NCBI GenBank assembly: GCA_947623955.1
Contig: CANQIP010000001.1
Span: forward strand, 1-64,000
Direction of reading: 5' to 3'
Source: an uncultured Clostridia bacterium
GTDB taxonomy: Bacteria > Bacillota > Clostridia > UBA1381
DNA length: 64,000 bases
A program made the translations under genes and the position numbers. This document shows positions 1-64,000 of this stretch, piece after piece; the first letter of the stretch is position 1, and every line of letters starts with the position of its first letter. The notes beneath the pieces are model-generated. The model ran no database searches, was not told the origin of the DNA, and saw nothing but the letters and a program-made list of their open reading frames with translations.

Positions 1-293
1 TCGCCGCGAAAACCGAGCGTGTATATCGCGTCAAGGTCGGAGCTTTCGCGTATTTTACTCGTCGCGTGACGCAGAAAACATATCCTCGCGTCGTCCGCGC
101 CCATGCCGCTGCCGTTGTCCGACACGCGGATATACAGGCTGCCGCCGTTTTTTATCTCGACGGTTATAACGTTTGCGCCCGCGTCTATGCTGTTTTCGAC
201 AAGCTCCTTAACAACGCTCGAAGGGCGTTCAACGACCTCGCCCGCCGCTATCTTATTGGAAACCTCGGTGTCCAGCACCCTTATCTTGCCCAT
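1..293 (-). CDS. mutL: DNA mismatch repair protein MutL (N-terminal part, cut by window edge)
   Basis: The minus strand from 293 encodes the first 97 residues of a GHKL ATPase and runs off the left edge with no stop. Visible MutL motifs are [19 protein letters not shown] (motif I), DAGA, DNGSGM (ATP-lid glycine motif) and RHATSKI. MutL couples MutS mismatch recognition to strand removal. The ATG at 293 follows a purine-rich stretch (GAGGGATAAAA) and lies 13 bp after the mutS stop, so the two are one transcription unit. The C-terminal dimerisation and endonuclease domain is outside the window, so its nuclease motif cannot be checked. Confidence 0.96.
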
Positions 294-306
294 TTTTATC
301 CCTCGC

Positions 307-2904
307 TTAATTTCCCTTAGCCTTATTCGACAGCTCGAAAAGCTTGTTCAGCGCCTCAATCGGCGTGTACGTCGTAACGTCCATATTGCGCAGCTCGTCT
401 GCAATCTCGTTTGCCGCCGTGTCGCCGAAATCTATCTGGTTCGTTTCCTCTTCGCGGCTCACGGCGTTTTCCCTCGGTCTTTCGCCGCTTTCAATACGGC
501 TTAAAATCTTCTTCGCGCCGTTTATTACGTCCTTCGGCACACCCGCCAAAGCCGCGACCTCGATGCCGTAGCTGTCGTCCGTGCCGCCGCGCACGATCTT
601 GCGCAGGAACGTTATATCGTCGCCGCGCTTTTTGACGGCTATGCTGTAATTTTTCACGCCCTCGATATTTTTTTCAAGCTCCGTAAGCTCGTGGTAATGC
701 GTCGCGAACAGCGTTTTCGCGCCTATTTTGCGCTTGTTTGCTATATATTCCGCGACCGCCTGCGCGATTGAAAGTCCGTCGAAGGTGCTCGTGCCGCGGC
801 CTATCTCGTCAAGGATAATGAGCGAATTTTTCGTCGCGTTTTTGAGTATGTGGCTGACCTCGTTCATTTCGAGCATGAACGTACTCTGACCCGACGCTAT
901 ATCGTCCGACGCGCCGACACGCGTGAATATCTTGTCCACCACGCCTATACGCGCCGACGACGCGGGTACAAAGCTGCCTATCTGCGCCATGAGCGTTATC
1001 AGCGCAACCTGGCGCATATACGTGGACTTACCCGCCATATTCGGACCCGTTATTATGAGCATCCTGTCGCCGTCTGTGTTCAGTACCGCGTCATTCGGCA
1101 CAAACATCGCGTTTTTGAGCATACGCTCCACCACGGGGTGTCTGCCGTCCTTTATATCGATTTTGCCGTCGTCCGTCACCTCCGGCATGACGTAGCCGTT
1201 CTTTACCGCCGCCAGCGCGAGCGACAAAAGCGCGTCCGTTACGGCAATCACCTTCGCCGCCCTTTTCAGGCGTTCGATTTCCTTCGCGACAGCGAGCCTT
1301 ATTTCCTCAAACACGTGCGCCTCCAGCGTCAGCACTCTTTCCGACGCGCCGAGGATCGTGTTTTCTATTTCCTTCAGTTTCGGCGTTATATATCTCTCGC
1401 AGTTCGCGAGCGTCTGTTTTCTGATGTAGTAGTCCGGCACGTCGTTCATAAACGACTTCGTTACCTCGATGTAGTAGCCGAATACCTTGTTGTAACCGAC
1501 GCGCAGCTTGGATATGCCGGTCTTTTCCTTTTCCTCTTTTTCAACCTCCGCGAGCCACGCGCTGCCGTTATTCATCGCGAGACGCAGCTTGTCTATTTCC
1601 TCGTTAAAGCCCTCTTTTATTACGCCGCCGTCGCGCAGCACAGCGGGAGGATTGTCGTTTATGCCGCGTCGTAGCAAATCAGCCACGTCCTCCAAAAGGT
1701 CGAAATCCTTTTTCATTTCGGCAAGCATAGGCGACTTCACACGGCTGAGCGCGTATTCGAGTTCCGGCAGTTTAAGGAGCGTTTCACGGAGAGCCGAAAA
1801 GTCGCGCGGCGTTACCGTACCGAGCGACACGCGCGTTATAATTCTTGATATGTCCCGCATATCGCACAGCACGCCTTTTATTTCGTCGCGCAGCATTATG
1901 TCCGAGGAAAGCTCCTGCACCGAGTAGAGCCGCTTATTTATCGCCATCGGGTTCACAAGCGGCTTTTCCACCCACTGCTTTAAAAGTCTCGCGCCCATCG
2001 ACGTTTCCGTGTGGTCGAGTACCCACAAAAGCGAACCGCGCTTTGACTTGTCGCGCATCGTTTCCGTGATTTCAAGGTTGCGGCGCGTGTTTATGTCGAG
2101 ATCCATGTACTGGTTCAAATTGTAAACGGTGAGCGTGTTCATGTAGGTGAGGCTCGTTTTCTGCGTGTGCTCGATGTACGTGAGCAGCGCGCCGACGGCG
2201 CACACCGTCTGATTTTTACCCGCAAGCTTTACCTCATCGAGCGACGATTTCGCAAACTGATTTAATATTTTGTTTTCATATCCGCCGTCCTCAAACAGGT
2301 CGTCGCGGCACTCCTCCGCCTTTACGTGAAAGCGCAGCTCAATCTGTCCGCCGAGACGCTCCGCCGCCAAGCCGTTTACGAGTATTTCTTTAGGTTCGTA
2401 GCGCGCTGTCTCCGACATGACATCGTCGTCCGACGAAAGCTGCGACGCGTAAATTTCGCCCGTCGAAATATCCGACACCGCAAAGCCATACTCCTTTTCA
2501 TGCGCGTAAATAACGGCGAGGTAGTTGTTCGTCTTTTCGTCGAGAAGTTCCTCGTCAACGACCGTGCCGGGCGTTACGACGCGTATTACCTCGCGCCTTA
2601 CTATACCCTTCGCAAGTTTCGGATCCTCCACCTGCTCGCAAATCGCGACCTTGTAGCCGCGCTCGATAAGCTTTGAAATATACATCGGCGCGCTGTGAAA
2701 AGGAACGCCGCACATGGGCGCGCGTTCCTCCGTACCGCAGTTTTTGCCTGTAAGCGTTATTTCGAGCTCCTTTGACGCTTTTATCGCATCGTCGAAAAAC
2801 ATCTCATAAAAATCACCCAGACGGTAAAATAAAATACAGTCCGGGTATTCTTCTTTCGTTTCGAGATACTGCTGCATCATCGGGGTAAACTGCTCTTTCG
2901 GCAT
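307..2904 (-). CDS. mutS: DNA mismatch repair protein MutS
   Basis: An 865-residue protein of normal MutS length. The mismatch-reading motif DFYEMF is at residues 31-36, with the intercalating Phe and its Glu at 32 and 34. The Walker A motif GPNMAGKST is near residue 615 and the Walker B/D-loop stretch [12 protein letters not shown] near 700, followed by an ATHYHEL switch. It binds mispaired bases as a dimer and recruits MutL. The start is preceded by AAAGGAGAAAACCACC. It lies downstream of miaB and the YlbF-family gene, as in Bacillus subtilis (ymcB-ymcA-cotE-mutSL), but a palindromic repeat (2948-3137) sits in between. Confidence 0.98.
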
Positions 2905-2947
2905 GGTGGTTTTCTCCTTTGTTTGGTAGGTAAATATGTTTGACTTC

Positions 2948-3137
2948 GGGCGAACTCGGTTCGCCCCTACGGCGGGACGTTTATGGGTTTCGTTTTGCGG
3001 GCGACTGCAAGGGTCGCCCCTACGTGAGGCTCCCCTTGAGGGGAGCTGTCACCGTAGGCGACTGAGAGGTGGTTTTAAAATTTGTTGCCACCTCTCCGTC
3101 ATCGCTTCGCGATGCCACCTCTCCTCAAGGAGAGGCT
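2948..3137. repeat. Palindromic repeat cluster PE1
   Basis: Non-coding DNA between mutS and the YlbF-family gene. It holds two short palindromes ending in CGCCCCTACG (2948-2971 and 2999-3024), then a 111-bp element (3027-3137). The element has two inverted arms, and each arm carries two hairpins: CTCCCCTTGAGGGGAG and GTCACCGTAGGCGAC in the left arm, CATCGCTTCGCGATG and CTCTCCTCAAGGAGAG in the right arm. The arms meet at AGAGGTGG/CCACCTCT. Further copies lie near 5.5, 9.7, 32.9, 34.8 and 52.7 kb. No coding potential is visible. Confidence 0.9.
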
Positions 3138-3151
3138 AACGGCATACTATT

Positions 3152-3532
3152 TTAATGACAGCCGCCGCAGGTTGAACAGTCATGCGTGCAGTTGGGATCC
3201 TGTCCCGTGATATAGAAATTCAAAATCTGATTTACCTGATTTACAAGCGAGTCAAATTCCTTTTTCGCGGCTATATATTTCTTTATCGTGTCCGACCTTT
3301 CAACAATGTCGTCGAACGCCTCGTTGTTCTTCTTCACCGCGTCCTCGCGTGAAATTTTACCCGCCTGCATGTCTCTGGCGAGGTTCAATCGCGTGAGGTT
3401 GTACTCCTTCATAAGCTCCTGCGCCTTGTCGTCGTTTGCCTGTAAAATCTCGGCGTTTTTCATGTTCTTCATCTGCTCGCTCGCCTGTATCAGCACGCCG
3501 AGTTCTCTCGTTTTGTCAAGCACTTCGTTCAT
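3152..3532 (-). CDS. YlbF/YmcA-family protein with cysteine-rich C-terminus
   Basis: A 126-residue, mostly helical protein of the YlbF/YmcA (RicF/RicA) family. In B. subtilis these proteins form the Ric complex with YaaT, bind [4Fe-4S] clusters and affect RNase Y-dependent mRNA processing, competence and sporulation. The C-terminus has four closely spaced cysteines (C115, C119, C122, C125) in CTHDCSTCGGCH, a plausible Fe-S or metal site. The gene starts one base after the miaB stop with an AAGGAG site. The miaB-ymcA pairing seen in Bacillus is kept, which supports the family call. Whether it is the RicA or RicF counterpart cannot be told from sequence alone. Confidence 0.85.
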   Translation of the reverse strand: MNEVLDKTRELGVLIQASEQMKNMKNAEILQANDDKAQELMKEYNLTRLNLARDMQAGKISREDAVKKNNEAFDDIVERSDTIKKYIAAKKEFDSLVNQVNQILNFYITGQDPNCTHDCSTCGGCH

Positions 3533-3533
3533 T

Positions 3534-4958
3534 TCAATTCTCCTTTATCAATTCACCGTTAAGACTCCACGTGTGAGCCTCGGTTATACGCACGTTTATA
3601 TATTTTCCTATAAGGTCGTCCGTTCCCTTAAAGTTCACTATTTTCGAGCTGCCGCACCGCCCCGACAGCATTTCGGGGTTCGTTTTGCTCACTCCGTCCA
3701 CAAGTATTCTCTCGACGCGTCCGACGTATTCCTTGTTTTTCTTAAGGGATATTTCGTTCTGTACCTCCAAAAGCCTGTTGAAATTCTTGTGTATTTCCTC
3801 GTCGGTAAGCACAAAATCGAGCTTTGCCGCCGGCGTTCCCTCGCGGCGCGAGTATATGAACGAGAAAATATTGTCAAACTCGACCTTCCTCAAAACATCG
3901 AGCGTTTCCTCAAAGTCCTCGTTCGTCTCGGTCGGAAAGCCGACTATTACGTCGGTCGAAAGCGATATACCGGGTACGGCTTTCTTTACTTTCTCTATTT
4001 TCGCAAGATACTCCGCCTTTGTGTAGCGGCGGTTCATCTGCTTTAATATTCTGTCGCTGCCCGCCTGAAACGGCAGGTGGAGCTGTTTGCAAACCTTATC
4101 ACACTCCGCGATCGTGTTTATCAGCTTGTCGCTCAGATCCTTCGGGTGCGAGGTCATAAACCGTATACGCTCCACGCCCTCAATGTCGTTTACCATACGC
4201 ATGAGGTCGGCGAAGTCAATATCGGTTTTTAAGTCCTTGCCGTAGGAATTGACATTCTGACCGAGCAGCGATATTTCGCTGCAGCCCTTTTCCACAAGTT
4301 CCTTTACCTCGGCGATTACCGCCTCCGGTTCGCGGCTCCTCTCGCGTCCGCGCACGTAGGGTACTATGCAGTATGTGCAGAAGTTATTGCAGCCGTACAT
4401 CACCGATACCCACGCCTTTTTCGCGTCGTCGCGCATTATGGGCATATCCTCGGCAATCGCGCCGTCGCTCGCGGCTATGTCGACCACGGTCTTTTTTTCG
4501 TTAATCGCCTTGTACAAAAGCTCGGGCATTTTGTAGAGCGCGTGTGTGCCGAAAATGAGGTCGACATGCTCGTGCGACTTTTTTATTTTCTCGGTTATAT
4601 GCTCCTGCTGCACCATGCAGCCGCACACGCCGATTACCATGTTCCGCCGACGCTCCTTCACGGGCTTTAACAGTCCGAGTCTGCCGAACACCTTTTGCTC
4701 CGCGTTTTCGCGCACGGCGCAGGTGTTGTATATCACAACGTCGGCGTTTTTCATGTCGTCGGTAAACTCAAACCCCGCGTCGCGCAGCATACCGCGTATG
4801 CGCTCGGTGTCATTCTCGTTCTGCTGACAGCCGTACGTCTCCGTGAGCGCGCGGCGCGTGTGACCGTACTCGGCGGCGTAGCGTGCGTTGTCCTCGCGAA
4901 GTCTCATGATATAGCCGCGCTGCTCCTTCATTTGGTCGTCGGTTATATGCTTTGCCAT
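3534..4958 (-). CDS. miaB: tRNA-2-methylthio-N6-dimethylallyladenosine synthase MiaB
   Basis: A 474-residue radical SAM methylthiotransferase that adds a methylthio group to i6A37 of tRNAs. The N-terminal UPF0004 domain has its three cluster cysteines at C44 (TYGCQQNE), C80 (NTCAVRE) and C114 (GVCGCM). The radical SAM CxxxCxxC motif is C190/C194/C197 in YGCNNFCTYC. A C-terminal TRAM domain follows. The N-terminal extension of about 38 residues before the first motif is common in clostridial MiaB. The start is preceded by GGGGGAA. It is transcribed just before the YlbF-family gene. Confidence 0.97.
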   Translation of the reverse strand: MAKHITDDQMKEQRGYIMRLREDNARYAAEYGHTRRALTETYGCQQNENDTERIRGMLRDAGFEFTDDMKNADVVIYNTCAVRENAEQKVFGRLGLLKPVKERRRNMVIGVCGCMVQQEHITEKIKKSHEHVDLIFGTHALYKMPELLYKAINEKKTVVDIAASDGAIAEDMPIMRDDAKKAWVSVMYGCNNFCTYCIVPYVRGRERSREPEAVIAEVKELVEKGCSEISLLGQNVNSYGKDLKTDIDFADLMRMVNDIEGVERIRFMTSHPKDLSDKLINTIAECDKVCKQLHLPFQAGSDRILKQMNRRYTKAEYLAKIEKVKKAVPGISLSTDVIVGFPTETNEDFEETLDVLRKVEFDNIFSFIYSRREGTPAAKLDFVLTDEEIHKNFNRLLEVQNEISLKKNKEYVGRVERILVDGVSKTNPEMLSGRCGSSKIVNFKGTDDLIGKYINVRITEAHTWSLNGELIKEN

Positions 4959-4971
4959 TGCGTTCCCCCGT

Positions 4972-5268
4972 TTAAAATTCGTAGTCGCACACTCTGCGTT
5001 CCTCGACGTACGGCTTTACGTACGCCGCCGCGACAGCCTTGTGCGCGGGGTGGTTTTGGTACTCGCCGAGATCAGCCATTGTTTCAAACTCCGACACAAG
5101 CGCAACATCGGAAATATCGTCCGATGGGTTTACGTTTATGCCCACGGTTATGTCCTTTATAACGTCTATCTTGTCCTTTAAAGCCTCGAGGTTTTCCTTT
5201 ATCGCAACAGCCCTTTCCGCCATGTCCGGCGACGGCGCCAATTTCCATAATACTATATGTTTTACCAT
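4972..5268 (-). CDS. Dabb (stress-responsive alpha/beta-barrel) domain protein
   Basis: A 98-residue single-domain protein opening with MVKHIVLWKL and containing a VGINVNPSDDISDVALVSEF core. This is typical of the ferredoxin-like Dabb family, which forms dimeric barrels. The function in bacteria is mostly unknown; some relatives are stress induced, others are cyclases or monooxygenase-like. No catalytic residues can be assigned. The gene is 13 bp upstream of miaB and is preceded by an AGAGGT site and a good sigma-A promoter, so it heads the Dabb-miaB-ylbF unit. Confidence 0.88.
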   Translation of the reverse strand: MVKHIVLWKLAPSPDMAERAVAIKENLEALKDKIDVIKDITVGINVNPSDDISDVALVSEFETMADLGEYQNHPAHKAVAAAYVKPYVEERRVCDYEF

Positions 5269-5305
5269 TTTTGTTACCTCTTTTCAATATGATGCAGATA
5301 TAGTT

Positions 5306-5334
5306 ATTTTATCATATCTCGGCGTGTTTTTCAA
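5306..5334 (-). promoter_or_regulatory. Sigma-A promoter of the Dabb-miaB-ylbF operon
   Basis: On the minus strand TTGAAA (5329-5334) and TAAAAT (5306-5311) are separated by exactly 17 bp, about 40 bp upstream of the Dabb start codon. Both hexamers are one mismatch from consensus. Confidence 0.7.
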
Positions 5335-5380
5335 GTGTTTGTAAAGAAATGTTGGGGAAATTGATGCGAAAGGAGTATAC

Positions 5381-5667
5381 GGGACGTCGAGGGCGCCGTC
5401 CCCTACGTCCGTGATTTTAAAACCGTGCGCCGTAGGGGCTGGCGCCCCCGACAGCCCGTTTTTGTTTTACATTCAATGCGGCAGGTGTAGGGGCGACCAT
5501 TGGTCGCCCGCGGGCGGCGGATCGCCGCCCCTACGTGAGGCTCCCCTCGAGGGGAGCTGTCGCCAAAGGCGACTGAGAGGTGGCTTTTTAATGCGCGTTA
5601 CCACCTCTCCGTCATTGCTGCGCAATGCCACCTCCCCTCAAGGGGAGGCTCACGATGTGCGCCGCAG
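5381..5667. repeat. Palindromic repeat cluster PE2 with an 80-bp extra module
   Basis: This fills most of the 409-bp gene-free stretch between the Dabb gene and the XRE regulator. Parts: an 80-bp module (5381-5460) that recurs nearly identically at 34710-34788; a double palindrome (5487-5535); the two-arm hairpin element (5538-5651); and a 3' flank TCACGATGTGCGCCGCA (5651-5667) also found after PE3 and PE4. In the right arm the hairpins read CATTGCTGCGCAATG and CTCCCCTCAAGGGGAG. Both differ from PE1 by paired, stem-preserving changes. Confidence 0.9.
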
Positions 5668-5677
5668 GGGCGACCCG

Positions 5678-6013
5678 TCAAGTATTTAAAAGCTCGAAAA
5701 TCATTCCGAACGCCTGATTTTGTTTGTCGCACGGCAGGGAACGAATGGCGTTCAGTAATTTTCTTTCATTGTTCGAGATATTTGCCGCCGTCGGCTCGTC
5801 CGCCCTTTGTTTCACGTCACTGATACACAGCAAATAGTCAGCCGATACATTATAATACTTACACAGCGCAAGCAGGTGGCGTATCGGCAATTCGTTTGCT
5901 CCCCGCTCATAACGCGCGTACATCGTTTGAGATGTGCCGAGATACTCGGCTATTTCCGTTTGTGTTTTATCGTTATCCTCACGTAAATCACGTATTCTTT
6001 TAATATACTCCAT
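5678..6013 (-). CDS. XRE-family (helix-turn-helix) transcriptional regulator
   Basis: A 111-residue protein. Residues 5-60 form a Cro/CI-type helix-turn-helix: IRDLREDNDKTQTEIAEYLG is followed by SQTMYARYERGANELP and a KYYNVSADYLL segment. The C-terminal 45 residues are a variable effector or dimer region with no recognised domain. It is transcribed divergently from the PASTA gene. The shared spacer carries an inverted repeat over the PASTA promoter, so it probably represses that gene and perhaps itself. Its spacer is much more AT-rich than the surrounding DNA. Confidence 0.9.
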   Translation of the reverse strand: MEYIKRIRDLREDNDKTQTEIAEYLGTSQTMYARYERGANELPIRHLLALCKYYNVSADYLLCISDVKQRADEPTAANISNNERKLLNAIRSLPCDKQNQAFGMIFELLNT

Positions 6014-6064
6014 AACAAGCGCCTCATTTTATCAGAATATAAATATTTTATCCTAATAAATATA

Positions 6065-6100
6065 TTTACTATTGACTTTAGTAAAAATATTTACTATAAT
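6065..6100 (+). promoter_or_regulatory. Promoter and candidate XRE operator for the PASTA gene
   Basis: TTGACT (6072-6077) and TATAAT (6095-6100) are 17 bp apart, a near-consensus sigma-A promoter. TTTACTA (6065-6071) and TAGTAAA (6079-6085) form a perfect 7-bp inverted repeat around the -35 box. A third TTTACTA (6090-6096) overlaps the -10 box. This is a typical layout for repression by the adjacent XRE protein, which is inferred rather than shown. Confidence 0.72.
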
Positions 6101-6132
6101 ATTATTATCAATATTACAAAGGAGGTTCTGTT

Positions 6133-6846
6133 ATGAATGAACAGACAAACAACAATATGAAGAAAGAGAAAAAACTTTATCAAAGATGGTGGATATGGGT
6201 TATCGGACTTATCGCTCTTCTTATCATATTCCGCATAGTGAGCGTATCCGTAGACAAAGCGAGGATAAAGGAAATTCCAAACGTAATGGGCATAAATTAC
6301 ACGGACGCGGAGACGGTGCTGAATGAAAACGGATTTAAGGTAACAGCCGTTGAAACCGACGCCGGAAGTATTTTGTCGGACGGCATATACGACCGAAGTG
6401 TGAAAAAGGGCGAAGTATTTAAGGTCAACAACGAAACAAACCCCGATTACACTTACGAAACGACAAAAAACAAGAAGGTCACCATATATTATGCGCAGAA
6501 CGACTATACATACATCGAAACCGAGCCTACGTCGGCTCCCGCAGCGGCGGACGATACCGGCAATGAAACCGCGAACGCGTCCGCCGTTTCCGCGGACTGG
6601 AGACAGTTTCTGGATGATTACGAAAATTGGGTAGACTCCTACATTGCGTTTATGAAAAAATATAAGGAAAATCCGACCGATACAGCGTTAATATCAGAAT
6701 ACGCGGAATTTGCGGGCGATACAGCCGAATGGTCGGAAAAAGCCAAACAATATGAGGACGGCTTAAAGGATATGTCTCCCGCCGATGTTGCTGAATACAC
6801 AAAAAGAATAGGAGAAATTTTACAAAAGTTCAACGAATTGGGATAA
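6133..6846 (+). CDS. Membrane-anchored PASTA-domain protein
   Basis: A 237-residue protein with a short charged N-terminus and one transmembrane segment at about residues 21-41 (WWIWVIGLIALLIIFRIVSV). It has a single PASTA-like domain at about 52-120 (IPNVMGINYTDAETVLNENG), an acidic/Ala-Thr linker, and a C-terminal helical region (about 155-237) resembling DUF6591. The likely topology is an extracellular C-terminus, perhaps touching peptidoglycan fragments as other PASTA domains do. No kinase domain is present. It has a GGAGGT site at 6121-6126 and the regulated promoter upstream. It is one of only two plus-strand genes here and is flanked by repeats on both sides. Confidence 0.82.
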   Translation: MNEQTNNNMKKEKKLYQRWWIWVIGLIALLIIFRIVSVSVDKARIKEIPNVMGINYTDAETVLNENGFKVTAVETDAGSILSDGIYDRSVKKGEVFKVNNETNPDYTYETTKNKKVTIYYAQNDYTYIETEPTSAPAAADDTGNETANASAVSADWRQFLDDYENWVDSYIAFMKKYKENPTDTALISEYAEFAGDTAEWSEKAKQYEDGLKDMSPADVAEYTKRIGEILQKFNELG

Positions 6847-6860
6847 TCGCACAGCAAAAA

Positions 6861-6904
6861 GGGGACACTAAAATTTTAGTGTCCCTCGTATTTTTAGTGT
6901 CCCC
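6861..6904. repeat. TTTTAGTGTCCCC motif array, site 1
   Basis: GGGGACACTAAAA (6861-6873) faces TTTTAGTGTCCC (6874-6885) in a perfect palindrome, and a third copy TTTTAGTGTCCCC lies at 6892-6904. The palindrome follows the PASTA stop codon and could form a terminator-like hairpin, but there is no strong U tract after it. The same 13-mer recurs at 11444-11492 and 12611-12679. Confidence 0.85.
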
Positions 6905-6910
6905 ATGAAC

Positions 6911-6934
6911 GGGCGAACACGGTTCGCCCCTACG
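6911..6934. repeat. Short CGCCCCTACG palindrome
   Basis: The palindrome GGGCGAACACGG...CGCCCCTACG recurs almost identically at 2948-2971 and 32782-32805. It ends four bases before the stop codon of the CCA-adding enzyme gene. Confidence 0.85.
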
Positions 6935-6938
6935 AGGG

Positions 6939-8279
6939 CTATCTCCTTCTTACCCTATACTCTCTTGCCTGTTTGAGCAGAAATTCGCGGTTATTGAGAT
7001 TGGGGTCGATGATAACCTCGTCGATAAGCTTTTTCAAAACGTCGCCTATCTCCCTGCCGGGACGGTAGCCGAGCTTTATCAAATCCTTACCGTTCACCGC
7101 GAGGTGCGACACAAGGTAGGGCTGACGTTCGGCGAGAATTTCCTTGTACAGCGTGTAGGCGTCGTCTATGCGCTTTTTCTTTTCGGGGAAATATATCGGG
7201 TTTTTCGCCATATTGTCGGCTGTCTGCAGCTGCAAAAGCTTTTCAAACAGCGTCTCGCCCGTACGCGCCATCATGCGCTTTACCGGTGCTCTCGACGGCT
7301 CGACGCGCACGTCGTGGTTCTCGACGAGCACCGACACGTCGCGTATAATATCGCTGTCCATGCGCAGGCGGTGCATAAGGTCAACGGCTATCGCACCGCT
7401 TTCGCGGTGGTGACCGTAAAAATGGATCGTGCCGTTCTGGTCGGTTGACGAGCAAAGCGGCTTACCTATATCGTGCATAAGAGCAGCCCACCTGACGGTA
7501 AGGTCGGGCGGCGTGTTCTTTACCGTCCGCATGATATGCTCGCCCACGTCGTAGATGTGGTACTTGTTGCGCTGCGGCTCGCCGAAACAGCGGTCAAGCT
7601 CCGGCATGATGTGCTGCATAAGTCCGCACTCGTGCAGCTTGCGGATATAGTCGGGGTTGTCGGAGAGCATGATTTTGTTTATTTCCTCGCGAACTCGTTC
7701 CGCGCTCACTTTTTTTATAAGCACCGCGCACTTTTTTATCGCGCGCCACGTTTTTTCCTCGATTTTAAACGACAGCGCCGCGCTGAACCGCACGGCTCTC
7801 AGCATCCTTAAAGCGTCCTCTTTAAATCTCGTTTCGGCGTTGCCGACGCATCTTATAAGTCTGTGCTTAATGTCGGCTTGACCGCCGAAATAGTCGAGAA
7901 TACCGCTTTCGGGATTGTACATCATCGCGTTCACGGTAAAGTCGCGCCTTTCCGCGTCGGTTTTCGGACGGCTCACAAACTCCACACTGTCGGGGTGTCT
8001 GCCGTCGCGGTACGCCCCGTCGGAGCGGAACGTCGTTACCTCGTAGCCCGCCTTGTTCACGACAACGGTAACCGTGCCGTGCTTTATACCGGTGTCGATT
8101 GTGCGTTTAAACAGCCGCTTTACGTCACGCGGCAGCGCGCTCGTCGCAATATCGTAGTCGTGCGGCTGATTGCCCATGAGCATATCGCGCACCGCGCCGC
8201 CCGCAAGGTACGCCGAAAAGCCGTTTTCCTCCAAACGGCTTATAATCTCTGTTACGCTGTCGGGCATACGTATACGCAT
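6939..8279 (-). CDS. cca: CCA-adding tRNA nucleotidyltransferase with HD domain
   Basis: A 446-residue class II nucleotidyltransferase that builds or repairs the 3' CCA end of tRNA. The LAGGAVRDMLMG motif (about residues 25-36) and the catalytic DYD of HDYDIATSA (41-43) are present. The RRDFTVNAMMYN motif and an HD-type segment (LMHDIGKP, later ENHD) follow. I start it at the ATG at 8279 because GGAGTGAT lies just upstream. A longer frame to 8357 would cross the ackA terminator and the ackA 3' end. A poly(A) polymerase role cannot be fully excluded for this family. Confidence 0.93.
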   Translation of the reverse strand: MRIRMPDSVTEIISRLEENGFSAYLAGGAVRDMLMGNQPHDYDIATSALPRDVKRLFKRTIDTGIKHGTVTVVVNKAGYEVTTFRSDGAYRDGRHPDSVEFVSRPKTDAERRDFTVNAMMYNPESGILDYFGGQADIKHRLIRCVGNAETRFKEDALRMLRAVRFSAALSFKIEEKTWRAIKKCAVLIKKVSAERVREEINKIMLSDNPDYIRKLHECGLMQHIMPELDRCFGEPQRNKYHIYDVGEHIMRTVKNTPPDLTVRWAALMHDIGKPLCSSTDQNGTIHFYGHHRESGAIAVDLMHRLRMDSDIIRDVSVLVENHDVRVEPSRAPVKRMMARTGETLFEKLLQLQTADNMAKNPIYFPEKKKRIDDAYTLYKEILAERQPYLVSHLAVNGKDLIKLGYRPGREIGDVLKKLIDEVIIDPNLNNREFLLKQAREYRVRRR

Positions 8280-8302
8280 ACTATCACTCCGCACAATTTC
8301 TC

Positions 8303-8332
8303 TAAAAAGAAGGGGCTGACAAGCAGCCCCCA
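8303..8332 (-). terminator. Intrinsic terminator after ackA
   Basis: GGGGCTG (8312-8318) pairs with CAGCCCC (8324-8330). Read on the minus strand it is followed by TTCTTTTT, 12 bp after the ackA stop codon. Confidence 0.85.
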
Positions 8333-8343
8333 TGTTTTTATCT

Positions 8344-9540
8344 TCAGCCTTCGACAAGTCTCTTTGTGTCTATGGCTATCATAAGCTCCTCGTTCGTCGG
8401 TATGACGAGCGTCTTAACAGTCGCGTCGGCTGCGGAAATATCGACCGTGCCGCGCGTGTTGTTCTTGTCCGCGTCAACCTTAATGCCGAGGAAACCGAGA
8501 CCGTCCGTAACGGCGGCTCTCGTCTGCGCGTCGTTCTCGCCGACTCCGGCGGTGAACACAACCGCGTCAATACCGCCCATGGCAGCAGCGTACGAGCCGA
8601 TGTACTTCTTGACCTGGTACGCGAACATATCAAGCGCAAGCTTTGCTCTCTCGTTGCCCTCGTCGGCAGCCGCGCTCAAATCGCGGAAGTCGGACGACAC
8701 GCCCGAAACGCCCTGCACGCCGCTTTGCTTGTTCATAAGCGTGTCAACGCTCTTCGCGTCCATTCCCTTCTGGTTTATGAGGTACGTCACGACTGCGGGA
8801 TCCATAGAGCCGGTTCTCGTACCCATAGGCACGCCGTCAAGCGGCGTAAAGCCCATCGACGTATCGACGCACTTGCCGCCGTCAACAGCCGATATTGACG
8901 AGCCGTTGCCGAGGTGGCAGGTAACTATTTTAAGCTCCGACGCGGGCTTGCCCAAAAACTCGGCAGCCTTCTGCGAAACGTACTTGTGGCTCGTGCCGTG
9001 GAAACCGTATTTTCTTATTCCGTCGTTCTCGTAGTACTCGTAGGGGAGCGCGTACATGAACGCCTTCGGCGGCATCGTCTGGTGGAACGCCGTGTCGAAT
9101 ACCGCTATCTGCGGAACGTTCGGCATGATTTTCGTGCACGCCTCGATACCGATCAGGTTCGGCGGGTTGTGCAGCGGCGCAAGCGGTACGCACTTTTCGA
9201 GAGCCTTCATCACAGCGTCCGTTATCACGCACGAGTCAGCGAATTCCTCCGCGCCGTGTACCACTCTGTGTCCTACCGCGCCTATCTCGTCCATCGACGA
9301 GATAACTCCGATTTCGCCGTCAACAAGCGCGTCGATAACCATTTGTATCGCGTCGCCGTGATCCTTCATCGGCTTTTCTATCTTTGTCTTTTCATCCTTC
9401 GCAATGTTCGTGTGCTGAAGGTTCGAGCCGTCTATGCCTATTCTTTCGCATAAGCCCTTCGCGAGAACGGTTTCGCTGTCCATGTCGATAAGCTGGTACT
9501 TCAAAGACGAACTTCCCGCGTTTATTACTAATATTTTCAT
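8344..9540 (-). CDS. ackA: Acetate kinase
   Basis: A 398-residue ASKHA kinase that interconverts acetyl phosphate + ADP and acetate + ATP. It begins [13 protein letters not shown] (phosphate-binding signature) and contains [35 protein letters not shown] and TRTGSMDP, all diagnostic of AckA. The start has an AAAGGA site. It is downstream of pta on the same strand, but a 282-bp repeat element (9574-9855) lies between the two genes. Together they form the acetate-producing, ATP-yielding branch of fermentation. Confidence 0.98.
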
Positions 9541-9573
9541 GGTTTTGGTTCCTTTCTGTTAGAATTTTGGTGG

Positions 9574-9855
9574 TAAATTGTGATTTAACTGTGAAAAACC
9601 CCTCCGACGCCTACGGCGCCACCTCCCCTAGTAGGGGAGGCATACAGTGAGGCTCCCCTTGAGGGGAGCTGTCGCCGTAGGCGACTGAGAGGTGGTTTCT
9701 TAAAATACGTATTGCCACCTCTCCGTCATCGCTTCGCGCTGCCACCTCTCCTCAAGGAGAGGCTCACGATATGCGCCGCACATCGTATGGCTCCCCTACT
9801 AGGGGAGCTGTCAGCGTAGCTGACTGAGGGGTTTAATGCGCTAAATCACAATTTA
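9574..9855. repeat. Palindromic repeat PE3, nested, with 14-bp inverted ends
   Basis: This occupies nearly all of the 324-bp gap between ackA and pta. TAAATTGTGATTTA (9574-9587) and its exact reverse complement (9842-9855) bound the element. Inside are two outer arms (about 9598-9643 and 9787-9833, each with CTCCCCTAGTAGGGGAG-type and B-type hairpins). A complete inner two-arm element of the PE1 type (9650-9764) lies between them, followed by TCACGATATGCGCCGCA (9764-9780). The right outer arm reads GTCAGCGTAGCTGAC. The arrangement looks like one element inserted into another. Confidence 0.9.
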
Positions 9856-9864
9856 TCTCATATT

Positions 9865-10881
<1,017 letters not shown>

Positions 10882-10905
10882 TCATTTGGTTTTTCCGTAA
10901 ATTAT

Positions 10906-10934
10906 ATTATATACTTTTTTACTAAATTTTTCAA
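10906..10934 (-). promoter_or_regulatory. Sigma-A promoter of pta
   Basis: On the minus strand TTGAAA (10929-10934) is 17 bp from TATAAT (10906-10911), about 40 bp before the start codon. A second overlapping TATAAT lies at 10901-10906. Confidence 0.78.
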
Positions 10935-10943
10935 GTATATATT

Positions 10944-10996
10944 GCAAAAAAACGGCGGTTTTCCCACTCTTGTTTTAAAGAGAAGAAAAACCGCCG
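10944..10996 (-). terminator. Intrinsic terminator after rpiB
   Basis: CGGCGGTTTTC (10953-10963) pairs with GAAAAACCGCCG (10985-10996). Read on the minus strand the stem is followed by seven T residues, 11 bp after the rpiB stop. Confidence 0.85.
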
Positions 10997-11006
10997 AAAA
11001 TACGCG

Positions 11007-11444
11007 TTATTCGTTTTCTATCGCGTGGATTTTATCTATTCGGTTTTGGTGTCTGCCGCCGAGAAATTCCGCGTCAAGGAACGTGTCCACAATCATAAAC
11101 GCGAGCTCTCTGCCCGTTACGCGTCCGCCGAGACAGACTATATGCGCGTTGTTATGCTCCTTTGCCATTTTCGCGCTGAACACGTCGCCGCACAGCGCGG
11201 CGCGTATGCCCTTGTACTTATTCGCAGCCATGGATATGCCTATGCCCGTGCCGCAGATGAGTATTCCTCTCTCGCATTCGCCTTTAAGAATTGCCTCGCA
11301 CACCGGCTTTGCGCAGTCGGGATAATCGACGCTGTCCTCGGTGTACGTTCCGAAATCCTTTACCTCTATACCGCGCTCGGCGAGGTGCTTTATTATGTGT
11401 CCTTTAAGCTCGTAGCCGCCGTGGTCGCTGCCAATAGCTATCAT
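11007..11444 (-). CDS. rpiB: Ribose 5-phosphate isomerase B
   Basis: A 145-residue RpiB/LacAB-family isomerase interconverting ribose 5-phosphate and ribulose 5-phosphate. GSDHGGYELK (residues 5-14) and the catalytic-cysteine loop CGTGIGISMAANK (C64) are both intact, followed by GIRAALCGD and NAHIVCLGGRVTG. The ATG at 11444 overlaps a TTTTAGTGTCCCC repeat, whose reverse complement places GGGGGA in the ribosome-binding position. It appears to close the fhs-tsaE-tsaB-rpiB group and is followed by a terminator. Confidence 0.95.
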   Translation of the reverse strand: MIAIGSDHGGYELKGHIIKHLAERGIEVKDFGTYTEDSVDYPDCAKPVCEAILKGECERGILICGTGIGISMAANKYKGIRAALCGDVFSAKMAKEHNNAHIVCLGGRVTGRELAFMIVDTFLDAEFLGGRHQNRIDKIHAIENE

Positions 11445-11492
11445 TTTAGTGTCCCCCTTATTTTAGTGTCCCTGTACAGTTTTAGTGTCCCC
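11444..11492. repeat. TTTTAGTGTCCCC motif array, site 2
   Basis: Three direct copies start at 11444, 11461 and 11480 (17 and 19 bp apart) and fill the space between rpiB and tsaB. The last copy runs into tsaB, where it encodes the final residues and stop (GGA CAC TAA on the minus strand). The first overlaps the A of the rpiB start codon. Confidence 0.88.
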
Positions 11493-12186
11493 GCTTTTCG
11501 CGTTCTTCGAGTTCTTTTTCAGCCTGCGACTTCTTTATATAGTACGGCTTCATGTCCACGTAATTCTGCGTTTCCCCTCTTTTCGCCTTGTCCATCGCGG
11601 CAGCAGCGACCGATGACGCGCGCGGATTTAAAGCCGCGCCGTGCGGGAAAAACGCCTTATCGCCGAGTTTTTCCGTTATATACTCTCTGTGTGCAGCCGC
11701 GCCGTCGCCGACAAAAATCGTGTCGAGAAAATTGCCGCAGCTTTCAACACATTCCTCAATCGTCATAGCCTCCGGCGCGCCAAGTTCTTTAAGAGTGCCG
11801 TCCCAGATATAGCTTGCGGCGTACACGTTATTGCCGCGCGCGTCTATCACCGGCACGATTATATGCTCCGCGTGCGGCACGTTCCACGCGAGCGTTTCGA
11901 GCGTTCCGACGCTCACCACGGGCTTGTCCGCCGCGTGCGCGAGAGCCTTAACTGTCGCAACGCCTATCCTGAGACCCGTAAACGAGCCGGGGCCTACGCT
12001 TGCCGCGTACACGTCGATGTCTTGCAGCGTAAGCTCCAAATCCGTAAGGAGCGCGTCAATCATCGGCATGATTTTCTGCGAGTGCGTTTTTTTGTGGTTC
12101 AGTATATATTCGCCCAGAAGTAAATCATCCTCCATGACAGCCGCCGACGCGGCGTTTGCGGACGTTTCCACCGCCAGAATTCTCAT
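11482..12186 (-). CDS. tsaB: tRNA threonylcarbamoyladenosine biosynthesis protein TsaB
   Basis: A 234-residue ASKHA-fold protein, partner of TsaD in making t6A37 on ANN-decoding tRNAs. It begins MRILAVETSANAASAAV and has the SVGPGSFTGLRIG signature near residue 65, plus PVIDARGNNVYAA. I use the ATG at 12186, which overlaps the tsaE stop by one base (TGATG) and has GGGAGT upstream. The usual clostridial neighbours rimI and tsaD are not next to it here. Confidence 0.94.
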   Translation of the reverse strand: MRILAVETSANAASAAVMEDDLLLGEYILNHKKTHSQKIMPMIDALLTDLELTLQDIDVYAASVGPGSFTGLRIGVATVKALAHAADKPVVSVGTLETLAWNVPHAEHIIVPVIDARGNNVYAASYIWDGTLKELGAPEAMTIEECVESCGNFLDTIFVGDGAAAHREYITEKLGDKAFFPHGAALNPRASSVAAAAMDKAKRGETQNYVDMKPYYIKKSQAEKELEEREKRGH

Positions 12187-12611
12187 CACACACACTCCCT
12201 TACCGTTATTTCTCTGTAGTTTTCGCCCCTTTCGAGGTCTTTTTTTATCTCTATGTCGTACCGCCTATCGGGCAGAATGTCCGCTATAAGCTGCGGCCAC
12301 TCGATTACCGACACGCCCTCGCCGTACACGTACTCGTCAAAGCCGACCTCGTACATCTCGTCGCTGTCCGCTATGCGGTACACGTCGAAATGGTATAGCG
12401 GCAGCCGCCCCTCGTACTCGTTCACTATCGTGAACGTCGGGCTTGTGATAGGCTCGTCTATACCGAGCCCCTTTGCAAGTCCCTGCACGAACGCCGTTTT
12501 GCCCGCGCCGAGGTCGCCGTAAAGGCACAATACGTCGCCCGCTGTTAGTCTCTTTGCCATATCCGCAGCAAAGGTCTGTGTTTCGTCGGGGCTGTTTGAA
12601 ATAAATTGCAT
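12186..12611 (-). CDS. tsaE: tRNA threonylcarbamoyladenosine biosynthesis ATPase TsaE
   Basis: A 141-residue P-loop ATPase that drives the TsaB-TsaD-TsaE cycle in t6A synthesis. Walker A is GDLGAGKTAF (residues 32-41), followed by SPTFTIVNEY and YHFDVYRI, the family hallmarks, and VSVIEWPQ. The start lies within the 12611-12679 motif array, where AAGGGACATTAAA ATG gives the ribosome-binding region. It overlaps tsaB, so translation is probably coupled. Confidence 0.95.
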   Translation of the reverse strand: MQFISNSPDETQTFAADMAKRLTAGDVLCLYGDLGAGKTAFVQGLAKGLGIDEPITSPTFTIVNEYEGRLPLYHFDVYRIADSDEMYEVGFDEYVYGEGVSVIEWPQLIADILPDRRYDIEIKKDLERGENYREITVRECV

Positions 12612-12679
12612 TTTAATGTCCCTTTATATATTTTAGTGTCCCCGTAACTTTAGTGTCCCCACGGGGTTTTAGTGTCCCC
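12611..12679. repeat. TTTTAGTGTCCCC motif array, site 3
   Basis: Four direct copies start at 12611 (variant TTTTAATGTCCC), 12631, 12648 and 12667, spaced 20, 17 and 19 bp. They fill the entire 68-bp space between the tsaE start and the fhs stop. Read on the minus strand each copy is a GGGGACACTAAAA block. Confidence 0.88.
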
Positions 12680-14350
12680 TTAGAACAGTCCCGTAATAAC
12701 TCCGTCGGCGTCGATGTCGATATTGTTCGCGGCGGGTACTTTGGGAAGTCCGGGCATTACCATAATATTGCCCGTTTCCGCGACGATAAAGCCCGCGCCG
12801 TTCGACACTCTGACGGTGTTTACGGTGACGGTAAAGCCCTCGGGTCTGCCGAGCAGCGACGCGTCGTCGGACAGCGAATACTGCGTTTTCGCCATACATA
12901 CGGGCTTTTTGTCAAGCCCCAGCGACTCTATTTCGCGTATCTGACGGTTCGCCTTCGCGCTGTACACCGCGCCCGCGCCGCCGTAGATTTTCGTCACGAT
13001 GGTGTTTATCTTGTCCTTTATGCTGTCGTTTACGTCGTAGGCGGGGGCGTAGTTTGATCTCTCGTTTTCCATTGCGTTGATTACGAGTTTTGCAAGCTCC
13101 TCGCCGCCTTCACCGCCCTTCGCGAACACCTCGCTAAGCGCGCACTTCGCGCCGAGCGCGGCGCAGCGTTCCTTTACCGCGTCAAGCTCCGCGTCGGTGT
13201 CGGTGTCGAAACGGTTAATGGCGACAACGACAGGCACGCCGTACGACTTCATATTCTCTATGTGCTTTTCGAGGTTGCCTATACCGCGAAAGAGCGCGTC
13301 AACGTTCTCCGCTTTAAGGTCGGCTTTCGCGACGCCGCCGTTGTATTTGAGCGCTCTCACCGTCGCGACGATAACTACCGCGTCGGGCTTAAGTCCGGCG
13401 GCGCGGCACTTTATATCCATAAACTTTTCCGCGCCCAAATCCGCGCCGAAACCCGCCTCGGTGATTGTGTAGTCGCCGAGTTTCAGCGCAAGCTTTGTCG
13501 CCTGTACGCTGTTGCAGCCGTGCGCTATGTTTGCGAAAGGCCCGCCGTGAATGAACGCGGGCGTATGTTCGAGTGTCTGAACGAGGTTCGGCTTAATGGC
13601 GTCTTTCATAAGCGCGGCCATTGCGCCCTGCGCGTTCAAATCCGACGCTTTTACAGGTTTACCCGAACGGTTGTAACCGATTATAATCTCACCGAAACGG
13701 TTTTTCAAATCCTCCAAATCCGACGCGAGACAAAGTATCGCCATGATTTCAGACGCGACCGTTATCATAAATCCGTCCTCGCGCGGCACTCCGTTAAGTC
13801 TGCCGCCCAGTCCGACAACGACGCTCCTCAAGGCGCGGTCGTTCATGTCGAGAACGCGTTTCCACACGATGTTATTCACGTCTATGTCGAGCACGTTGCC
13901 CTGGTGGATATGGTTGTCAATCATCGCGGAAAGCAGGTTATTCGCGGCCGTTATGGCGTGCATGTCGCCGGTAAAGTGAAGGTTTATATCCTCCATCGGC
14001 ACGACCTGACTGTAGCCGCCGCCCGCCGCGCCGCCTTTAATGCCCATAACGGGGCCCAAAGACGGTTCGCGCAGCGCAAGCACGCACTTTTTACCCATTC
14101 TCGTGAGCGCGTCGCCCAGTCCTATTGTGGTCGTGGTCTTGCCCTCGCCCGCAGGCGTCGGGTTTATCGCCGTAACGAGCACAAGCTTGCCGTCCTCGTT
14201 ATCCTTTACTCTGTTCCACAGTTCGCCCGATACCTTCGCCTTGTACTTTCCGTAATATTCAAGTTCGTCCTCGGTTATTCCGACGGACGCCGCTATTTCG
14301 CGGATGTGTTTCATTTCCGCCCCCTGAGCGATTTCAATGTCCGATAACAT
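12680..14350 (-). CDS. fhs: Formate-tetrahydrofolate ligase
   Basis: A 556-residue enzyme, the usual Fhs length, making 10-formyl-THF from formate, ATP and THF. The P-loop [16 protein letters not shown] is at residues 65-80, with [30 protein letters not shown] and a [11 protein letters not shown]-terminus. I start it at the ATG at 14350 ([10 protein letters not shown]), which has GGAGGA in place. The 12 residues upstream in frame look non-conserved. The enzyme serves one-carbon metabolism and can be part of the acetyl-CoA pathway, but no other genes of that pathway are in the window. Confidence 0.97.
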
Positions 14351-14394
14351 AATGTCCTCCTTAATGCGGTAATTTTTATTATACAAACAGAAAT

Positions 14395-14418
14395 AGAGCT
14401 GAAGATAGGTTCAGCTCT
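14395..14418. terminator. Hairpin between the coiled-coil gene and fhs
   Basis: AGAGCTGAA (14395-14403) pairs with TTCAGCTCT (14410-14418). The T tract is stronger on the plus strand (TTTTTGTTGTTTTG). On the minus strand, the direction of the local genes, it is ATTTCTGTTT. It may act as a partial terminator after the coiled-coil gene. Confidence 0.6.
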
Positions 14419-14441
14419 TTTTTGTTGTTTTGTCGTCAAAA

Positions 14442-14903
14442 TCAGTTATTGTTAAAATACGATCTGTCTTCGCGGATTTTACGAAGAAGCAAGTCGAGAC
14501 GATGTTCCGCGTCGTTTAAGATGTCGTCGACGTACTGGTCGGTGTCCGTCTTAATCTCAACGGATTTCGACTGCGCCGCGTTTACAAGTTCGTTCGCCTG
14601 CTCGTAGGCTCGCTTTGTAATCTCATGCTCGTCGATAAGCTGCATCTGAGTTTCCTCGGCGTTCTTCTGGATCGCCTCGGCGCGGCTCTCGGCCTCGGAA
14701 AGTATTCTCTGTCTTTCCTCCTTGACCCACTTCGCCTCTTTGAGCTCGTCCGGGTAAACAAGGCGTATTTCCTGAATATAATCGAGAAGTTCGTCCTTGT
14801 CAACCATTACCTTGCCCGTGAGAGGCACAGAGGATGCCTTGTCGATCGTTTCCTCCAGCATGTCCACAATTTCCATTATGTCCATATCCATGTCCATCGC
14901 CAT
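14442..14903 (-). CDS. Conserved coiled-coil protein (ATPase subunit-H-like)
   Basis: A 153-residue, highly charged protein. The N-terminus is Met/Asp-rich (MAMDMDMDIMEIVDML). Residues about 60-150 form a long helix rich in Glu, Lys, Ala and Gln, as in the b/E/H stator proteins of rotary ATPases or DivIVA-like proteins. No transmembrane segment or catalytic motif is visible. Similar short coiled-coil genes are often found beside coaD in Clostridia. The function is unknown. It follows coaD by 20 bp and has an AAAGGATG site. Confidence 0.8.
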   Translation of the reverse strand: MAMDMDMDIMEIVDMLEETIDKASSVPLTGKVMVDKDELLDYIQEIRLVYPDELKEAKWVKEERQRILSEAESRAEAIQKNAEETQMQLIDEHEITKRAYEQANELVNAAQSKSVEIKTDTDQYVDDILNDAEHRLDLLLRKIREDRSYFNNN

Positions 14904-14923
14904 ATTATATTCATCCTTTCCTT

Positions 14924-15400
14924 TTATTCGTATTTTTTCTTAATCGTTTCAATTATATCACACGGTACAAAGCCTGTCAAATCACCGTGAAAACCCGCAA
15001 GCTCCTTGACCATGCTGGAGCTTATGTAGGAGTATTTCGTGTCGGTCATCATAAACATTGTTTCGTACTCGGGATTTAACGCCTTGTTGAGGAGCGCCAT
15101 TTGAAATTCGTATTCAAAATCCGCTACTGTGCGAAGTCCTTTTACTATAACGGTGGCGTTTTTGCTCTTCGCGAAGTCGACCAAAAGTCCTTCGAAGGTG
15201 TCAACCTCGACGTTTTCGAGCTCCTTCGTCACACGTTTTATCATGTCCACTCTTTCCTCCGCGGTAAAGAGCGGCGTTTTACTTTTGTTGCTCAGAACGC
15301 CCACGACTACCTTATCGTACACGCGGCTCGCGCGTTTTATTATGTCGAGGTGTCCGTTCGTTATCGGGTCAAAGCTGCCCGGATAAACCGCTGTTCTCAT
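14924..15400 (-). CDS. coaD: Phosphopantetheine adenylyltransferase
   Basis: A 158-residue nucleotidyltransferase of CoA synthesis (4'-phosphopantetheine + ATP to dephospho-CoA). It begins [20 protein letters not shown] with the T/HxGH motif TNGH at 14-17 and has the second signature [12 protein letters not shown] near the C-terminus. The start overlaps the rsmD stop by four bases, a common rsmD-coaD arrangement. Confidence 0.97.
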
Positions 15401-15948
15401 TCTTTTGTTCCCTGCTTTTCGTAAACCGTGATATATGTTCTGCCGTATCTGCGCTGTTTTAAAATCGCAAGACCGTCCTTTTTGCCGGAAAAATCGGTAT
15501 CGTCGCTTTCAAGCACGACTATCCCGCCGTCTGCGAGAAGTCCGTTTTCGGCGATTTTGTCGAGCGCCGGCTCGATAAAGCCCTTATTGTACGGCGGATC
15601 GAGAAAAATTATATCGAATTTCTCCCCCGTCCTTTCGGCGTATGCAAAACAGTCCTCGTTCCGTATCTCGCATTGCGCCTCAAAACCGAGGCTTTCCGCG
15701 TTTTTTCTTATAATGTCCGTCGAACGCTTGTCCTTATCGAGAAGAACGGCTCTCGCCGCCCCGCGCGATATTGCCTCGAACGACAGCGCGCCGCTACCGG
15801 CGAACATGTCGAGACAAACGCTTTCGGGAACATAATCACGAATAAGATTGAATATGGACTCCTTCACTCTGTCGGTCGTCGGACGCACGCTGTCGCCTTG
15901 AAATTCCGTCAGTTTGTGTCCGCGTCGACTGCCGGATATAATCCTCAT
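15397..15948 (-). CDS. rsmD: 16S rRNA (guanine966-N2)-methyltransferase RsmD
   Basis: A 183-residue class I SAM methyltransferase. [13 protein letters not shown] and [13 protein letters not shown] open the protein. The SAM-binding [14 protein letters not shown] is at 46-59 and the catalytic DPPY at 117-120 ([12 protein letters not shown]). It methylates G966 of 16S rRNA during 30S assembly. It heads the rsmD-coaD-coiled-coil unit. The 133 bp upstream is very AT-rich with repeated TTTTTGTAA blocks, and no clear promoter was picked out. Confidence 0.95.
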
Positions 15949-16081
15949 ATTCCATTCCCGCCAATCTATTTTATCTCATTTTGGAGCAAAGGTCAATACA
16001 AATGTTACAATTTCTTTTAATTTATATAATTTTTTTGTAAATTATGTAACTTTTTTGTAACATTCTGTCGATTTTTGTAAT

Positions 16082-18901
16082 TTAATCTATATCCTCGGTG
16101 AAGTCGGGAATATTTACGCCGTTCACATACTCGTTGTTCGGAACGGGGATATTCTCGTCCATTTCGGGCCCGATATAGAAACCCGTCTGCGTGCACTGGT
16201 TGTACGCCGTGTTCTGGAACGCGACGGACAGGCGGTACACATGGTCGTGCATGAGCGTGTAGAACTTGTGGTGCGTAACGTCGGTAGTGGTGTACACGCG
16301 CAGCTCCGTGTCGTCCTCATTGCGCCAAATCGCCTCTTCGCGCCAGTCGCCGAGAATGTCCGCCTGAATACAGGGGTTGCCCTTTTTCCAGTTGTTTGAA
16401 AGCGTGCCGGCAGGGTCTAAAATCGTGACGAGCTTGTTGTTTTCGTAATCCCACTTGTAAATTTTCGGGTAGCCGTAGCCCTTCTCCTCTACAAATTCGT
16501 GGTCGAGCAGTTCGCGGAGAAGGTCGCCGTCCCACCATATCGCGAACGCGATAGAGTCGGGGCCGTGCTCGTTAATCATCTCGCCCTCCATTGTGAAGAT
16601 GCCGTCGTCCATTACCCAGCACTGATTGCCGACGTAGCGCGGGTCGATTTTCGCGCACAGTCCGCGCGTCGTGTCGCGTCCCGTGTAGAAACCCCACTTT
16701 ATCTCGCCCGTCGCGGGGTCGCGCACCTCGTAGCCGAGTTCCGCATCAAGCTCCTCGTGTATCTGGAAGTAGTCGAGGTTGGGCGTATTCGGCGTGAAGT
16801 TGCCGAGGTTGCACGTATCGCCGTGCATAAGACCGGTCGAGTATATGCCCGTGCCGTCGTCGTCGACAGCCATCGCGCCGTATACGATCTCGTCGAGACC
16901 GTCGCCGTCTATATCGCCGACGCCGAGGTTGTGGTTGCCCTGCGCGGTAAATTCTATGTTCTGATCCTTGTTCGCGAGGAATTTCCACCGCTTAACAAGC
17001 TTATTGTCTATTACGTCGTACGCCACAAGCACCGTCGGGCAGCCGTGGTCGTAGTAGCCGCGGCACATTACGACGCTCGGGTTCTCGCCGTCGAGGTACG
17101 CCACGCACGCGAGGAAACGGTCAACGCGGTTGCCCCAGTTGTCGCCCCACTCGATAATGTTGCCGCGCGGGGGGTCGTATTCAACGGTATCGAGAGCCGC
17201 GCCCGTCAAGCCGTCGAACAGCGTCAGGTACTCGGGGCCGTCTATAATGAAACCGTCCTTGTTTCTGTAATCGGCGTCCTTGTCGCCTATCACGTTGCCT
17301 ACGCCGTCAACCGTGCCGTCCGCGGTTTTGCATACCATTTCGGATTTGCCGTCGTTGTTAAAGTCGTAAACCATGAACTGCGTGTAGTGCGCGCCGCTTC
17401 TGATGTTTTTGCCGAGATTTATTCTCCACAGGCGTTTGCCGTTTAATTTGTACGCGTCAATTATGCACTCGCCGGTGTAACCCTTGTGCGAGTTGTCCTT
17501 GCCGTTCGCGTCCCAGCGGAGGATTATCTCGTACTCACCGTCGCCGTCGAGGTCGCCGACCGACGCGTCGTTCGCGGTGTACTCGTAAACCTTGCCGCTT
17601 ACGGGGTCTGTCCACGGGGCGGGCTTGTCGAGTGGTATCGAGAGGTATTCCTTATCCCACGGCTTTACCTCGCAGCCGTGCTTTTCCGCCTTTCCGTCCT
17701 TTACGGCTTTTATCGTGTAAACGTCGGTCTGCTTGCCATCTTTATCGAGGTAGTTTGTCGAGTCGGTTATTATATCGGTTATTCTGTCGCCGTTTCTGTA
17801 CACGACAAAGTTTATACCCTGCTCGTACTCGTAGGCGTTAAGTCTCCAGCTCAGGAATATGCCGTTCTCGGTCGGAACGGCTACCGCGCCTCGATCGAGC
17901 GTTTCCATCTTGTACTTCTTAGGCTCCGCCTCCATATCTATCGTAACGTCCGCACGCGCCGTTTTACCGCTTGTTGTGACAGCCTCCACGCCGTACACGT
18001 AAGGCACGTTCGTCACAACCTTGTCGTCTATGTAATCGGTATCGGTCGTGCGTGCTATAAGCTTGTATATGCCGTAGGGAGCTTTGCGGTAAATATTGTA
18101 CCAAACAGCCGCATCCGTTCCATCCCACACGAGCGCGACGGAATTTGCCGTTTCCTTCGCGTCGAGATTTTCTATCTTCGCCGTGACCGCGCCGCCGTCA
18201 ACCACGGTGACGTTTACCGACGACGTTTCGCCGAGGAAATTCTGCGCGTAAAGCGGGCAGACGGTGTACTCGAACTCCTGCGCAAGCTCCACCGTGTCGT
18301 CCGTAAATTCCTCGCCCGTAACCTCGGTACAAATCTCGATTTCGTGATTTCTCTTGTGGTTTATGCGCTGTACGCGGTAGCCCGTAACATCAGCCGCCTT
18401 ATCCCACGTAAGCTTTACCGCCGCGCCGCTGCGTTTTGCGGTAACGCTGCCCGTAAGATTTGTAACGCCGACAGTGCGCTTTATGGCTATTTCTATACTG
18501 TTAAGCGCGGTGTGACGGCTTGACTCAAACGCGAATTCAATCTTTCCGTCCGTCACCTCGACCGTGTACACTCTCTCCGCAACGACGTTGCAGCGCACCC
18601 ATACGCGCTTTCTGTCGCCGTTTATCGAGTAGCGCACAACGGTGTCGCCCTCGTCGTCGTAATCGCCCGTTGATACGCGCACGATATATGTTCCGTTTTC
18701 CATATCAACTCTGAATGTATTTTCATCGACAAAAAGGAAATCGCGGTTTAATTCCTTCTCACCGTCCGGTCTTTCGACAGCCGACGCCGTTTTAATGAGA
18801 CCGTAGCCTTTTTCCGGTGTGTAAAGCGTGGTTTCCGTAACCTTTGTGCAGCCGTTTTGAACGGTTTTCTTTCCGAAATCAAAGCTTGCTTTTGTAAACA
18901 T
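16082..18901 (-). CDS. Rhamnogalacturonan lyase (PL11) without signal peptide
   Basis: A 939-residue multidomain enzyme. Residues 1-140 look like a galactose-binding beta-sandwich (FDFGKKTVQNG..., with repeated beta strands). About 143-330 hold two fibronectin type III-like repeats. About 330-925 are the PL11 module, starting ETLDRGAVAV and containing [52 protein letters not shown] and [13 protein letters not shown]11 enzymes cut the rhamnose-galacturonate backbone of pectin RG-I by beta-elimination. No signal peptide is seen, and an in-frame TAA lies just four codons before the ATG. A secreted form is therefore unlikely. Confidence 0.92.
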   Translation of the reverse strand: MFTKASFDFGKKTVQNGCTKVTETTLYTPEKGYGLIKTASAVERPDGEKELNRDFLFVDENTFRVDMENGTYIVRVSTGDYDDEGDTVVRYSINGDRKRVWVRCNVVAERVYTVEVTDGKIEFAFESSRHTALNSIEIAIKRTVGVTNLTGSVTAKRSGAAVKLTWDKAADVTGYRVQRINHKRNHEIEICTEVTGEEFTDDTVELAQEFEYTVCPLYAQNFLGETSSVNVTVVDGGAVTAKIENLDAKETANSVALVWDGTDAAVWYNIYRKAPYGIYKLIARTTDTDYIDDKVVTNVPYVYGVEAVTTSGKTARADVTIDMEAEPKKYKMETLDRGAVAVPTENGIFLSWRLNAYEYEQGINFVVYRNGDRITDIITDSTNYLDKDGKQTDVYTIKAVKDGKAEKHGCEVKPWDKEYLSIPLDKPAPWTDPVSGKVYEYTANDASVGDLDGDGEYEIILRWDANGKDNSHKGYTGECIIDAYKLNGKRLWRINLGKNIRSGAHYTQFMVYDFNNDGKSEMVCKTADGTVDGVGNVIGDKDADYRNKDGFIIDGPEYLTLFDGLTGAALDTVEYDPPRGNIIEWGDNWGNRVDRFLACVAYLDGENPSVVMCRGYYDHGCPTVLVAYDVIDNKLVKRWKFLANKDQNIEFTAQGNHNLGVGDIDGDGLDEIVYGAMAVDDDGTGIYSTGLMHGDTCNLGNFTPNTPNLDYFQIHEELDAELGYEVRDPATGEIKWGFYTGRDTTRGLCAKIDPRYVGNQCWVMDDGIFTMEGEMINEHGPDSIAFAIWWDGDLLRELLDHEFVEEKGYGYPKIYKWDYENNKLVTILDPAGTLSNNWKKGNPCIQADILGDWREEAIWRNEDDTELRVYTTTDVTHHKFYTLMHDHVYRLSVAFQNTAYNQCTQTGFYIGPEMDENIPVPNNEYVNGVNIPDFTEDID

Positions 18902-19058
18902 AACCTTTTTCCATTACCTTTCAGCCCGTAAATTTTATCCCCGCCGACGCGCACGGGCGCACCTCGGCGTATAACATATCATTTTAATTATACACCCGAG
19001 GCGGGGAATAAGTAAAGGGGGTTTTTGAAAAAATTTCAAATTTTTATGCGCGGCGATT

Positions 19059-19883
19059 TTATTCCGCGCCGTCCGCCGTTCCCACTCCGATATTGTCGAG
19101 GCTCTTAAATTCAAAGCCCTGCTCCTTCGCGCAGTTTATTATGTCCTGCAAAGCGGCGGCATTATCCGACGAAACGGCGTGCAGGAGCAGTATCGCGCCG
19201 TCGTGGAAATAGGGCGTGACCTCCTTAAATGCGTGTTCCTTGCCCTGCTGCATATTTATGTCCCAGTCCTTGTATGCGAAACTCCACAAAATTGTTTTGT
19301 ACCCCATATCGCGTGCCACAGCGAGTACGCGCTCCGACCACTCGCCCTCCGGCGGACGCATGTACGTCATGGTATAGCCGTACATTTCCTGCGCCGTTTT
19401 GTTTAAATCGTCAAGTTCTTTTTGAACTGCTTCGACGCTCTGTTTCGGCAGGTTTACGTGGTTGACGGTGTGATTTCCCACTATGTGACCGTCGTCGATC
19501 ATGCGCCTGACAAGCTCCTGCTGGTTTTCAAGATACGGCCCCGTCACGAAAAAAGCGGCGGGCGTGTGCGTCGCCTCAAGAACGTCGAGTATCTGCGAGG
19601 TGTAGCCGTTTTCGTAGCCCTCGTCAAACGTCAGATAAAGCGTTTTCGGCGCGTTTTCGTCCATGTAGTAGCAGTCGTATTTTGCCATTGTGTCCCTGTC
19701 CTTCTGCGGAATGTCGGGAGCCTTTCCCTTCTTTTTCACAAATCCCCAGCCCGTTCCCGTGTTGTCGAGCGTTTCGTATGAGCCTTGATTTGACGTGACG
19801 CTCGCTGTTTCCTCGCTTTTTTCCGCGCCGCAGCCCGTTAAAATAAGCGCCGCGCAGATGATTGTTACAAAAAATTTTTTCAT
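19059..19883 (-). CDS. PdaA-like polysaccharide deacetylase lipoprotein
   Basis: A 274-residue lipoprotein: signal peptide with lipobox LTGC and lipidated C18. It has GWGFVKKKG and the NodB domain with YLTFDEGYENGYT (catalytic D87, next residue E88), the metal-binding HTVNH (H138/H142) and YMRPPEGEWS. The TFDxGYENGYT form and the GWGF prefix are typical of PdaA, which deacetylates N-acetylmuramic acid for delta-lactam formation in spore cortex. This suggests a sporulation link, as inference. It is divergent from a second deacetylase at 20000 and 157 bp upstream of the PL11 gene. Confidence 0.9.
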   Translation of the reverse strand: MKKFFVTIICAALILTGCGAEKSEETASVTSNQGSYETLDNTGTGWGFVKKKGKAPDIPQKDRDTMAKYDCYYMDENAPKTLYLTFDEGYENGYTSQILDVLEATHTPAAFFVTGPYLENQQELVRRMIDDGHIVGNHTVNHVNLPKQSVEAVQKELDDLNKTAQEMYGYTMTYMRPPEGEWSERVLAVARDMGYKTILWSFAYKDWDINMQQGKEHAFKEVTPYFHDGAILLLHAVSSDNAAALQDIINCAKEQGFEFKSLDNIGVGTADGAE

Positions 19884-19930
19884 ATTTACATCTTCCTTTC
19901 TTTTTTGTCAGAATTTTTTGTCAAATGTTG

Positions 19931-19959
19931 TTGAATTTTAAATTGTTTTGGTGTATACT
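19931..19959 (+). promoter_or_regulatory. Sigma-A promoter of the plus-strand deacetylase
   Basis: TTGAAT (19931-19936) and TATACT (19954-19959) are 17 bp apart, 41 bp upstream of the ATG at 20000, which has an AGGGGG ribosome binding site. Confidence 0.72.
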
Positions 19960-19999
19960 AAATATATATTTACTTTAATGTGTTAAAAGGGGGATTACG

Positions 20000-21136
20000 A
20001 TGGCAACTATGAATGAATTTGAGCGCAGACGCCGTGAACGCAGGATGCGTGAGCGCCGCAGGAAGAAACGCATTCGTGCCGCTATTATTCTTATAGCTTT
20101 CGTATGTGCCGTTATATTGATTGTCATATTGGTTATGAGCAGATGCTCGTCAAACAAGCCCGCGGAAACGGTACAACTCGGCAGCGACGGTACGAGCGAG
20201 ACTACGCTGTCTCCCCAAAATGAAGAAACGCCCACTCCCGTTCCCACGGCAAATCCGATGACAATACCCCCCGCCTCGGAAAACAACGACCTGATGGACA
20301 TCATAGAAGACGCCGATCAGGAAAAACGCTGCTATCTCACGTTTGACGACGGCCCCACGGAAAATATAACGCCGCAAATTCTCGACACGTTAAGACGCTA
20401 CAACGTAAAGGCTACGTTCTTCGAGATAGGCTCGCTTATACAGACAAACCCATCCATGGCGCGCCGCGTTTACGAGGAAGGACACCTTATCGCAAACCAT
20501 TCCGACGGACATAACTATGCAAAATTATATGTTTCTGCCGACACATTTATGAATGAGGTCAACGAATGTTACGAGGCTATCAAGGACATCACCGGCGAGG
20601 CTGAGCCGTTTAAGCTTGTGCGTTTCCCGGGCGGCGGTTTCAATTCGAGCGCGGACAGTTATTCGCCCGTAAAGCAGGAGTGTAAGGACGCGCTTGCGGA
20701 GTACGGTTTCTACTACTGTGACTGGAACGCGTTAAACGGCGACGCGGAAGGCAGAACGAAGGACGCCGACGAACTCCTCGATTATCTCATAGAATCTGCC
20801 GAGGGTCAGGACAATCTTGTAGTGCTTATGCACGACGCGGCGGCTAAGCAGGCGACCGCGGACGCGCTCGGCTCGATTATAGAATATCTGAGAGGCGAGG
20901 GCTACACGTTCCACAGGCTCGACGATATTGAGTATCGCTCATCTTCCGACAGTTCAAGCCTCGGCAGCGGGGATAACGGTTCGGATACCAGTACGGACGG
21001 AAATTCGGATTACGACACCGATGAAAATTCAAATTCGGACGACGAGGACAGCACGCCCGCGCCGCAGCGCACAACGACGCCCGCGCCGTCTTCCGGTTCG
21101 TCCGGCGGAAATACGGGTCCCATAATTATTCAGTAA
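20000..21136 (+). CDS. Membrane-anchored polysaccharide deacetylase
   Basis: A 378-residue protein. The first 26 residues are extremely basic (mostly Arg/Lys/Glu), then one transmembrane segment at about 27-47 and a Pro/Thr linker. The NodB domain begins YLTFDDGPTE (D116/D117), with zinc ligands in HSDGH (H167/H171) and RFPGGGFNSSA. The last 65 residues are a low-complexity Ser/Asp/Asn/Thr/Pro tail. It likely removes acetyl groups from peptidoglycan or another surface glycan outside the cell. It is one of two plus-strand genes in the window and is followed by a strong hairpin terminator. Confidence 0.93.
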   Translation: MATMNEFERRRRERRMRERRRKKRIRAAIILIAFVCAVILIVILVMSRCSSNKPAETVQLGSDGTSETTLSPQNEETPTPVPTANPMTIPPASENNDLMDIIEDADQEKRCYLTFDDGPTENITPQILDTLRRYNVKATFFEIGSLIQTNPSMARRVYEEGHLIANHSDGHNYAKLYVSADTFMNEVNECYEAIKDITGEAEPFKLVRFPGGGFNSSADSYSPVKQECKDALAEYGFYYCDWNALNGDAEGRTKDADELLDYLIESAEGQDNLVVLMHDAAAKQATADALGSIIEYLRGEGYTFHRLDDIEYRSSSDSSSLGSGDNGSDTSTDGNSDYDTDENSNSDDEDSTPAPQRTTTPAPSSGSSGGNTGPIIIQ

Positions 21137-21138
21137 TA

Positions 21139-21172
21139 CAAAAAATCCACCCCCCACGGGGTGGATTTTTTT
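21139..21172. terminator. Bidirectional terminator between the deacetylase and nrdG
   Basis: AAAAATCCACCCC (21141-21153) pairs with GGGGTGGATTTTT (21158-21170) in a near-perfect stem. A and T tracts on the two sides let it serve both converging genes. Confidence 0.9.
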
Positions 21173-21180
21173 CGCTCTTT

Positions 21181-21684
21181 TTATATTTTTAGCAGTTGTA
21201 TCTCGCCTGACGCGAGCGTTTTTTTCACATCTATAAGCCGCTGGTTCTCGCTGCCGCGAAATTTCAGGCGCAGATTTTTCTTTGCCTCCACGAATTTGCC
21301 GTCCACAAGCACGTCGATGAGCGCGAGTATGTCCTTTGACACGTTCGTGTCTTTAAGCTGCTCGAACGTAAAGCCGCTGTAGCACCATATGCTCATGTCG
21401 GGGTGTTTGTCCTTCACGGCGCGTATGACATTAAGCACCGTCTCCCTGTTCTCCGGCTCGAACGGCTCGCCGCCGAGTACGCTGAAACCCTCTATGTAGT
21501 CGGGTTCGAGCGCGATGAGTATTTCTTCGAGCGTGTCGTCGTCAAACGGCTCTCCGTAAGCGAAATCCCACGCCTCGCTGTTAAAGCAGCCCTTGCACGC
21601 GTGGCGGCAGCCGCTTACAAACAGCGATACGCGCACGCCGGGCCCGTTCGCAACGTCGGTTTTTTTTATTGTCGCGTAGTTCAT
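21181..21684 (-). CDS. nrdG: Anaerobic ribonucleotide reductase activase NrdG
   Basis: A 167-residue radical SAM enzyme that installs the glycyl radical on NrdD. The CxxxCxxC motif C26/C30/C33 lies in SGCRHACKGCFN, preceded by the family motif DVANGPGVRVSLF. EPFDDDTLEEI and the FSVLGGEPFEPEN stretch also match. It follows nrdD by 71 bp, and a strong intrinsic terminator lies in that gap, which would make nrdG expression lower than nrdD. Confidence 0.96.
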   Translation of the reverse strand: MNYATIKKTDVANGPGVRVSLFVSGCRHACKGCFNSEAWDFAYGEPFDDDTLEEILIALEPDYIEGFSVLGGEPFEPENRETVLNVIRAVKDKHPDMSIWCYSGFTFEQLKDTNVSKDILALIDVLVDGKFVEAKKNLRLKFRGSENQRLIDVKKTLASGEIQLLKI

Positions 21685-21716
21685 TTTGAGTTCCTTTCCG
21701 CTCCCTCATTTTTTCA

Positions 21717-21743
21717 GAAAAAAAGGGGCGGCACAACCGCCCC
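21717..21743 (-). terminator. Terminator between nrdD and nrdG
   Basis: GGGGCGG (21725-21731) pairs with CCGCCCC (21737-21743). On the minus strand the stem is followed by eight T residues. It sits 12 bp after the nrdD stop and before the nrdG start. Confidence 0.85.
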
Positions 21744-21755
21744 GAAAAATTCGCA

Positions 21756-23882
21756 TTACAGATGCAGCACTCTGCTCTTTATTTCGCTTGTCTTGCCTGT
21801 ATTCCAGAAGTTCTCGCCGAGGTAGCCGCACGTTCTGCGCGTTACGGACAACCTGTTCTTATCCTTATTGCCGCACTGCGGACATTCCCATTCGAGGTCG
21901 TCGTTTATCATAATCTCGCCGTCAAAGCCGCATACCTGGCAATAGTCGGATTTCGTGTTGAATTCGCCGTACTGGATATGGTCGTAAATGTACTTCACGA
22001 GCATTTCGAGCGCGGGCAGGTTGTTCTGCATATTCGGTATCTCAACGTACGAAATCGCGCCGCCGAGCGAAATGTCCTGGAACTCGCTCTCGATGTCGAA
22101 CTTGTCGAACGCGCTTATATTCTCTCTTACGTCAACGTGGTACGAATTTGTGTAGTAGCCCTTGTCGGTTACGTTCTTGATTATGCCGTACTTGGCGCGG
22201 TCAATCTTCGCGAAACGGTAGCAGAGCGACTCCGCGGGCGTACCGTAAAGCGCGAAACCGATATTCGTTCTCTTTTTCCACTCCTGAACCTTTTCGCGCA
22301 TCTTTTTCATTACCTTCAGCGCGAACTCCTTGCCCTCGCCGTGCGTCTGGCTCTGGCCTGTCATAAGGTAGGTAAGCTCGTACAGTCCGATGTAGCCGAG
22401 CGAGATCGAGGAGTAGCCGCCGTAGAGGTACTTGTCAATCTTCTCACCCTTTTTAAGACGCGCTATCGCGCCGTACTGCCAGTGAATGGGGCTTACGTCC
22501 GACACTGTGCCGACAAGCGCCTTGTGACGGCACATAATAGCCTCGAAACAAAGCTCCAGTCTTTCCTCGAACAGTTTCCAGAAACGATCCATATCGCCCT
22601 TCGCGATAATGCCCATCTGCGGGAGGTTTATGCTGACAACGCCCTGATTGAAACGTCCTTCCCACTTATAATTGCCGTTCTCGTCCTTCCACGGAGCGAG
22701 GAACGAACGGCAGCCCATAGGTCCGAAAACGTTGCCCTCGTAGTTTTCGCGCATCTTCTTCGCGCTCAAATAATCGGGGTACATTCTCTTTGCGCTGCAC
22801 TTTACGGCGAGTTTAGTAACGTAATCGTACTTGCCGCCCTTTAAGCAGTTGTTCTCGTCAAGCACGTACACGAGTTTCGGGAACGCCGGCGTTACGTAAA
22901 CGCCCTGCTCGTTCTTTATGCCCTCGAGACGCTGACGGAGTATTTCTTCTATTATTCTTACGTTTTCCTCAACGTACTCGTCGTTCTCGTCGATGTAGAG
23001 GAAAAGCGTTACAAACGGCGACTGACCGTTCGTTGTCATGAGCGTGTTAATCTGGTACTGTATCGTCTGCACGCCGGACTTCAGTTCGTCGTCAACGCGC
23101 ATCGAAACTATCTTTTCGAGCGTGTCGGCGTCTATGTTGTCGCCGAACTTCTCTCTCGCCTCTTTTTCAAACTTATCGCGGCTCTTTCTTAAATACTTTC
23201 CGAGGTGCGCCACGTTCACCGACTGTCCGCCGTACTGGTTACTCGCGACCGCCGCTATGATCTGCGTCGTGACGGTGCAGGCAACCTGAAAGCTCTTGGG
23301 CGACTCAATAAGCTTGCCGTTCATTACCGTGCCGTTGTCAAGCATATCCTTTATGTTTATGAGGCAGCAGTTGAATATCGGCTGAATGAAGTAGTCCGCG
23401 TCATGGAAGTGGAGTACGCCGTTGTCGTGCGCCATCGAGATATGCTCGGGAAGAAGTATTCTTCTTGTAAGGTCGCGCGATACCTCGCCCGCGATGTAGT
23501 CGCGCTGCGTCGACGCGTGAACCGTGTTCTTGTTGGAGTTTTCCTCCGCAAGTTCCTTGTTCTCGTTCTTTATGAGTTTAAGGATCGACTCGTCAGTCGT
23601 GTTCTTTTTACGGAGCAGACTTCTCTGGTAACGGTAAATCATGTACTTCTTCGCGAGCACGTACTTGTTATGACTTACCAGAGTTCTTTCTATAATGTCC
23701 TGTATAGTCTCTACGGGGATAACGTCGCCGCTGAGATTTTCCACGTTCTCGACAGCCTTCGCTATAAGCTCCTCATCGGCTTTCTGTGAATTTTCAACCT
23801 CAACGTTCGCCTTCTCTATGGCGTTCGTTATCTTTTCCACATCATAGCTGACTATTCTTCCGTCACGCTTTTGAACCTTCAT
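21756..23882 (-). CDS. nrdD: Anaerobic (class III) ribonucleoside-triphosphate reductase NrdD
   Basis: A 708-residue glycyl-radical enzyme making dNTPs without oxygen. An ATP-cone opens it (VQKRDGRIVSYDVEKITNAI). The C-terminus has the zinc site C648/C651 and C667/C670, then RTCGYLGENFWNTGKT with radical glycine G686. Its partner NrdG follows. The 356-bp leader has NrdR-like boxes next to a sigma-A promoter, so dATP/ATP-sensing NrdR repression is expected. No oxygen-dependent reductase is in the window. Confidence 0.97.
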   Translation of the reverse strand: MKVQKRDGRIVSYDVEKITNAIEKANVEVENSQKADEELIAKAVENVENLSGDVIPVETIQDIIERTLVSHNKYVLAKKYMIYRYQRSLLRKKNTTDESILKLIKNENKELAEENSNKNTVHASTQRDYIAGEVSRDLTRRILLPEHISMAHDNGVLHFHDADYFIQPIFNCCLINIKDMLDNGTVMNGKLIESPKSFQVACTVTTQIIAAVASNQYGGQSVNVAHLGKYLRKSRDKFEKEAREKFGDNIDADTLEKIVSMRVDDELKSGVQTIQYQINTLMTTNGQSPFVTLFLYIDENDEYVEENVRIIEEILRQRLEGIKNEQGVYVTPAFPKLVYVLDENNCLKGGKYDYVTKLAVKCSAKRMYPDYLSAKKMRENYEGNVFGPMGCRSFLAPWKDENGNYKWEGRFNQGVVSINLPQMGIIAKGDMDRFWKLFEERLELCFEAIMCRHKALVGTVSDVSPIHWQYGAIARLKKGEKIDKYLYGGYSSISLGYIGLYELTYLMTGQSQTHGEGKEFALKVMKKMREKVQEWKKRTNIGFALYGTPAESLCYRFAKIDRAKYGIIKNVTDKGYYTNSYHVDVRENISAFDKFDIESEFQDISLGGAISYVEIPNMQNNLPALEMLVKYIYDHIQYGEFNTKSDYCQVCGFDGEIMINDDLEWECPQCGNKDKNRLSVTRRTCGYLGENFWNTGKTSEIKSRVLHL

Positions 23883-23932
23883 TTTCTTTCCTTCCCTTCC
23901 CGAAATGCTTTAAAACCGACGCCATTCATATA

Positions 23933-24018
23933 CCACTATATTTTGTGCCGTCCGTTACGCAAACTCTCTATATCTTGAATACGAACCAAATTATAGCACA
24001 AGATTTTTTTAAATGCAA
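23933..24018 (-). promoter_or_regulatory. nrdD promoter with two NrdR-like boxes
   Basis: Minus-strand TTGCAT (24013-24018) and TATAAT (23990-23995) are 17 bp apart. Just downstream lie CCACTATATTTTGTGC (23933-23948), close to the NrdR consensus ACACWATATATWGTGT, and a weaker box at 23963-23978. They start 30 bp apart, about the three-turn spacing NrdR uses. Confidence 0.7.
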
Positions 24019-24159
24019 CTGAATTATGTTTACAAGTTTGCGACAAAAAGGGTCAAAAAAATTGTTTTTGTAAACATAATGTAACTTGACACGAAAAAAT
24101 CACGTAAAACCGACATTTCTTTTTTTACAATAATGTTACTTTGTGCGGTGGCAAAATAG

Positions 24160-24191
24160 ACAAAAAATAAGGCTGTTTTTTGTGCAGCCTT
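24160..24191 (-). terminator. Terminator of the V-type ATPase operon
   Basis: AAGGCTG (24169-24175) pairs with CAGCCTT (24185-24191). On the minus strand this is followed by ATTTTTTGTC. It lies 48 bp after the subunit D stop. Confidence 0.82.
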
Positions 24192-24238
24192 ACATATCCC
24201 TTGTGTTTGCGTGATTTCGTTGCCACAATATATAGTGG
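24191..24238. promoter_or_regulatory. Distal NrdR-like box pair upstream of nrdD
   Basis: CCACAATATATAGTGG (24223-24238) is almost a perfect NrdR box and a near-perfect palindrome. A half-matching box ending TTGTGT lies at 24191-24206, exactly 32 bp away. The pair abuts the ATPase subunit D stop and is about 310-355 bp upstream of nrdD. The rest of this 356-bp gap (24019-24159) is AT-rich with a GTTTAC/GTAAAC inverted repeat and shows no gene. Confidence 0.6.
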
Positions 24239-24859
24239 TTATCCGATTTCTTTGGTGCGCTTGATAATTTTCAGTCTCGTGTGTTCCTCGCGCTCCTTTT
24301 CCTCCAGGGCGTTGGCTATTTCCTTCGTGATGTTCTCGTAGCGCGGGATCGTGATGTTTTCGAGAGCATTCGCGCGTTTCTGCGTTTTCTTGATGTTCAT
24401 GGCGAGGCGGTACACGGCGTTTTCTATTTCCGTAAGGCGCACGGTAAGCGATTTTACCTCGTTGAATTTAGCCATCGCCTCGTCCAGCGCGGAGGACGTG
24501 TCGCCGAAACTGTAAGCGGGTCTGCCGCTTTTTGCATCGGCAGTCACGACGGGTATCTCCACGCCCATTACGCTCCTTAAATCGACCTTCACGCTGTCCT
24601 CCAGTTTGGCGCAGCGCGCAAGGTACTGCACATGGCTCACGCCCATTATTATATTCGCGCCTTCAAGCGCCTTGTACGCGGCTGCGAACGTACGCTCTAT
24701 GTCAGCCTCCACACGCTTCGTTTCCTCTATTAGGTTCATCATCTCGCGGATAAGGATATTACGCTTTTTATCAAGCATTTCATATCCCTGCCGCGACAGG
24801 CGCAGCGTGTTCTTCGCCGCTATCAGGTTGCCCTTTGTGGGGGCGGCGTCGTTTTGCAT
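24239..24859 (-). CDS. ntpD: V-type ATP synthase subunit D
   Basis: A 206-residue helical protein. It opens with APTKGNLIAAKNTLRLSRQG, the conserved D-subunit start, and is coiled-coil through most of its length. D forms the central rotor shaft inside the A3B3 head together with F. It is the last gene of the nine-gene operon, 20 bp after subunit B, with a terminator downstream. Confidence 0.95.
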   Translation of the reverse strand: MQNDAAPTKGNLIAAKNTLRLSRQGYEMLDKKRNILIREMMNLIEETKRVEADIERTFAAAYKALEGANIIMGVSHVQYLARCAKLEDSVKVDLRSVMGVEIPVVTADAKSGRPAYSFGDTSSALDEAMAKFNEVKSLTVRLTEIENAVYRLAMNIKKTQKRANALENITIPRYENITKEIANALEEKEREEHTRLKIIKRTKEIG

Positions 24860-24879
24860 AATATCCTCTCCTTTCGGTT

Positions 24880-26265
24880 TTATTCGCCCTTGTAGTATTT
24901 CGCGAGTATCTTGTCGTCCACTCTGTCAAGCTCGGATTTCGGCAGCATTTTCAAAAGCTCCCAGCCGAGATTTAGCGTTTCTTCTATACTTCTGTTCTCG
25001 TCCTTGCCCTGGCGGAGAAATTTATCGTCAAACGCCTTTCCGAACGCGATATACTTCTTATCCATATCCGACAATTCGTCCTCACCGATTACCGACGCGA
25101 GACTTTTTGCGTCCTCAACCTTCGAGTACGACGCGAAAAGCTGGTTCGCGAGATCCTGGTGATCCTCACGCGTGAAACCCTCGCCTATGCCGTCCTTCAT
25201 AAGTCTTGACAGCGACGGAAGTATCGCCACCGGCGGGTACACGCCCTTCAGGTGCAAATCGCGTCCGAGCGTTATCTGTCCTTCGGTGATGTAGCCGGTA
25301 AGGTCGGGTATCGGGTGCGTGATGTCGTCGTTCGGCATCGTGAGTATCGGCACCTGCGTTACCGAACCCTGCGAGTCCTTTATTATTCCGGCGCGCTCGT
25401 ACAGCGACGCGAGGTCGGAGTACAGATAGCCCGGAAAGCCTTTTCTCGACGGTATCTCGCCCTTTGACGACGACACTTCACGAAGAGCCTCGGCGTAGGA
25501 TGTCATGTCCGTAAGGATTACAAGCACGTGCATATTGTGCTTGAACGCGAGGTATTCCGCAGCCGTAAGCGCGCAGCGCGGCGTTATTATTCGCTCTACG
25601 ACGGGGTCGTTTGAAAGGTTTAAGAACATTACGACCTTTCCGAGCACGCCGCTTTCCTCAAACGAGCGTTTGAAGTAGTTCGCCACGTCGTGCTTTACGC
25701 CCATAGCCGCGAACACTATCGCGAATTTGTCGCCGCTTACGTCGTCCGCATCCGCGACCTTCGCCTGACGCGCGATCTGCACGGCAAGCTCGTCGTGCGG
25801 CATACCGTCGCCGGAGAATATCGGCAGCTTTTGTCCGCGGATAAGCGTCATAAGGCAGTCTATGGACGATATGCCGGTCTGTATGAAGTTGTTCGGGTAC
25901 TCTCTCGACACCGGATTTATCGGCAGTCCGTTTACATCGCGTATCTCGTCCGCGAAGTAGTCGCCCAGACCGTCTATCGGTCTGCCAACGCCGTCGAGCG
26001 TTCTGCCGAGCATTTCCTTTGACAGCGGCAGACGCATAGGCTCGCCGTTGAATTTCGTTTTTGTGTTCGTGAGCGACAAATCGGACGTGCCCTCGAACAC
26101 CTGTATTACAGCCTTGTCGCCCGCAATTTCCGTGACGCGTCCGATACGTTTTTCGCCGCTGTCGAGCGTTACGGTTACCATTTCCTCGTAAAACGCGTCG
26201 TCCACGCCCTCGAGAACTACAAGGGGGCCCTGTATGTTGTTAAGTCCCATATATTCGATTGCCAT
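24880..26265 (-). CDS. ntpB: V-type ATP synthase subunit B (non-catalytic)
   Basis: A 461-residue P-loop-fold subunit that alternates with A in the head. Typical motifs: [38 protein letters not shown] (in place of a true Walker A, as expected for B), [16 protein letters not shown] and [16 protein letters not shown] use the ATG at 26265 ([12 protein letters not shown]), which has GAGGTGAT upstream and lies 10 bp after subunit A. A longer frame to 26295 would overlap A. Confidence 0.96.
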
Positions 26266-26275
26266 TTTTATCACC

Positions 26276-28036
26276 TCACCCGATAATCCTGTCAAACGTC
26301 TCGTTTATTTTATCTTTGAGCGCCTCGAACGGCGCGTCTATATTTTCGTTGCCTATAGTGTATTTTACTCTTATAATGTCGTCCGCTATACCGCTTTCCG
26401 CGACCTTGGACAGCACAACGCCCTTTTCGGCGCACTCCCTTATGCGCTTGTCAAACAGCAATATTACGTCCATCATCTTGTTCTGCTTTTCAAGCGGCAC
26501 GTATGTGTCGTCGGCGTGGAACGCGTTCTGCTGCAAAAATCCGACGCGTATAACCCTTGCCGCCTCCAGCGTCGCCTTCTGACCGTCGGGGAGAACGTCC
26601 GCGCCTATCAGCTTTACTATCTCCATAAGGCTCGATTCCTCCTGCAAAATAGCCATGAGACGCTCGCGCTTTTGCATAAAGTCGGGCGCGACGTTTTCGC
26701 CGTACCACTTCGCAAGCTCGTCAAGGTACTCGCTGTAGCTTGTGAGCCAGTGTATCGCGGGGTAGTGGCGCGCATATGCAAGCGGTTTGTCGAGCGCCCA
26801 GAAACAGCGGATAAAACGTTTTGTGTTCTGCGTTACAGGCTCGGAAAAGTCGCCGCCCTGCGGCGATACCGCACCGATGATAGACACCGAGCCTTCTGTG
26901 CCGTTAAGGTTCGTAACGTAGCCGGCTCTTTCGTAAAACTGCGAAAGTCTCGACGCGAGGTACGCGGGGAAACCTTCCTCGGCGGGCATTTCCTCCAGTC
27001 TGCCGGAGATCTCGCGCAGAGCCTCAGCCCATCTCGACGTGGAGTCAGCCATAAGCGCGACGTCGTAGCCCATGTCGCGGTAATACTCCGCGAGCGTAAC
27101 GCCCGTGTAAATGCTCGCCTCACGCGCCGCCACCGGCATATTCGACGTATTCGCTATAAGCACCGTTCTGTCGAGCAGCGGACGCTGCGATTTCGGGTCG
27201 ATAAGCTCCGAAAATTCCTGTAAAACCTGCGTCATTTCGTTGCCGCGCTCGCCGCAGCCGATGTACACGATTATGTCCGCGTCACACCACTTCGCGAGCT
27301 GGTGCTGCGTCATTGTTTTACCCGTGCCGAAACCGCCGGGAATAGCTGCCGCGCCGCCTTTGGCAAGCGGGAAAAACGCATCTATCACGCGCTGACCCGT
27401 GACAAGCGGTCTCGATATGGGCTGACGCTCGGTGTAGGGGCGCGCCTTTTTTATAGCCCACTTCTGCGCTATCGTTATGTCCTTTATCTCGTCGTCCGCG
27501 TACACCTTCGCTATGACGTCGGTTATTTTGTATTTGCCGCTTTCGGCTGCCCATTCTATTCTTCCGCTTATATCGGGCGGAACCATAACGCGGTGCTCGA
27601 TAAGACTCGTCTCCCGGACGGTCGCTATAATATCGCCGCCGTGAACATAGTCGCCCTGCGCCGCTTTTATATTGACGTCCCACTCCTTGCTTTCGTCAAG
27701 GTTAGACACCTTCAGTCCACGCGTCACGTACGCTCCCGAAAGGGCGCGTATGTCTTTTAGCGGACGCTCTATGCCGTCGAAAATATTGGAGAGTATTCCG
27801 GGCGCGAGAGTTATCGCCAAGGGTCCGCCCGTGCCGCGCACCGGCTCGCCTTTTTTAAGACCCGTCGTCTCCTCGTATACCTGCACAATCGTTTCGTTTT
27901 CGGTAACGCCTATGACCTCGCCGATAAGTTCCTCGCCGCCGACGTACACCATCTCCTGCATCTCAAACGCGTCCGAACCCTTTACCTTTACGACGGGGCC
28001 GTATATACCGAATATTGTGCCGTTTGCGATTGCCAT
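26276..28036 (-). CDS. ntpA: V-type ATP synthase subunit A (catalytic)
   Basis: A 586-residue catalytic subunit. The P-loop [19 protein letters not shown] is near residue 232, with [10 protein letters not shown] just after and [20 protein letters not shown] further on. The non-homologous insertion typical of A subunits precedes the P-loop. Together with B it makes or uses ATP in the cytosolic head. The start has GGGAGGTAAAC upstream, and the gene sits 16 bp after subunit E. Confidence 0.97.
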
Positions 28037-28052
28037 ATCTGTTTACCTCCCG

Positions 28053-28655
28053 TCAGTTCAGCATAGCGCTGTTTTCCCTCAGAAATTTCTCTTTCTGCTC
28101 CGCGAGCATTTCACCGAACGAATAATCGACCGATATGCGCCTTGAACTGTTATAAATCCTTACGCCGCCCAGAAAATCGTGTTCCTGCGCCGGTTCGACG
28201 GTGATTTTCGCCGTGTCTACTATATCCTCTATCCACGGCTTGAATTTGAGGTCGTCGGGCGATATATATACGGTTTTGGTTCCTTTTCCGACCTCGAAAA
28301 GAGCCTTGTTTACCAAGTCCTTAAACCATTTCTCGTAGTCCGCGCTTTGGCAAAAACCGCGGAGTTTCCTTTCAGCCTCGTTCATCACGTCGTCCACGAT
28401 CTGCTCGCGCTTTATCAAAAGCTGTTTCTTCGCGTCAAGCTGAGCGCGAAGGAGTTTTGAGTTTGACTCCTTCTTCGCCTCGGCAATCGTGCTTTGAATT
28501 TCGTCGTAAGCGCGCTGCAGAAACTCGTTTTCCTTTTGCGTCAGACGTTCGCTGCGCTCGTTTTCAACCGCCGCTATCAGCTCGTCGCGCTTTTGCGTCG
28601 CGTCGCGCAGTACAAGTTCGGAAAAAATGTTTAATTTTTCTGTTAAATTTTCCAT
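28053..28655 (-). CDS. ntpE: V-type ATP synthase subunit E (peripheral stalk)
   Basis: A 200-residue protein: a long charged N-terminal helix (about 1-100, rich in Glu/Lys/Arg/Ala) followed by a globular C-terminal domain with GGVRIYNSSRRISVDYSF, typical of subunit E. E pairs with the G/H subunit to form the peripheral stalks that hold the head still. It follows subunit F by 27 bp. Confidence 0.9.
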   Translation of the reverse strand: MENLTEKLNIFSELVLRDATQKRDELIAAVENERSERLTQKENEFLQRAYDEIQSTIAEAKKESNSKLLRAQLDAKKQLLIKREQIVDDVMNEAERKLRGFCQSADYEKWFKDLVNKALFEVGKGTKTVYISPDDLKFKPWIEDIVDTAKITVEPAQEHDFLGGVRIYNSSRRISVDYSFGEMLAEQKEKFLRENSAMLN

Positions 28656-28682
28656 ATGTCATTTCCTTCTTTCCATGCAAAA

Positions 28683-28991
28683 TCACAGTTTCAAGCCGAT
28701 TGACTCCTGAACAAGTCTGTTGATTGAGCCGGCAATATCGCGGCTGCCGTGTCTGTCGGGGATTTCTATTATTAGCGGCGTGTGCAGCGTAAGCTTTAAA
28801 TTGTCAAGCTCGCTTTTTACAAGCGCGCCCGCCTTTTCCGTGAACATGAGTATGCCCAAATCCTTATCCCCAAGGGCTTTTTTTATTTCCGCGTCAACCT
28901 CCTCCGGCGTGTGCGCCACCGCGCCGGGTATTCCGGCGAGACGCATACCGATAAGAGTGTCGATATTGTCGCTGATAAGATACATTTTCAT
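28683..28991 (-). CDS. V-type ATP synthase subunit F
   Basis: A 102-residue Rossmann-like protein with MYLISDNIDTLIGMRLAGIP at the start and PLIIEIPDRHG near the end, both typical of subunit F (called NtpG in Enterococcus). It binds subunit D in the rotor and modulates turnover. It sits 15 bp after subunit K. Confidence 0.93.
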   Translation of the reverse strand: MKMYLISDNIDTLIGMRLAGIPGAVAHTPEEVDAEIKKALGDKDLGILMFTEKAGALVKSELDNLKLTLHTPLIIEIPDRHGSRDIAGSINRLVQESIGLKL

Positions 28992-29006
28992 TGCTTTGCT
29001 CCCGCT

Positions 29007-29426
29007 TTACGCGTTAAGTATCATAAACGAGATTACCAAGCCGTACAATGCGATACCTTCCGCCAATGCAACGAAGATAAGCGTCTTACCCATGATGCTC
29101 TCGTTCTCGCTCATCGCGCCGATAGCGGCGGACGCTGCCGACGATACGGCGATACCGCCGCCGATACCGGAAAGACCGGTCGACACTGCCGCGCCGATGT
29201 ACTTTAAGCCCTCGCCGACGCTTAAACCCGCAGCCGTTTCACCGGCAGCGAGCGCGGGAACGGCGCAGCCGAGGCAGTAAATAACGCCTATGCCCATAAC
29301 GCTGAAAAACGCGATCGTGTTCATCAAAAGGCACTCCTTACCCTTTCTCTTGCCCGTCGCGCGGTAAATGCCGTAAGGAACGGCAACGCTCAAACCAACC
29401 AAAATCAGTAAAATCTTCAATAACAT
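29007..29426 (-). CDS. ntpK: V-type ATP synthase subunit K (membrane ring proteolipid)
   Basis: A 139-residue proteolipid with about four transmembrane helices. The second half has GLSGIGGGIAVSSAASAAIG and a last helix with the single ion-carrying glutamate in FVALAEGIALYGLV. The position matching Gln110 of the Na+-binding Enterococcus NtpK is Val here, and no second Glu is seen. I start it at 29426, where GGAGGT (29434-29439) lies upstream. The longer frame to 29570 would run into subunit I. Confidence 0.93.
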   Translation of the reverse strand: MLLKILLILVGLSVAVPYGIYRATGKRKGKECLLMNTIAFFSVMGIGVIYCLGCAVPALAAGETAAGLSVGEGLKYIGAAVSTGLSGIGGGIAVSSAASAAIGAMSENESIMGKTLIFVALAEGIALYGLVISFMILNA

Positions 29427-29475
29427 TTCAATTACCTCCAATATGTGTTTTATATTCGCGCCAAAGAGGCGTTGT

Positions 29476-31374
29476 TTACTTGTTTTTAAGCGATACGAAT
29501 TCGCGTCCGTGACCGCTGTAATAGCGGCTGAACATCTCGTAGTATTCGAGACGGAGTACCTGTATCGCAACGATAAGTCCTTCGAGAACCATGACGAGTA
29601 TGTTTCCGAAAACGGTCACGAGCATACCGCCCACGCCGCCGCCCGCGGATAGCGACGCGACAGCCATCATCATGCCGACGTGTATGACCGCGAACGCGCC
29701 TATTCTCAAAAACGATATTGTGTTTGTGCAGAAACTGAGTATTACCTCGAACAGCTCGAAGAAACTCTCCACAAAGAACATTCCGCCCGTCGGGAACAGG
29801 TTTTTCTCGCCCTCGATAAGCCGTGTAAGCGGCTCGGAAAGGTACATGACGAGTACCGCTGCGACGAGCATTACCACGAATACGACCGTCGGTATGCCGA
29901 GGTTTAAGAGTATATTCGCGGCGAGCAGTACCACGGCGACGTAAAACAGTATTCCCGCCAGTCCGTTATGCCCGAAGAACGCCTCGCCTTTGTTGCCGCT
30001 TTTAAGCATGTTTATGACGTTTAAGACCATGCCGAATATGATGACTATGCCGCCCATACAGACTGTGCCGATAAGCAGCGACATGATGTTTTCCATAGGC
30101 TGTATCGGCGTGTACCGGAACAGCTCGGGCAATATTTCCTCGTTGCCGAACACGCTGCCGTATATAAAGCCGCTGACAATTCCGGCAAGTCCGACCATGC
30201 CGATTATGCCGCCGAGATCCATTTTCTTAAACTTGTACGCCAGAAATCCCACTATCGCGAGTACTGCCGACTGTCCCACGTCTCCGAACATTATACCGAA
30301 AAACAGTATATACGTGAACGCCAGTATCGGCGTCGGGTCGATTTCCCTGTAATTGGGCAGTCCGTACATCTTTACAAACATCTCGAACGGCTTGCATATC
30401 GGGTTGTTTTTGAGTTTCGTCGGAGGGGTGATATTCTTTACGTCCTCTGCGTCCTCCTGATTGAATATAACAACGTCGCCCGATTTGCCGATTTCCTTTT
30501 CGAGTTTCGCCGCGTCCTTCGCCTCCATCCAGCCGACGATGTAGAAGAACATCTCGCCGTGCGCCGCGCATCTGCGTATTTCGGAGAACTGCTTGCGTTT
30601 TTTCGCGAGGTTGTATATGCCGATTAGCTCCGTCTTTAAGTCGGCTATAATATCAGCCGTCTTTTTGCTGAGTTCCGTGATCTGCCCTTTGAGAGCCTCG
30701 TTGCGGTTTGTGAGCATACGCTTTATTTCATCGGGAGCGCCGGAGTACGTTTTGTCAAGCGGTATTTCCTCAAAGTAAAGCGATGTGAACACATCGTCGA
30801 TTTTCGACTTTTTAAGTCTCGGAGTGAAGTAAAAACCCCATATATCCGTCTGATCCTCGGCTGTTTTTATAAACACCGTTTCAAGGTCGTCAAGATACGT
30901 CATAAGCGTTTTGTAGCTCGCCTTGGGAATGTGTCCGAACCTGTACTTGACAAATTCCATATTGTTTATCTTCGCCATATCGACATTCAAGCCGTTCATC
31001 AAGCCGAGAGTTTTAATCGCGTCGTTGTTGCTCTCTATTTCCGCGCTGAGCGACGCCGCCTCTTTCTTTTCGTTTTCGATGTGGCTGTTTATCTCGTCTA
31101 TAAATTTGAGCATCTCGTCAGCCGTCTGCTCCTTACATTCGGTTTCGCTGTCCTGCGGTATGCCGCCGGTCAGGCGGAAGATGTTTTCCGCGCTCTTTAC
31201 GACCGCGTCATACTCGCTCGCCTCGTCAAAAGCGCGCAGCCGCTTTATTCCCGTAAGCACCGACATCGCGTTTTCAAGATGAATATCCCTGCCGTAAATA
31301 TACTTTTCGGCAACGCTGTCAAAACGGTCGATAGGTCCCGACACTACCACCATTTTCATTTTTGTTATCGCCAT
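29476..31374 (-). CDS. ntpI: V-type ATP synthase subunit I (stator membrane subunit a)
   Basis: A 632-residue protein. The N-terminal 340 residues are soluble and coiled-coil-rich (MAITKMKMVVVSGPIDRF). From about 345 there are seven or so transmembrane helices, including the ILFFGIMFGDVGQSAVLA motif typical of subunit I/a and the later FCTNTISFLRIGAFAVIH with the conserved arginine expected in the ion half-channel. It follows subunit C by 15 bp. Confidence 0.95.
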   Translation of the reverse strand: MAITKMKMVVVSGPIDRFDSVAEKYIYGRDIHLENAMSVLTGIKRLRAFDEASEYDAVVKSAENIFRLTGGIPQDSETECKEQTADEMLKFIDEINSHIENEKKEAASLSAEIESNNDAIKTLGLMNGLNVDMAKINNMEFVKYRFGHIPKASYKTLMTYLDDLETVFIKTAEDQTDIWGFYFTPRLKKSKIDDVFTSLYFEEIPLDKTYSGAPDEIKRMLTNRNEALKGQITELSKKTADIIADLKTELIGIYNLAKKRKQFSEIRRCAAHGEMFFYIVGWMEAKDAAKLEKEIGKSGDVVIFNQEDAEDVKNITPPTKLKNNPICKPFEMFVKMYGLPNYREIDPTPILAFTYILFFGIMFGDVGQSAVLAIVGFLAYKFKKMDLGGIIGMVGLAGIVSGFIYGSVFGNEEILPELFRYTPIQPMENIMSLLIGTVCMGGIVIIFGMVLNVINMLKSGNKGEAFFGHNGLAGILFYVAVVLLAANILLNLGIPTVVFVVMLVAAVLVMYLSEPLTRLIEGEKNLFPTGGMFFVESFFELFEVILSFCTNTISFLRIGAFAVIHVGMMMAVASLSAGGGVGGMLVTVFGNILVMVLEGLIVAIQVLRLEYYEMFSRYYSGHGREFVSLKNK

Positions 31375-31389
31375 GTTGTACCTCCTCTC

Positions 31390-32433
31390 CTAAAATCTTA
31401 CGTGACCGCGTATGGCGTTCGGGTTTAATCCGTATCTTACGCCCTCGGTTACGGTCGTTATATTTTCCGTTTCAAACTGTTTAAGCACCAGATACGCGAA
31501 GATTGCGGCAAGCGACTCCGTGTGGTTTACGAATATCTTTCGCGCAGTCCTTGCGTACATCGTGCGGTAATTTTCCTCGGGGAAACTGCCATCCGAAATG
31601 CCGTCGAACAATTCTCCGTAAGGCGTCTGCCCGACGATAATTTCAACGGCTTTCTCCGCGTCGGGCGCGTGTACCGCCGCGCGCAGGCTTTCCTCGCTTA
31701 TGCGGTGGCGTACCGGCAGAAGGTACGTGAAAATAATCTCGCTCGGAAAACCGTAATACTTCTTGCCGCGGTAAATCCACATTAAATTAAGCATATCTAT
31801 CTTTGAGCCTATAAGCTCCTCAAACAGTTTAAGCTGCCCGTTTTTAAGCTTTTTGTGCGCCTCGCGCCACACACGCGAATAGAGAAACGCGTCAAGCACA
31901 GCTCCCATAGAGAAGAAGTCGGCGCCTATGCTTGCCGCGCGTCCGAGTGGCTCGGCGTACGGCGTCACGGCGCAGGCGCGTATACAGTCGTCAAGCGACG
32001 ACGCGCTCTGCATTATCGACTTGTCTATTTTCGTGTGCGTTTCAAAAAATGCGTCGAACCTGCCTTGGTTCACCTCGTCGCTGCTGCGTTTCTCGTTGTT
32101 GTAGATGTAGCGGATTTCGCGTTTCAGAAATTCCACTTCACGCTGCATGAACCAGAAGTTTAACAGGCTGCGTTTTTCCTTATCCACAAATTTGTAAATT
32201 CTGATATACTCGTCCATTACGTTGTTTTCGAGTATGAGTTCCATAACGCCGCGGTGTATCTCGCGCTCGTCCACGTCCGACAGCACATCGCTGTAGCCCG
32301 CCGCGCTTTTAAGGTATGCGCACACGTCTCCGACGCTCCTCCTTGACAGCAGTTCCTCGTAATCCTTTTGGTCGAGAAACCGCGCGTACATGGCTTTGAG
32401 TTTCGCGGCAACCGCGCTGTATTCAACGCCCAT
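31390..32433 (-). CDS. ntpC: V-type ATP synthase subunit C
   Basis: A 347-residue helical protein of the V-ATPase subunit C/d family, the socket that joins the rotor shaft to the membrane ring. It starts MGVEYSAVAAKLKAMYARFL, and the repeated DxxxYxxxLSRRSVGDVCAYLKS and NLMWIYRGKKYYGFPSE stretches are family-typical. The stop-to-start gap to the G/H-type subunit upstream is only 3 bp, so they are co-translated. Confidence 0.93.
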   Translation of the reverse strand: MGVEYSAVAAKLKAMYARFLDQKDYEELLSRRSVGDVCAYLKSAAGYSDVLSDVDEREIHRGVMELILENNVMDEYIRIYKFVDKEKRSLLNFWFMQREVEFLKREIRYIYNNEKRSSDEVNQGRFDAFFETHTKIDKSIMQSASSLDDCIRACAVTPYAEPLGRAASIGADFFSMGAVLDAFLYSRVWREAHKKLKNGQLKLFEELIGSKIDMLNLMWIYRGKKYYGFPSEIIFTYLLPVRHRISEESLRAAVHAPDAEKAVEIIVGQTPYGELFDGISDGSFPEENYRTMYARTARKIFVNHTESLAAIFAYLVLKQFETENITTVTEGVRYGLNPNAIRGHVRF

Positions 32434-32436
32434 CGC

Positions 32437-32757
32437 TTAATTCATCCGCCTTCCGATTACGTTTTCGACTATCCCGTTTACCCATGTTTCCTTATTGGCT
32501 TGATATTTGCTTTCAAGCCCCGCGATTTTTTCGTCAAGTTCCTTCTTCACGGCGGAGATTTTTTCTTCGGCGTCCTTTTCCTCGACGTTTTTGACGTATT
32601 CCTCGCGCTCGTGTGCGCGGCGCTCTATGTCCGCCTCGATTTCCTTCAACTTTTCGGCGATTGACTCGTCAAGCCCGTTGTCGGCTTGTTTCGCGTCGGA
32701 GATAATCTCCTGCGCCCTGTCCTCTATTTCCATAATTTTTTTGATAATCTCTTCCAT
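32437..32757 (-). CDS. V-type ATP synthase subunit G/H-like coiled-coil (stalk)
   Basis: A 106-residue Glu/Lys-rich helix starting MEEIIKKIMEIEDRAQEIIS. This is typical of the small stalk subunit (H or G, NtpF in Enterococcus) that pairs with E. I start at 32757, where GGAGATG is upstream. The frame continues upstream to 32946, but that part reads through the PE4 repeat and is not protein-like. It is the first gene of the ATPase operon. Confidence 0.88.
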   Translation of the reverse strand: MEEIIKKIMEIEDRAQEIISDAKQADNGLDESIAEKLKEIEADIERRAHEREEYVKNVEEKDAEEKISAVKKELDEKIAGLESKYQANKETWVNGIVENVIGRRMN

Positions 32758-32781
32758 TATGAAACATCTCCTTTTTTTGGC

Positions 32782-32981
32782 GGGCGAACACGGTTCGCCC
32801 CTACGGTGATTATATATTGTCCGTTTAACGGGCGGATAATATCCGCCCCTACAGCGAGGCTCCCCTTGAGGGGAGCTGTCGCCGTAGGCGACTGAGAGGT
32901 GGTTTTTACTCGTTGCCACCTCTCCGTCATCGCTCCGCGATGCCACCTCTCCTCAAGGAGAGGCTCACAAGATGCGCCGCA
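32782..32981. repeat. Palindromic repeat cluster PE4
   Basis: Lies between the UPF0210 gene and the V-ATPase operon. It contains the CGCCCCTACG palindrome (32782-32805), a second palindrome GGGCGGATAATATCCGCCCC (32830-32849), the two-arm hairpin element (32857-32965) and the TCACAAGATGCGCCGCA flank (32965-32981). Its right-arm hairpin reads CATCGCTCCGCGATG. It has the same orientation as PE1 and PE2 and is inverted relative to PE5. Confidence 0.9.
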
Positions 32982-33002
32982 CGCCGCGAGGTGAACGACG
33001 CC

Positions 33003-34370
33003 CTAATTTTTCAAGCTTTGCAGCGGTGCGGGGATACGTCCGCCGCGGTTTATAAATTCCTCGCTCGAATACCGTTTCACCGACATTACGGGCCCCGTAC
33101 CGAGCAGTCCTCCGAACTCCACAACATCGCCCTCTTTTTTACCGGGCGCGGGTATCACTCTTACAGCCGTCGTTTTGGAATTTACCATGCCAATCGCGGC
33201 CTCGTCGGCGATTATCGCCGATATGGTCGAGGCGGGCGTGTCGCCGGGGATTACTATCATGTCAAGACCCACCGAGCATACGCACGTCATAGCCTCCAGC
33301 TTTTCAATCGTGAGCGCGCCTTCCTTTGCCGCGCTTATCATTCCCGCGTCCTCGCTCACCGGTATGAACGCTCCCGACAGTCCTCCGACGTAGCCGGACG
33401 CCATTACGCCGCCCTTTTTGACCGCGTCGTTTAAAAGCGCGAGCGCGGCTGTCGTGCCGTGAGCGCCGCATTTTTCAAGCCCCATTTCCTCTAATATATA
33501 CGCAACGCTGTCGCCTATCGCCGGAGTCGGCGCGAGCGACAAGTCCACTATTCCGAACGGTACGCCCAAACGTTTCGACGCCTCACGCGCCACAAGCTGT
33601 CCCATGCGCGTAATCTTGAACGCGGTCTTTTTAATCGTTTCCGCGACGTAGCCGAAATCCTTGCCCTTCGCCATTTCGAGCGCACATTTTACAACGCCGG
33701 GGCCCGATACGCCAACGTTTATAACACATTCGCCCTCGCCCTCGCCGAGAAACGCGCCCGCCATAAACGGGTTGTCCTCGACGGCGTTGCAGAACACTAC
33801 AAGCTTTGCGCACGCGAAACCCTGCGTGTCGGCTGTCTTGTCAGCCGCTTTTTTCACGATTTCGCCCATCTGCTTTACCGCGTCCATGTTTATTCCCGCC
33901 CTCGTCGAGCCGACGTTGACGCTGGAGCATACGAGGTCGGTTGACGCAAGCGCGTTGGGGATCGAGTTTATAAGTATTCTTTCTCCGTTCGTGTAATCCT
34001 TATGCACAAGCGCGCTGTAGCCGCCGATAAAGTTTACACCGACCGTTTTTGCCGCTTTGTCGAGCGTTTTCGCTATCATCACAGCCTTTTCCTCACTCGG
34101 CTCGTCGAGCGCGTCAACGAGCGTCGCGACGGGCGTTACCGATATGCGCTTGTTTATGATAGGTATGCCGAACTGTTCCTCTATGTCCTCGCCGACCTTT
34201 ACGAGGTCTTTCGCGAGCGTCGTTATCTTTTTATACACCTTGTCGCACACAACGTCTATGTCGCCGCCCGCGCAGCTTTTGAGCGATATGCCCATGGTGA
34301 TCGTGCGTATGTCAAGGTTTTCGTCGTCGATCATGCGTATTGTTTCGACTATTTCAAAGGGATTTATCAT
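33003..34370 (-). CDS. UPF0210 (PFL) family protein
   Basis: A 455-residue protein of the UPF0210/DUF711 family, structurally related to glycyl-radical (PFL-like) barrels but without a glycyl radical loop. It starts [20 protein letters not shown] and has [32 protein letters not shown] and [13 protein letters not shown]. The biochemical role is unknown. The gene is almost always paired with an ACT-domain UPF0237 gene, as here (16 bp upstream), and the two probably act together. The pair is bracketed by PE4 and PE5. Confidence 0.93.
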
Positions 34371-34386
34371 TATATCATCCCTCCCC

Positions 34387-34656
34387 TTATATTCTGTGCA
34401 TGGAGGTGAATATTTCCTCTCTCTGTACGTGAATGGACAGTCCCATTTCCTCGCCGCACTTGTCGAGCGCGTCCGTCACGTCCTTGAACGGAACAGCGTC
34501 GTTCTCGAAGTTGACGAGCATTATCATCGTGAACATGTCCTGCATGACCGTCTGGGATATGTCGAGTATGTTTACCTCGTGCGCGTAAAGTATGTTGCTG
34601 ACCTTCGCGATTATTCCCTTTTGGTCTTTGCCTATTACCGTTACAACTGCTTTCAT
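34387..34656 (-). CDS. ACT-domain protein, UPF0237 family
   Basis: An 89-residue protein made of one ACT domain ([20 protein letters not shown], then [20 protein letters not shown]). ACT domains bind small ligands such as amino acids. This family resembles GcvR-type regulators but has no DNA-binding part. I start at 34656, with AAGGAG upstream. The longer frame to 34857 is translated repeat. It is co-transcribed with the UPF0210 gene. Confidence 0.92.
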
Positions 34657-34682
34657 CGTTTTTGTTCTCCTTCTTTTATCGG

Positions 34683-34954
34683 TAAATTGTGATTTGACGG
34701 TGTAAATGCGGGACGTCGGGGCGCCGTCCCCTACACCCGTAATTATAAAAATGTGCGCCGTAGGGGCTGGCGCCCTCGACAGCCCGTTAGCCTCTCCTTG
34801 AGGAGAGGTGGCATCGCGAAGCGATGACGGAGAGGTGGCAACAAATTTTAGAACCACCTCTCAGTCGCCTTCGGCGACAGCTCCCCTCAAGGGGAGCCTC
34901 ACGTAGGGGCGATCCTTGCGGTCGCCCGCATTTACGCACATAAATCACAATTTA
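34683..34954. repeat. Palindromic repeat PE5 with inverted ends
   Basis: TAAATTGTGATTTG (34683-34696) and TAAATCACAATTTA (34941-34954) match as inverted ends in 13 of 14 positions, the same ends as PE3. Inside, a second inverted pair GTAAATGCGGG/CCCGCATTTAC encloses three parts: the 80-bp module (34710-34788), an inverted two-arm hairpin element (34789-34899) and a CGTAGGGGCG palindrome (34902-34927). The right end extends 10 bp into rlmB. Confidence 0.9.
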
Positions 34955-35682
34955 CATTTCCTCTGCCTCAATGCCTCGTACATCAGCACGGCGGCGGCGA
35001 CGGACGCGTTCAGCGAATTTATATCGCCCGCCATCGGTATACTCGCGATAAAATCGCATTTCTCCTTCACGAGCCTTGAAATGCCCTCGCCCTCGCTGCC
35101 AATCACGATACCGAGCGCGCCTTTAAGATCCGTTTTATACATTTCCTCTCCGTCCATATCCGCGCCGGTTATCCACAGTCCCGCTTTTTTGAGGTCGTCT
35201 ATTGTCTGCGCGATATTCGTGACCTTCGCCACAGGCGTGTAAACCGCCGCGCCCGCCGACGTTTTTAAGACTGTACTGTTGACCCCTGCGCCGCCGCGTT
35301 TCGGTATTATAACGCCGTGCGCGCCGACGCAGTTCGCGGTACGTATTATCGCGCCGAGGTTGTGCGGGTCGGTTATCTTGTCGCAGATAATCACGAACGG
35401 CGGCTCGCCCTTTTCGGCTGCTCTTTGCAGAATATCCTCGACCGTCGCGTACTCCTGCATGCTCACTATCGCGATAACGCCCTGATGATTGCCGCCCTCG
35501 GCGAGCGCGTCAAGCTTTTCCTTTGCCGTTTCCTGTATGATTATGCCGTTTTCCTTGGCTCGTTTTACTATCGGTATAACGCCGCCCTCGTACCTGCCTT
35601 TTTTAATCAGGATTTTCTCAATCGCTTTTCCCAACTTTATCGCCTCGAGGACGGGGTTTCTGCCTATTATCTTATCGTCCAT
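34945..35682 (-). CDS. rlmB: 23S rRNA (guanosine2251-2'-O)-methyltransferase RlmB-like
   Basis: A 245-residue SPOUT (SpoU) methyltransferase. GRNPVLEAIKLG opens it, with an N-terminal L30e-like RNA-binding domain. Motif 1 is DKITDPHNLGAIIRTANCVG, then the IPKRGG loop; motifs 2/3 are GIVIGSEGEGISRLV and IPMAGDINSLNASVAAAV. It methylates a guanosine ribose in 23S rRNA. Its last codons and stop (CKL-stop) are written by the end of the PE5 repeat, suggesting insertion remodelled the C-terminus. The exact target nucleotide is by homology only. Confidence 0.92.
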   Translation of the reverse strand: MDDKIIGRNPVLEAIKLGKAIEKILIKKGRYEGGVIPIVKRAKENGIIIQETAKEKLDALAEGGNHQGVIAIVSMQEYATVEDILQRAAEKGEPPFVIICDKITDPHNLGAIIRTANCVGAHGVIIPKRGGAGVNSTVLKTSAGAAVYTPVAKVTNIAQTIDDLKKAGLWITGADMDGEEMYKTDLKGALGIVIGSEGEGISRLVKEKCDFIASIPMAGDINSLNASVAAAVLMYEALRQRKCKL

Positions 35683-35703
35683 TATATATCTCCATTCGGC
35701 ACG

Positions 35704-35743
35704 AAAACCACAAGTGCTCCAAAAACTACGCCCTTGTGGTTTT
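35704..35743 (-). terminator. Terminator after the aspartate kinase gene
   Basis: AAAACCACAAG (35704-35714) pairs exactly with CTTGTGGTTTT (35733-35743), 18 bp after the stop. The T tract on the minus strand is short (TTTTCG). Confidence 0.65.
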
Positions 35744-35760
35744 CTGTGATTGGTATTCGA

Positions 35761-36969
35761 TTATTTAAGCAGGAACTTGTCATGTATCGCAATGACCGCC
35801 GCCTCCGCGTCCTTACGCGCTACAAGCACCGAAATTTTTATTTCGGAGGTCGCTATCATGTTGATGTTGATGTGCGCGTCGTACAGAGCCTCGAACATCT
35901 TCGCCGCGACGCCGGAGTTGTTTACCATGCCCGCGCCGACGATCGACACCTTCGACACATCGCTTGTCGACTTGATCTCCCTCGCATTTATGAACTCCTT
36001 GTTTTCTTCAAGCAGGTCGAGCGTCTTCTGCAAATCGCCCTCGGTGACGGTAAAGCTGATGTCCTTCGTCTTGCCGTCGCCTATCGACTGGATTATGAGG
36101 TCAACGCTTATGCCCTTTCTCGCAATCATTTCAAATATCTGGAACGCTTTGCCCGGCGCGTCCTCAACGCCGCAAAGCGCTATTCTCGCGCAGTCGTTAT
36201 CTCTCGTAACGCCTCTTACCAACATTTTTTCCACTTTAGAAACCTCCTTAACATATGTGCCTTCGTGGTCGTTCAGGCTCGAACGAACGGACAGCTTGAC
36301 ATTGTACTTCTTCGCCATTTCGACGCTCCTGTTGTGGAGCACGTTCGCGCCCAGCGACGCAAGCTCCAGCATCTCGTCGTAGGATATATCGTTTAATTTA
36401 TACGCCGTCTTGCATATTCTCGGGTCGGTCGTGTAAACGCCGTCAACGTCGGTGTATATCTCGCACAAATCGGCATGCAGCGCAGCCGCAAGCGCAACGG
36501 CGGAGGTGTCCGAGCCGCCGCGTCCGAGTGTCGTTATATCGTCGTACTTGTTTATACCCTGAAAGCCGGCGACGATTACAATTCTCTTTCTGTCAAGCTC
36601 GGTCTGTATTCTTTCCGTGTCTATTCTCTTTATTCTCGCCGCGCTGTGCTTTGAGTCCGTTAATACTCCCGCCTGCCAGCCGGTAAACGATATTACCGGA
36701 TAGCCGAGCTTCTCTATCGCCATAGCCAACAGCGCTATCGAAATCTGCTCGCCGCTTGACAAAAGCTGATCCATCTCGCGCTTTGACGCGTCGGGGTTGA
36801 TCTCCATCGCCTTTTCGATAAGGTCGTCGGTCGTGTCGCCCTGCGCCGATACGGCTACGACGACGCTGTTGCCTTCTTTATATGTGTTCGTAACGCGTCT
36901 TGCGACGTTCATTACTCTTTCCGCGTCCTTTACCGAAGTACCGCCGTACTTCTGAACTACCAATGCCAT
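35761..36969 (-). CDS. lysC: Aspartate kinase
   Basis: A 402-residue monofunctional aspartokinase, the first step to lysine, threonine and methionine. VVQKYGGTSVKDAERV opens the kinase domain, with FQGINKYDDITTLGRGGSDT in the middle. Two C-terminal ACT domains follow (about 265-402; NDCARIALCGVEDAPGKAFQ and VSKVSIVGAGMVNNSGVAAK), which usually give feedback control. It lies 33 bp downstream of hom. The isozyme letter is by convention only. Confidence 0.95.
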   Translation of the reverse strand: MALVVQKYGGTSVKDAERVMNVARRVTNTYKEGNSVVVAVSAQGDTTDDLIEKAMEINPDASKREMDQLLSSGEQISIALLAMAIEKLGYPVISFTGWQAGVLTDSKHSAARIKRIDTERIQTELDRKRIVIVAGFQGINKYDDITTLGRGGSDTSAVALAAALHADLCEIYTDVDGVYTTDPRICKTAYKLNDISYDEMLELASLGANVLHNRSVEMAKKYNVKLSVRSSLNDHEGTYVKEVSKVEKMLVRGVTRDNDCARIALCGVEDAPGKAFQIFEMIARKGISVDLIIQSIGDGKTKDISFTVTEGDLQKTLDLLEENKEFINAREIKSTSDVSKVSIVGAGMVNNSGVAAKMFEALYDAHININMIATSEIKISVLVARKDAEAAVIAIHDKFLLK

Positions 36970-37002
36970 TTATATATATACTCCTTTCGGTAATTGTCTG
37001 TT

Positions 37003-38214
37003 TTAACCGAGAATTTTTATGCTTGTGATAACGTCCTTGAGCGCGCCCGTTTTGTTCTCGATCTCGGAACGTGTAATGGGTTCGGTTACGAACGCCGACT
37101 CGCCTTCCGTTATGTTATCCACAAACTCGCATCTTCCGAATATTTTGCTCACGTTTTCCGCGCTGTCGGTAGTGCGCACGAACCACGCGAACTTTTTGCT
37201 GTCGCCGTCAGCCATAATATTGCCATCGGGCTTTTGCCACATAATCTTTTTACTTCTCTCGGCGTGCTTTACCGCGTCTACAACGTCGGCGACAACCGCG
37301 CTCGCCGTCGGCAGCTTGCCCGCGCCCGCGCCGTAGAACATAACGTCGCCCACGCAGTCGCCCGTTACCGTAATCGCGTTCATTACGCCGTCAACGCCCG
37401 AAAGCGGATTTTCGTTGTTTATAATCATCGGTGAAACGATTGAGTATATTTTGCCGTCTTCGCGGAACTCGGCGTAACCTATCAGCTTTATTACCGAGTC
37501 CATCTGCGCCGCGTATTTCACGTCGTCGAGCGTTATATTCGTTATGCCCTCGGTGTCGATGTCGTTATAATCGACCGTAAGCCCCGACGCGAGCGACGCG
37601 AGTATCGCTATTTTCCTGCAGGCGTCATGTCCCTCCACGTCGGCGGCGGGATTTCTCTCGGCAAAGCCCTTTGTCTGCGCGTCCTTTAACGCCGTGTCAA
37701 ACGTCTTGCCCTTGCGTATCATCTGGTCTAAGATATAATTCGTCGTGCCGTTCAGTATTCCGGCTATACGAGTTATGTTGTTAGCCGTGAGACATTGGTG
37801 CATCGGTCTTATGATAGGTATGCCGCCGCCGACGCTCGCCTCGAAGAAGTAGTTTACGTTCTTTTCGCGCGCGATTTCGAGTAGCTCCGTGCCGTATGTC
37901 GCGACAAGCTCCTTATTCGACGTTACGACGCTTTTCCCCGCCTCCAAAAGAGCCTTTGTAAACTCGTACGCGGGGTGAAGTCCGCCCATGACCTCGGCGG
38001 CGACAGTAACCTCGCCGTCGTTCAATATATCGTTAAAATCCTTTGTGAAAAGAGCCGGCTCGGGGTGATCCGGAAAATCGCGTATATCAAGTATATATTT
38101 TATGTCTATCGTTTCGCCGCCGGCGTTTTTTGTGAGTTTATCGGCGTTGGTTTTTATGATTTCGTACACGCCGCTGCCGACGGTGCCGTACCCCATGATT
38201 GCAGCTTTCGCCAT
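37003..38214 (-). CDS. hom: Homoserine dehydrogenase
   Basis: A 403-residue NAD(P)-dependent enzyme reducing aspartate semialdehyde to homoserine. IMGYGTVGSGVYEI is the nucleotide-binding loop. GGLHPAYEFTKALLEAGKSV and GGGIPIIRPM, then LNGTTNYILDQM and ERNPAADVEGHDACRKIAI are catalytic-domain hallmarks. The C-terminal 60 residues are short for a full ACT domain. It sits upstream of lysC in one operon. No T-box or other riboswitch is visible before it. Confidence 0.96.
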   Translation of the reverse strand: MAKAAIMGYGTVGSGVYEIIKTNADKLTKNAGGETIDIKYILDIRDFPDHPEPALFTKDFNDILNDGEVTVAAEVMGGLHPAYEFTKALLEAGKSVVTSNKELVATYGTELLEIAREKNVNYFFEASVGGGIPIIRPMHQCLTANNITRIAGILNGTTNYILDQMIRKGKTFDTALKDAQTKGFAERNPAADVEGHDACRKIAILASLASGLTVDYNDIDTEGITNITLDDVKYAAQMDSVIKLIGYAEFREDGKIYSIVSPMIINNENPLSGVDGVMNAITVTGDCVGDVMFYGAGAGKLPTASAVVADVVDAVKHAERSKKIMWQKPDGNIMADGDSKKFAWFVRTTDSAENVSKIFGRCEFVDNITEGESAFVTEPITRSEIENKTGALKDVITSIKILG

Positions 38215-38276
38215 ATAAATGTGCCTCCCCGTTCTATATTAAATGACATTATTTTCAAAAAAACAATACACCGCTT

Positions 38277-38305
38277 ATATTATCACAACGGCGCGGTAAA
38301 GTCAA
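38277..38305 (-). promoter_or_regulatory. Sigma-A promoter of hom-lysC
   Basis: Minus-strand TTGACT (38300-38305) and TAATAT (38277-38282) are 17 bp apart, about 65 bp upstream of the hom start and just after the radC stop. Confidence 0.65.
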
Positions 38306-38316
38306 TATTTTTGACA

Positions 38317-39027
38317 TTATTTCCTTTGTTTTATTGTCTTTGTACCCGAATATTCGTTCTTTATGCTCACGCATTTACCGTCCGCGACTATAATATGGTC
38401 AAGCAGTCTTATACCCGCAAGACCGAGCGCGCGTTCTATCGTCCTTGTCGCCGTTATGTCGGCGTTTGACGCGACCGCGATACCGCTTGGGTGGTTGTGC
38501 GACAGCACGACGTATGACGCGTCGCACTTCACGGCTACGCGCACAAGCTGCGTTATATCTATGTCCATACTCTCAAAGCTGCCCTCGAACATGCGCCTTT
38601 TATATATTATGCGGTTCTGCGCGTCAAGACAAATTATGTAAAAATTTTCACGTTCCACTCCGTCAAAGAGGTTGAGCAGGTACTTTTCGCATGAGTCGCT
38701 GTCGAGTACGAGGCGGTTCACGTCGTAGCGCATGCCGTTGTAGTAACGCAGAAATTCACCCAGCTCGCGTATGTACAATGCCGTTTCCTCGCCGACGCCC
38801 ATTATATCGGTCAGTTTCTCCTTCGGTGCGCGGAACACCTCGGCAAAGCCGCCGCATTCGTTTATGAGGTTGTGCGCCGTTTCGTTCGTGTCGGTTCGGC
38901 GTATTACCCTATGAAGAAGATACTCCAGCACTTTATGGTCATGCCATTTGGCGAAACCGCCGCGTTCAAAATCCGTACGCATACGCTTTCTGTGACCCTC
39001 ATGCACGTTTTTCTTATTCCCCGCCAT
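38317..39027 (-). CDS. radC: RadC-family JAB-domain protein
   Basis: A 236-residue protein. The first 100 residues contain a helix-hairpin-helix-type segment (ITDIMGVGEETALYI). The C-terminal RadC/JAB domain has the JAMM metal site H177, H179, D190 in SHNHPSG...ASNAD. Despite the name, a DNA repair role has been questioned, and the activity remains unclear. It stands alone between the rpmF terminator and the hom promoter. Confidence 0.92.
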   Translation of the reverse strand: MAGNKKNVHEGHRKRMRTDFERGGFAKWHDHKVLEYLLHRVIRRTDTNETAHNLINECGGFAEVFRAPKEKLTDIMGVGEETALYIRELGEFLRYYNGMRYDVNRLVLDSDSCEKYLLNLFDGVERENFYIICLDAQNRIIYKRRMFEGSFESMDIDITQLVRVAVKCDASYVVLSHNHPSGIAVASNADITATRTIERALGLAGIRLLDHIIVADGKCVSIKNEYSGTKTIKQRK

Positions 39028-39117
39028 CGCTTTACACCCCGTTTTTCGGATTTTGTATTATTATATATCAAATCGGTATATTTTGTCTACGATTTTTTGA
39101 GATTTTGTATAAGACCG

Positions 39118-39151
39118 CAAAAAAAGAGAACGCTTTGCGTTCTCTTTTTTA
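39118..39151. terminator. Bidirectional terminator after rpmF
   Basis: AGAGAACGC (39125-39133), a TTT loop and GCGTTCTCT (39137-39145) form a perfect stem with A6 before and T6 after. It ends the ribosomal operon on the minus strand, 17 bp after the rpmF stop. Confidence 0.9.
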
Positions 39152-39167
39152 CTTAATCAAAGCCGAA

Positions 39168-39350
39168 TTAGTCCTCAGCCTTCTTTACTACTTCCTTGCC
39201 GTTGTAATAACCGCAGAATTTGCAAACAGTATGAGGCATTATATATTCGCTGCACTGGGGGCAAGCTACCATGTTGGGAGCCGTGAGCTTCCAGTTTGCG
39301 CGTCTTTTATTTCTTCTGGCTTTAGAAACTTTACCCTTAGGTACCGCCAT
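39168..39350 (-). CDS. rpmF: 50S ribosomal protein L32
   Basis: A 60-residue basic protein, [20 protein letters not shown], with a zinc ribbon CPQC...CKFC (both CxxC pairs kept). It follows the YceD/DUF177 gene by 31 bp, the standard pairing, and here ends the L10-L12 transcription unit. Confidence 0.97.
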   Translation of the reverse strand: MAVPKGKVSKARRNKRRANWKLTAPNMVACPQCSEYIMPHTVCKFCGYYNGKEVVKKAED

Positions 39351-39381
39351 AGTTTACACCTCCATAACTTTCTCTGACCTG

Positions 39382-39885
39382 TTATTCATTGTCCTTCATA
39401 ATATCCAAAAGCGCCGACCATCTCGGGTCGATATTTTCCTTTGAGCAGTCACATTCTCCCTCGTTGAGATCCTTGCCGCACTCGGAACAAAGCCCCTTGC
39501 AGTCCTCTTTGCAGAGGTATTTACCCTCAACGTTCATGAGGAAGTTGTCGTATACAATATCGTCAATCTCAATATCGGTGTCGCTGAACAGAATGACATC
39601 CGCGTCGTCTATACCGCTGTCCTCTCGCGCGAGGTTTTCGTCAATATGAAAGTTTACCGGTACGGCAATTTCTTTCATACAGCGCGCGCAGTTCGTTATC
39701 ATAACTCCCTCCGCGTCCGCACGCAGTACGAGCGATTTTCCGTTATTTGACACGCTGCCCTTTACCTTCAGCGGTTCGGGAAATCGGTATTCGCCCAGAA
39801 AATCCGTGTCGGGCAGTTTTACCTCGCCGTTTATTTCCAATCGTCCGCCCGTTTCTTTGAGTATTGAAGATACGTCTACTTTCAT
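39382..39885 (-). CDS. yceD: DUF177 (YceD) family protein
   Basis: A 167-residue protein of the family that precedes rpmF in most bacteria and is linked to 23S rRNA processing and accumulation. It has the CARCM motif in the middle and a Cys-rich C-terminal part, CKEDCKGLCSECGKDLNEGE, followed by CDC, probably a metal site. It is 37 bp downstream of rplL. Confidence 0.9.
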   Translation of the reverse strand: MKVDVSSILKETGGRLEINGEVKLPDTDFLGEYRFPEPLKVKGSVSNNGKSLVLRADAEGVMITNCARCMKEIAVPVNFHIDENLAREDSGIDDADVILFSDTDIEIDDIVYDNFLMNVEGKYLCKEDCKGLCSECGKDLNEGECDCSKENIDPRWSALLDIMKDNE

Positions 39886-39922
39886 GCTACGCTCCTACGC
39901 CTTTAAATTAAATCAGAGCAAA

Positions 39923-40297
39923 TTACTTCAATTCTACCTTAGCGCCAGCCTCTTCAAGCTTTGTCTTCATAGCCTCAGCCTCGTCCTTCGCAACCGCTTC
40001 CTTAACGGTGTTGGGTGCGCCGTCAACGAGAGCCTTAGCCTCTTTAAGACCGAGACCGGTAAGCTCTCTTACTACCTTGATTACGCCAAGCTTAGCAGCG
40101 CCCGCGTCGGCAAGAACTACGTCAAACTCGCTCTTTTCCTCAGCGGCAGCCGCGCCGCCTTCACCTGCAGCGCCCGCTACCATTACGGGAGCAGCCGCAC
40201 TTACGCCGAACTCCTCTTCCATAAGCTTTACGAGTTCAGCAACTTCAAGTAACTTTAATTCCTTGATTTCATCAAGAATTGCATTGATATCTGCCAT
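39923..40297 (-). CDS. rplL: 50S ribosomal protein L7/L12
   Basis: A 124-residue stalk protein: an N-terminal dimer domain ([20 protein letters not shown]), an Ala/Gly/Glu hinge, and the C-terminal factor-binding domain with [20 protein letters not shown]. It follows rplJ by 48 bp and shares its leader-controlled promoter. rpoB, the usual next gene, is absent. Confidence 0.98.
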
Positions 40298-40345
40298 TTT
40301 AGTTTCCTCCTAATTTCTAAAAATATAACCTTGGTTTCTTTGGAA

Positions 40346-41047
40346 TTACTCCGCGTCCGTCTTTTCTTCTTCTGCCGGAGTTTCAGCCTTTTCTTCTTCA
40401 GCCGGAGCCGGTTCCTCTGCGGGAGCCTCCTCTGTTTCGGCTGCCGTTTCTTCAGCCGGAGTTTCGGCTTTTTCTTCCTCGGCGGGAGCAGTTTCCTCCG
40501 CCGGAGTTTCCGCGCTTGTTTCGCCCGCTTTTTCGGCTACGAGGTCGGAAATTTCCTTACCGCCGTCAACGATAGCCTGCAAAGTACGTGCGAGTGCGGA
40601 AATAGGTGAGTTAAGACTTCCCATCATCTTCGCGATCAATGTCTCAAAGCTCGGCGTAGACGCGAGTCTCTTAATCTCATCGAGGGTCATAACGGAGCCG
40701 TCCATAAAGCCTGACTTTATTTCAAGCTTGTCGTTTTCCTTCGCGTAGTCCGCGAGAACCTTTGCGGGAGCAACCGCGTCCTCGGACGATACGGCGATAG
40801 CCGTCGGGCCGTGCAGCGCCTCTTCGAGCGCGTCGAGACCCACTTCCTTGGCGGCTCTCAAAAGCAGCGTATTCTTTATTACGAAATACTTTACGTTCGC
40901 CTCTCTCAGTTTTGTACGAAGAGCCGTGTCCTCCTCAACGGTAAGACCGCGGTAATCGACGATTACGCCTGTCTGAGCGTCCTTTAAGACGTCTATGACC
41001 TCCGCAACCTGTGCTTTCTTTGTTTCCAATACTTTTGCGCTTGGCAT
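40346..41047 (-). CDS. rplJ: 50S ribosomal protein L10 with a long acidic C-terminal tail
   Basis: A 233-residue protein. Residues 1-171 are a normal L10 (MPSAKVLETKKAQVAEVIDV, VVDYRGLT-like region, then the helices that hold L7/L12). Residues 172-233 are an extra Glu/Ala/Pro/Thr tail with KAETPAEE written twice (193-200, 220-227). I start at 41047, which has GGAGGTG in place. The frame further upstream reads the leader RNA. L10 normally autoregulates through the leader just upstream. Confidence 0.96.
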   Translation of the reverse strand: MPSAKVLETKKAQVAEVIDVLKDAQTGVIVDYRGLTVEEDTALRTKLREANVKYFVIKNTLLLRAAKEVGLDALEEALHGPTAIAVSSEDAVAPAKVLADYAKENDKLEIKSGFMDGSVMTLDEIKRLASTPSFETLIAKMMGSLNSPISALARTLQAIVDGGKEISDLVAEKAGETSAETPAEETAPAEEEKAETPAEETAAETEEAPAEEPAPAEEEKAETPAEEEKTDAE

Positions 41048-41099
41048 ATTTTGTTTCACCTCCTGTATTTCGGATAAATATGCCTTCATTACGTAAATA

Positions 41100-41218
41100 A
41101 AGAAGGCTCTTTGCCGTAGACGCAAAGAGCCATAGTAATTTCTACTATAATTCCTCGGCGGGACTTACCTTCGGCTTTCGCCGAACGCCTGCTGTCTACG
41201 GATTTATCAACAAACGGC
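41100..41218 (-). promoter_or_regulatory. Ribosomal protein L10 leader with attenuator
   Basis: The minus-strand RNA has the L10-leader core (CCGTAGACAGCAGG, then AAAGCCGAAGGTAAGTCC and GCCGAGG). It ends in a terminator stem GGCTCTTTGC/GCAAAGAGCC (41105-41131) followed by TTCTTTATTT. The loop GTCTACG is complementary to CCGTAGAC at the leader's 5' end (41194-41201), giving an alternative fold. Confidence 0.85.
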
Positions 41219-41247
41219 ATTATACCATTTATGATACGTTTTGTCAA
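41219..41247 (-). promoter_or_regulatory. Promoter of rplJ-rplL-yceD-rpmF
   Basis: TTGACA (41242-41247) and TATAAT (41219-41224) match consensus exactly, 17 bp apart, between rplA and the L10 leader. Confidence 0.9.
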
Positions 41248-41255
41248 GTTGTTTT

Positions 41256-41948
41256 TTAACCGAGTCTTGCCTGGTTGATCTTAATGCCGGGGCCCATTGT
41301 CGAGGCGACAACGACGCTCCTTAAATACTGACCCTTAGCGGCAGCCGGCTTAGCCTTTATGATAGCGCCGATAAGAGCGTCAAAGTTCTCACGGAGCTTA
41401 TCCGCGCCGAACGACGCCTTGCCTATCGGACAGTGGATTATGTTGGTCTTGTCGAGTCTGTACTCAACCTTGCCTGCCTTGATCTCGCTTACAGCCTTTG
41501 TAACGTCCATCGTTACCGTACCCGCCTTCGGCGACGGCATAAGTCCCTTAGGGCCGAGAACCTTACCGAGACGACCCACAACGCCCATCATGTCGGGAGT
41601 TGCTACGACAACGTCGAAGTCGAACCAGTTTTCGCCCTGTATCTTCTGTACAAGCTCCATTTCGCCAACGTAGTCCGCGCCCGCAGCCTGAGCCTCGTCA
41701 GCCTTGGGACCCTTCGCGAATACGAGAACCTTCGCGGTCTTACCCGTTCCGTGCGGAAGTACGATCGCGCCTCTTACCTGCTGGTCGGCATGTCTCGAAT
41801 CGACGCCGAGTCTTATATGAGCCTCGACCGTTTCATCAAACTTTGCCTTAGCCGTTTTTGTGACGAGTTCCATAGCCTCGCCTGTGTCGTAAAGCTTTGA
41901 CTTTTCAACAAGCTTTACGCTGTCCTGATATTTCTTTCCTCTAAACAT
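41256..41948 (-). CDS. rplA: 50S ribosomal protein L1
   Basis: A 230-residue two-domain protein: [20 protein letters not shown] at the N-terminus, VVLPHGTGK-type loop ([17 protein letters not shown]), [15 protein letters not shown] and [10 protein letters not shown] at the end, all L1 signatures. It binds 23S rRNA at the E-site stalk and can repress its own mRNA. It lies 63 bp downstream of rplK. Confidence 0.98.
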
Positions 41949-42011
41949 TTCTTTCCTCCTTCGTGGTCAAACAAGACTTCCGTCTCTCCCACCGTCTCAA
42001 CAATATACCTA

Positions 42012-42437
42012 TTAGTCTCCGATAAGAACGCCCATACTTCTGCAAGTACCGGCAATCATGCTCATGGCAGCCTCAAGACTTGCCGCGTTAAGGTCGGGCA
42101 TCTTCTGCTCGGCTATCGCCTGCAAATCAGCCTTTGAAATCGTGGCTACCTTTGTCTTGTTGGGAACGCCACTGCCGCTTTCGATCTTACAAGCCTTCTT
42201 GATAAGAACCGCTGCGGGCGGCGTCTTTGTTACGAAAGAGAAAGAACGGTCTGCGTACACCGTAATAACTACGGGGATTATAAGACCTGCGTCCTTCGCC
42301 GTCTTTTCGTTAAATTCCTTCGCAAACTGCATAATGTTTACGCCGTGCTGACCGAGTGCCGGTCCGACCGGGGGCGCCGGGGTTGCTTTTCCGGCAGGAA
42401 TTTGTAACTTAATGTATCCTGCAACCTTTTGTGCCAT
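42012..42437 (-). CDS. rplK: 50S ribosomal protein L11
   Basis: A 141-residue protein, exactly the usual L11 length from the ATG at 42437 ([20 protein letters not shown]). [17 protein letters not shown] and the C-terminal RNA-binding domain ([20 protein letters not shown]) are present. GGAGGTGG precedes the start. The frame's GTG nine bases earlier sits in that ribosome binding site and is rejected. Confidence 0.98.
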
Positions 42438-42489
42438 AATGGCCACCTCCTTGAAATTTTACAGCCGCCGATGCCAAAGACACCGCGGT

Positions 42490-42540
42490 GCATGTGGTAA
42501 TTGCGAACCCTTCGGGTTCTCCCACTGTTACCAGAGGGAA
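42490..42540 (-). promoter_or_regulatory. Structured leader between nusG and rplK
   Basis: On the minus strand, GGTAACAGTGGGAG, a GAACCC-GAA-GGGTTC hairpin and TTACCAC form a compact double helix in the 145-bp gap before rplK. It resembles the ribosomal-protein (L1 or L11) target commonly found before rplK in Firmicutes. The exact binding protein is inference. Confidence 0.5.
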
Positions 42541-42582
42541 TATGAGAAAAGAATAAATCGCTTTATCCTTTAATCAACTTAA

Positions 42583-43107
42583 TCAGTCCATAAGCTCCAC
42601 TTGCGTGTAGTCTATTTCTACGGGCGTTTCGCGTCCGAACATCGAAACGGCGACGTTTACCTTGCGCGTTTCGTTGTTTATGCTCGTAACCTTGCCCGAA
42701 AAGCCCTCCATGGGGCCCGATTTTATGGAAACAATATCGCCGACAGAAAAGTCGATTTCCTTCATGCGTATTACCTCAACGCCCATTCTCTCGACTTCCG
42801 CGTCGGACAGCGGAACGGGCTTTGAGCCGGGGCCTACGAAACCGGTAACGCCGCGCGTGTTTCTCACGATGTACCAGCTTTCGTCGGTCATAACCATTTT
42901 AACGACGACATAGCCGGGGAACAGCTTGCGCTTTACTACCCTTTTCTCGTCGCCCTTTTCCTCGACAACGTCCTCGGTGGGAACGCGCACGTCGAGAATT
43001 AAATCCTGCATACCACGGTTTTCAACAGACTTTTCTATATTGGCTTTAACCTTATTTTCATAGCCGGAGTATGTGTGAGCCACATACCATTTTGCCTCTC
43101 CTGCCAT
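42583..43107 (-). CDS. nusG: Transcription termination/antitermination factor NusG
   Basis: A 174-residue protein with an NGN domain (WYVAHTYSGYENKVKANIEK, KRKLFPGYVVVKMVM) and a C-terminal KOW motif (GDIVSIKSGPMEGFSGKVTS). I start at 43107, with AAGGAGAACGGTT upstream. Upstream in-frame residues overlap secE and are not conserved. It couples RNA polymerase to ribosomes and Rho. Confidence 0.97.
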   Translation of the reverse strand: MAGEAKWYVAHTYSGYENKVKANIEKSVENRGMQDLILDVRVPTEDVVEEKGDEKRVVKRKLFPGYVVVKMVMTDESWYIVRNTRGVTGFVGPGSKPVPLSDAEVERMGVEVIRMKEIDFSVGDIVSIKSGPMEGFSGKVTSINNETRKVNVAVSMFGRETPVEIDYTQVELMD

Positions 43108-43141
43108 AACCGTTCTCCTTTCCGATTTTTTCAAACGGCGT

Positions 43142-43378
43142 TTATGCCGCCAGTATGCCGGAAAGCGCCTTAAACAGCTCTCCGAAAGCAATATCCAGCA
43201 CGGAAAGGATTATCGTAACTATAATAATGAATACTATGATTACGCCGGTGTTGTGGATAAGCTGGTCTTTTGTGGGCCATGTGACCTTTTTAAGCTCCGC
43301 CTTCGTGTCCTTAAAGAACTTTACCATTTTTTCTCCGAAACTGAGCTTTCTTCCGTTCGCTAAATTTGTATCAGCCAT
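43142..43378 (-). CDS. secE: Preprotein translocase subunit SecE
   Basis: A 78-residue protein with the amphipathic KMVKFFKDTKAELKKVTWPT stretch and one C-terminal transmembrane helix (GVIIVFIIIVTIILSVLDIA), the minimal SecE layout. It stabilises SecY in the translocon. It lies 39 bp after rpmG and 34 bp before nusG. Confidence 0.97.
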   Translation of the reverse strand: MADTNLANGRKLSFGEKMVKFFKDTKAELKKVTWPTKDQLIHNTGVIIVFIIIVTIILSVLDIAFGELFKALSGILAA

Positions 43379-43417
43379 GTTTACACATCCTTACTTTAAA
43401 ATAACGCTTGACGAGAC

Positions 43418-43567
43418 TTACTTCGTTTCCTTATGAAGAGTGTGCTTTCTGCAGAACTTGCAGTACTTATTCATCTCAAGTCTGTCGGGGTCGTTCTTCT
43501 TATTCTTCATTGTGTTATAGTTTCTCTGCTTACATTCCGAGCAAGCCAATGTGATTTTTACTCTCAT
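43418..43567 (-). CDS. rpmG: 50S ribosomal protein L33
   Basis: A 49-residue protein, [20 protein letters not shown]..., with zinc-type cysteine pairs CSEC and CKFC. It is therefore the C+ paralog, expected when zinc is available. GGAGGTGTAAAG precedes the ATG at 43567. It is the first gene of the rpmG-secE-nusG-rplK-rplA unit. Confidence 0.95.
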
Positions 43568-43644
43568 TCTTTACACCTCCGCATCCGTATGTGTGGACTT
43601 CTTTTTCATATGCAAAAAAAAAGAAGCTTTTCTTCAGCCCTGTT

Positions 43645-43673
43645 ATTATAACATTGCTTTATGATGAAGTCAA
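43645..43673 (-). promoter_or_regulatory. Promoter of rpmG-secE-nusG-rplKA
   Basis: TTGACT (43668-43673) and TATAAT (43645-43650) are 17 bp apart, about 78 bp upstream of the rpmG start. Confidence 0.85.
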
Positions 43674-43700
43674 GCCCTTTTTTGATTTTTTTGTAATTTT

Positions 43701-44060
43701 TTATTGCATGTCCGAGCGCGGAGACGCGTATCCGTCGTCATTGCCTGTCGGCGCGACAGTCGGAACTGGCGACGGCTCGGCGGGCGCGGGCGTCGGGCGT
43801 GTGTCAAGCTCGCCGCGCAGCGCGGCTATTTCGCCGTTGAGCCGTTCTATTTCCGCGTCCTTTTCGCTTATTTCCTGTTTCAGCTGTACGTTCTCCGACA
43901 CCGCAGACGCCGCCTCCCGTCCGTGTTCGCCGTTCATGTTCACGATTATTCCTATAACATACACGCACGCGAGTAAAAACGCCGCAACGCACAGTATTAC
44001 TATTATATATTTCTTGCTTTTTCTCGGCTTTGCCGTATTGAAATTAACGTAATTCGCCAT
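43701..44060 (-). CDS. Small membrane protein with coiled coil, function unknown
   Basis: A 119-residue protein. After a basic N-terminus (KPRKSKKY) comes one transmembrane helix (about 18-42), then a leucine/glutamate coiled coil (about 55-85; ENVQLKQEISEKDAEIERLN), and a Pro/Thr/Ala tail. The layout resembles FtsL/DivIC-like or septum-associated bitopic proteins, but no family is recognised and this is only a resemblance. It lies between addA and rpmG, 18 bp after the addA stop side, and may be transcribed with addBA. Confidence 0.7.
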   Translation of the reverse strand: MANYVNFNTAKPRKSKKYIIVILCVAAFLLACVYVIGIIVNMNGEHGREAASAVSENVQLKQEISEKDAEIERLNGEIAALRGELDTRPTPAPAEPSPVPTVAPTGNDDGYASPRSDMQ

Positions 44061-44078
44061 ATTTTCACGCCCCTTATG

Positions 44079-47000
44079 TTATAATTCTATCACACTATGC
44101 GTCGAAAATAAATACAAAAATTTATTTTTTACCTTAATTTTTAAAATTTTTTCCATTGCGCGTTCGTAAAGCTCCACCTGTCTGCGGTAACGCTCGCCTA
44201 TCGCTCGCTGTTCCTCCTCGGTGCTGCAGCGGTCGGTTTTGTAATCCGCGAGCGTGATGTTTCCGTCCGCGTCCTCGAAGAACAGGTCGATAATTCCCTG
44301 CACGACGACGCTCTCATTTTCGTATTCCTCGCCGAGACTCGCGTCGTACTCCCTCGCGGAAATTTCTATCTCGAACGGCTGCTCGCGGTATACTCGCTTT
44401 GCCGAAAGCACTCTTTGACCCATATCGCCGCGAAAGAACGCGCACACGTTTTTACATATATTATCGGTTATTTCCTTGTCGTCCGCAATCTCGCTTTCTA
44501 TCTGTCCCGCGTCCGCTATGCGTTTTATCTCTTCCGCAACAAAATCCTCGTACCCGCTTTCGCCGAGCGTTTTCATTTTGTCGAGGTCGATATACGCCAT
44601 GACCTGATGGTGCGCCGTACCTATGCGTGCGCCGAGATTTTCGCCGCGCATGAACGCAGGCTTTGACGCCATATAAACGGGGTTCTCATTGCGCGCGTTG
44701 TCCTCGTCAGCCATTTCCTTTATTGCCGTGACCGAGGTTTTCGCGGGTATCGCGCCGCTTTTCGGGTAACGGTAGCTGTATTCGAGTATATCCCTTACGG
44801 ACTTGCGCCACGCGCTGTCGGTTTCCTCCGTAAGCGTTTCGGTTTCCCCGTTTTCGGACGCGTCGTCAGCCGAGGCGCACATGTCGCGGCATATCCAGCG
44901 TTCGTTGTCCGACTGCGCGACCGGTATTATCCAGTCGGCGAGACATTTCGCGTTTCTCTCTATATCCCACGGCATATCCTGTTTCAGCATTTCCCACGCG
45001 GCAAGCTTTTCTTCGTACTTTGCACGCGTGCCGAACTCATACGCCGCCGTCACGATAAGCTTTTCCCTCGCGCGTGTTGACGCGACGTACAAGAGGCGCA
45101 TTTCCTCACTCAGCTGCTCCTGTCTGTTGACGTTGTTTACATATTCTTTGAAAAGCAGCGGCTTTACGTACATATCCTCGTAGTTGTAATAATCCATACC
45201 GATACCGAGCTTGTTGTGCAGCGCGACGCGTGTTTCGTCGCCGGGGTGCATGTATTTTATTTCCTTGCCCGTGCCGGCGAGCACCACGACGGGAAATTCA
45301 AGACCCTTGCTTTTGTGTATGGTCATAATGCGCACGACGTTGTGATTTGAGTTTACAAGCTGCGCTCCGGCTATATCCTCTCTTCGGCGTTCCATTCTGC
45401 CTATGTAGCGTATGAAATTGAATATTCCCCTAAAACCCGACAATTCGTACCGTTTCGCGCGCTCATAGAGAAGTCTCAAATTCGCCTGCGATTCTTCGCC
45501 GCCCTCGGTCGCGCCCATGAGGTCGTATATGCCCGTTTCCTCAAAAAGCGTCCATATAAGCGACGCTATCGACTTGCGTTTTACGTACCCGCGCCACCGT
45601 TCAAGGTCGGCTGTAAAGAGGCGGCAGCGTTTTTCGAGCCGCGTCTCCTCGTCCGTCGGGTTATCGGGCGCGGCATAATTTACCACAGCCCTGTAAAACG
45701 GACGCGCGCTGCTCGCTATGCGTATTTTCGCAAGCTCGTTCTCCGTAAAGCCGCCTATCGGCGAACGCATTACGGCTAAAAGCGGTATGTCCTGCATATG
45801 GTTGTTTATGACCGATATGAGCGACAGCATCAGTTTTATTTCGCGCCTCTCGAAGTATTCCTCCTTCTGCACAAACGCGCCTATGCCGCGCTTTTCGAGT
45901 TCCTCTCCGAAAACCGCGCCGTCCGTTTTTACCGATTTCATCAGAATTACTATGTCGCGGTACTCTATATCGCGGTATTTGCCTTTATCGTATACCTTAT
46001 ATTTCCCTTCCACAAGTTCCTTTATCCGTTTCGCCGCCGCGGCAGCCTCCGTTCTCGCACGGCTTATTCCGCCGTTTTCCTCCTTAACCGAGGCTACGCG
46101 GTACAGTTCCGCTTTGCCGCCGCCGTCGGTATAGATTTCCTTGTCCGCGTCGCGTCTTAAAACCTCGTTCCCCGTGTACTCGACGTCGCCCACCTCGTTT
46201 GTCATCATGCGCGAGAACACCGCGTTTATACTGTCTATGACCTGTATGCGGCTGCGGAAATTCTGCGAGAGCGAGATAAGCTTTCCGCCGTCCGATTTTG
46301 TGTAATCGCGGCTCCTCTCCTTGAATATCATCGGGTCGCCGCCGCGAAAACGGTATATGCTCTGTTTCAGGTCGCCGACCATGAAGATGTTTTTGCAGTT
46401 CGTGGAGATAAGTCGGAAAATACTGTCCTGTAAGCCGTTCGTATCCTGATACTCGTCTATGAGTATCTCTCTGTACCTGTCCGCATACTCGCCGCGTATG
46501 CTTTCGTTTTCGGCAAACAGGCGGTACGCCAGATGCTCCACATCCGCAAAGCTTTTTATGTTGCGCGCTGCCTTTCTTTCCTCGTACTTCGCCGAAAAAA
46601 GCTCCGCGAGCCACACGAGGTCGTCAGCCATACGCTTGATTTCCCCGGCGTGGACGCTTTTGTTAAACTCGTCCTTGCTCACCGACGGGAACAAGGCGCA
46701 CGCCTCGCGGAAAAATTTCCTCGGTCCGTCGCAGATGTTAAAATATTTCCGCCACGTTTCCTCGTCCGCGATCACCGATTTTGTGTACCTGTTTCTGCCG
46801 CTGCCGAGATACGACGCGTCGGCTATACATTTATTGTAAAATTTAACGAAATCGTCCCAATCCCGCGCGTTTTTGAGCATTTTCGCCGCGTCGCGGCAGT
46901 TACCCGCCTTCTCCCACAGCGAACCCCAGTACTTCTCGGGTTCGGCGTCGGGAGGGGTGTCGTTTTTCATATCGTCAAGCAGCGTCTCGAACCGTCCGAG

Positions 47001-47708
47001 CGTCATGCTTGTCACGTGATCTCTGTGCGTTTCAAACACACATTCCTTCATCCACACGCTGTCAGCCATATTTTCATCGTACATATCGGCGGCGTCATGC
47101 AGCCATTTTATCGGGTCGGGAAACGACTGTGAAAAATCGTAAAGCTTTCTTACCACTCTGCCGAGACCCTCGTCGCCGCGGTTTGACGCGTATATGCGGA
47201 CAAGATTTTCAAAACGCTCCCGCACGCCCTCGTCCTCACATTCGTAAAGCGAGGTAAACAGGTCGTCCATAGCGTCCTCCGCGAGTATATCTGCCTCGCC
47301 GTTGTCCATTATGCCGAAATTCGGGTCAATTCCGAGAATGTGGAAATTATTCCTGACCGCGCGCAGACAGAACGCGTCTATGGTGTTTATGTCGGCGGTA
47401 GTGGTGAGGTGTATCTGCTCGCGCAGTCTTTTAGCCTCCGCCGCGTCGCCCGCCTCAAACGCGGCGCGCTGCGCCTTGTTTATACGGTCGATTATACGCT
47501 CCTTCATTTCGGCGGCGGCAGCCTCGGTAAACGTCACGACGAGCAGGTTGTCAACCGATATGGGTTCGTCGCGCCGCAGTATCATCTGCGCTATTCGCTC
47601 GACGAGCACAGCTGTCTTACCCGAGCCGGCGGCAGCCGACACGAGTATGTTACCCTCGCCCGACGGCGCGTATATCGCTTTCTGCTGGTCAGCCGTCCAA
47701 TTCGTCAT
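44079..47708 (-). CDS. addA: ATP-dependent helicase/nuclease subunit A (AddA)
   Basis: A 1209-residue UvrD-type helicase-nuclease. Walker A is SAAAGSGKTAVLVERIA (residues 24-40), with DEYQDTNGLQ, NFRSRIQVIDSIN, TIHKSKGLEFPVVVLAG and LLYVASTRAREKL further on. The C-terminal RecB-type nuclease motif is GIIDLFFEDADGNITLADYK. AddAB resects double-strand breaks and pauses at Chi sites in Firmicutes. It starts inside the last codons of addB (overlap of 20 bp). Confidence 0.97.
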   Translation of the reverse strand: MTNWTADQQKAIYAPSGEGNILVSAAAGSGKTAVLVERIAQMILRRDEPISVDNLLVVTFTEAAAAEMKERIIDRINKAQRAAFEAGDAAEAKRLREQIHLTTTADINTIDAFCLRAVRNNFHILGIDPNFGIMDNGEADILAEDAMDDLFTSLYECEDEGVRERFENLVRIYASNRGDEGLGRVVRKLYDFSQSFPDPIKWLHDAADMYDENMADSVWMKECVFETHRDHVTSMTLGRFETLLDDMKNDTPPDAEPEKYWGSLWEKAGNCRDAAKMLKNARDWDDFVKFYNKCIADASYLGSGRNRYTKSVIADEETWRKYFNICDGPRKFFREACALFPSVSKDEFNKSVHAGEIKRMADDLVWLAELFSAKYEERKAARNIKSFADVEHLAYRLFAENESIRGEYADRYREILIDEYQDTNGLQDSIFRLISTNCKNIFMVGDLKQSIYRFRGGDPMIFKERSRDYTKSDGGKLISLSQNFRSRIQVIDSINAVFSRMMTNEVGDVEYTGNEVLRRDADKEIYTDGGGKAELYRVASVKEENGGISRARTEAAAAAKRIKELVEGKYKVYDKGKYRDIEYRDIVILMKSVKTDGAVFGEELEKRGIGAFVQKEEYFERREIKLMLSLISVINNHMQDIPLLAVMRSPIGGFTENELAKIRIASSARPFYRAVVNYAAPDNPTDEETRLEKRCRLFTADLERWRGYVKRKSIASLIWTLFEETGIYDLMGATEGGEESQANLRLLYERAKRYELSGFRGIFNFIRYIGRMERRREDIAGAQLVNSNHNVVRIMTIHKSKGLEFPVVVLAGTGKEIKYMHPGDETRVALHNKLGIGMDYYNYEDMYVKPLLFKEYVNNVNRQEQLSEEMRLLYVASTRAREKLIVTAAYEFGTRAKYEEKLAAWEMLKQDMPWDIERNAKCLADWIIPVAQSDNERWICRDMCASADDASENGETETLTEETDSAWRKSVRDILEYSYRYPKSGAIPAKTSVTAIKEMADEDNARNENPVYMASKPAFMRGENLGARIGTAHHQVMAYIDLDKMKTLGESGYEDFVAEEIKRIADAGQIESEIADDKEITDNICKNVCAFFRGDMGQRVLSAKRVYREQPFEIEISAREYDASLGEEYENESVVVQGIIDLFFEDADGNITLADYKTDRCSTEEEQRAIGERYRRQVELYERAMEKILKIKVKNKFLYLFSTHSVIEL

Positions 47709-50700
47709 CGGTTTTCACTCCCCTCATCGCCGCGCCCTTTGTTTTCATACGCTCCCAAATTTCCGCGCTGCTGCCCTTTTTCTCGCGTATTACGCGCTTT
47801 TTCTCGTCAAATTTGCACACGGGCGCGTAGTCGCAATATCTGCACATCGCCTCGCCGTTTTTGTCGGTGTACGGGTTTAAGCCTATATCGCCGGAGCGCG
47901 TCCTCTTATCCGTATCGTCGACCGTCTCGCGCACGCTCTCCATAAGACCGTTTATCTCGTCGGGCGTGCGCACGCCGGTAAGGTTGCCGTCCTTGTCTGT
48001 TTTTATGCCGACAAAACCGCTTGCGCCCTTTTCGGCAATATCGCGGTCAATGCTTAAAAGCGTCCTCATTCGGCGGTCGGCGTCCTCGTCCGCGAACGTC
48101 ACGCCGTCAAGATGAAGAGAATTGCGGTTCATTTCTTTTATGTTGTCCTCGCGCTTGCTTTTGTTTAGCTTTGTGTACTCGTCTCTTACGGCGGTGTAGT
48201 ATACGCCCGTAATCTCCGTATCCGTGTTTTTCATTTCCTCGTGCATGGCGAGCGCGTATATTACCATCTGCATATTGTAACCGTTCGCGATGTTCACAAC
48301 GTCAAACTCCGTCGAGCCGGTCTTGTAGTCCACGACGCGCAGACACGTTTTGCCGCCGCCCGTATCACACGCGTCAACGCGGTCGATCGTGCCCTTTAAC
48401 GACGCGCCGTCGGTGAGCTTTACGCAAAACTCCTTTTCCATACCGCGCTCGGCGTAGTCGCCCGACGCGAGACATTTCTGCACGAGCGCGGCGGACGAGC
48501 GTATCGTTTTGCCCATACGTCTGAATATGCTGCGCGTCTTTTCCTTGTCGCGTGCGTCGGACGCGATTATTTTCGCGCACGTATCGTCTATTATACTGTC
48601 TATAAGACTGTCGCGCTCGCTGTCCGTAAGGGCGCGCCACGCGTCTATCTTCTCGCCGTCGCTTTGAGCGTCCTTTTCCACCTCCGCGCAGAAATCATGT
48701 ATCACGCGGTGCGCATAAGTTCCCATGCTCATCGGCGATATTGCCCATTCCTCGCGCTCTTTCGCGCCGAGACCGTAGCGCATGAAATAACCGAACGGAC
48801 ACATCGAGAACGTGTTGAGCCGCGTCGGACTGTATTCTATGTGACCCGAATACAGAAGGTTTGCTATGTCCTCGCGGAGCAGTATGCCGTGACGCTCATA
48901 GTAATTCGCTCTGTCGATAACGGAAAGACTGCGCCGCCACTCATCCTTATCCTTGTACCAGTCGTATACCGCGTCCCACACCTTGCCTCGGTTCGCGCCT
49001 GACGCGAGACTTGTTATGAGGTGGTGCATCGTCGCTTTCGGCGAGGATATGTACACGTATTCGCTGCCGTTTTCTGTGAGGTTGTCCTCCTCTTTAAGCT
49101 TAGGGAATTTGCGCTTTATGTCGATGTACATGTGCGACGCGCCGAGTGGCTTGCCTTCCTCGTCCTGCACGGAATAGCTCACGTACAGCTTTTTGCTCAC
49201 GGCGCACAGCGCGCGGTACACCTTAAAATACTGCTCGTCCGTCTTGCGGCGCGTGTCGGGCGCAAGACGAATGTCGAACTGTTCCGCGAGAGTGTTACGG
49301 TCGCGGTCGGAGAAAAAGCCCTCGGTCGTAACGCCCGTGGGAAATGTGCCGTTCTTCGCGCCGAGCACGAGTATATATTTTACATTTGCGCTGCTCATAC
49401 GCTCCGCGCTGCCGACGTACACCTGGTCTATACCCGACGGTATGGCGCGTATCTCGCATTTTGAGAGTCCGACGCTCATATATTCCTCGTACTCCGCGGC
49501 GGTCAGCTTGTCGCCCGAAAGAGCCTGTGCGGTCTGGTTCAGAACGTCGAGGATAAGGTTCCATATCTTTGTGAACTGCTCCGCCTCGTTTACCATACCG
49601 TTCTTTTTAAAGCGCGATATTTCAAATTTAAGACCCGAGTAAAGGTTTATGTCGCCGAGGTACTCAAACAGCGCGGACGCGATTTCCGTAACGTCATGCT
49701 TACCCTTTACCGCATCGGCAAACTTCGCCGCGGGCGCGGCTATTTCACGGCGCAGCGCGTCGATCCAGTCGGCTGTTTCGTTTTCTTCGCCGTCGTCTTC
49801 GCCGAACGCCGTACCCACAATATCGCTTTCATAATACCACTTGTCCTCCGAAAGCCACCGTTTCGCGCCGCGTATGCCGTATTTTAATATAAAGTTTTCA
49901 AGCTCGTCTATCTCGTTCTGGTCAAGTGGGAACACGCCCCTGCCGACCTTTTTGTATATAAATCCCGCGCGCAGATAGCTCATAACCGACTCGTAGCTCC
50001 AGTTTTCGCGTATCACGCGGAACAGCGACAAAATCTGCATCGCGATAGGGTGGTCGCTGAGTATTATTTTCCTGTCGGTGAAATACGGTATCCCGTACTC
50101 GGAAAATATCGCCTCGATCAGATGTATATAGTCGTTCTCGTCGCCGCACATTACCGCTATGTCGCGGTAACGCGCACCCTCCGCGCGGACGATGTCGCAT
50201 ATTTCGCACGCGGCGCGTTCCGTTTCGCTGTACGTGTCGCGCGCCTTAAAAAGTCTTATATTCGGCGGCGCGGTGTCGTACTCGTATTCCTTATTCCAAC
50301 AGCTTAAGAGCGTGTAGAGGTCGGGCTTTGACAGAAGGTGCGACAGCGCCTTTCCCGCCCCGCGGCTGCCCTCAAAGCCGTAAATGTCCGCAAGCCGGTA
50401 CGCCGCTTTGAGCGTCGGGAGCGTTTCGGCATATATCTCCCTTTCGGTTTCGCTCCCGCTTTCGGAGCAGCAAACGCTTATCGTGACATGCGCGCCCTTT
50501 TTGAGTATCGCCTCTATTACCGCCGCCTGCTGCGGCATGAATTTATCGAAACGGTCTATCCACACGTACGTGTTTTCGTCGTAACCGTCCTCCTCCTCGA
50601 TATGACGGGCAAGCACGCGCAGATCGTCGTCGCCGTCGCTCGCGCCGGATTTTGCGACGTACTCCGCGTACTTTTCGTAAAGCAGAGAAAACGCCGTAAG

Positions 50701-51177
50701 CTTGTTTTTAAGCGGCGCGTTGTCAGTTATTTCGTCAGCCTTTTCGGCGAGAATTTCGGGCGTTACCATGTACCGTTTCATCTCGCTTATGAGCGACGCG
50801 GCAACGTCAAGAAAGCCGCGCCGTTTCATCGAGGACAGGAGACGCTTATCCGTCCCCTCGGCCTCGTACAGCTCGTCGCAGCACTCGTTTACCGCCTTGT
50901 ATATGAGCATCTGCCGTCCCGCGTCGGTGAGGTGGTTAAGCTCGGAGAGCGTGAGCGTGTTTATCGCCATGCGCCGCAGCGTCAGCACCTCTATATTGTT
51001 AAGCCCCGTACCGCCGAAACGCTCCACGAACCGTTTTTCCGTTTCGTAGGAATAGTGGTCGGGTACTATCATCACACACCGTGCGGACGGGTTTCTGCCG
51101 TGTGTTATATCTATTTCGTCAAGGCACATTCGGCTTTTTCCAGAGCCTATCGCGCCCGATATTATCCTTACGCCCAT
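47689..51177 (-). CDS. addB: ATP-dependent helicase/nuclease subunit B (AddB)
   Basis: A 1162-residue partner of AddA. It starts MGVRIISGAIGSGKSRMCLD (Walker A at about 8-16). The C-terminal nuclease domain begins near SPTRLNTFSMCPFGYFMRYG, and the [4Fe-4S] cluster cysteines are kept: that first Cys plus CRYCDYAPVC near residue 1120. The catalytic DYKTGS is in between. The Fe-S cluster suits an anaerobe. It is the first gene of addB-addA. Confidence 0.96.
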   Translation of the reverse strand: MGVRIISGAIGSGKSRMCLDEIDITHGRNPSARCVMIVPDHYSYETEKRFVERFGGTGLNNIEVLTLRRMAINTLTLSELNHLTDAGRQMLIYKAVNECCDELYEAEGTDKRLLSSMKRRGFLDVAASLISEMKRYMVTPEILAEKADEITDNAPLKNKLTAFSLLYEKYAEYVAKSGASDGDDDLRVLARHIEEEDGYDENTYVWIDRFDKFMPQQAAVIEAILKKGAHVTISVCCSESGSETEREIYAETLPTLKAAYRLADIYGFEGSRGAGKALSHLLSKPDLYTLLSCWNKEYEYDTAPPNIRLFKARDTYSETERAACEICDIVRAEGARYRDIAVMCGDENDYIHLIEAIFSEYGIPYFTDRKIILSDHPIAMQILSLFRVIRENWSYESVMSYLRAGFIYKKVGRGVFPLDQNEIDELENFILKYGIRGAKRWLSEDKWYYESDIVGTAFGEDDGEENETADWIDALRREIAAPAAKFADAVKGKHDVTEIASALFEYLGDINLYSGLKFEISRFKKNGMVNEAEQFTKIWNLILDVLNQTAQALSGDKLTAAEYEEYMSVGLSKCEIRAIPSGIDQVYVGSAERMSSANVKYILVLGAKNGTFPTGVTTEGFFSDRDRNTLAEQFDIRLAPDTRRKTDEQYFKVYRALCAVSKKLYVSYSVQDEEGKPLGASHMYIDIKRKFPKLKEEDNLTENGSEYVYISSPKATMHHLITSLASGANRGKVWDAVYDWYKDKDEWRRSLSVIDRANYYERHGILLREDIANLLYSGHIEYSPTRLNTFSMCPFGYFMRYGLGAKEREEWAISPMSMGTYAHRVIHDFCAEVEKDAQSDGEKIDAWRALTDSERDSLIDSIIDDTCAKIIASDARDKEKTRSIFRRMGKTIRSSAALVQKCLASGDYAERGMEKEFCVKLTDGASLKGTIDRVDACDTGGGKTCLRVVDYKTGSTEFDVVNIANGYNMQMVIYALAMHEEMKNTDTEITGVYYTAVRDEYTKLNKSKREDNIKEMNRNSLHLDGVTFADEDADRRMRTLLSIDRDIAEKGASGFVGIKTDKDGNLTGVRTPDEINGLMESVRETVDDTDKRTRSGDIGLNPYTDKNGEAMCRYCDYAPVCKFDEKKRVIREKKGSSAEIWERMKTKGAAMRGVKTDDELDG

Positions 51178-51239
51178 TTCGCTCCACTTCCTTTGAGGCT
51201 TATTATATACATTATACCATATTTCGTGTACGAAAAAAA

Positions 51240-51257
51240 GGACTTTGAGTAAAGTCC
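51240..51257 (-). terminator. Terminator after metK
   Basis: GGACTTT (51240-51246) pairs with AAAGTCC (51251-51257). On the minus strand T7 follows, at the end of the metK unit and just before the addB promoter region. Confidence 0.82.
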
Positions 51258-51268
51258 TTTAAAAATAT

Positions 51269-52459
51269 TTAATTTTTCCCGACTGCCGCCTTTAAAGCGT
51301 CAACCATATCGGTATTTTCCCACTTCACGCCGAGTTCCTCGCGTCCCATGTGACCGTATGCCGCAAGATTTTTGTATATGGGCTTGCGAAGGTCGAGCCT
51401 GTTTATTATGGCGTAGGGTCTTAAATCGAATACCTCTTTCACGGCTTTCTCGATTTTGCCCTCGTCAACGGTCGATGTGCCGAACGTGTCAACCATGATT
51501 GAAACGGGGTGCGCCACGCCTATGGCGTAGGCAAGCTGTACCTCGCAGCGTCTCGCAAGTCCCGCCGCTACTATGTTCTTCGCTACCCAGCGAGCCGCAT
51601 ATGTCGCGCTGCGGTCAACCTTTGTCGGATCCTTGCCCGAGAAAGCGCCGCCGCCGTGACGCGCATAGCCGCCGTAGGTATCGACTATGATCTTTCTGCC
51701 GGTAAGTCCGCTGTCGCCGGCAGGACCGCCGACAACAAAGCGTCCGGTCGGATTTATAAAGAATTTCGTGTTCTCGTCTATGAGGTTTGCGGGTACGGTC
51801 TTTAATATTACCTCGCGCTTTATGTCCTCGCGCAGCGCGTTTATGTCAATTTCGGGCGAGTGCTGGCTCGACACGACAACGGTGTCCACGCGCACGGGCT
51901 TGTCGTCGTCGTACTCGACCGTTACCTGCGTTTTACCGTCGGGGCGGAGATAGTCGAGTATGCCGCTTTTTCTGACCTCGGTGAGACGCTTCGCCATTTT
52001 GTGCGCAAGCGATATGGGCAGCGGCATAAGCTCCGGCGTTTCGTCGCACGCGTAGCCGAACATCATGCCCTGATCGCCCGCACCGGTGGAGTTTTCGTCC
52101 TCGCTGCCGCCCTGCTCGCGGTTCTCGTAGCCGTTGTTCACGCCCTGCGCTATGTCGGGCGACTGCTCGTCGATCGCCGTCACAACGGCGCAGGTCGTGC
52201 CGTCAAAGCCGAATTTCGCGCGGTCGTAGCCCACGTCGAGAACCGTCTTGCGCGCAATTTTCGGGAAATCGACGTAGCAGGTCGTTGTGATTTCGCCCAT
52301 TATCGAGATTATGCCCGTGGTGCAGGTGGTCTCGCACGCCACTCTCGCCATGGGGTCGTTTTTCAGTATTTCGTCAAGTATAGCGTCGGAAACAAGGTCG
52401 CATATTTTGTCGGGGTGTCCCTCCGTGACCGATTCCGAAGTGAATAGTCGTTTTGCCAT
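51269..52459 (-). CDS. metK: S-adenosylmethionine synthetase
   Basis: A 396-residue enzyme making SAM from methionine and [23 protein letters not shown] opens it. [16 protein letters not shown] and the [17 protein letters not shown] signature are intact. KRLFTSESV is at residues 3-11. It has its own promoter and terminator. I looked for a SAM (S-box) riboswitch in the leader and saw none; the leader is short. Confidence 0.98.
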
Positions 52460-52491
52460 TGTTTCTCTTCCTTTCGCGTGTGTATGGTTAT

Positions 52492-52520
52492 ATTCTACAT
52501 CTGTTTGAATTATTTGTCAA
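52492..52520 (-). promoter_or_regulatory. Sigma-A promoter of metK
   Basis: TTGACA (52515-52520) and TAGAAT (52492-52497) are 17 bp apart, 33 bp upstream of the metK start codon. Confidence 0.75.
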
Positions 52521-52560
52521 TATGGGGCGATGGTGTTTGGCGGTCGACCGCAAGAAAGAC

Positions 52561-52882
52561 CCCCTTGTCAAAGTGAACAACACGCAGAGCGTGTTGTAGG
52601 CGTGTTGCGTAGCAACAAACGCCGTAGCAAGGGGGCTGTCACGCGCAGCGTGACTGGGGGATTCCTTTCCAATTTACGCATTGAATCCCTCCACCGCCTT
52701 CGGCGGTCCCCCTCCCTTTAACAAGGGAGGCTTTCGTAGGGGCGACCCTCGCGGTCGTCCGTATAAACCCCTCAGTCGCTTTCAGCGACAGCTCCCCTAG
52801 TAGGGGAGCCATACGATATGCGGCGCTCAAAGCAAGGCTCCCCTACTAGGGGAGCTGTCACACGCAGTGTGACTGAGGGGTT
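52561..52882. repeat. Palindromic repeat cluster PE6 (three diverged elements)
   Basis: Fills most of the 432-bp gap between metK and the PAP2-like gene. It contains a long variant element (52561-52735, with GTCACGCGCAGCGTGAC and CACCGCCTTCGGCGGT stems), a CGTAGGGGCGACC palindrome (52735-52760), and two shorter ACCCCTC/GAGGGGT elements. Those two have GTCGCTTTCAGCGAC with CTCCCCTAGTAGGGGAG (52767-52812) and CTCCCCTACTAGGGGAG with GTCACACGCAGTGTGAC (52837-52882). No gene is visible in it. Confidence 0.85.
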
Positions 52883-52891
52883 TTCCCGTAT

Positions 52892-53338
52892 TTACGGTGT
52901 ATGCCGAATAATCGCTATAATAATCCCCAATATCGCGCCGGCGATCACCTCTATCGGCGTGTGACCGAGCAGTTCTTTAAGGCGTTTACCCGTTTTCGGG
53001 CGGTCGTCGGCGATTATAGACTCAACGAGCTTATTTAGTATCGCCGCCTGCTGACCCGCGCTGCGCCTTACGCCCGCCGCGTCGTACATAACGATAAACG
53101 ACAGCACTGCCGACACCGCGAACAGCGCGCTCGAAAAGCCTTCGGTAAAGCCCACGCCCATAGTGAGCGCCATTACGAACGCCGCGTGCGACGACGGCAT
53201 ACCGCCCGAACCGACTATACGCTTAAAGTCAAATTTTTTCTCCCATGTCAGCACGATTTTCAGCACCTGCGCTATTACCCAGCCGAGTATCGCCGAAAAA
53301 AATACCGAGTTGGCAAAAAAATCGTTTATATACCTCAT
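52892..53338 (-). CDS. Divergent PAP2-family (YuiD-like) membrane protein
   Basis: A 148-residue protein with four or so transmembrane helices and the divergent PAP2 signature GGMPSSHAAFVMALT, then GHTPIEVIAGAILG. Relatives are related to vanadium haloperoxidase/acid phosphatase folds. Lipid-phosphate phosphatase activity is plausible but unproven. It lies 9 bp after ispA, at the end of the nusB operon, so a link to isoprenoid phosphate metabolism is a reasonable guess. Confidence 0.88.
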   Translation of the reverse strand: MRYINDFFANSVFFSAILGWVIAQVLKIVLTWEKKFDFKRIVGSGGMPSSHAAFVMALTMGVGFTEGFSSALFAVSAVLSFIVMYDAAGVRRSAGQQAAILNKLVESIIADDRPKTGKRLKELLGHTPIEVIAGAILGIIIAIIRHTP

Positions 53339-53347
53339 TTTAACTCC

Positions 53348-54223
53348 TCAACTCCGCCTTGATGTAAGATAGTCCGTTAAATCCGCGAGAAATTCTGCGC
53401 GCTCGCCGAACGGCTTTAGCGAGTCCTTCGCCTTCGCGCTGTACTCCTTCATAAGCTCCTTTGCGCGTTCGAGCCCGAGAAGGCTCACGTACGTGTTTTT
53501 GTTCTCTTCCGCGTCCGAGCCAATCGGTTTGCCGAGCTCCTCCTCCGTACCCTCGACGTCCAGAATATCGTCCTGTATCTGAAACGCTATGCCGAGGTTT
53601 TTCGCAAATTCGTCCACAGCCGTGATTTCACTGTCGTCCGCGCCCGACATTACCGCGCCTATGACGCATGACGAGCGTATTATCGCGCCGGTCTTGCATG
53701 AGTGCATGAGACGGAGAGCGTCGAACGTTATCTCCCTGCCCTCGTACTCCATATCCATGACCTGACCGCCTATCATGCCCTCCGTACCGCTTGACGCGGA
53801 CAGTATTCGTATAGCTTTAAGCGTTCTTTCCACGTCGCCCTGCACGTCACTTGCGACCTCGAACGCGCGGTTCAGGAGCGCGTCGCCCGCGAGTATCGCG
53901 ACCGCCTCGCCGTATTTTATGTGGCTCGTCGGTCTGCCGCGGCGGAGGTCGTCGTTGTCCATTGCGGGGAGGTCGTCGTGTATGAGCGAGTAGGTGTGTA
54001 TCATTTCCATCGCGCACGCGAACGGCATTACGTCCTCATCGCTGCCGCCGCACATTTTCGCCGTTTCGAGCATAAGCACAGGGCGCAGACGTTTACCGCC
54101 CGCAAACACGCTGTAACGCATCGCCTCGTATATTATTCTTTGCTCTTTGTCCTTTACGGGCAGGTATTTGTCGAGATAAGCGTCAACCTCCGCAGCCCGT
54201 TCCTTAAGACGTTCCTTTACCAT
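53348..54223 (-). CDS. ispA: Polyprenyl (farnesyl) diphosphate synthase
   Basis: A 291-residue all-helical prenyltransferase. The two Asp-rich motifs are present: SLIHDDLPAMDNDDLRRGRP and QIQDDILDVEGTEEELGKP. GGKRLRP is also intact. It condenses IPP and DMAPP to C15 (or C20) diphosphate for cell wall carrier and quinone synthesis. Chain length cannot be set by eye. It overlaps xseB by 7 bp. Confidence 0.95.
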   Translation of the reverse strand: MVKERLKERAAEVDAYLDKYLPVKDKEQRIIYEAMRYSVFAGGKRLRPVLMLETAKMCGGSDEDVMPFACAMEMIHTYSLIHDDLPAMDNDDLRRGRPTSHIKYGEAVAILAGDALLNRAFEVASDVQGDVERTLKAIRILSASSGTEGMIGGQVMDMEYEGREITFDALRLMHSCKTGAIIRSSCVIGAVMSGADDSEITAVDEFAKNLGIAFQIQDDILDVEGTEEELGKPIGSDAEENKNTYVSLLGLERAKELMKEYSAKAKDSLKPFGERAEFLADLTDYLTSRRS

Positions 54224-54453
54224 TCGCTTAAATCTCCAAACTCTTCCTTAACGATTTCGCCGTCGTCGGTCGTCATCAGTATCGAGACCTTCTTTTCCGC
54301 CTCGTCGAGCATTTTCTGACAGCTTTTGCTAAGCTTTATGCCGCGCTCGAACAGTGTCAGCGACTCGTCGAGCGTAACGTCGCCGCCCTCGAGCTGCGCG
54401 ACGATTTTTTCAAGCTCCGCAACGGAGTCCTCAAATGTTTTTTTCTCAGCCAT
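54217..54453 (-). CDS. xseB: Exodeoxyribonuclease VII small subunit
   Basis: A 78-residue helical protein (TFEDSVAELEKIVAQLEGGD, then LDESLTLFERGIKLSKSCQK), a clear XseB. It binds the large subunit and lies 10 bp downstream of xseA. Confidence 0.96.
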   Translation of the reverse strand: MAEKKTFEDSVAELEKIVAQLEGGDVTLDESLTLFERGIKLSKSCQKMLDEAEKKVSILMTTDDGEIVKEEFGDLSEW

Positions 54454-54463
54454 AATTATCTCC

Positions 54464-55648
54464 TTATTTCACAACGCAGTCCTTGCTGCCGTCCTTTAAC
54501 CTCAATGTGAACTCGTCGCCGCTTTTTACCTCGCCGACGCTCCGTATAACCGTGCCGTCCTCACGCGTCGGTATCGCGTAGCCGCGTGACAGCGTTTGCA
54601 AGGGCGAGAGCGCGTCAAGCTTTGCGGCTTGCGCGGCAAAATGTCGGCGCAGCGACATCGTTTTCATTTTTAAGCTGTTTTCCATCGAGCGCGTCATAGC
54701 GTCCACGCGCAGGCTGTACTCGTCTATCCTGTCCTTCGGCGTGCGCATCTTAAAGCGTTTGAGCAGCAGTCTGCCGCCCTCGATACGGCTTACGATGCTC
54801 TGTTGTATACGGCTTTTGTCAGCCGTTATGCGCGCCGCGAGCTCCGGCGTTGACGGCACGGCTATTTCCGCAGCCGCGCTCGGCGTCGGCGCGCGCAGGT
54901 CGGCGACAAAGTCCGCTATCGTAAAGTCCGTTTCGTGACCGACCGCGCTTATTACGGGTATCTCCGACGCGTAAATCGCCCGCGCCGTGATTTCCTCGTT
55001 AAACGCCCACAAATCCTCTATACTTCCGCCGCCGCGCCCGACGATCAAAGTGTCGACCTCGCGCGTGGCGTTAAAGTATTCGATCGCCTTTACAACGCTT
55101 TCCGCCGCGCCCGTACCCTGAACCTTCGCGGGGTAGAGTATGATCTCAGCCATCGGGTAACGGCGCGTTATAACGTTTATAATATCCCTTACCGCCGCGC
55201 CTGTCGGGGCGGTGACAACGCCGACCGCCTTCGGGAATTTTGGTATCGGCTTTTTGTGACGCTCGTCAAACAATCCCTCGTCCGCAAGCTGCTTTTTAAG
55301 CTGCTCGTAGGCGATATACAGCTCTCCCACGCCGTCGGGTATCATTTCCTCTATATAAAGCTGGTACGCGCCGCCCGCCTCGTACACGCTGACGCGTCCG
55401 CGCGCGAGCACCTTCATGCCGTCCGCGGGCTCAAACGCGAGCGTCGCAGCCGCGCCCCGGAACATGACGGCTTTTAAAACGCCGCCCTCGTCCTTTAAAG
55501 TGATGTAGAGGTGACCCGAATAGTGGCGCTTGAAGTTTGAGAGCTCGCCCTTTACCCAGACGTTGTTCAGTATTATATTGTGGTCGAGTATTTTTTTGAC
55601 GTAGCCGTTTATCTGCGATACCGTCGCAACTCTCGGTTCCAAATTCAA
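54464..55648 (-). CDS. xseA: Exodeoxyribonuclease VII large subunit
   Basis: A 394-residue protein with an N-terminal OB fold (VSQINGYVKKILDHNIIL, VWVKGELSNFKRHYSGHLYI) and the catalytic domain with VVTAPTGAAVRDIINVITRR and VGRGGGSIEDLWAFN, then SAVGHETDFTIADFVADLRA. It degrades single-stranded DNA. It overlaps the TsaD paralog by 4 bp. Confidence 0.96.
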   Translation of the reverse strand: MNLEPRVATVSQINGYVKKILDHNIILNNVWVKGELSNFKRHYSGHLYITLKDEGGVLKAVMFRGAAATLAFEPADGMKVLARGRVSVYEAGGAYQLYIEEMIPDGVGELYIAYEQLKKQLADEGLFDERHKKPIPKFPKAVGVVTAPTGAAVRDIINVITRRYPMAEIILYPAKVQGTGAAESVVKAIEYFNATREVDTLIVGRGGGSIEDLWAFNEEITARAIYASEIPVISAVGHETDFTIADFVADLRAPTPSAAAEIAVPSTPELAARITADKSRIQQSIVSRIEGGRLLLKRFKMRTPKDRIDEYSLRVDAMTRSMENSLKMKTMSLRRHFAAQAAKLDALSPLQTLSRGYAIPTREDGTVIRSVGEVKSGDEFTLRLKDGSKDCVVK

Positions 55649-56568
55649 GCCTCCTTCGCCATATATGCCAGATACGCGATACCGACCGCGTTATCCGTCG
55701 AGTATTCCGGCTTTGCGAAATACACGTGTCCGTTTATATTTTCGGTAAAGCCGCGCCGTATTATGCCGTTCGACGCGACCCCTCCGACTATCAGTATATC
55801 CTTTACTCCCGTTTCCTTTACCGCGCTGTTTATCGCTCTTGTAAGCGTGTCGCGCACACAGCACAGAACGCCGAGCGCGAGACTTGCGCCGTCCGTTTCG
55901 TCGGCAATTCGCGCCGCCTTAGTTTCTACGCCCGAAAAGCTCACGAGCGTGCCGTCGGTTGATATCGGGAGCTTTGCGGCTGTATCCGCCGTGAGCGCAA
56001 GCTGTTCAAGCTCACGTCCGGCGGGAAACGCCATGCCCATTCTCACGCCGACGCGGTCGATAAACTGTCCCGCGCTTATATCCTTCGTGCCGCCGATTAT
56101 TTTGTGTGTAAAATTTATGTCCTCGTAACGACTTAACAGTATCTCCGTCGTGCCGCCCGAAAGGTGTACCGACAAAAACGGCTTTTCCAAAAGTTCGAAC
56201 GCGCCGCAGGAGTAAATCCCCGCCATGACGTGTCCGTCCTGGTGCGAAAATTCGTAAAGCGGCACTCCGAGCGATTTCGCGGCTATTTTGGCAAAGCCGT
56301 GACCCGCTAGGAACACAGGCATGTACGAGCCTTCGACGTTCCTCGGTCTTGTGCTTGCGCCGACAGCCTTAACGTCGTTCATGTCAACTTCGAGCCGTTC
56401 GTAAAGCTCGGGCAGCAGTTTTATATGTTGGAACAGTCCCTCGCTCTGGCGTATGCCGCGCTCGCCCGATTTTACGGAAAGGAGTTGTCTCACGCTTTTG
56501 TCGTGTGTGCCGTCCGTCCACGCGGCGGACGCGGTGTAATTGCTTGTGTCAAATCCGAGCGTACTCAT
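55645..56568 (-). CDS. TsaD/Kae1 paralog, small ASKHA-fold protein
   Basis: A 307-residue protein of the Kae1/TsaD/YgjD superfamily, about 30 residues shorter than true TsaD. It starts LGFDTSNYTASAAWTDG, not the IETSCDETAVAV of TsaD. The metal-binding HxxxH is kept as HQDGH (H109/H113), with SVHLSGGTTEIL and GGVASNGIIRRG (nucleotide-binding). It lies in the nusB-xseA operon. It is probably not the t6A enzyme itself, which is expected near tsaB or elsewhere. The true function is unknown. Confidence 0.85.
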   Translation of the reverse strand: MSTLGFDTSNYTASAAWTDGTHDKSVRQLLSVKSGERGIRQSEGLFQHIKLLPELYERLEVDMNDVKAVGASTRPRNVEGSYMPVFLAGHGFAKIAAKSLGVPLYEFSHQDGHVMAGIYSCGAFELLEKPFLSVHLSGGTTEILLSRYEDINFTHKIIGGTKDISAGQFIDRVGVRMGMAFPAGRELEQLALTADTAAKLPISTDGTLVSFSGVETKAARIADETDGASLALGVLCCVRDTLTRAINSAVKETGVKDILIVGGVASNGIIRRGFTENINGHVYFAKPEYSTDNAVGIAYLAYMAKEA

Positions 56569-56978
56569 TCTTCCGCCTTTATCACGCTTGCCAGAAGTCC
56601 GTTCACGAACGTCGGGTCGTTTTCGTCGCCGTAACGTTTCGCAAGCTCCACCGCCTCGTTGACAGCCACGCGCGGCGGCACGTCGTCGAGGTATTTCATT
56701 TCAAATATCGCTATTCTCAGCACCGTGCGCGAAACCTTTGAAATACGCGCGAACGACCAGCCTTGTCTGAGATTTTCCGTTATAATCGCGTCTATTTCCC
56801 CGCCGTGCTCCTTCACGCCGTCTATGACCGACTGTATATAGCCGAGGTTGTCCTCACATTCGGGGCGCGCCTTTAAAAGCTCGTCCATGATAACGTCCAT
56901 GCTGCCCTCGTGCTGATCCATCTGGAACACCTGTGTGAACGCCGCGTCGCGCGCCTCACTTCTCGTTTGCTTTCTCAT
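56565..56978 (-). CDS. nusB: Transcription antitermination factor NusB
   Basis: A 137-residue helical protein, RSEARDAAFTQVFQMDQHEG at the start and LRIAIFEMKYLDDVPPRVAV near the end, the NusB signature. With S10 it binds boxA RNA in rRNA leaders. It is the first gene of nusB-tsaD paralog-xseA-xseB-ispA-PAP2 and overlaps the next gene by four bases. Confidence 0.95.
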   Translation of the reverse strand: MRKQTRSEARDAAFTQVFQMDQHEGSMDVIMDELLKARPECEDNLGYIQSVIDGVKEHGGEIDAIITENLRQGWSFARISKVSRTVLRIAIFEMKYLDDVPPRVAVNEAVELAKRYGDENDPTFVNGLLASVIKAEE

Positions 56979-57029
56979 CGCGTGTATTTCCTTTCTTAGC
57001 CTTCAACGCACATATTTATCCATGATAAA

Positions 57030-57058
57030 ACTATATCATATAATTACGCAAAAATCAA
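57030..57058 (-). promoter_or_regulatory. Sigma-A promoter of the nusB operon
   Basis: TTGATT (57053-57058) and TATAGT (57030-57035) are 17 bp apart, about 52 bp upstream of the nusB start. Confidence 0.7.
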
Positions 57059-57068
57059 GAAAAAGAAA

Positions 57069-57086
57069 ACGCCTTTAATAAGGCGT
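57069..57086 (-). terminator. Terminator after the MFS gene
   Basis: ACGCCTT (57069-57075) pairs with AAGGCGT (57080-57086). On the minus strand TTTCTTTTTC follows, 15 bp after the MFS stop and before the nusB promoter. Confidence 0.82.
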
Positions 57087-57101
57087 ATTGTATAATTCGG
57101 G

Positions 57102-58292
57102 TCATTTTTTTGTTTTTGCCGCGCTGCGGCTCAAAATCAGTCCGATAAGCAGTACCGTCGGGAACAGCGCGGCGCAGAAAAGTCCTGTTCGGATATTGTC
57201 GCCGAGCGCGTCCGATACCGCCCCGACGAGCGCGGGGCCAGCCGAGCAGCCCACGTCGCCGAAAAGCGCGAGAAGCGCGAACATAGCCGTACCGCCCATG
57301 GGACACCTTTGCGCAGCCATGCTGAACGCCCCGGGCCACATCACTCCGACGGAAAATCCGCACAGTCCGCACGCCGCAAGCGACAGCGCGGGTACGGGTG
57401 AAAGCGCGGCGGCAATATACGATACCGCGCAGACTGCGGCGCATATTCCCATATACTTCTTTAAATTCACGCGGTTTGCTATTTTTGCGTGCAGCACGCG
57501 GGAACTGCCCATAAGTACCGCGAAAAAGCACGGCCCCGCTATATCTCCGACGGCTTTGCTTACGCCCAAGCCCTGCTCGGCGAACGCGGACGCCCACTGG
57601 CTCATCGCAAGCTCCGACGCGCCGGCGCATACCATTATAAGCGCCAATACGAGAAATACTCTCGTTTTAAAAAGTTCGCGCACCGTCATGCCCTCGCCGT
57701 CCTCCGTAAGACTCGCTATCGGTACGCGGCTGAAATATACAGCGTTAAAAAGCGGCACGACAGCCCACGCGCACGCGGTGGCGCGCCACGCTCCGATACC
57801 GAATACGGCGAACGAGGATGTTGACAGCAAAATAACGGCTACCGAGCCCCAGCAGTAAAACGAATGGAGCATACTCATCGCAGCCGTTTTTTCGTCGCCC
57901 GGCACAGCCTCCACAATGGGGCTTATAAGCACCTCGATAAGACCGCCGCCTATCGCGTAAACGACGGTCGCGGCGCACAAAGCGGCGAATGTGTCGTTAA
58001 GTATGCCCGGGAGAACCGCGAGCATCACAAGTCCCGACGCGGAGAAAATATGCGCGGCGACAATACATTTGCGGCAGCCTATTTTGTCGATGTACCTTGC
58101 GGACAAAAAATCGACCAAAAGCTGCGTGCCGAAATTTACGCTTATTAGCAATCCTATTCTTTCGAGCGATATTCCGTACTCGCTGCCGAACATTACAAAA
58201 AGCAGCGGAGCGAAATTGTTTACTATCGCCTGCGTGATATATCCGATATAGCTCGCGGCGATTGTGTGTTTATAGCTTTTAAATATTCTCAT
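57102..58292 (-). CDS. Major facilitator superfamily transporter
   Basis: A 396-residue protein with about 12 transmembrane helices and no large loops, of the sugar/FucP-like MFS branch. Loop 2-3 carries SARYIDKIGCRKCIVAAH. The C-terminal half has WPGAFSMAAQRCPMGGTAMF. It starts 10 bp after the secreted rhamnogalacturonan lyase gene and shares its terminator, so it most likely imports products of that enzyme, but the substrate cannot be read from sequence. Confidence 0.88.
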   Translation of the reverse strand: MRIFKSYKHTIAASYIGYITQAIVNNFAPLLFVMFGSEYGISLERIGLLISVNFGTQLLVDFLSARYIDKIGCRKCIVAAHIFSASGLVMLAVLPGILNDTFAALCAATVVYAIGGGLIEVLISPIVEAVPGDEKTAAMSMLHSFYCWGSVAVILLSTSSFAVFGIGAWRATACAWAVVPLFNAVYFSRVPIASLTEDGEGMTVRELFKTRVFLVLALIMVCAGASELAMSQWASAFAEQGLGVSKAVGDIAGPCFFAVLMGSSRVLHAKIANRVNLKKYMGICAAVCAVSYIAAALSPVPALSLAACGLCGFSVGVMWPGAFSMAAQRCPMGGTAMFALLALFGDVGCSAGPALVGAVSDALGDNIRTGLFCAALFPTVLLIGLILSRSAAKTKK

Positions 58293-58301
58293 TTACCTTT
58301 T

Positions 58302-61300
58302 TCATTCCCGCGACGTTCGTTCGCATATTGCGGACGGTAAAATCGGCTTGGGGTTGCCGTCAAGACCTCTCCACAGGAACGCTTTAACCTCACATTCCTC
58401 CGCGTTCCGGTTAAATGTCAGCGTCTTTTTTATCACTTCTTCCGACATATCGATCGTCTCGCACCTACATTCGACCAGTCTGCCGTTTTCGTAAATTGCC
58501 GCGATAAGCACCGCGCCGCCGCTTTCGTCCGGACATTTGATTTCCGTATTGACGTCCTTACCCTCAACGGTCACGGCAAAATATTTCTCGGGCCCGGGGC
58601 TTGGTGTAGGGGTCGGTGTAGGAGACGGCGTTGGTGTAGGAGACGGACTCGGACTCGGGCTCGGAGTGGGTGTCGGCGTAGGCGTCGGCGTTGGTGTAGG
58701 AGACGGACTCGGGCTCGGGCTCGGGCTCGGAGTTGGTGTGGGTGTCGGCGTAGGCGTCGGAGTGGGTGTCGGCGTAGGCGTCGGCGTTGGTGTTGGTGTT
58801 GGCGTTGGCGTCGGCGTAGGGGTCGGCGTAGGTGTAGGTGTCGGGGTTGGCGTCGGGGTAGGGCTCGGTGACGGCGTAGGTGATACAGTACGTAATTTCA
58901 GTACCGGAGCTTTAGACGATGCCATGCCGTACAGATTGCCTCCGCCTGCATTTCCCGTGAAAATAAATGTCACTGTCTCGCCTCGGCTGTCCGACAATAA
59001 TTTCGTAACGTCAACACTGTACGTTGCGTCCGCGTTTTTCGGCGCGTTAAACTTATCGGCAGACACGGCTTTTCTCACATCTTTATACAAGTCTGCCGCG
59101 CCGACCGAAAGCTTTGTCAAATCAATATCCGCGTCGGACATATATATCAAAAACGTTCTGTCACTCCTTGTTTCTCCCAAGACCGTGAATGTCAGCTCGG
59201 CGTTTTGGATAGCCTCGTCGGGGAGTTTAAACTGAGCATATGCCGCTCCCGACCAGCCGTTGTCAACATCATCATCCATAAACTCCTGCTCATTATCATA
59301 AGACGTGCCCGGATCGCTCCACTTGCCCCATTTCGATGTCGCGGTGTGAACAAGCTCTGCGTATTGCTCATCTCCCGGTTCGGTAGTCGGAGTTGACGAC
59401 GGTTCCGGAGTAGGTTCGGATATATTGTCCGTGCGTGTTTCTTCCTTGCCGTCATGCACGGTTTTAATATACGCCGCAGTCTCACGCTCGTCGTACTCGT
59501 CCTTCGTGTCGCTTACGTAATAGCTTATGTGCGGCGGCTGGTTGTACGCGCTGTTCTGTCCTACAACCTGCATACGGTAACCGCAGTCGTGCATAAGAGT
59601 GTAAAGGCGGTTGGTTGTCGGAGTTACGGTCGTATAAAGTACCATAGCCGTGCTGTCGGCTGTACGCATCAGAACCTCCTCGCGCCAGTCTCCTAAAATA
59701 TCCGCTTGCAGACAGGGATTTCTTTTTGTGTCGTTGTTGGATATGCCTTGATTTAAATAAGTATCTCTTGTTGACGTTGATCCGTTATGATTAAAAACAA
59801 CAAGCTGTCCGTCCCTGCTTCCCGTGCCGTCCACAAGCTCATCGCTGACATCGCCGTCCCAGAATATGCGAAAGCTTGGGTCGCCTTTATCTGTCAGTCT
59901 TGTTACGTCCTCGTCTATGGTAAACCCCGTATTATCCTTATGAGCTATCTTATTCGCCCACATCTGGTAGTAGCCGTTACCCGTAAAGTTCGCCATAATG
60001 CCGCGTCCGGTATCACCGCCCGCGTCCTCATGGAAAACAATTTCGCCCGTTTCGGGATATACGAGACTCATGCCGTAAGGCGCGTGCTCGTGGACTATAA
60101 AATATTCCATACCGTCATGCGTGGGATCGTAATCGGCAAGGTGGAGCGCGTCGCCGTGACCTGTTCCGAGCGTCCATTTGACCTGTAAATTATCATTTTC
60201 ATATTCAAGGCAAATTCCGCCGCAGAGAACCTCGTCTTTGCCGTCGCCGTCAACGTCACCGACCGTGGTGTTATGGTTTCCCTGTCCGGCTATTTCTTCG
60301 TCCTTGTGCGCGCCGTTGTAACTGTCAGTGTCAAAATCGCCTATTTGTACAAGCTTTTTATCAACTACATTATACGCCGTTGCCGTCATCTTTTCGTAAT
60401 AACCGCGCCAAGCGATTACTGACGGGTGAACACCGTCAAGATATGCCGCAGATGTAAGAAAACGCTCGGAACGGTTGCCCCAGTTATCACCCCACTCGAT
60501 AACCGTACCGCGTGAGTGCGGGTAATACACCGTATCAAGAGCCGCGCCTGTTTCACCGTCGAAAAGCGTGTAGTACTCGGGACCCTGCATAACGCGTCCG
60601 TCGCTTTGACGATAGTCTTTTTCATTGTCCGTGCTGTTCTTTATTTCATCAATGGATGAAACCACCGACACGTAATTGTCTTTGCCATCCTTTGTGCCGG
60701 GGGCTGTTTTGAATGCCAATTCGGCTTTGCCGTCAAGGTCAAAATCGTATACGGCAAACTGCGTAAAATGTGCGCCAGCGGAAATGTTATCGCCTAAATT
60801 TATGCGCCACAGCCGTCTACCGTCTAATTTATACGCGTCAATATAAACGCGTCCCGAAGGCCCTGTATGCGGCTTGCCGCTGTCAAATGATTGCGAAGGA
60901 TCCCACTTTAATATAATCTCGTATTCGCCGTCGCCGTCAAGGTCGGCGCACGACGCGTCATTTGCCGAATATGTAATTGTATTTTCCTGACCGCCGTTAA
61001 TCGAGTCGGTATATGTTTCCGGCGGCGTAAGCGGGATTGTTAAATACTGCTGCGACCAGACATCAACGGGTTTACCCGTTTCAATGCCTTCGCCCGTTTT
61101 TACCACGGTATATTTATCACTGCCCGATGCGTTGTTATCGGTATAGTTTGTGCTGTCCGTTATGTTCGACGCGACCTTTTGAGTCCCGCGGTATACGTCG
61201 AAACCCTGCTCGTAATTCTCCGTTCCCAGCAGTCTCCAGCTTATATACACGCCGCCCGATACCTTCACCGCGACAGTGCCGCGGTCGAGATATTCCATTC

Positions 61301-61409
61301 GGCGCGCCGTCTGTTCCGCCTCGGCTTTCGTAGCTCCGTAAAGCGGTACGGATATAAAAGAAACAAGCATTACCGCGCTTAAAACCAAACTCAAAAATTG
61401 CTTTCTCAC
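58302..61409 (-). CDS. Secreted rhamnogalacturonan lyase (PL11) with CBM-like and C-terminal domains
   Basis: A 1035-residue exported enzyme with a GTG start at 61409 (GGAG upstream). A signal peptide covers 1-31 ([18 protein letters not shown]). The PL11 module is about 36-640 ([75 protein letters not shown]). A Pro/Thr/Ser spacer follows, then a DNRLRE/CBM96-like beta-sandwich (about 680-840), a 97-residue Pro-Thr/Ser linker, and a C-terminal beta domain (about 939-1035). No dockerin, sortase motif or SLH domain is seen. It lies 25 bp after trkH and 10 bp before the MFS gene. Confidence 0.93.
58594..58884. repeat. Pro-Thr/Pro-Ser linker repeat inside the secreted lyase
   Basis: About 290 bp of near-perfect 6-bp units encode alternating Pro-Thr and Pro-Ser dipeptides (residues about 842-938). 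The run mixes TPTP blocks with SPSP blocks. It is a flexible, likely O-glycosylated linker. Copy number probably varies by slippage. Confidence 0.92.
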
Positions 61410-61434
61410 AAATGTGTCTCCAATCGGTTATATT

Positions 61435-62874
61435 TTACTTTCTGCGCCACATATACGGCGAGAACAGTACAAGTATCGGATATATCTCCAGTCTGCCGAC
61501 GAGCATCGAGATTGACAATACTATTTTAGACAGTACGGAGAAGTCCGCGAAATTTCCGACGGGGCCTATCATAGGTCCGATGTTGTTCATGGTCGATATT
61601 ACCGACGTTGCGGTCGTTGAAAAGTCCTTGTTGTCAAGGCTCACTATAAGTATCGCCAGCGCCATGAATATAAGGTATGCCGTGAGGTACGCGAGTACGC
61701 CGTGGCGCACGTCGGCGCTTACTTCCTTGCCGTCGGCTTTTATCGAGTACACACTTCTGGGGCTTATCGCCTTACGTACGGCGTAACGAGCCGTTTTACC
61801 GAGCAGTATCGCTCTTATGACCTTAAAGCCGCCGCCCGTCGAGCCCGCGCACGCGCCGACAAACATAAGCATTACGACTATCATCTGCGACAGCATGGGC
61901 CAGCCGTCGCGCATCATGTCGCGCGAGGCGAAACCTGTTGTGGTCATTATCGAGTTTACCTGGAAGAACGCGCACCGAAACGCCTCCGGCAGACCGCTGT
62001 ATATATGGCGTATGTTGAGCGTTATCAAGGCGGTCGCGACGATTATAATGCCGAAGTACCAGCGGATCTCCTCGTTCGCTTTTATCTGCGCGAATTTGCG
62101 CGCTATAATCAGGTAGTAAATGTTGAAGTTTATGCCGAACAGCATCATAAATATCGCGATTACGTATTCGATATACGCGCTGCCGTAATGCTCGATGGAG
62201 TTGTTCCATATGCCGAAACCGCCCGTTCCCGCCGTCGAGAACGCGTGTACAACGCTGTCGTAAAGCGACATTCTGCCTATCATAAGCAGTATTATTTCCG
62301 ATACGGTCAGTACGATATAAATTAAGTACAGTATGCGGAGCGAGTAACGCCATTTGCTCGAAATTTTGCCGATTACGGGTCCCGGCATTTCCGCTTTCAT
62401 CATGTATGTCGTTTTTGTGTCCTTTGACGCGAATATCGCCATCGCGAACGCGAGCACTCCCAGTCCGCCGAGCCAGTGAGTAAAGCTGCGCCAGAAAAGG
62501 ATACTCTTCGAGAGCTTTTCCACGTCCGCGAGTATCGTTGAACCCGTCGTCGTAAATCCCGACACCGTTTCAAAAAAGCAGTCTATAAACGACGGTATCT
62601 GTCTGCTTATATAAAACGGCAGCGCGCCGATAAGCGATATTATTATCCAGCCCAGACCCACGAGCACCATACCCTCGCGCGCGTAAAAGCCCTTGTTTTT
62701 CGGCGGTCTTATCGTCGCCGCCAGTCCTATTATCAGCGATACGGCTATCGGTACAATATACGCTTTAGCTATTCCCTCGCCGTAATAAATCGACAGTCCG
62801 AGTGGCAAAAACATTGTTAATGCCACAACCATGACTATTCTGCCGATTGAGTATGCTAACATTCTGTAATTCAT
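61435..62874 (-). CDS. trkH: Trk/Ktr potassium uptake membrane subunit TrkH
   Basis: A 479-residue channel-like protein with four M1-P-M2 repeats. Selectivity-filter segments include SGFTTTGSTIL, FSTAGTGGFG, TTGFASRDM and STMNNIGPMIG. VGACAGSTGGGFKVIRAILL is the conserved repeat 3/4 stretch. It conducts K+ and is gated by TrkA, encoded 18 bp upstream. It lies upstream of the lyase and MFS genes with no terminator between. Confidence 0.95.
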   Translation of the reverse strand: MNYRMLAYSIGRIVMVVALTMFLPLGLSIYYGEGIAKAYIVPIAVSLIIGLAATIRPPKNKGFYAREGMVLVGLGWIIISLIGALPFYISRQIPSFIDCFFETVSGFTTTGSTILADVEKLSKSILFWRSFTHWLGGLGVLAFAMAIFASKDTKTTYMMKAEMPGPVIGKISSKWRYSLRILYLIYIVLTVSEIILLMIGRMSLYDSVVHAFSTAGTGGFGIWNNSIEHYGSAYIEYVIAIFMMLFGINFNIYYLIIARKFAQIKANEEIRWYFGIIIVATALITLNIRHIYSGLPEAFRCAFFQVNSIMTTTGFASRDMMRDGWPMLSQMIVVMLMFVGACAGSTGGGFKVIRAILLGKTARYAVRKAISPRSVYSIKADGKEVSADVRHGVLAYLTAYLIFMALAILIVSLDNKDFSTTATSVISTMNNIGPMIGPVGNFADFSVLSKIVLSISMLVGRLEIYPILVLFSPYMWRRK

Positions 62875-62892
62875 ATTTATTCCCCGCTATAT

Positions 62893-64000
62893 TTAATCCA
62901 AAATGTCGGTGAGCGCCGATATACGCTCGGTCGTAACGACTATTACCGTGTCGCCCGTTTCAATGCGGCTGTCGCCGTCTGGCAGGAACATGCTGTTGCC
63001 GCGTGCGATCGCGCCTATCAGCGTATTCTTTTTAAGGCGTATTTCGCTCAGTTTCTTTTCGGTGAGAGGGCTTTTTTTCGTGACTATAAACTCCATAGCC
63101 TCAGCCTTGTTGTTTACTATGCGGTATAAGGTCTGCATTTCGGTATCCTGCGCCGATTTCATGGCGCGGGCGTACCTTATGATTATGTCAGCCGTGATAT
63201 TCTTCGGCGTGAGTATGCTGTATACTCCCGTTTTTTCCATGAGATCGCCGAAGGATTCGCGGTTTATTTTCGTGATTATTTTACCCACGCCGCGCATTTT
63301 CGCGTACATGGAGATTATCATGTTTTCCTCGTCTATGCCGGTGAGTGAAACGATGGCGTCCATGCGGTCTATGCCTTCCTCGGTGAGCACCTGCCTGTCT
63401 GTGCCGTCGCCGTACACAATGTCGGCGTTTTGGTAAGCCTCGGCAAGCGCGCGGCATTTGTCGCGGTTCTGCTCTATTATCTTGACGCTCATGCCGCTTT
63501 CGAGAAGAAGTCCGGCAAGGTAATACGATATTCGTCCGCCGCCTATGAGCATGACGGATTTTACCTTTCTGTTTATAACGCCGGTTACGCGTATGAATTT
63601 CGCAAGCTCCTTGTGCGACGCGGTAACGTGTATCTTGTCGCCCTCGCGCAGTATAAAGTCGCCGTTCGGTATATACACGTCCTCACCGCGCTGCACGGCG
63701 CAGATTAAAACTTTTAATTTGAAATCCTTGTTGATGTCCTTCAGCGCCTTACCTTCAAGAACGCTGTCCTCGTTTACCTGGAACTCGATAAGCTCTATTC
63801 TGCCCTTCGCGAACGTTTCGGTGTTTATCGCGGCGGGGAATCGTAACATTCGCGACACCTCGCCCGCGCTCGCGTACTCGGGATTTACTATCATGCTTAT
63901 ACCGAGCGCGTCGCGCATAAAGTCAAGCTGTTTAAAATACTCGCTGTTTCTCACTCTCGCGACGCAGCGTTCCGCGCCGAGCTTTTTAGCCATTACGGCG
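62893..64000 (-). CDS. trkA: Trk potassium uptake regulatory subunit TrkA (5' end outside window)
   Basis: The visible 368 residues are two RCK modules. The first Rossmann fold's start is beyond the window, and the frame opens AVMAKKLGAERCVARVRNSE. The second Rossmann domain begins VMLIGGGRISYYLAGLLLES, and TrkA-C (RCK_C) domains lie at about 90-140 and 290-366 (LTEKKLSEIRLKKNTLIGAI). NAD(H)/ATP binding gates TrkH. It heads the trkA-trkH-lyase-MFS group. The true start is outside the window. Confidence 0.95.
   Translation of the reverse strand, partial: AVMAKKLGAERCVARVRNSEYFKQLDFMRDALGISMIVNPEYASAGEVSRMLRFPAAINTETFAKGRIELIEFQVNEDSVLEGKALKDINKDFKLKVLICAVQRGEDVYIPNGDFILREGDKIHVTASHKELAKFIRVTGVINRKVKSVMLIGGGRISYYLAGLLLESGMSVKIIEQNRDKCRALAEAYQNADIVYGDGTDRQVLTEEGIDRMDAIVSLTGIDEENMIISMYAKMRGVGKIITKINRESFGDLMEKTGVYSILTPKNITADIIIRYARAMKSAQDTEMQTLYRIVNNKAEAMEFIVTKKSPLTEKKLSEIRLKKNTLIGAIARGNSMFLPDGDSRIETGDTVIVVTTERISALTDILD

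Follow-up and report, generated by a model that had tools for sequence, protein, structure and literature searches.

Two-hairpin intergenic repeats of a Clostridia genome are probably miniature copies of a mobile element carrying a DUF559 gene

The window analyzed here comprises bases 1-64000 of contig C1 in the 2.13 Mb draft genome (G000) of an uncultured Clostridia bacterium, and six repeat loci all fall between its long minus-strand open reading frames. An earlier note on this DNA had described the six as like copies of one palindromic family, each built from two inverted arms with two hairpins. The family and its two-armed plan were confirmed at 3.0, 5.5, 9.7, 32.9 and 34.8 kb, where five copies of about 117 bp share one composite consisting of an arm a, approximately 10 nt and an inverted arm b, whereas the arrangement at 52.7 kb is related but different, with two c arms placed head to head. 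Each arm is made up of a hairpin hp1, a hairpin hp2 and an unpaired tail, GAGAGGTGG; the arms meet tail to tail in each composite, and the two tails pair mutually. Arm a has GCTCCCC/GGGGAGC with the loop TTGA as hp1 and GTCGCC/GGCGAC with the loop GTA as hp2, while arm b combines the same tail with CCTCTCC/GGAGAGG as hp1 and CATCGC/GCGATG as hp2.

In copy 1 (3024-3140, plus strand), arm a lies on the plus strand and contains hp1 at 3029-3046 (GCTCCCC, TTGA, GGGGAGC; 98.9% of cells paired in 26 copies), hp2 at 3048-3062 (GTCACC, GTA, GGCGAC, with a single broken pair here) and the tail GAGAGGTGG at 3064-3072, which pairs with 3088-3096 as an invariant third helix. The partner is the tail of arm b (CCACCTCTC), which is followed, likewise on the minus strand, by hp2 at 3100-3114 (CATCGC, TTC, GCGATG) and hp1 at 3118-3135 (CCTCTCC, TCAA, GGAGAGG); the arm b tail and hp1 were included in the pairing analysis of 26 copies, and hp2 reads CATTGC/GCAATG elsewhere, with six double changes at one pair. 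Copy 2 is found at 5535-5653, copy 3 at 9647-9767 and copy 4 at 32856-32968, all on the plus strand, and copy 5 at 34786-34902 on the minus strand. Copy 3 is nested within a head-to-head pair formed by a c2 arm on its left (9595-9641, minus strand) and a c arm on its right (9785-9835, plus strand).

At 52.7 kb the two head-to-head c arms (52764-52884; left half 52764-52814 on the minus strand, right half 52832-52884 on the plus strand) stand beside a d/d2 pair. The d arm (52629-52668, plus strand) has its hp1 loop interrupted by another element, termed F, and the d2 arm (52679-52734, minus strand) shares 98% identity across 54 nt with the left arm of L281, a gene-bearing element described below. 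The further subfamilies c, c2, d and d2 follow the identical plan and form other pairs and mixed arrays. Genome-wide, the element gave 53 matches at E<=0.01, of which about 33 span its full length. Arms were counted with degenerate patterns, a MAFFT alignment having misplaced the hp1 loop, and the arm pattern gave 158 exact matches in the genome versus none for the reversed pattern. Near-identical elements also occur in three other sequences from uncultured Clostridia bacteria (L157, L194, L200).

Several other repeats were observed in the window. The F element, about 57 nt with two hairpins (TGAACAACACGC...GTAGYAAA), lies at 52574-52630 and is also present in L014, L015, L018 and L028; it is inserted exactly into the hp1 loops of other arms and also into the loop of a GTAG-tagged REP, a pattern of loop-targeted insertion. 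GTAG REPs with several hairpin sequences are abundant (2947-2971, 5379-5460, 6910-6934, 32780-32805, 34760-34788, 34903-34930). An inverted repeat, AAATTGTGATTTA, borders whole repeat clusters (9565-9851, 34674-34957) like an outer enclosing element. Furthermore, a tandem repeat array with 12/18-nt spacing lies within a long reading frame at 58591-58910, and TTTTAGTGTCCCC motifs are repeated in two clusters 1.2 kb apart (11443-11492 and 12630-12679).

The claim of paired changes in the stems of different copies was borne out. Among 26 copies of this genome, 5 pairs and 12 cells were changed on both sides, compared with shuffle means of 1.2 pairs and 1.8 cells, and 0 of 500 shuffles matched the observed values. 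Altogether 99.3% of cells were paired in these copies, a value that dropped to 41-65% when the partners were slid by 1-3 columns; broken pairs were seen in some copies, namely in hp2 at 3048-3062 and in arm b hp2 of the 9.7-kb copy. The same holds across phyla, where 81 distinct hp2 segments, drawn with a pattern that places no constraint on the inner stem, had 89.5% of their inner pairs in Watson-Crick form, versus a mean of 54% and a maximum of 63% with shuffled 3' halves (1000 trials). Free variation of the loops, which had also been proposed, was not found in hp2: 43 of 57 odd-length cross-phylum loops are GAA, GCA, GGA or GTA, and the closing pair is C-G in 49 of 50 segments of inner length 7, 9 or 11. 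A GNA loop closed by C-G belongs to a class of unusually stable DNA mini-hairpins. Hence, the hp2 loops point to folding as DNA. The single strand folds as DNA with a z of -6.9.

The earlier note had left the choice between a non-autonomous element and a structured RNA family. A family of structured RNAs, or of terminators or attenuators, selected via the transcript would account for the strong fold, the compensatory changes and the position between co-directional genes. However, a scan against Rfam gave no match at the gathering score, the repeats behave as moving DNA that is present or absent at given sites, nested and found in both orientations, the C(GNA)G loops suit single-stranded DNA, and the arms are common to a gene-bearing unit; a family of this kind is therefore extremely improbable, while secondary effects of the repeats on transcripts are possible.

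The comparison of occupied and empty sites in sister genomes that the earlier note had suggested yielded sites of both kinds. The clusters 9560-9851 and 34663-34957, the latter with the whole repeat cluster 34674-34957 around copy 5, are missing from the relative G015, in which the neighbouring gene is 97% identical. In the relative G012 the cluster 32777-32998 is missing, and no copy exists at the junction matching that of copy 4. Moreover, copies 5 and 3 fill sites that are empty elsewhere, in the first case the spacer of a GTAG REP pair and in the second a c2/c pair (9595-9835). Judged from these occupied and empty sites and from nested insertion, the elements are mobile. Several of the presence/absence differences span multi-element clusters, and some may represent block replacements; a clear target-site duplication was found neither in the occupied/empty pairs nor in the nested sites compared. 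The repeats have the features of miniature inverted-repeat elements (MITEs): they are short and gene-less, possess inverted-repeat ends, occur in many copies, show insertion polymorphism, often of whole clusters, and share their ends with the gene-bearing element L281.

This element carries a DUF559 gene. A tie of DUF559 to such repeats, suggested by other genomes, was tested here, and PF04480 (DUF559) was searched across genomes of the genus. In G012 (L281) and G010 (L282), the order is d2 arm, start codon, DUF559 gene, stop codon and inverted arm, with the junctions ...GGTGGAGGGATTCATT-ATG...TGA-ATCCCTCCGTC... and the tails of the inverted arms directed toward the gene. The left arm of L281 matches gene-less arms in G000 (d2 arms), G010 and G012 with 100% identity over 51-57 nt. 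The orthologous junction of G000 contains GTAG REPs and other hairpins and no DUF559 element. G000 has a single DUF559 gene (C56:8576-8890), immediately preceded by a b arm, a subfamily present in the window elements themselves; its downstream side is without an arm, such that arms are found on one flank only. Hence, the statement that no open reading frame or transposase is present applies to the window copies; this genome and related ones, however, also contain gene-bearing relatives that encode a DUF559 nuclease, as predicted from fold and sequence.

The gene-bearing unit is usually about 450-540 bp long with a DUF559 gene of about 115-150 aa. Clostridial units at different places have about 455-510 nt in common at 84-88% identity, and Caulobacter units about 530 nt at 74-82%, with unrelated flanks in both cases. 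As would suit an insertion, the DUF559 gene interrupts gene clusters in annotated replicons, where it separates sufB from sufC and paaD from paaZ.

The flanks of DUF559 genes were scored by the best local match between the 300 bases upstream and the reverse complement of the 300 bases downstream. Inverted flanks scoring at least 18 were present at 45 of 70 cross-phylum DUF559 loci and in none of 112 windows shifted by 750 bases at the same loci (p 7.5e-20). The maximum was 12.5 in these shifted windows, 14 in 388 random windows from arm-rich genomes and 13.5 at 12 Y1_Tnp loci. In an order-level sample drawn regardless of arms, 18 of 19 DUF559 loci reached 14.5, and a detector that ignores sequence and demands only hp1 plus hp2 found a two-hairpin arm on both sides at 14 of 17 such loci versus 0 of 32 shifted windows. 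Among named replicons, inverted repeats flank DUF559 in Deinococcus and Sphingomonas, and flanking arms are absent around DUF559 in E. coli, Neisseria, Synechocystis and Sinorhizobium, hence not every DUF559 gene is of the arm-flanked kind.

The degenerate pattern detected at least 119 stretches with an arm across the whole collection, in which an estimated number of about 4 chance matches is expected for 20 fixed bases. Hosts among the matches listed are Clostridia, Caulobacterales, other Alphaproteobacteria, Bifidobacterium, Daejeonella, Longimonas, Dehalococcoidia and Riflebacteria, and 30 of the genomes among these matches contain 2 to 400 arms each and no reversed pattern. DUF559 was detected in 25 of these 30 arm-bearing genomes from several phyla, strongly in 24; among the matches listed, about a fifth of the arm-bearing genomes outside the genus are without detectable DUF559, absence calls being soft because genes can be missing from draft genomes. 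An even sample of 149 genomes from the phylum of the window included three with a strong stand-alone DUF559 and two with multi-copy arms, and both of the latter belong to the former (p 2.7e-4). At order level, DUF559 was associated with the arm pattern at p 0.018, where many DUF559 genes carry arms of other sequence that the pattern misses. Among 16 genomes of the same genus, DUF559 was found in 9 of 12 with the element and 0 of 4 without (p 0.019); with a stricter arm pattern the association was weaker (8 of 11 versus 1 of 5, p 0.077). DUF559 was undetected in three repeat carriers of the genus, G001 (99% complete), G011 and G014.

It might be argued that DUF559 is only a passenger, i.e., a homing-type parasite that invades the tail-to-tail spacer of palindromic elements moved by something else. 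Its fold is that of homing endonucleases, the repeats far exceed the DUF559 genes in number, and G001, G011 and G014 are rich in repeats with DUF559 undetected. However, a scan of four contigs of the genome (738 kb) detected no further gene enclosed by inward-facing arms, and nearly all tail-to-tail pairs were at most about 20 nt apart; moreover, in distant bacteria the arms and the gene keep together as one unit with constant ends, and the occurrence of DUF559 follows that of the repeats. We therefore regard a passenger role as rather unlikely. A derivation as MITEs of an ordinary DDE insertion sequence would fit the inverted-repeat structure, the copy number and the size, but it is highly improbable, since no target-site duplication is visible in the occupied/empty pairs, the ends differ among subfamilies while the two-hairpin plan persists, and the inward-facing arms in the scanned contigs enclose no other gene.

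Paired inverted intergenic palindromes also resemble REPINs (BIMEs), i.e., REP sequences moved by RAYT, an HUH transposase of the IS200/IS605 group, and the genome possesses one Y1_Tnp gene as well as true GTAG-tagged REPs. However, the arms a-d lack the GTAG tag at the hairpin foot that the neighbouring B/E repeats have, and an a-d arm was found at 0 of 23 Y1_Tnp loci. Furthermore, Y1_Tnp occurs in the repeat-free genomes G003, G006 and G007 and was undetected in the repeat-bearing G004, G005, G010, G011 and G014, while GTAG REPs lie inside the RAYT gene here and flank a RAYT of Chloroflexota (L374). RAYT as mover of the arms is thus very unlikely and was rejected on flanks and on co-occurrence in the 16 genomes of the genus; by sequence association, GTAG REPs appear to go with RAYT and two-hairpin arms with DUF559. 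The sole Y1_Tnp/RAYT gene of G000 has two GTAG REPs in frame within its open frame (GTAGGGGCGAAC..GTTCGCCCG; L031:1636-1660 and 1837-1861, at about 84.7 and 84.9 kb of contig C2) and no a-d arm, and its orthologue in G013 (L043) has apparently different in-frame inserts.

For the DUF559 protein, an AlphaFold2 model with a mean pLDDT of 89.5 was obtained. Its best structural matches are 3hrl, an endonuclease-like protein of Neisseria, and 3r3p, the homing endonuclease I-Bth0305I (TM 0.83 on target), followed by weaker matches to AbaSI and Vsr. A profile search with the sequence retrieved 3hrl, 3r3p and PvuRts1I, and the invariant residues include E24, D51, E62, D64 and H68. By predicted fold and by sequence, DUF559 (PF04480) is a Vsr-like PD-(D/E)XK / EDxHD endonuclease. 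The Caulobacter DUF559 protein VsrA leads to a DNA-damage response in cells without a cytosine methyltransferase (PMC12907096), which by analogy makes nuclease activity in vivo plausible; DUF559 proteins may also serve mismatch repair (PMC12907096).

Given the common arms, the fixed unit with unrelated flanks, the insertion polymorphism and the co-occurrence, together with the predicted nuclease fold, the repeats in the window are probably non-autonomous miniatures derived from a small mobile element with a lone DUF559 gene. The first alternative of the earlier note, a non-autonomous element, is supported by presence and absence in sister genomes, nesting and arms common to the gene-bearing element. 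In the gene-bearing unit, inverted two-hairpin arms with tails at the start and stop codons enclose the DUF559 gene, and gene loss with joining of the tails about 10 nt apart would have produced the window's a-b, d-d2 and c-c2 elements. The arms may extrude as DNA hairpins, which the nuclease could recognise directly or at their feet, nicking or cutting the element ends and intergenic target sites, often beside or inside other palindromes; the element would then be copied or inserted by host repair, and gene-less copies would be mobilised in trans. Changes on both sides of a stem would arise if only the fold needs keeping and hairpin template switching re-copies one side from the other. In this working model, the arms probably serve for recognition and as element ends, DUF559 does the cutting and host repair the joining, where cutting by DUF559, the position of the cut, the mode of copying and movement in trans are what we infer. 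A lone nuclease differs from a classical transposase, and DUF559 proteins may have a role in mismatch repair, both of which count against DUF559 as the mover. The wider proposition, a bacteria-wide mobile class moved by a single Vsr-like DUF559 nuclease acting on two-hairpin DNA arms, is put forward tentatively, as somewhat less than an even chance.

If true, this would add to the mobility enzymes a class, of nuclease type, distinct from the known transposases, recombinases and HUH enzymes; its gene-less copies would form swarms in Clostridia, Caulobacterales, Bifidobacterium and other groups, with arm numbers reaching the hundreds in single genomes. Many bacterial genomes hold palindromic intergenic repeats without a known mover, and tying a large cross-phylum class of them to DUF559 provides a testable enzyme. 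Mobility would also be a likely reason for the scattered, patchy occurrence of DUF559 genes, would point to DUF559 as a mobile-element enzyme not recognised as such before and would cast VsrA-type proteins, currently assigned to mismatch repair (PMC12907096), in a new light. In the openly licensed PMC texts searched on MITEs, REP/RAYT, Caulobacter repeats, COG2852 and EDxHD, no link of DUF559 to palindromic repeats was found.

Among known systems, REPINs/BIMEs share with the arms the organization as short, inverted, intergenic palindrome pairs in high copy number, and REPtrons resemble the DUF559 unit in that a dedicated nuclease gene lies between copies of these palindromes (PMC3733652, PMC2817692, PMC3116915); TIRtrons with double palindromic TIRs have also been described (PMC3733652). 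In contrast to REPINs and REPtrons, the arms lack GTAG, contain two hairpins each and go with a predicted Vsr-like PD-(D/E)XK nuclease instead of an HUH tyrosine transposase. The text on GTAG REP hosts in PMC3733652 names neither Firmicutes nor Clostridia. The b arm, CGTC-AT...AT-G-CCA, is similar by description to the CGTC-tagged REPs with their CGTC tag, AT-start stem and CCA tail, a class stated to be without a dedicated transposase; however, its published families have a single short hairpin instead of two per arm (PMC3733652). Arms and DUF559 are abundant in the genus Caulobacter. The CIRs of this genus, long inverted-repeat intergenic elements (Chen and Shapiro 2003, as summarised in PMC10969869), are comparable by description, but are defined in that summary by CcrM (GANTC) sites, with the site in one repeat.

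EDxHD/Vsr-like homing endonucleases such as I-Bth0305I (PDB 3r3p) have the same fold and detectable sequence similarity and are examples of an endonuclease as mobility enzyme; unlike the DUF559 units, the I-Bth0305I type is intron-borne and site-specific and has no two-hairpin inverted arms. To our knowledge, miniature derivatives of such endonucleases have not been described. Finally, prokaryotic MITEs are, like these repeats, short, gene-less, inverted-repeat elements with ends common to a gene-bearing element, but their described parents are insertion sequences with transposases (PMC10969869), and no target-site duplication was seen here. Collectively, the repeats themselves are of a known, MITE- or REP-like kind, while their tie to an element with a Vsr-like nuclease appears to be new.
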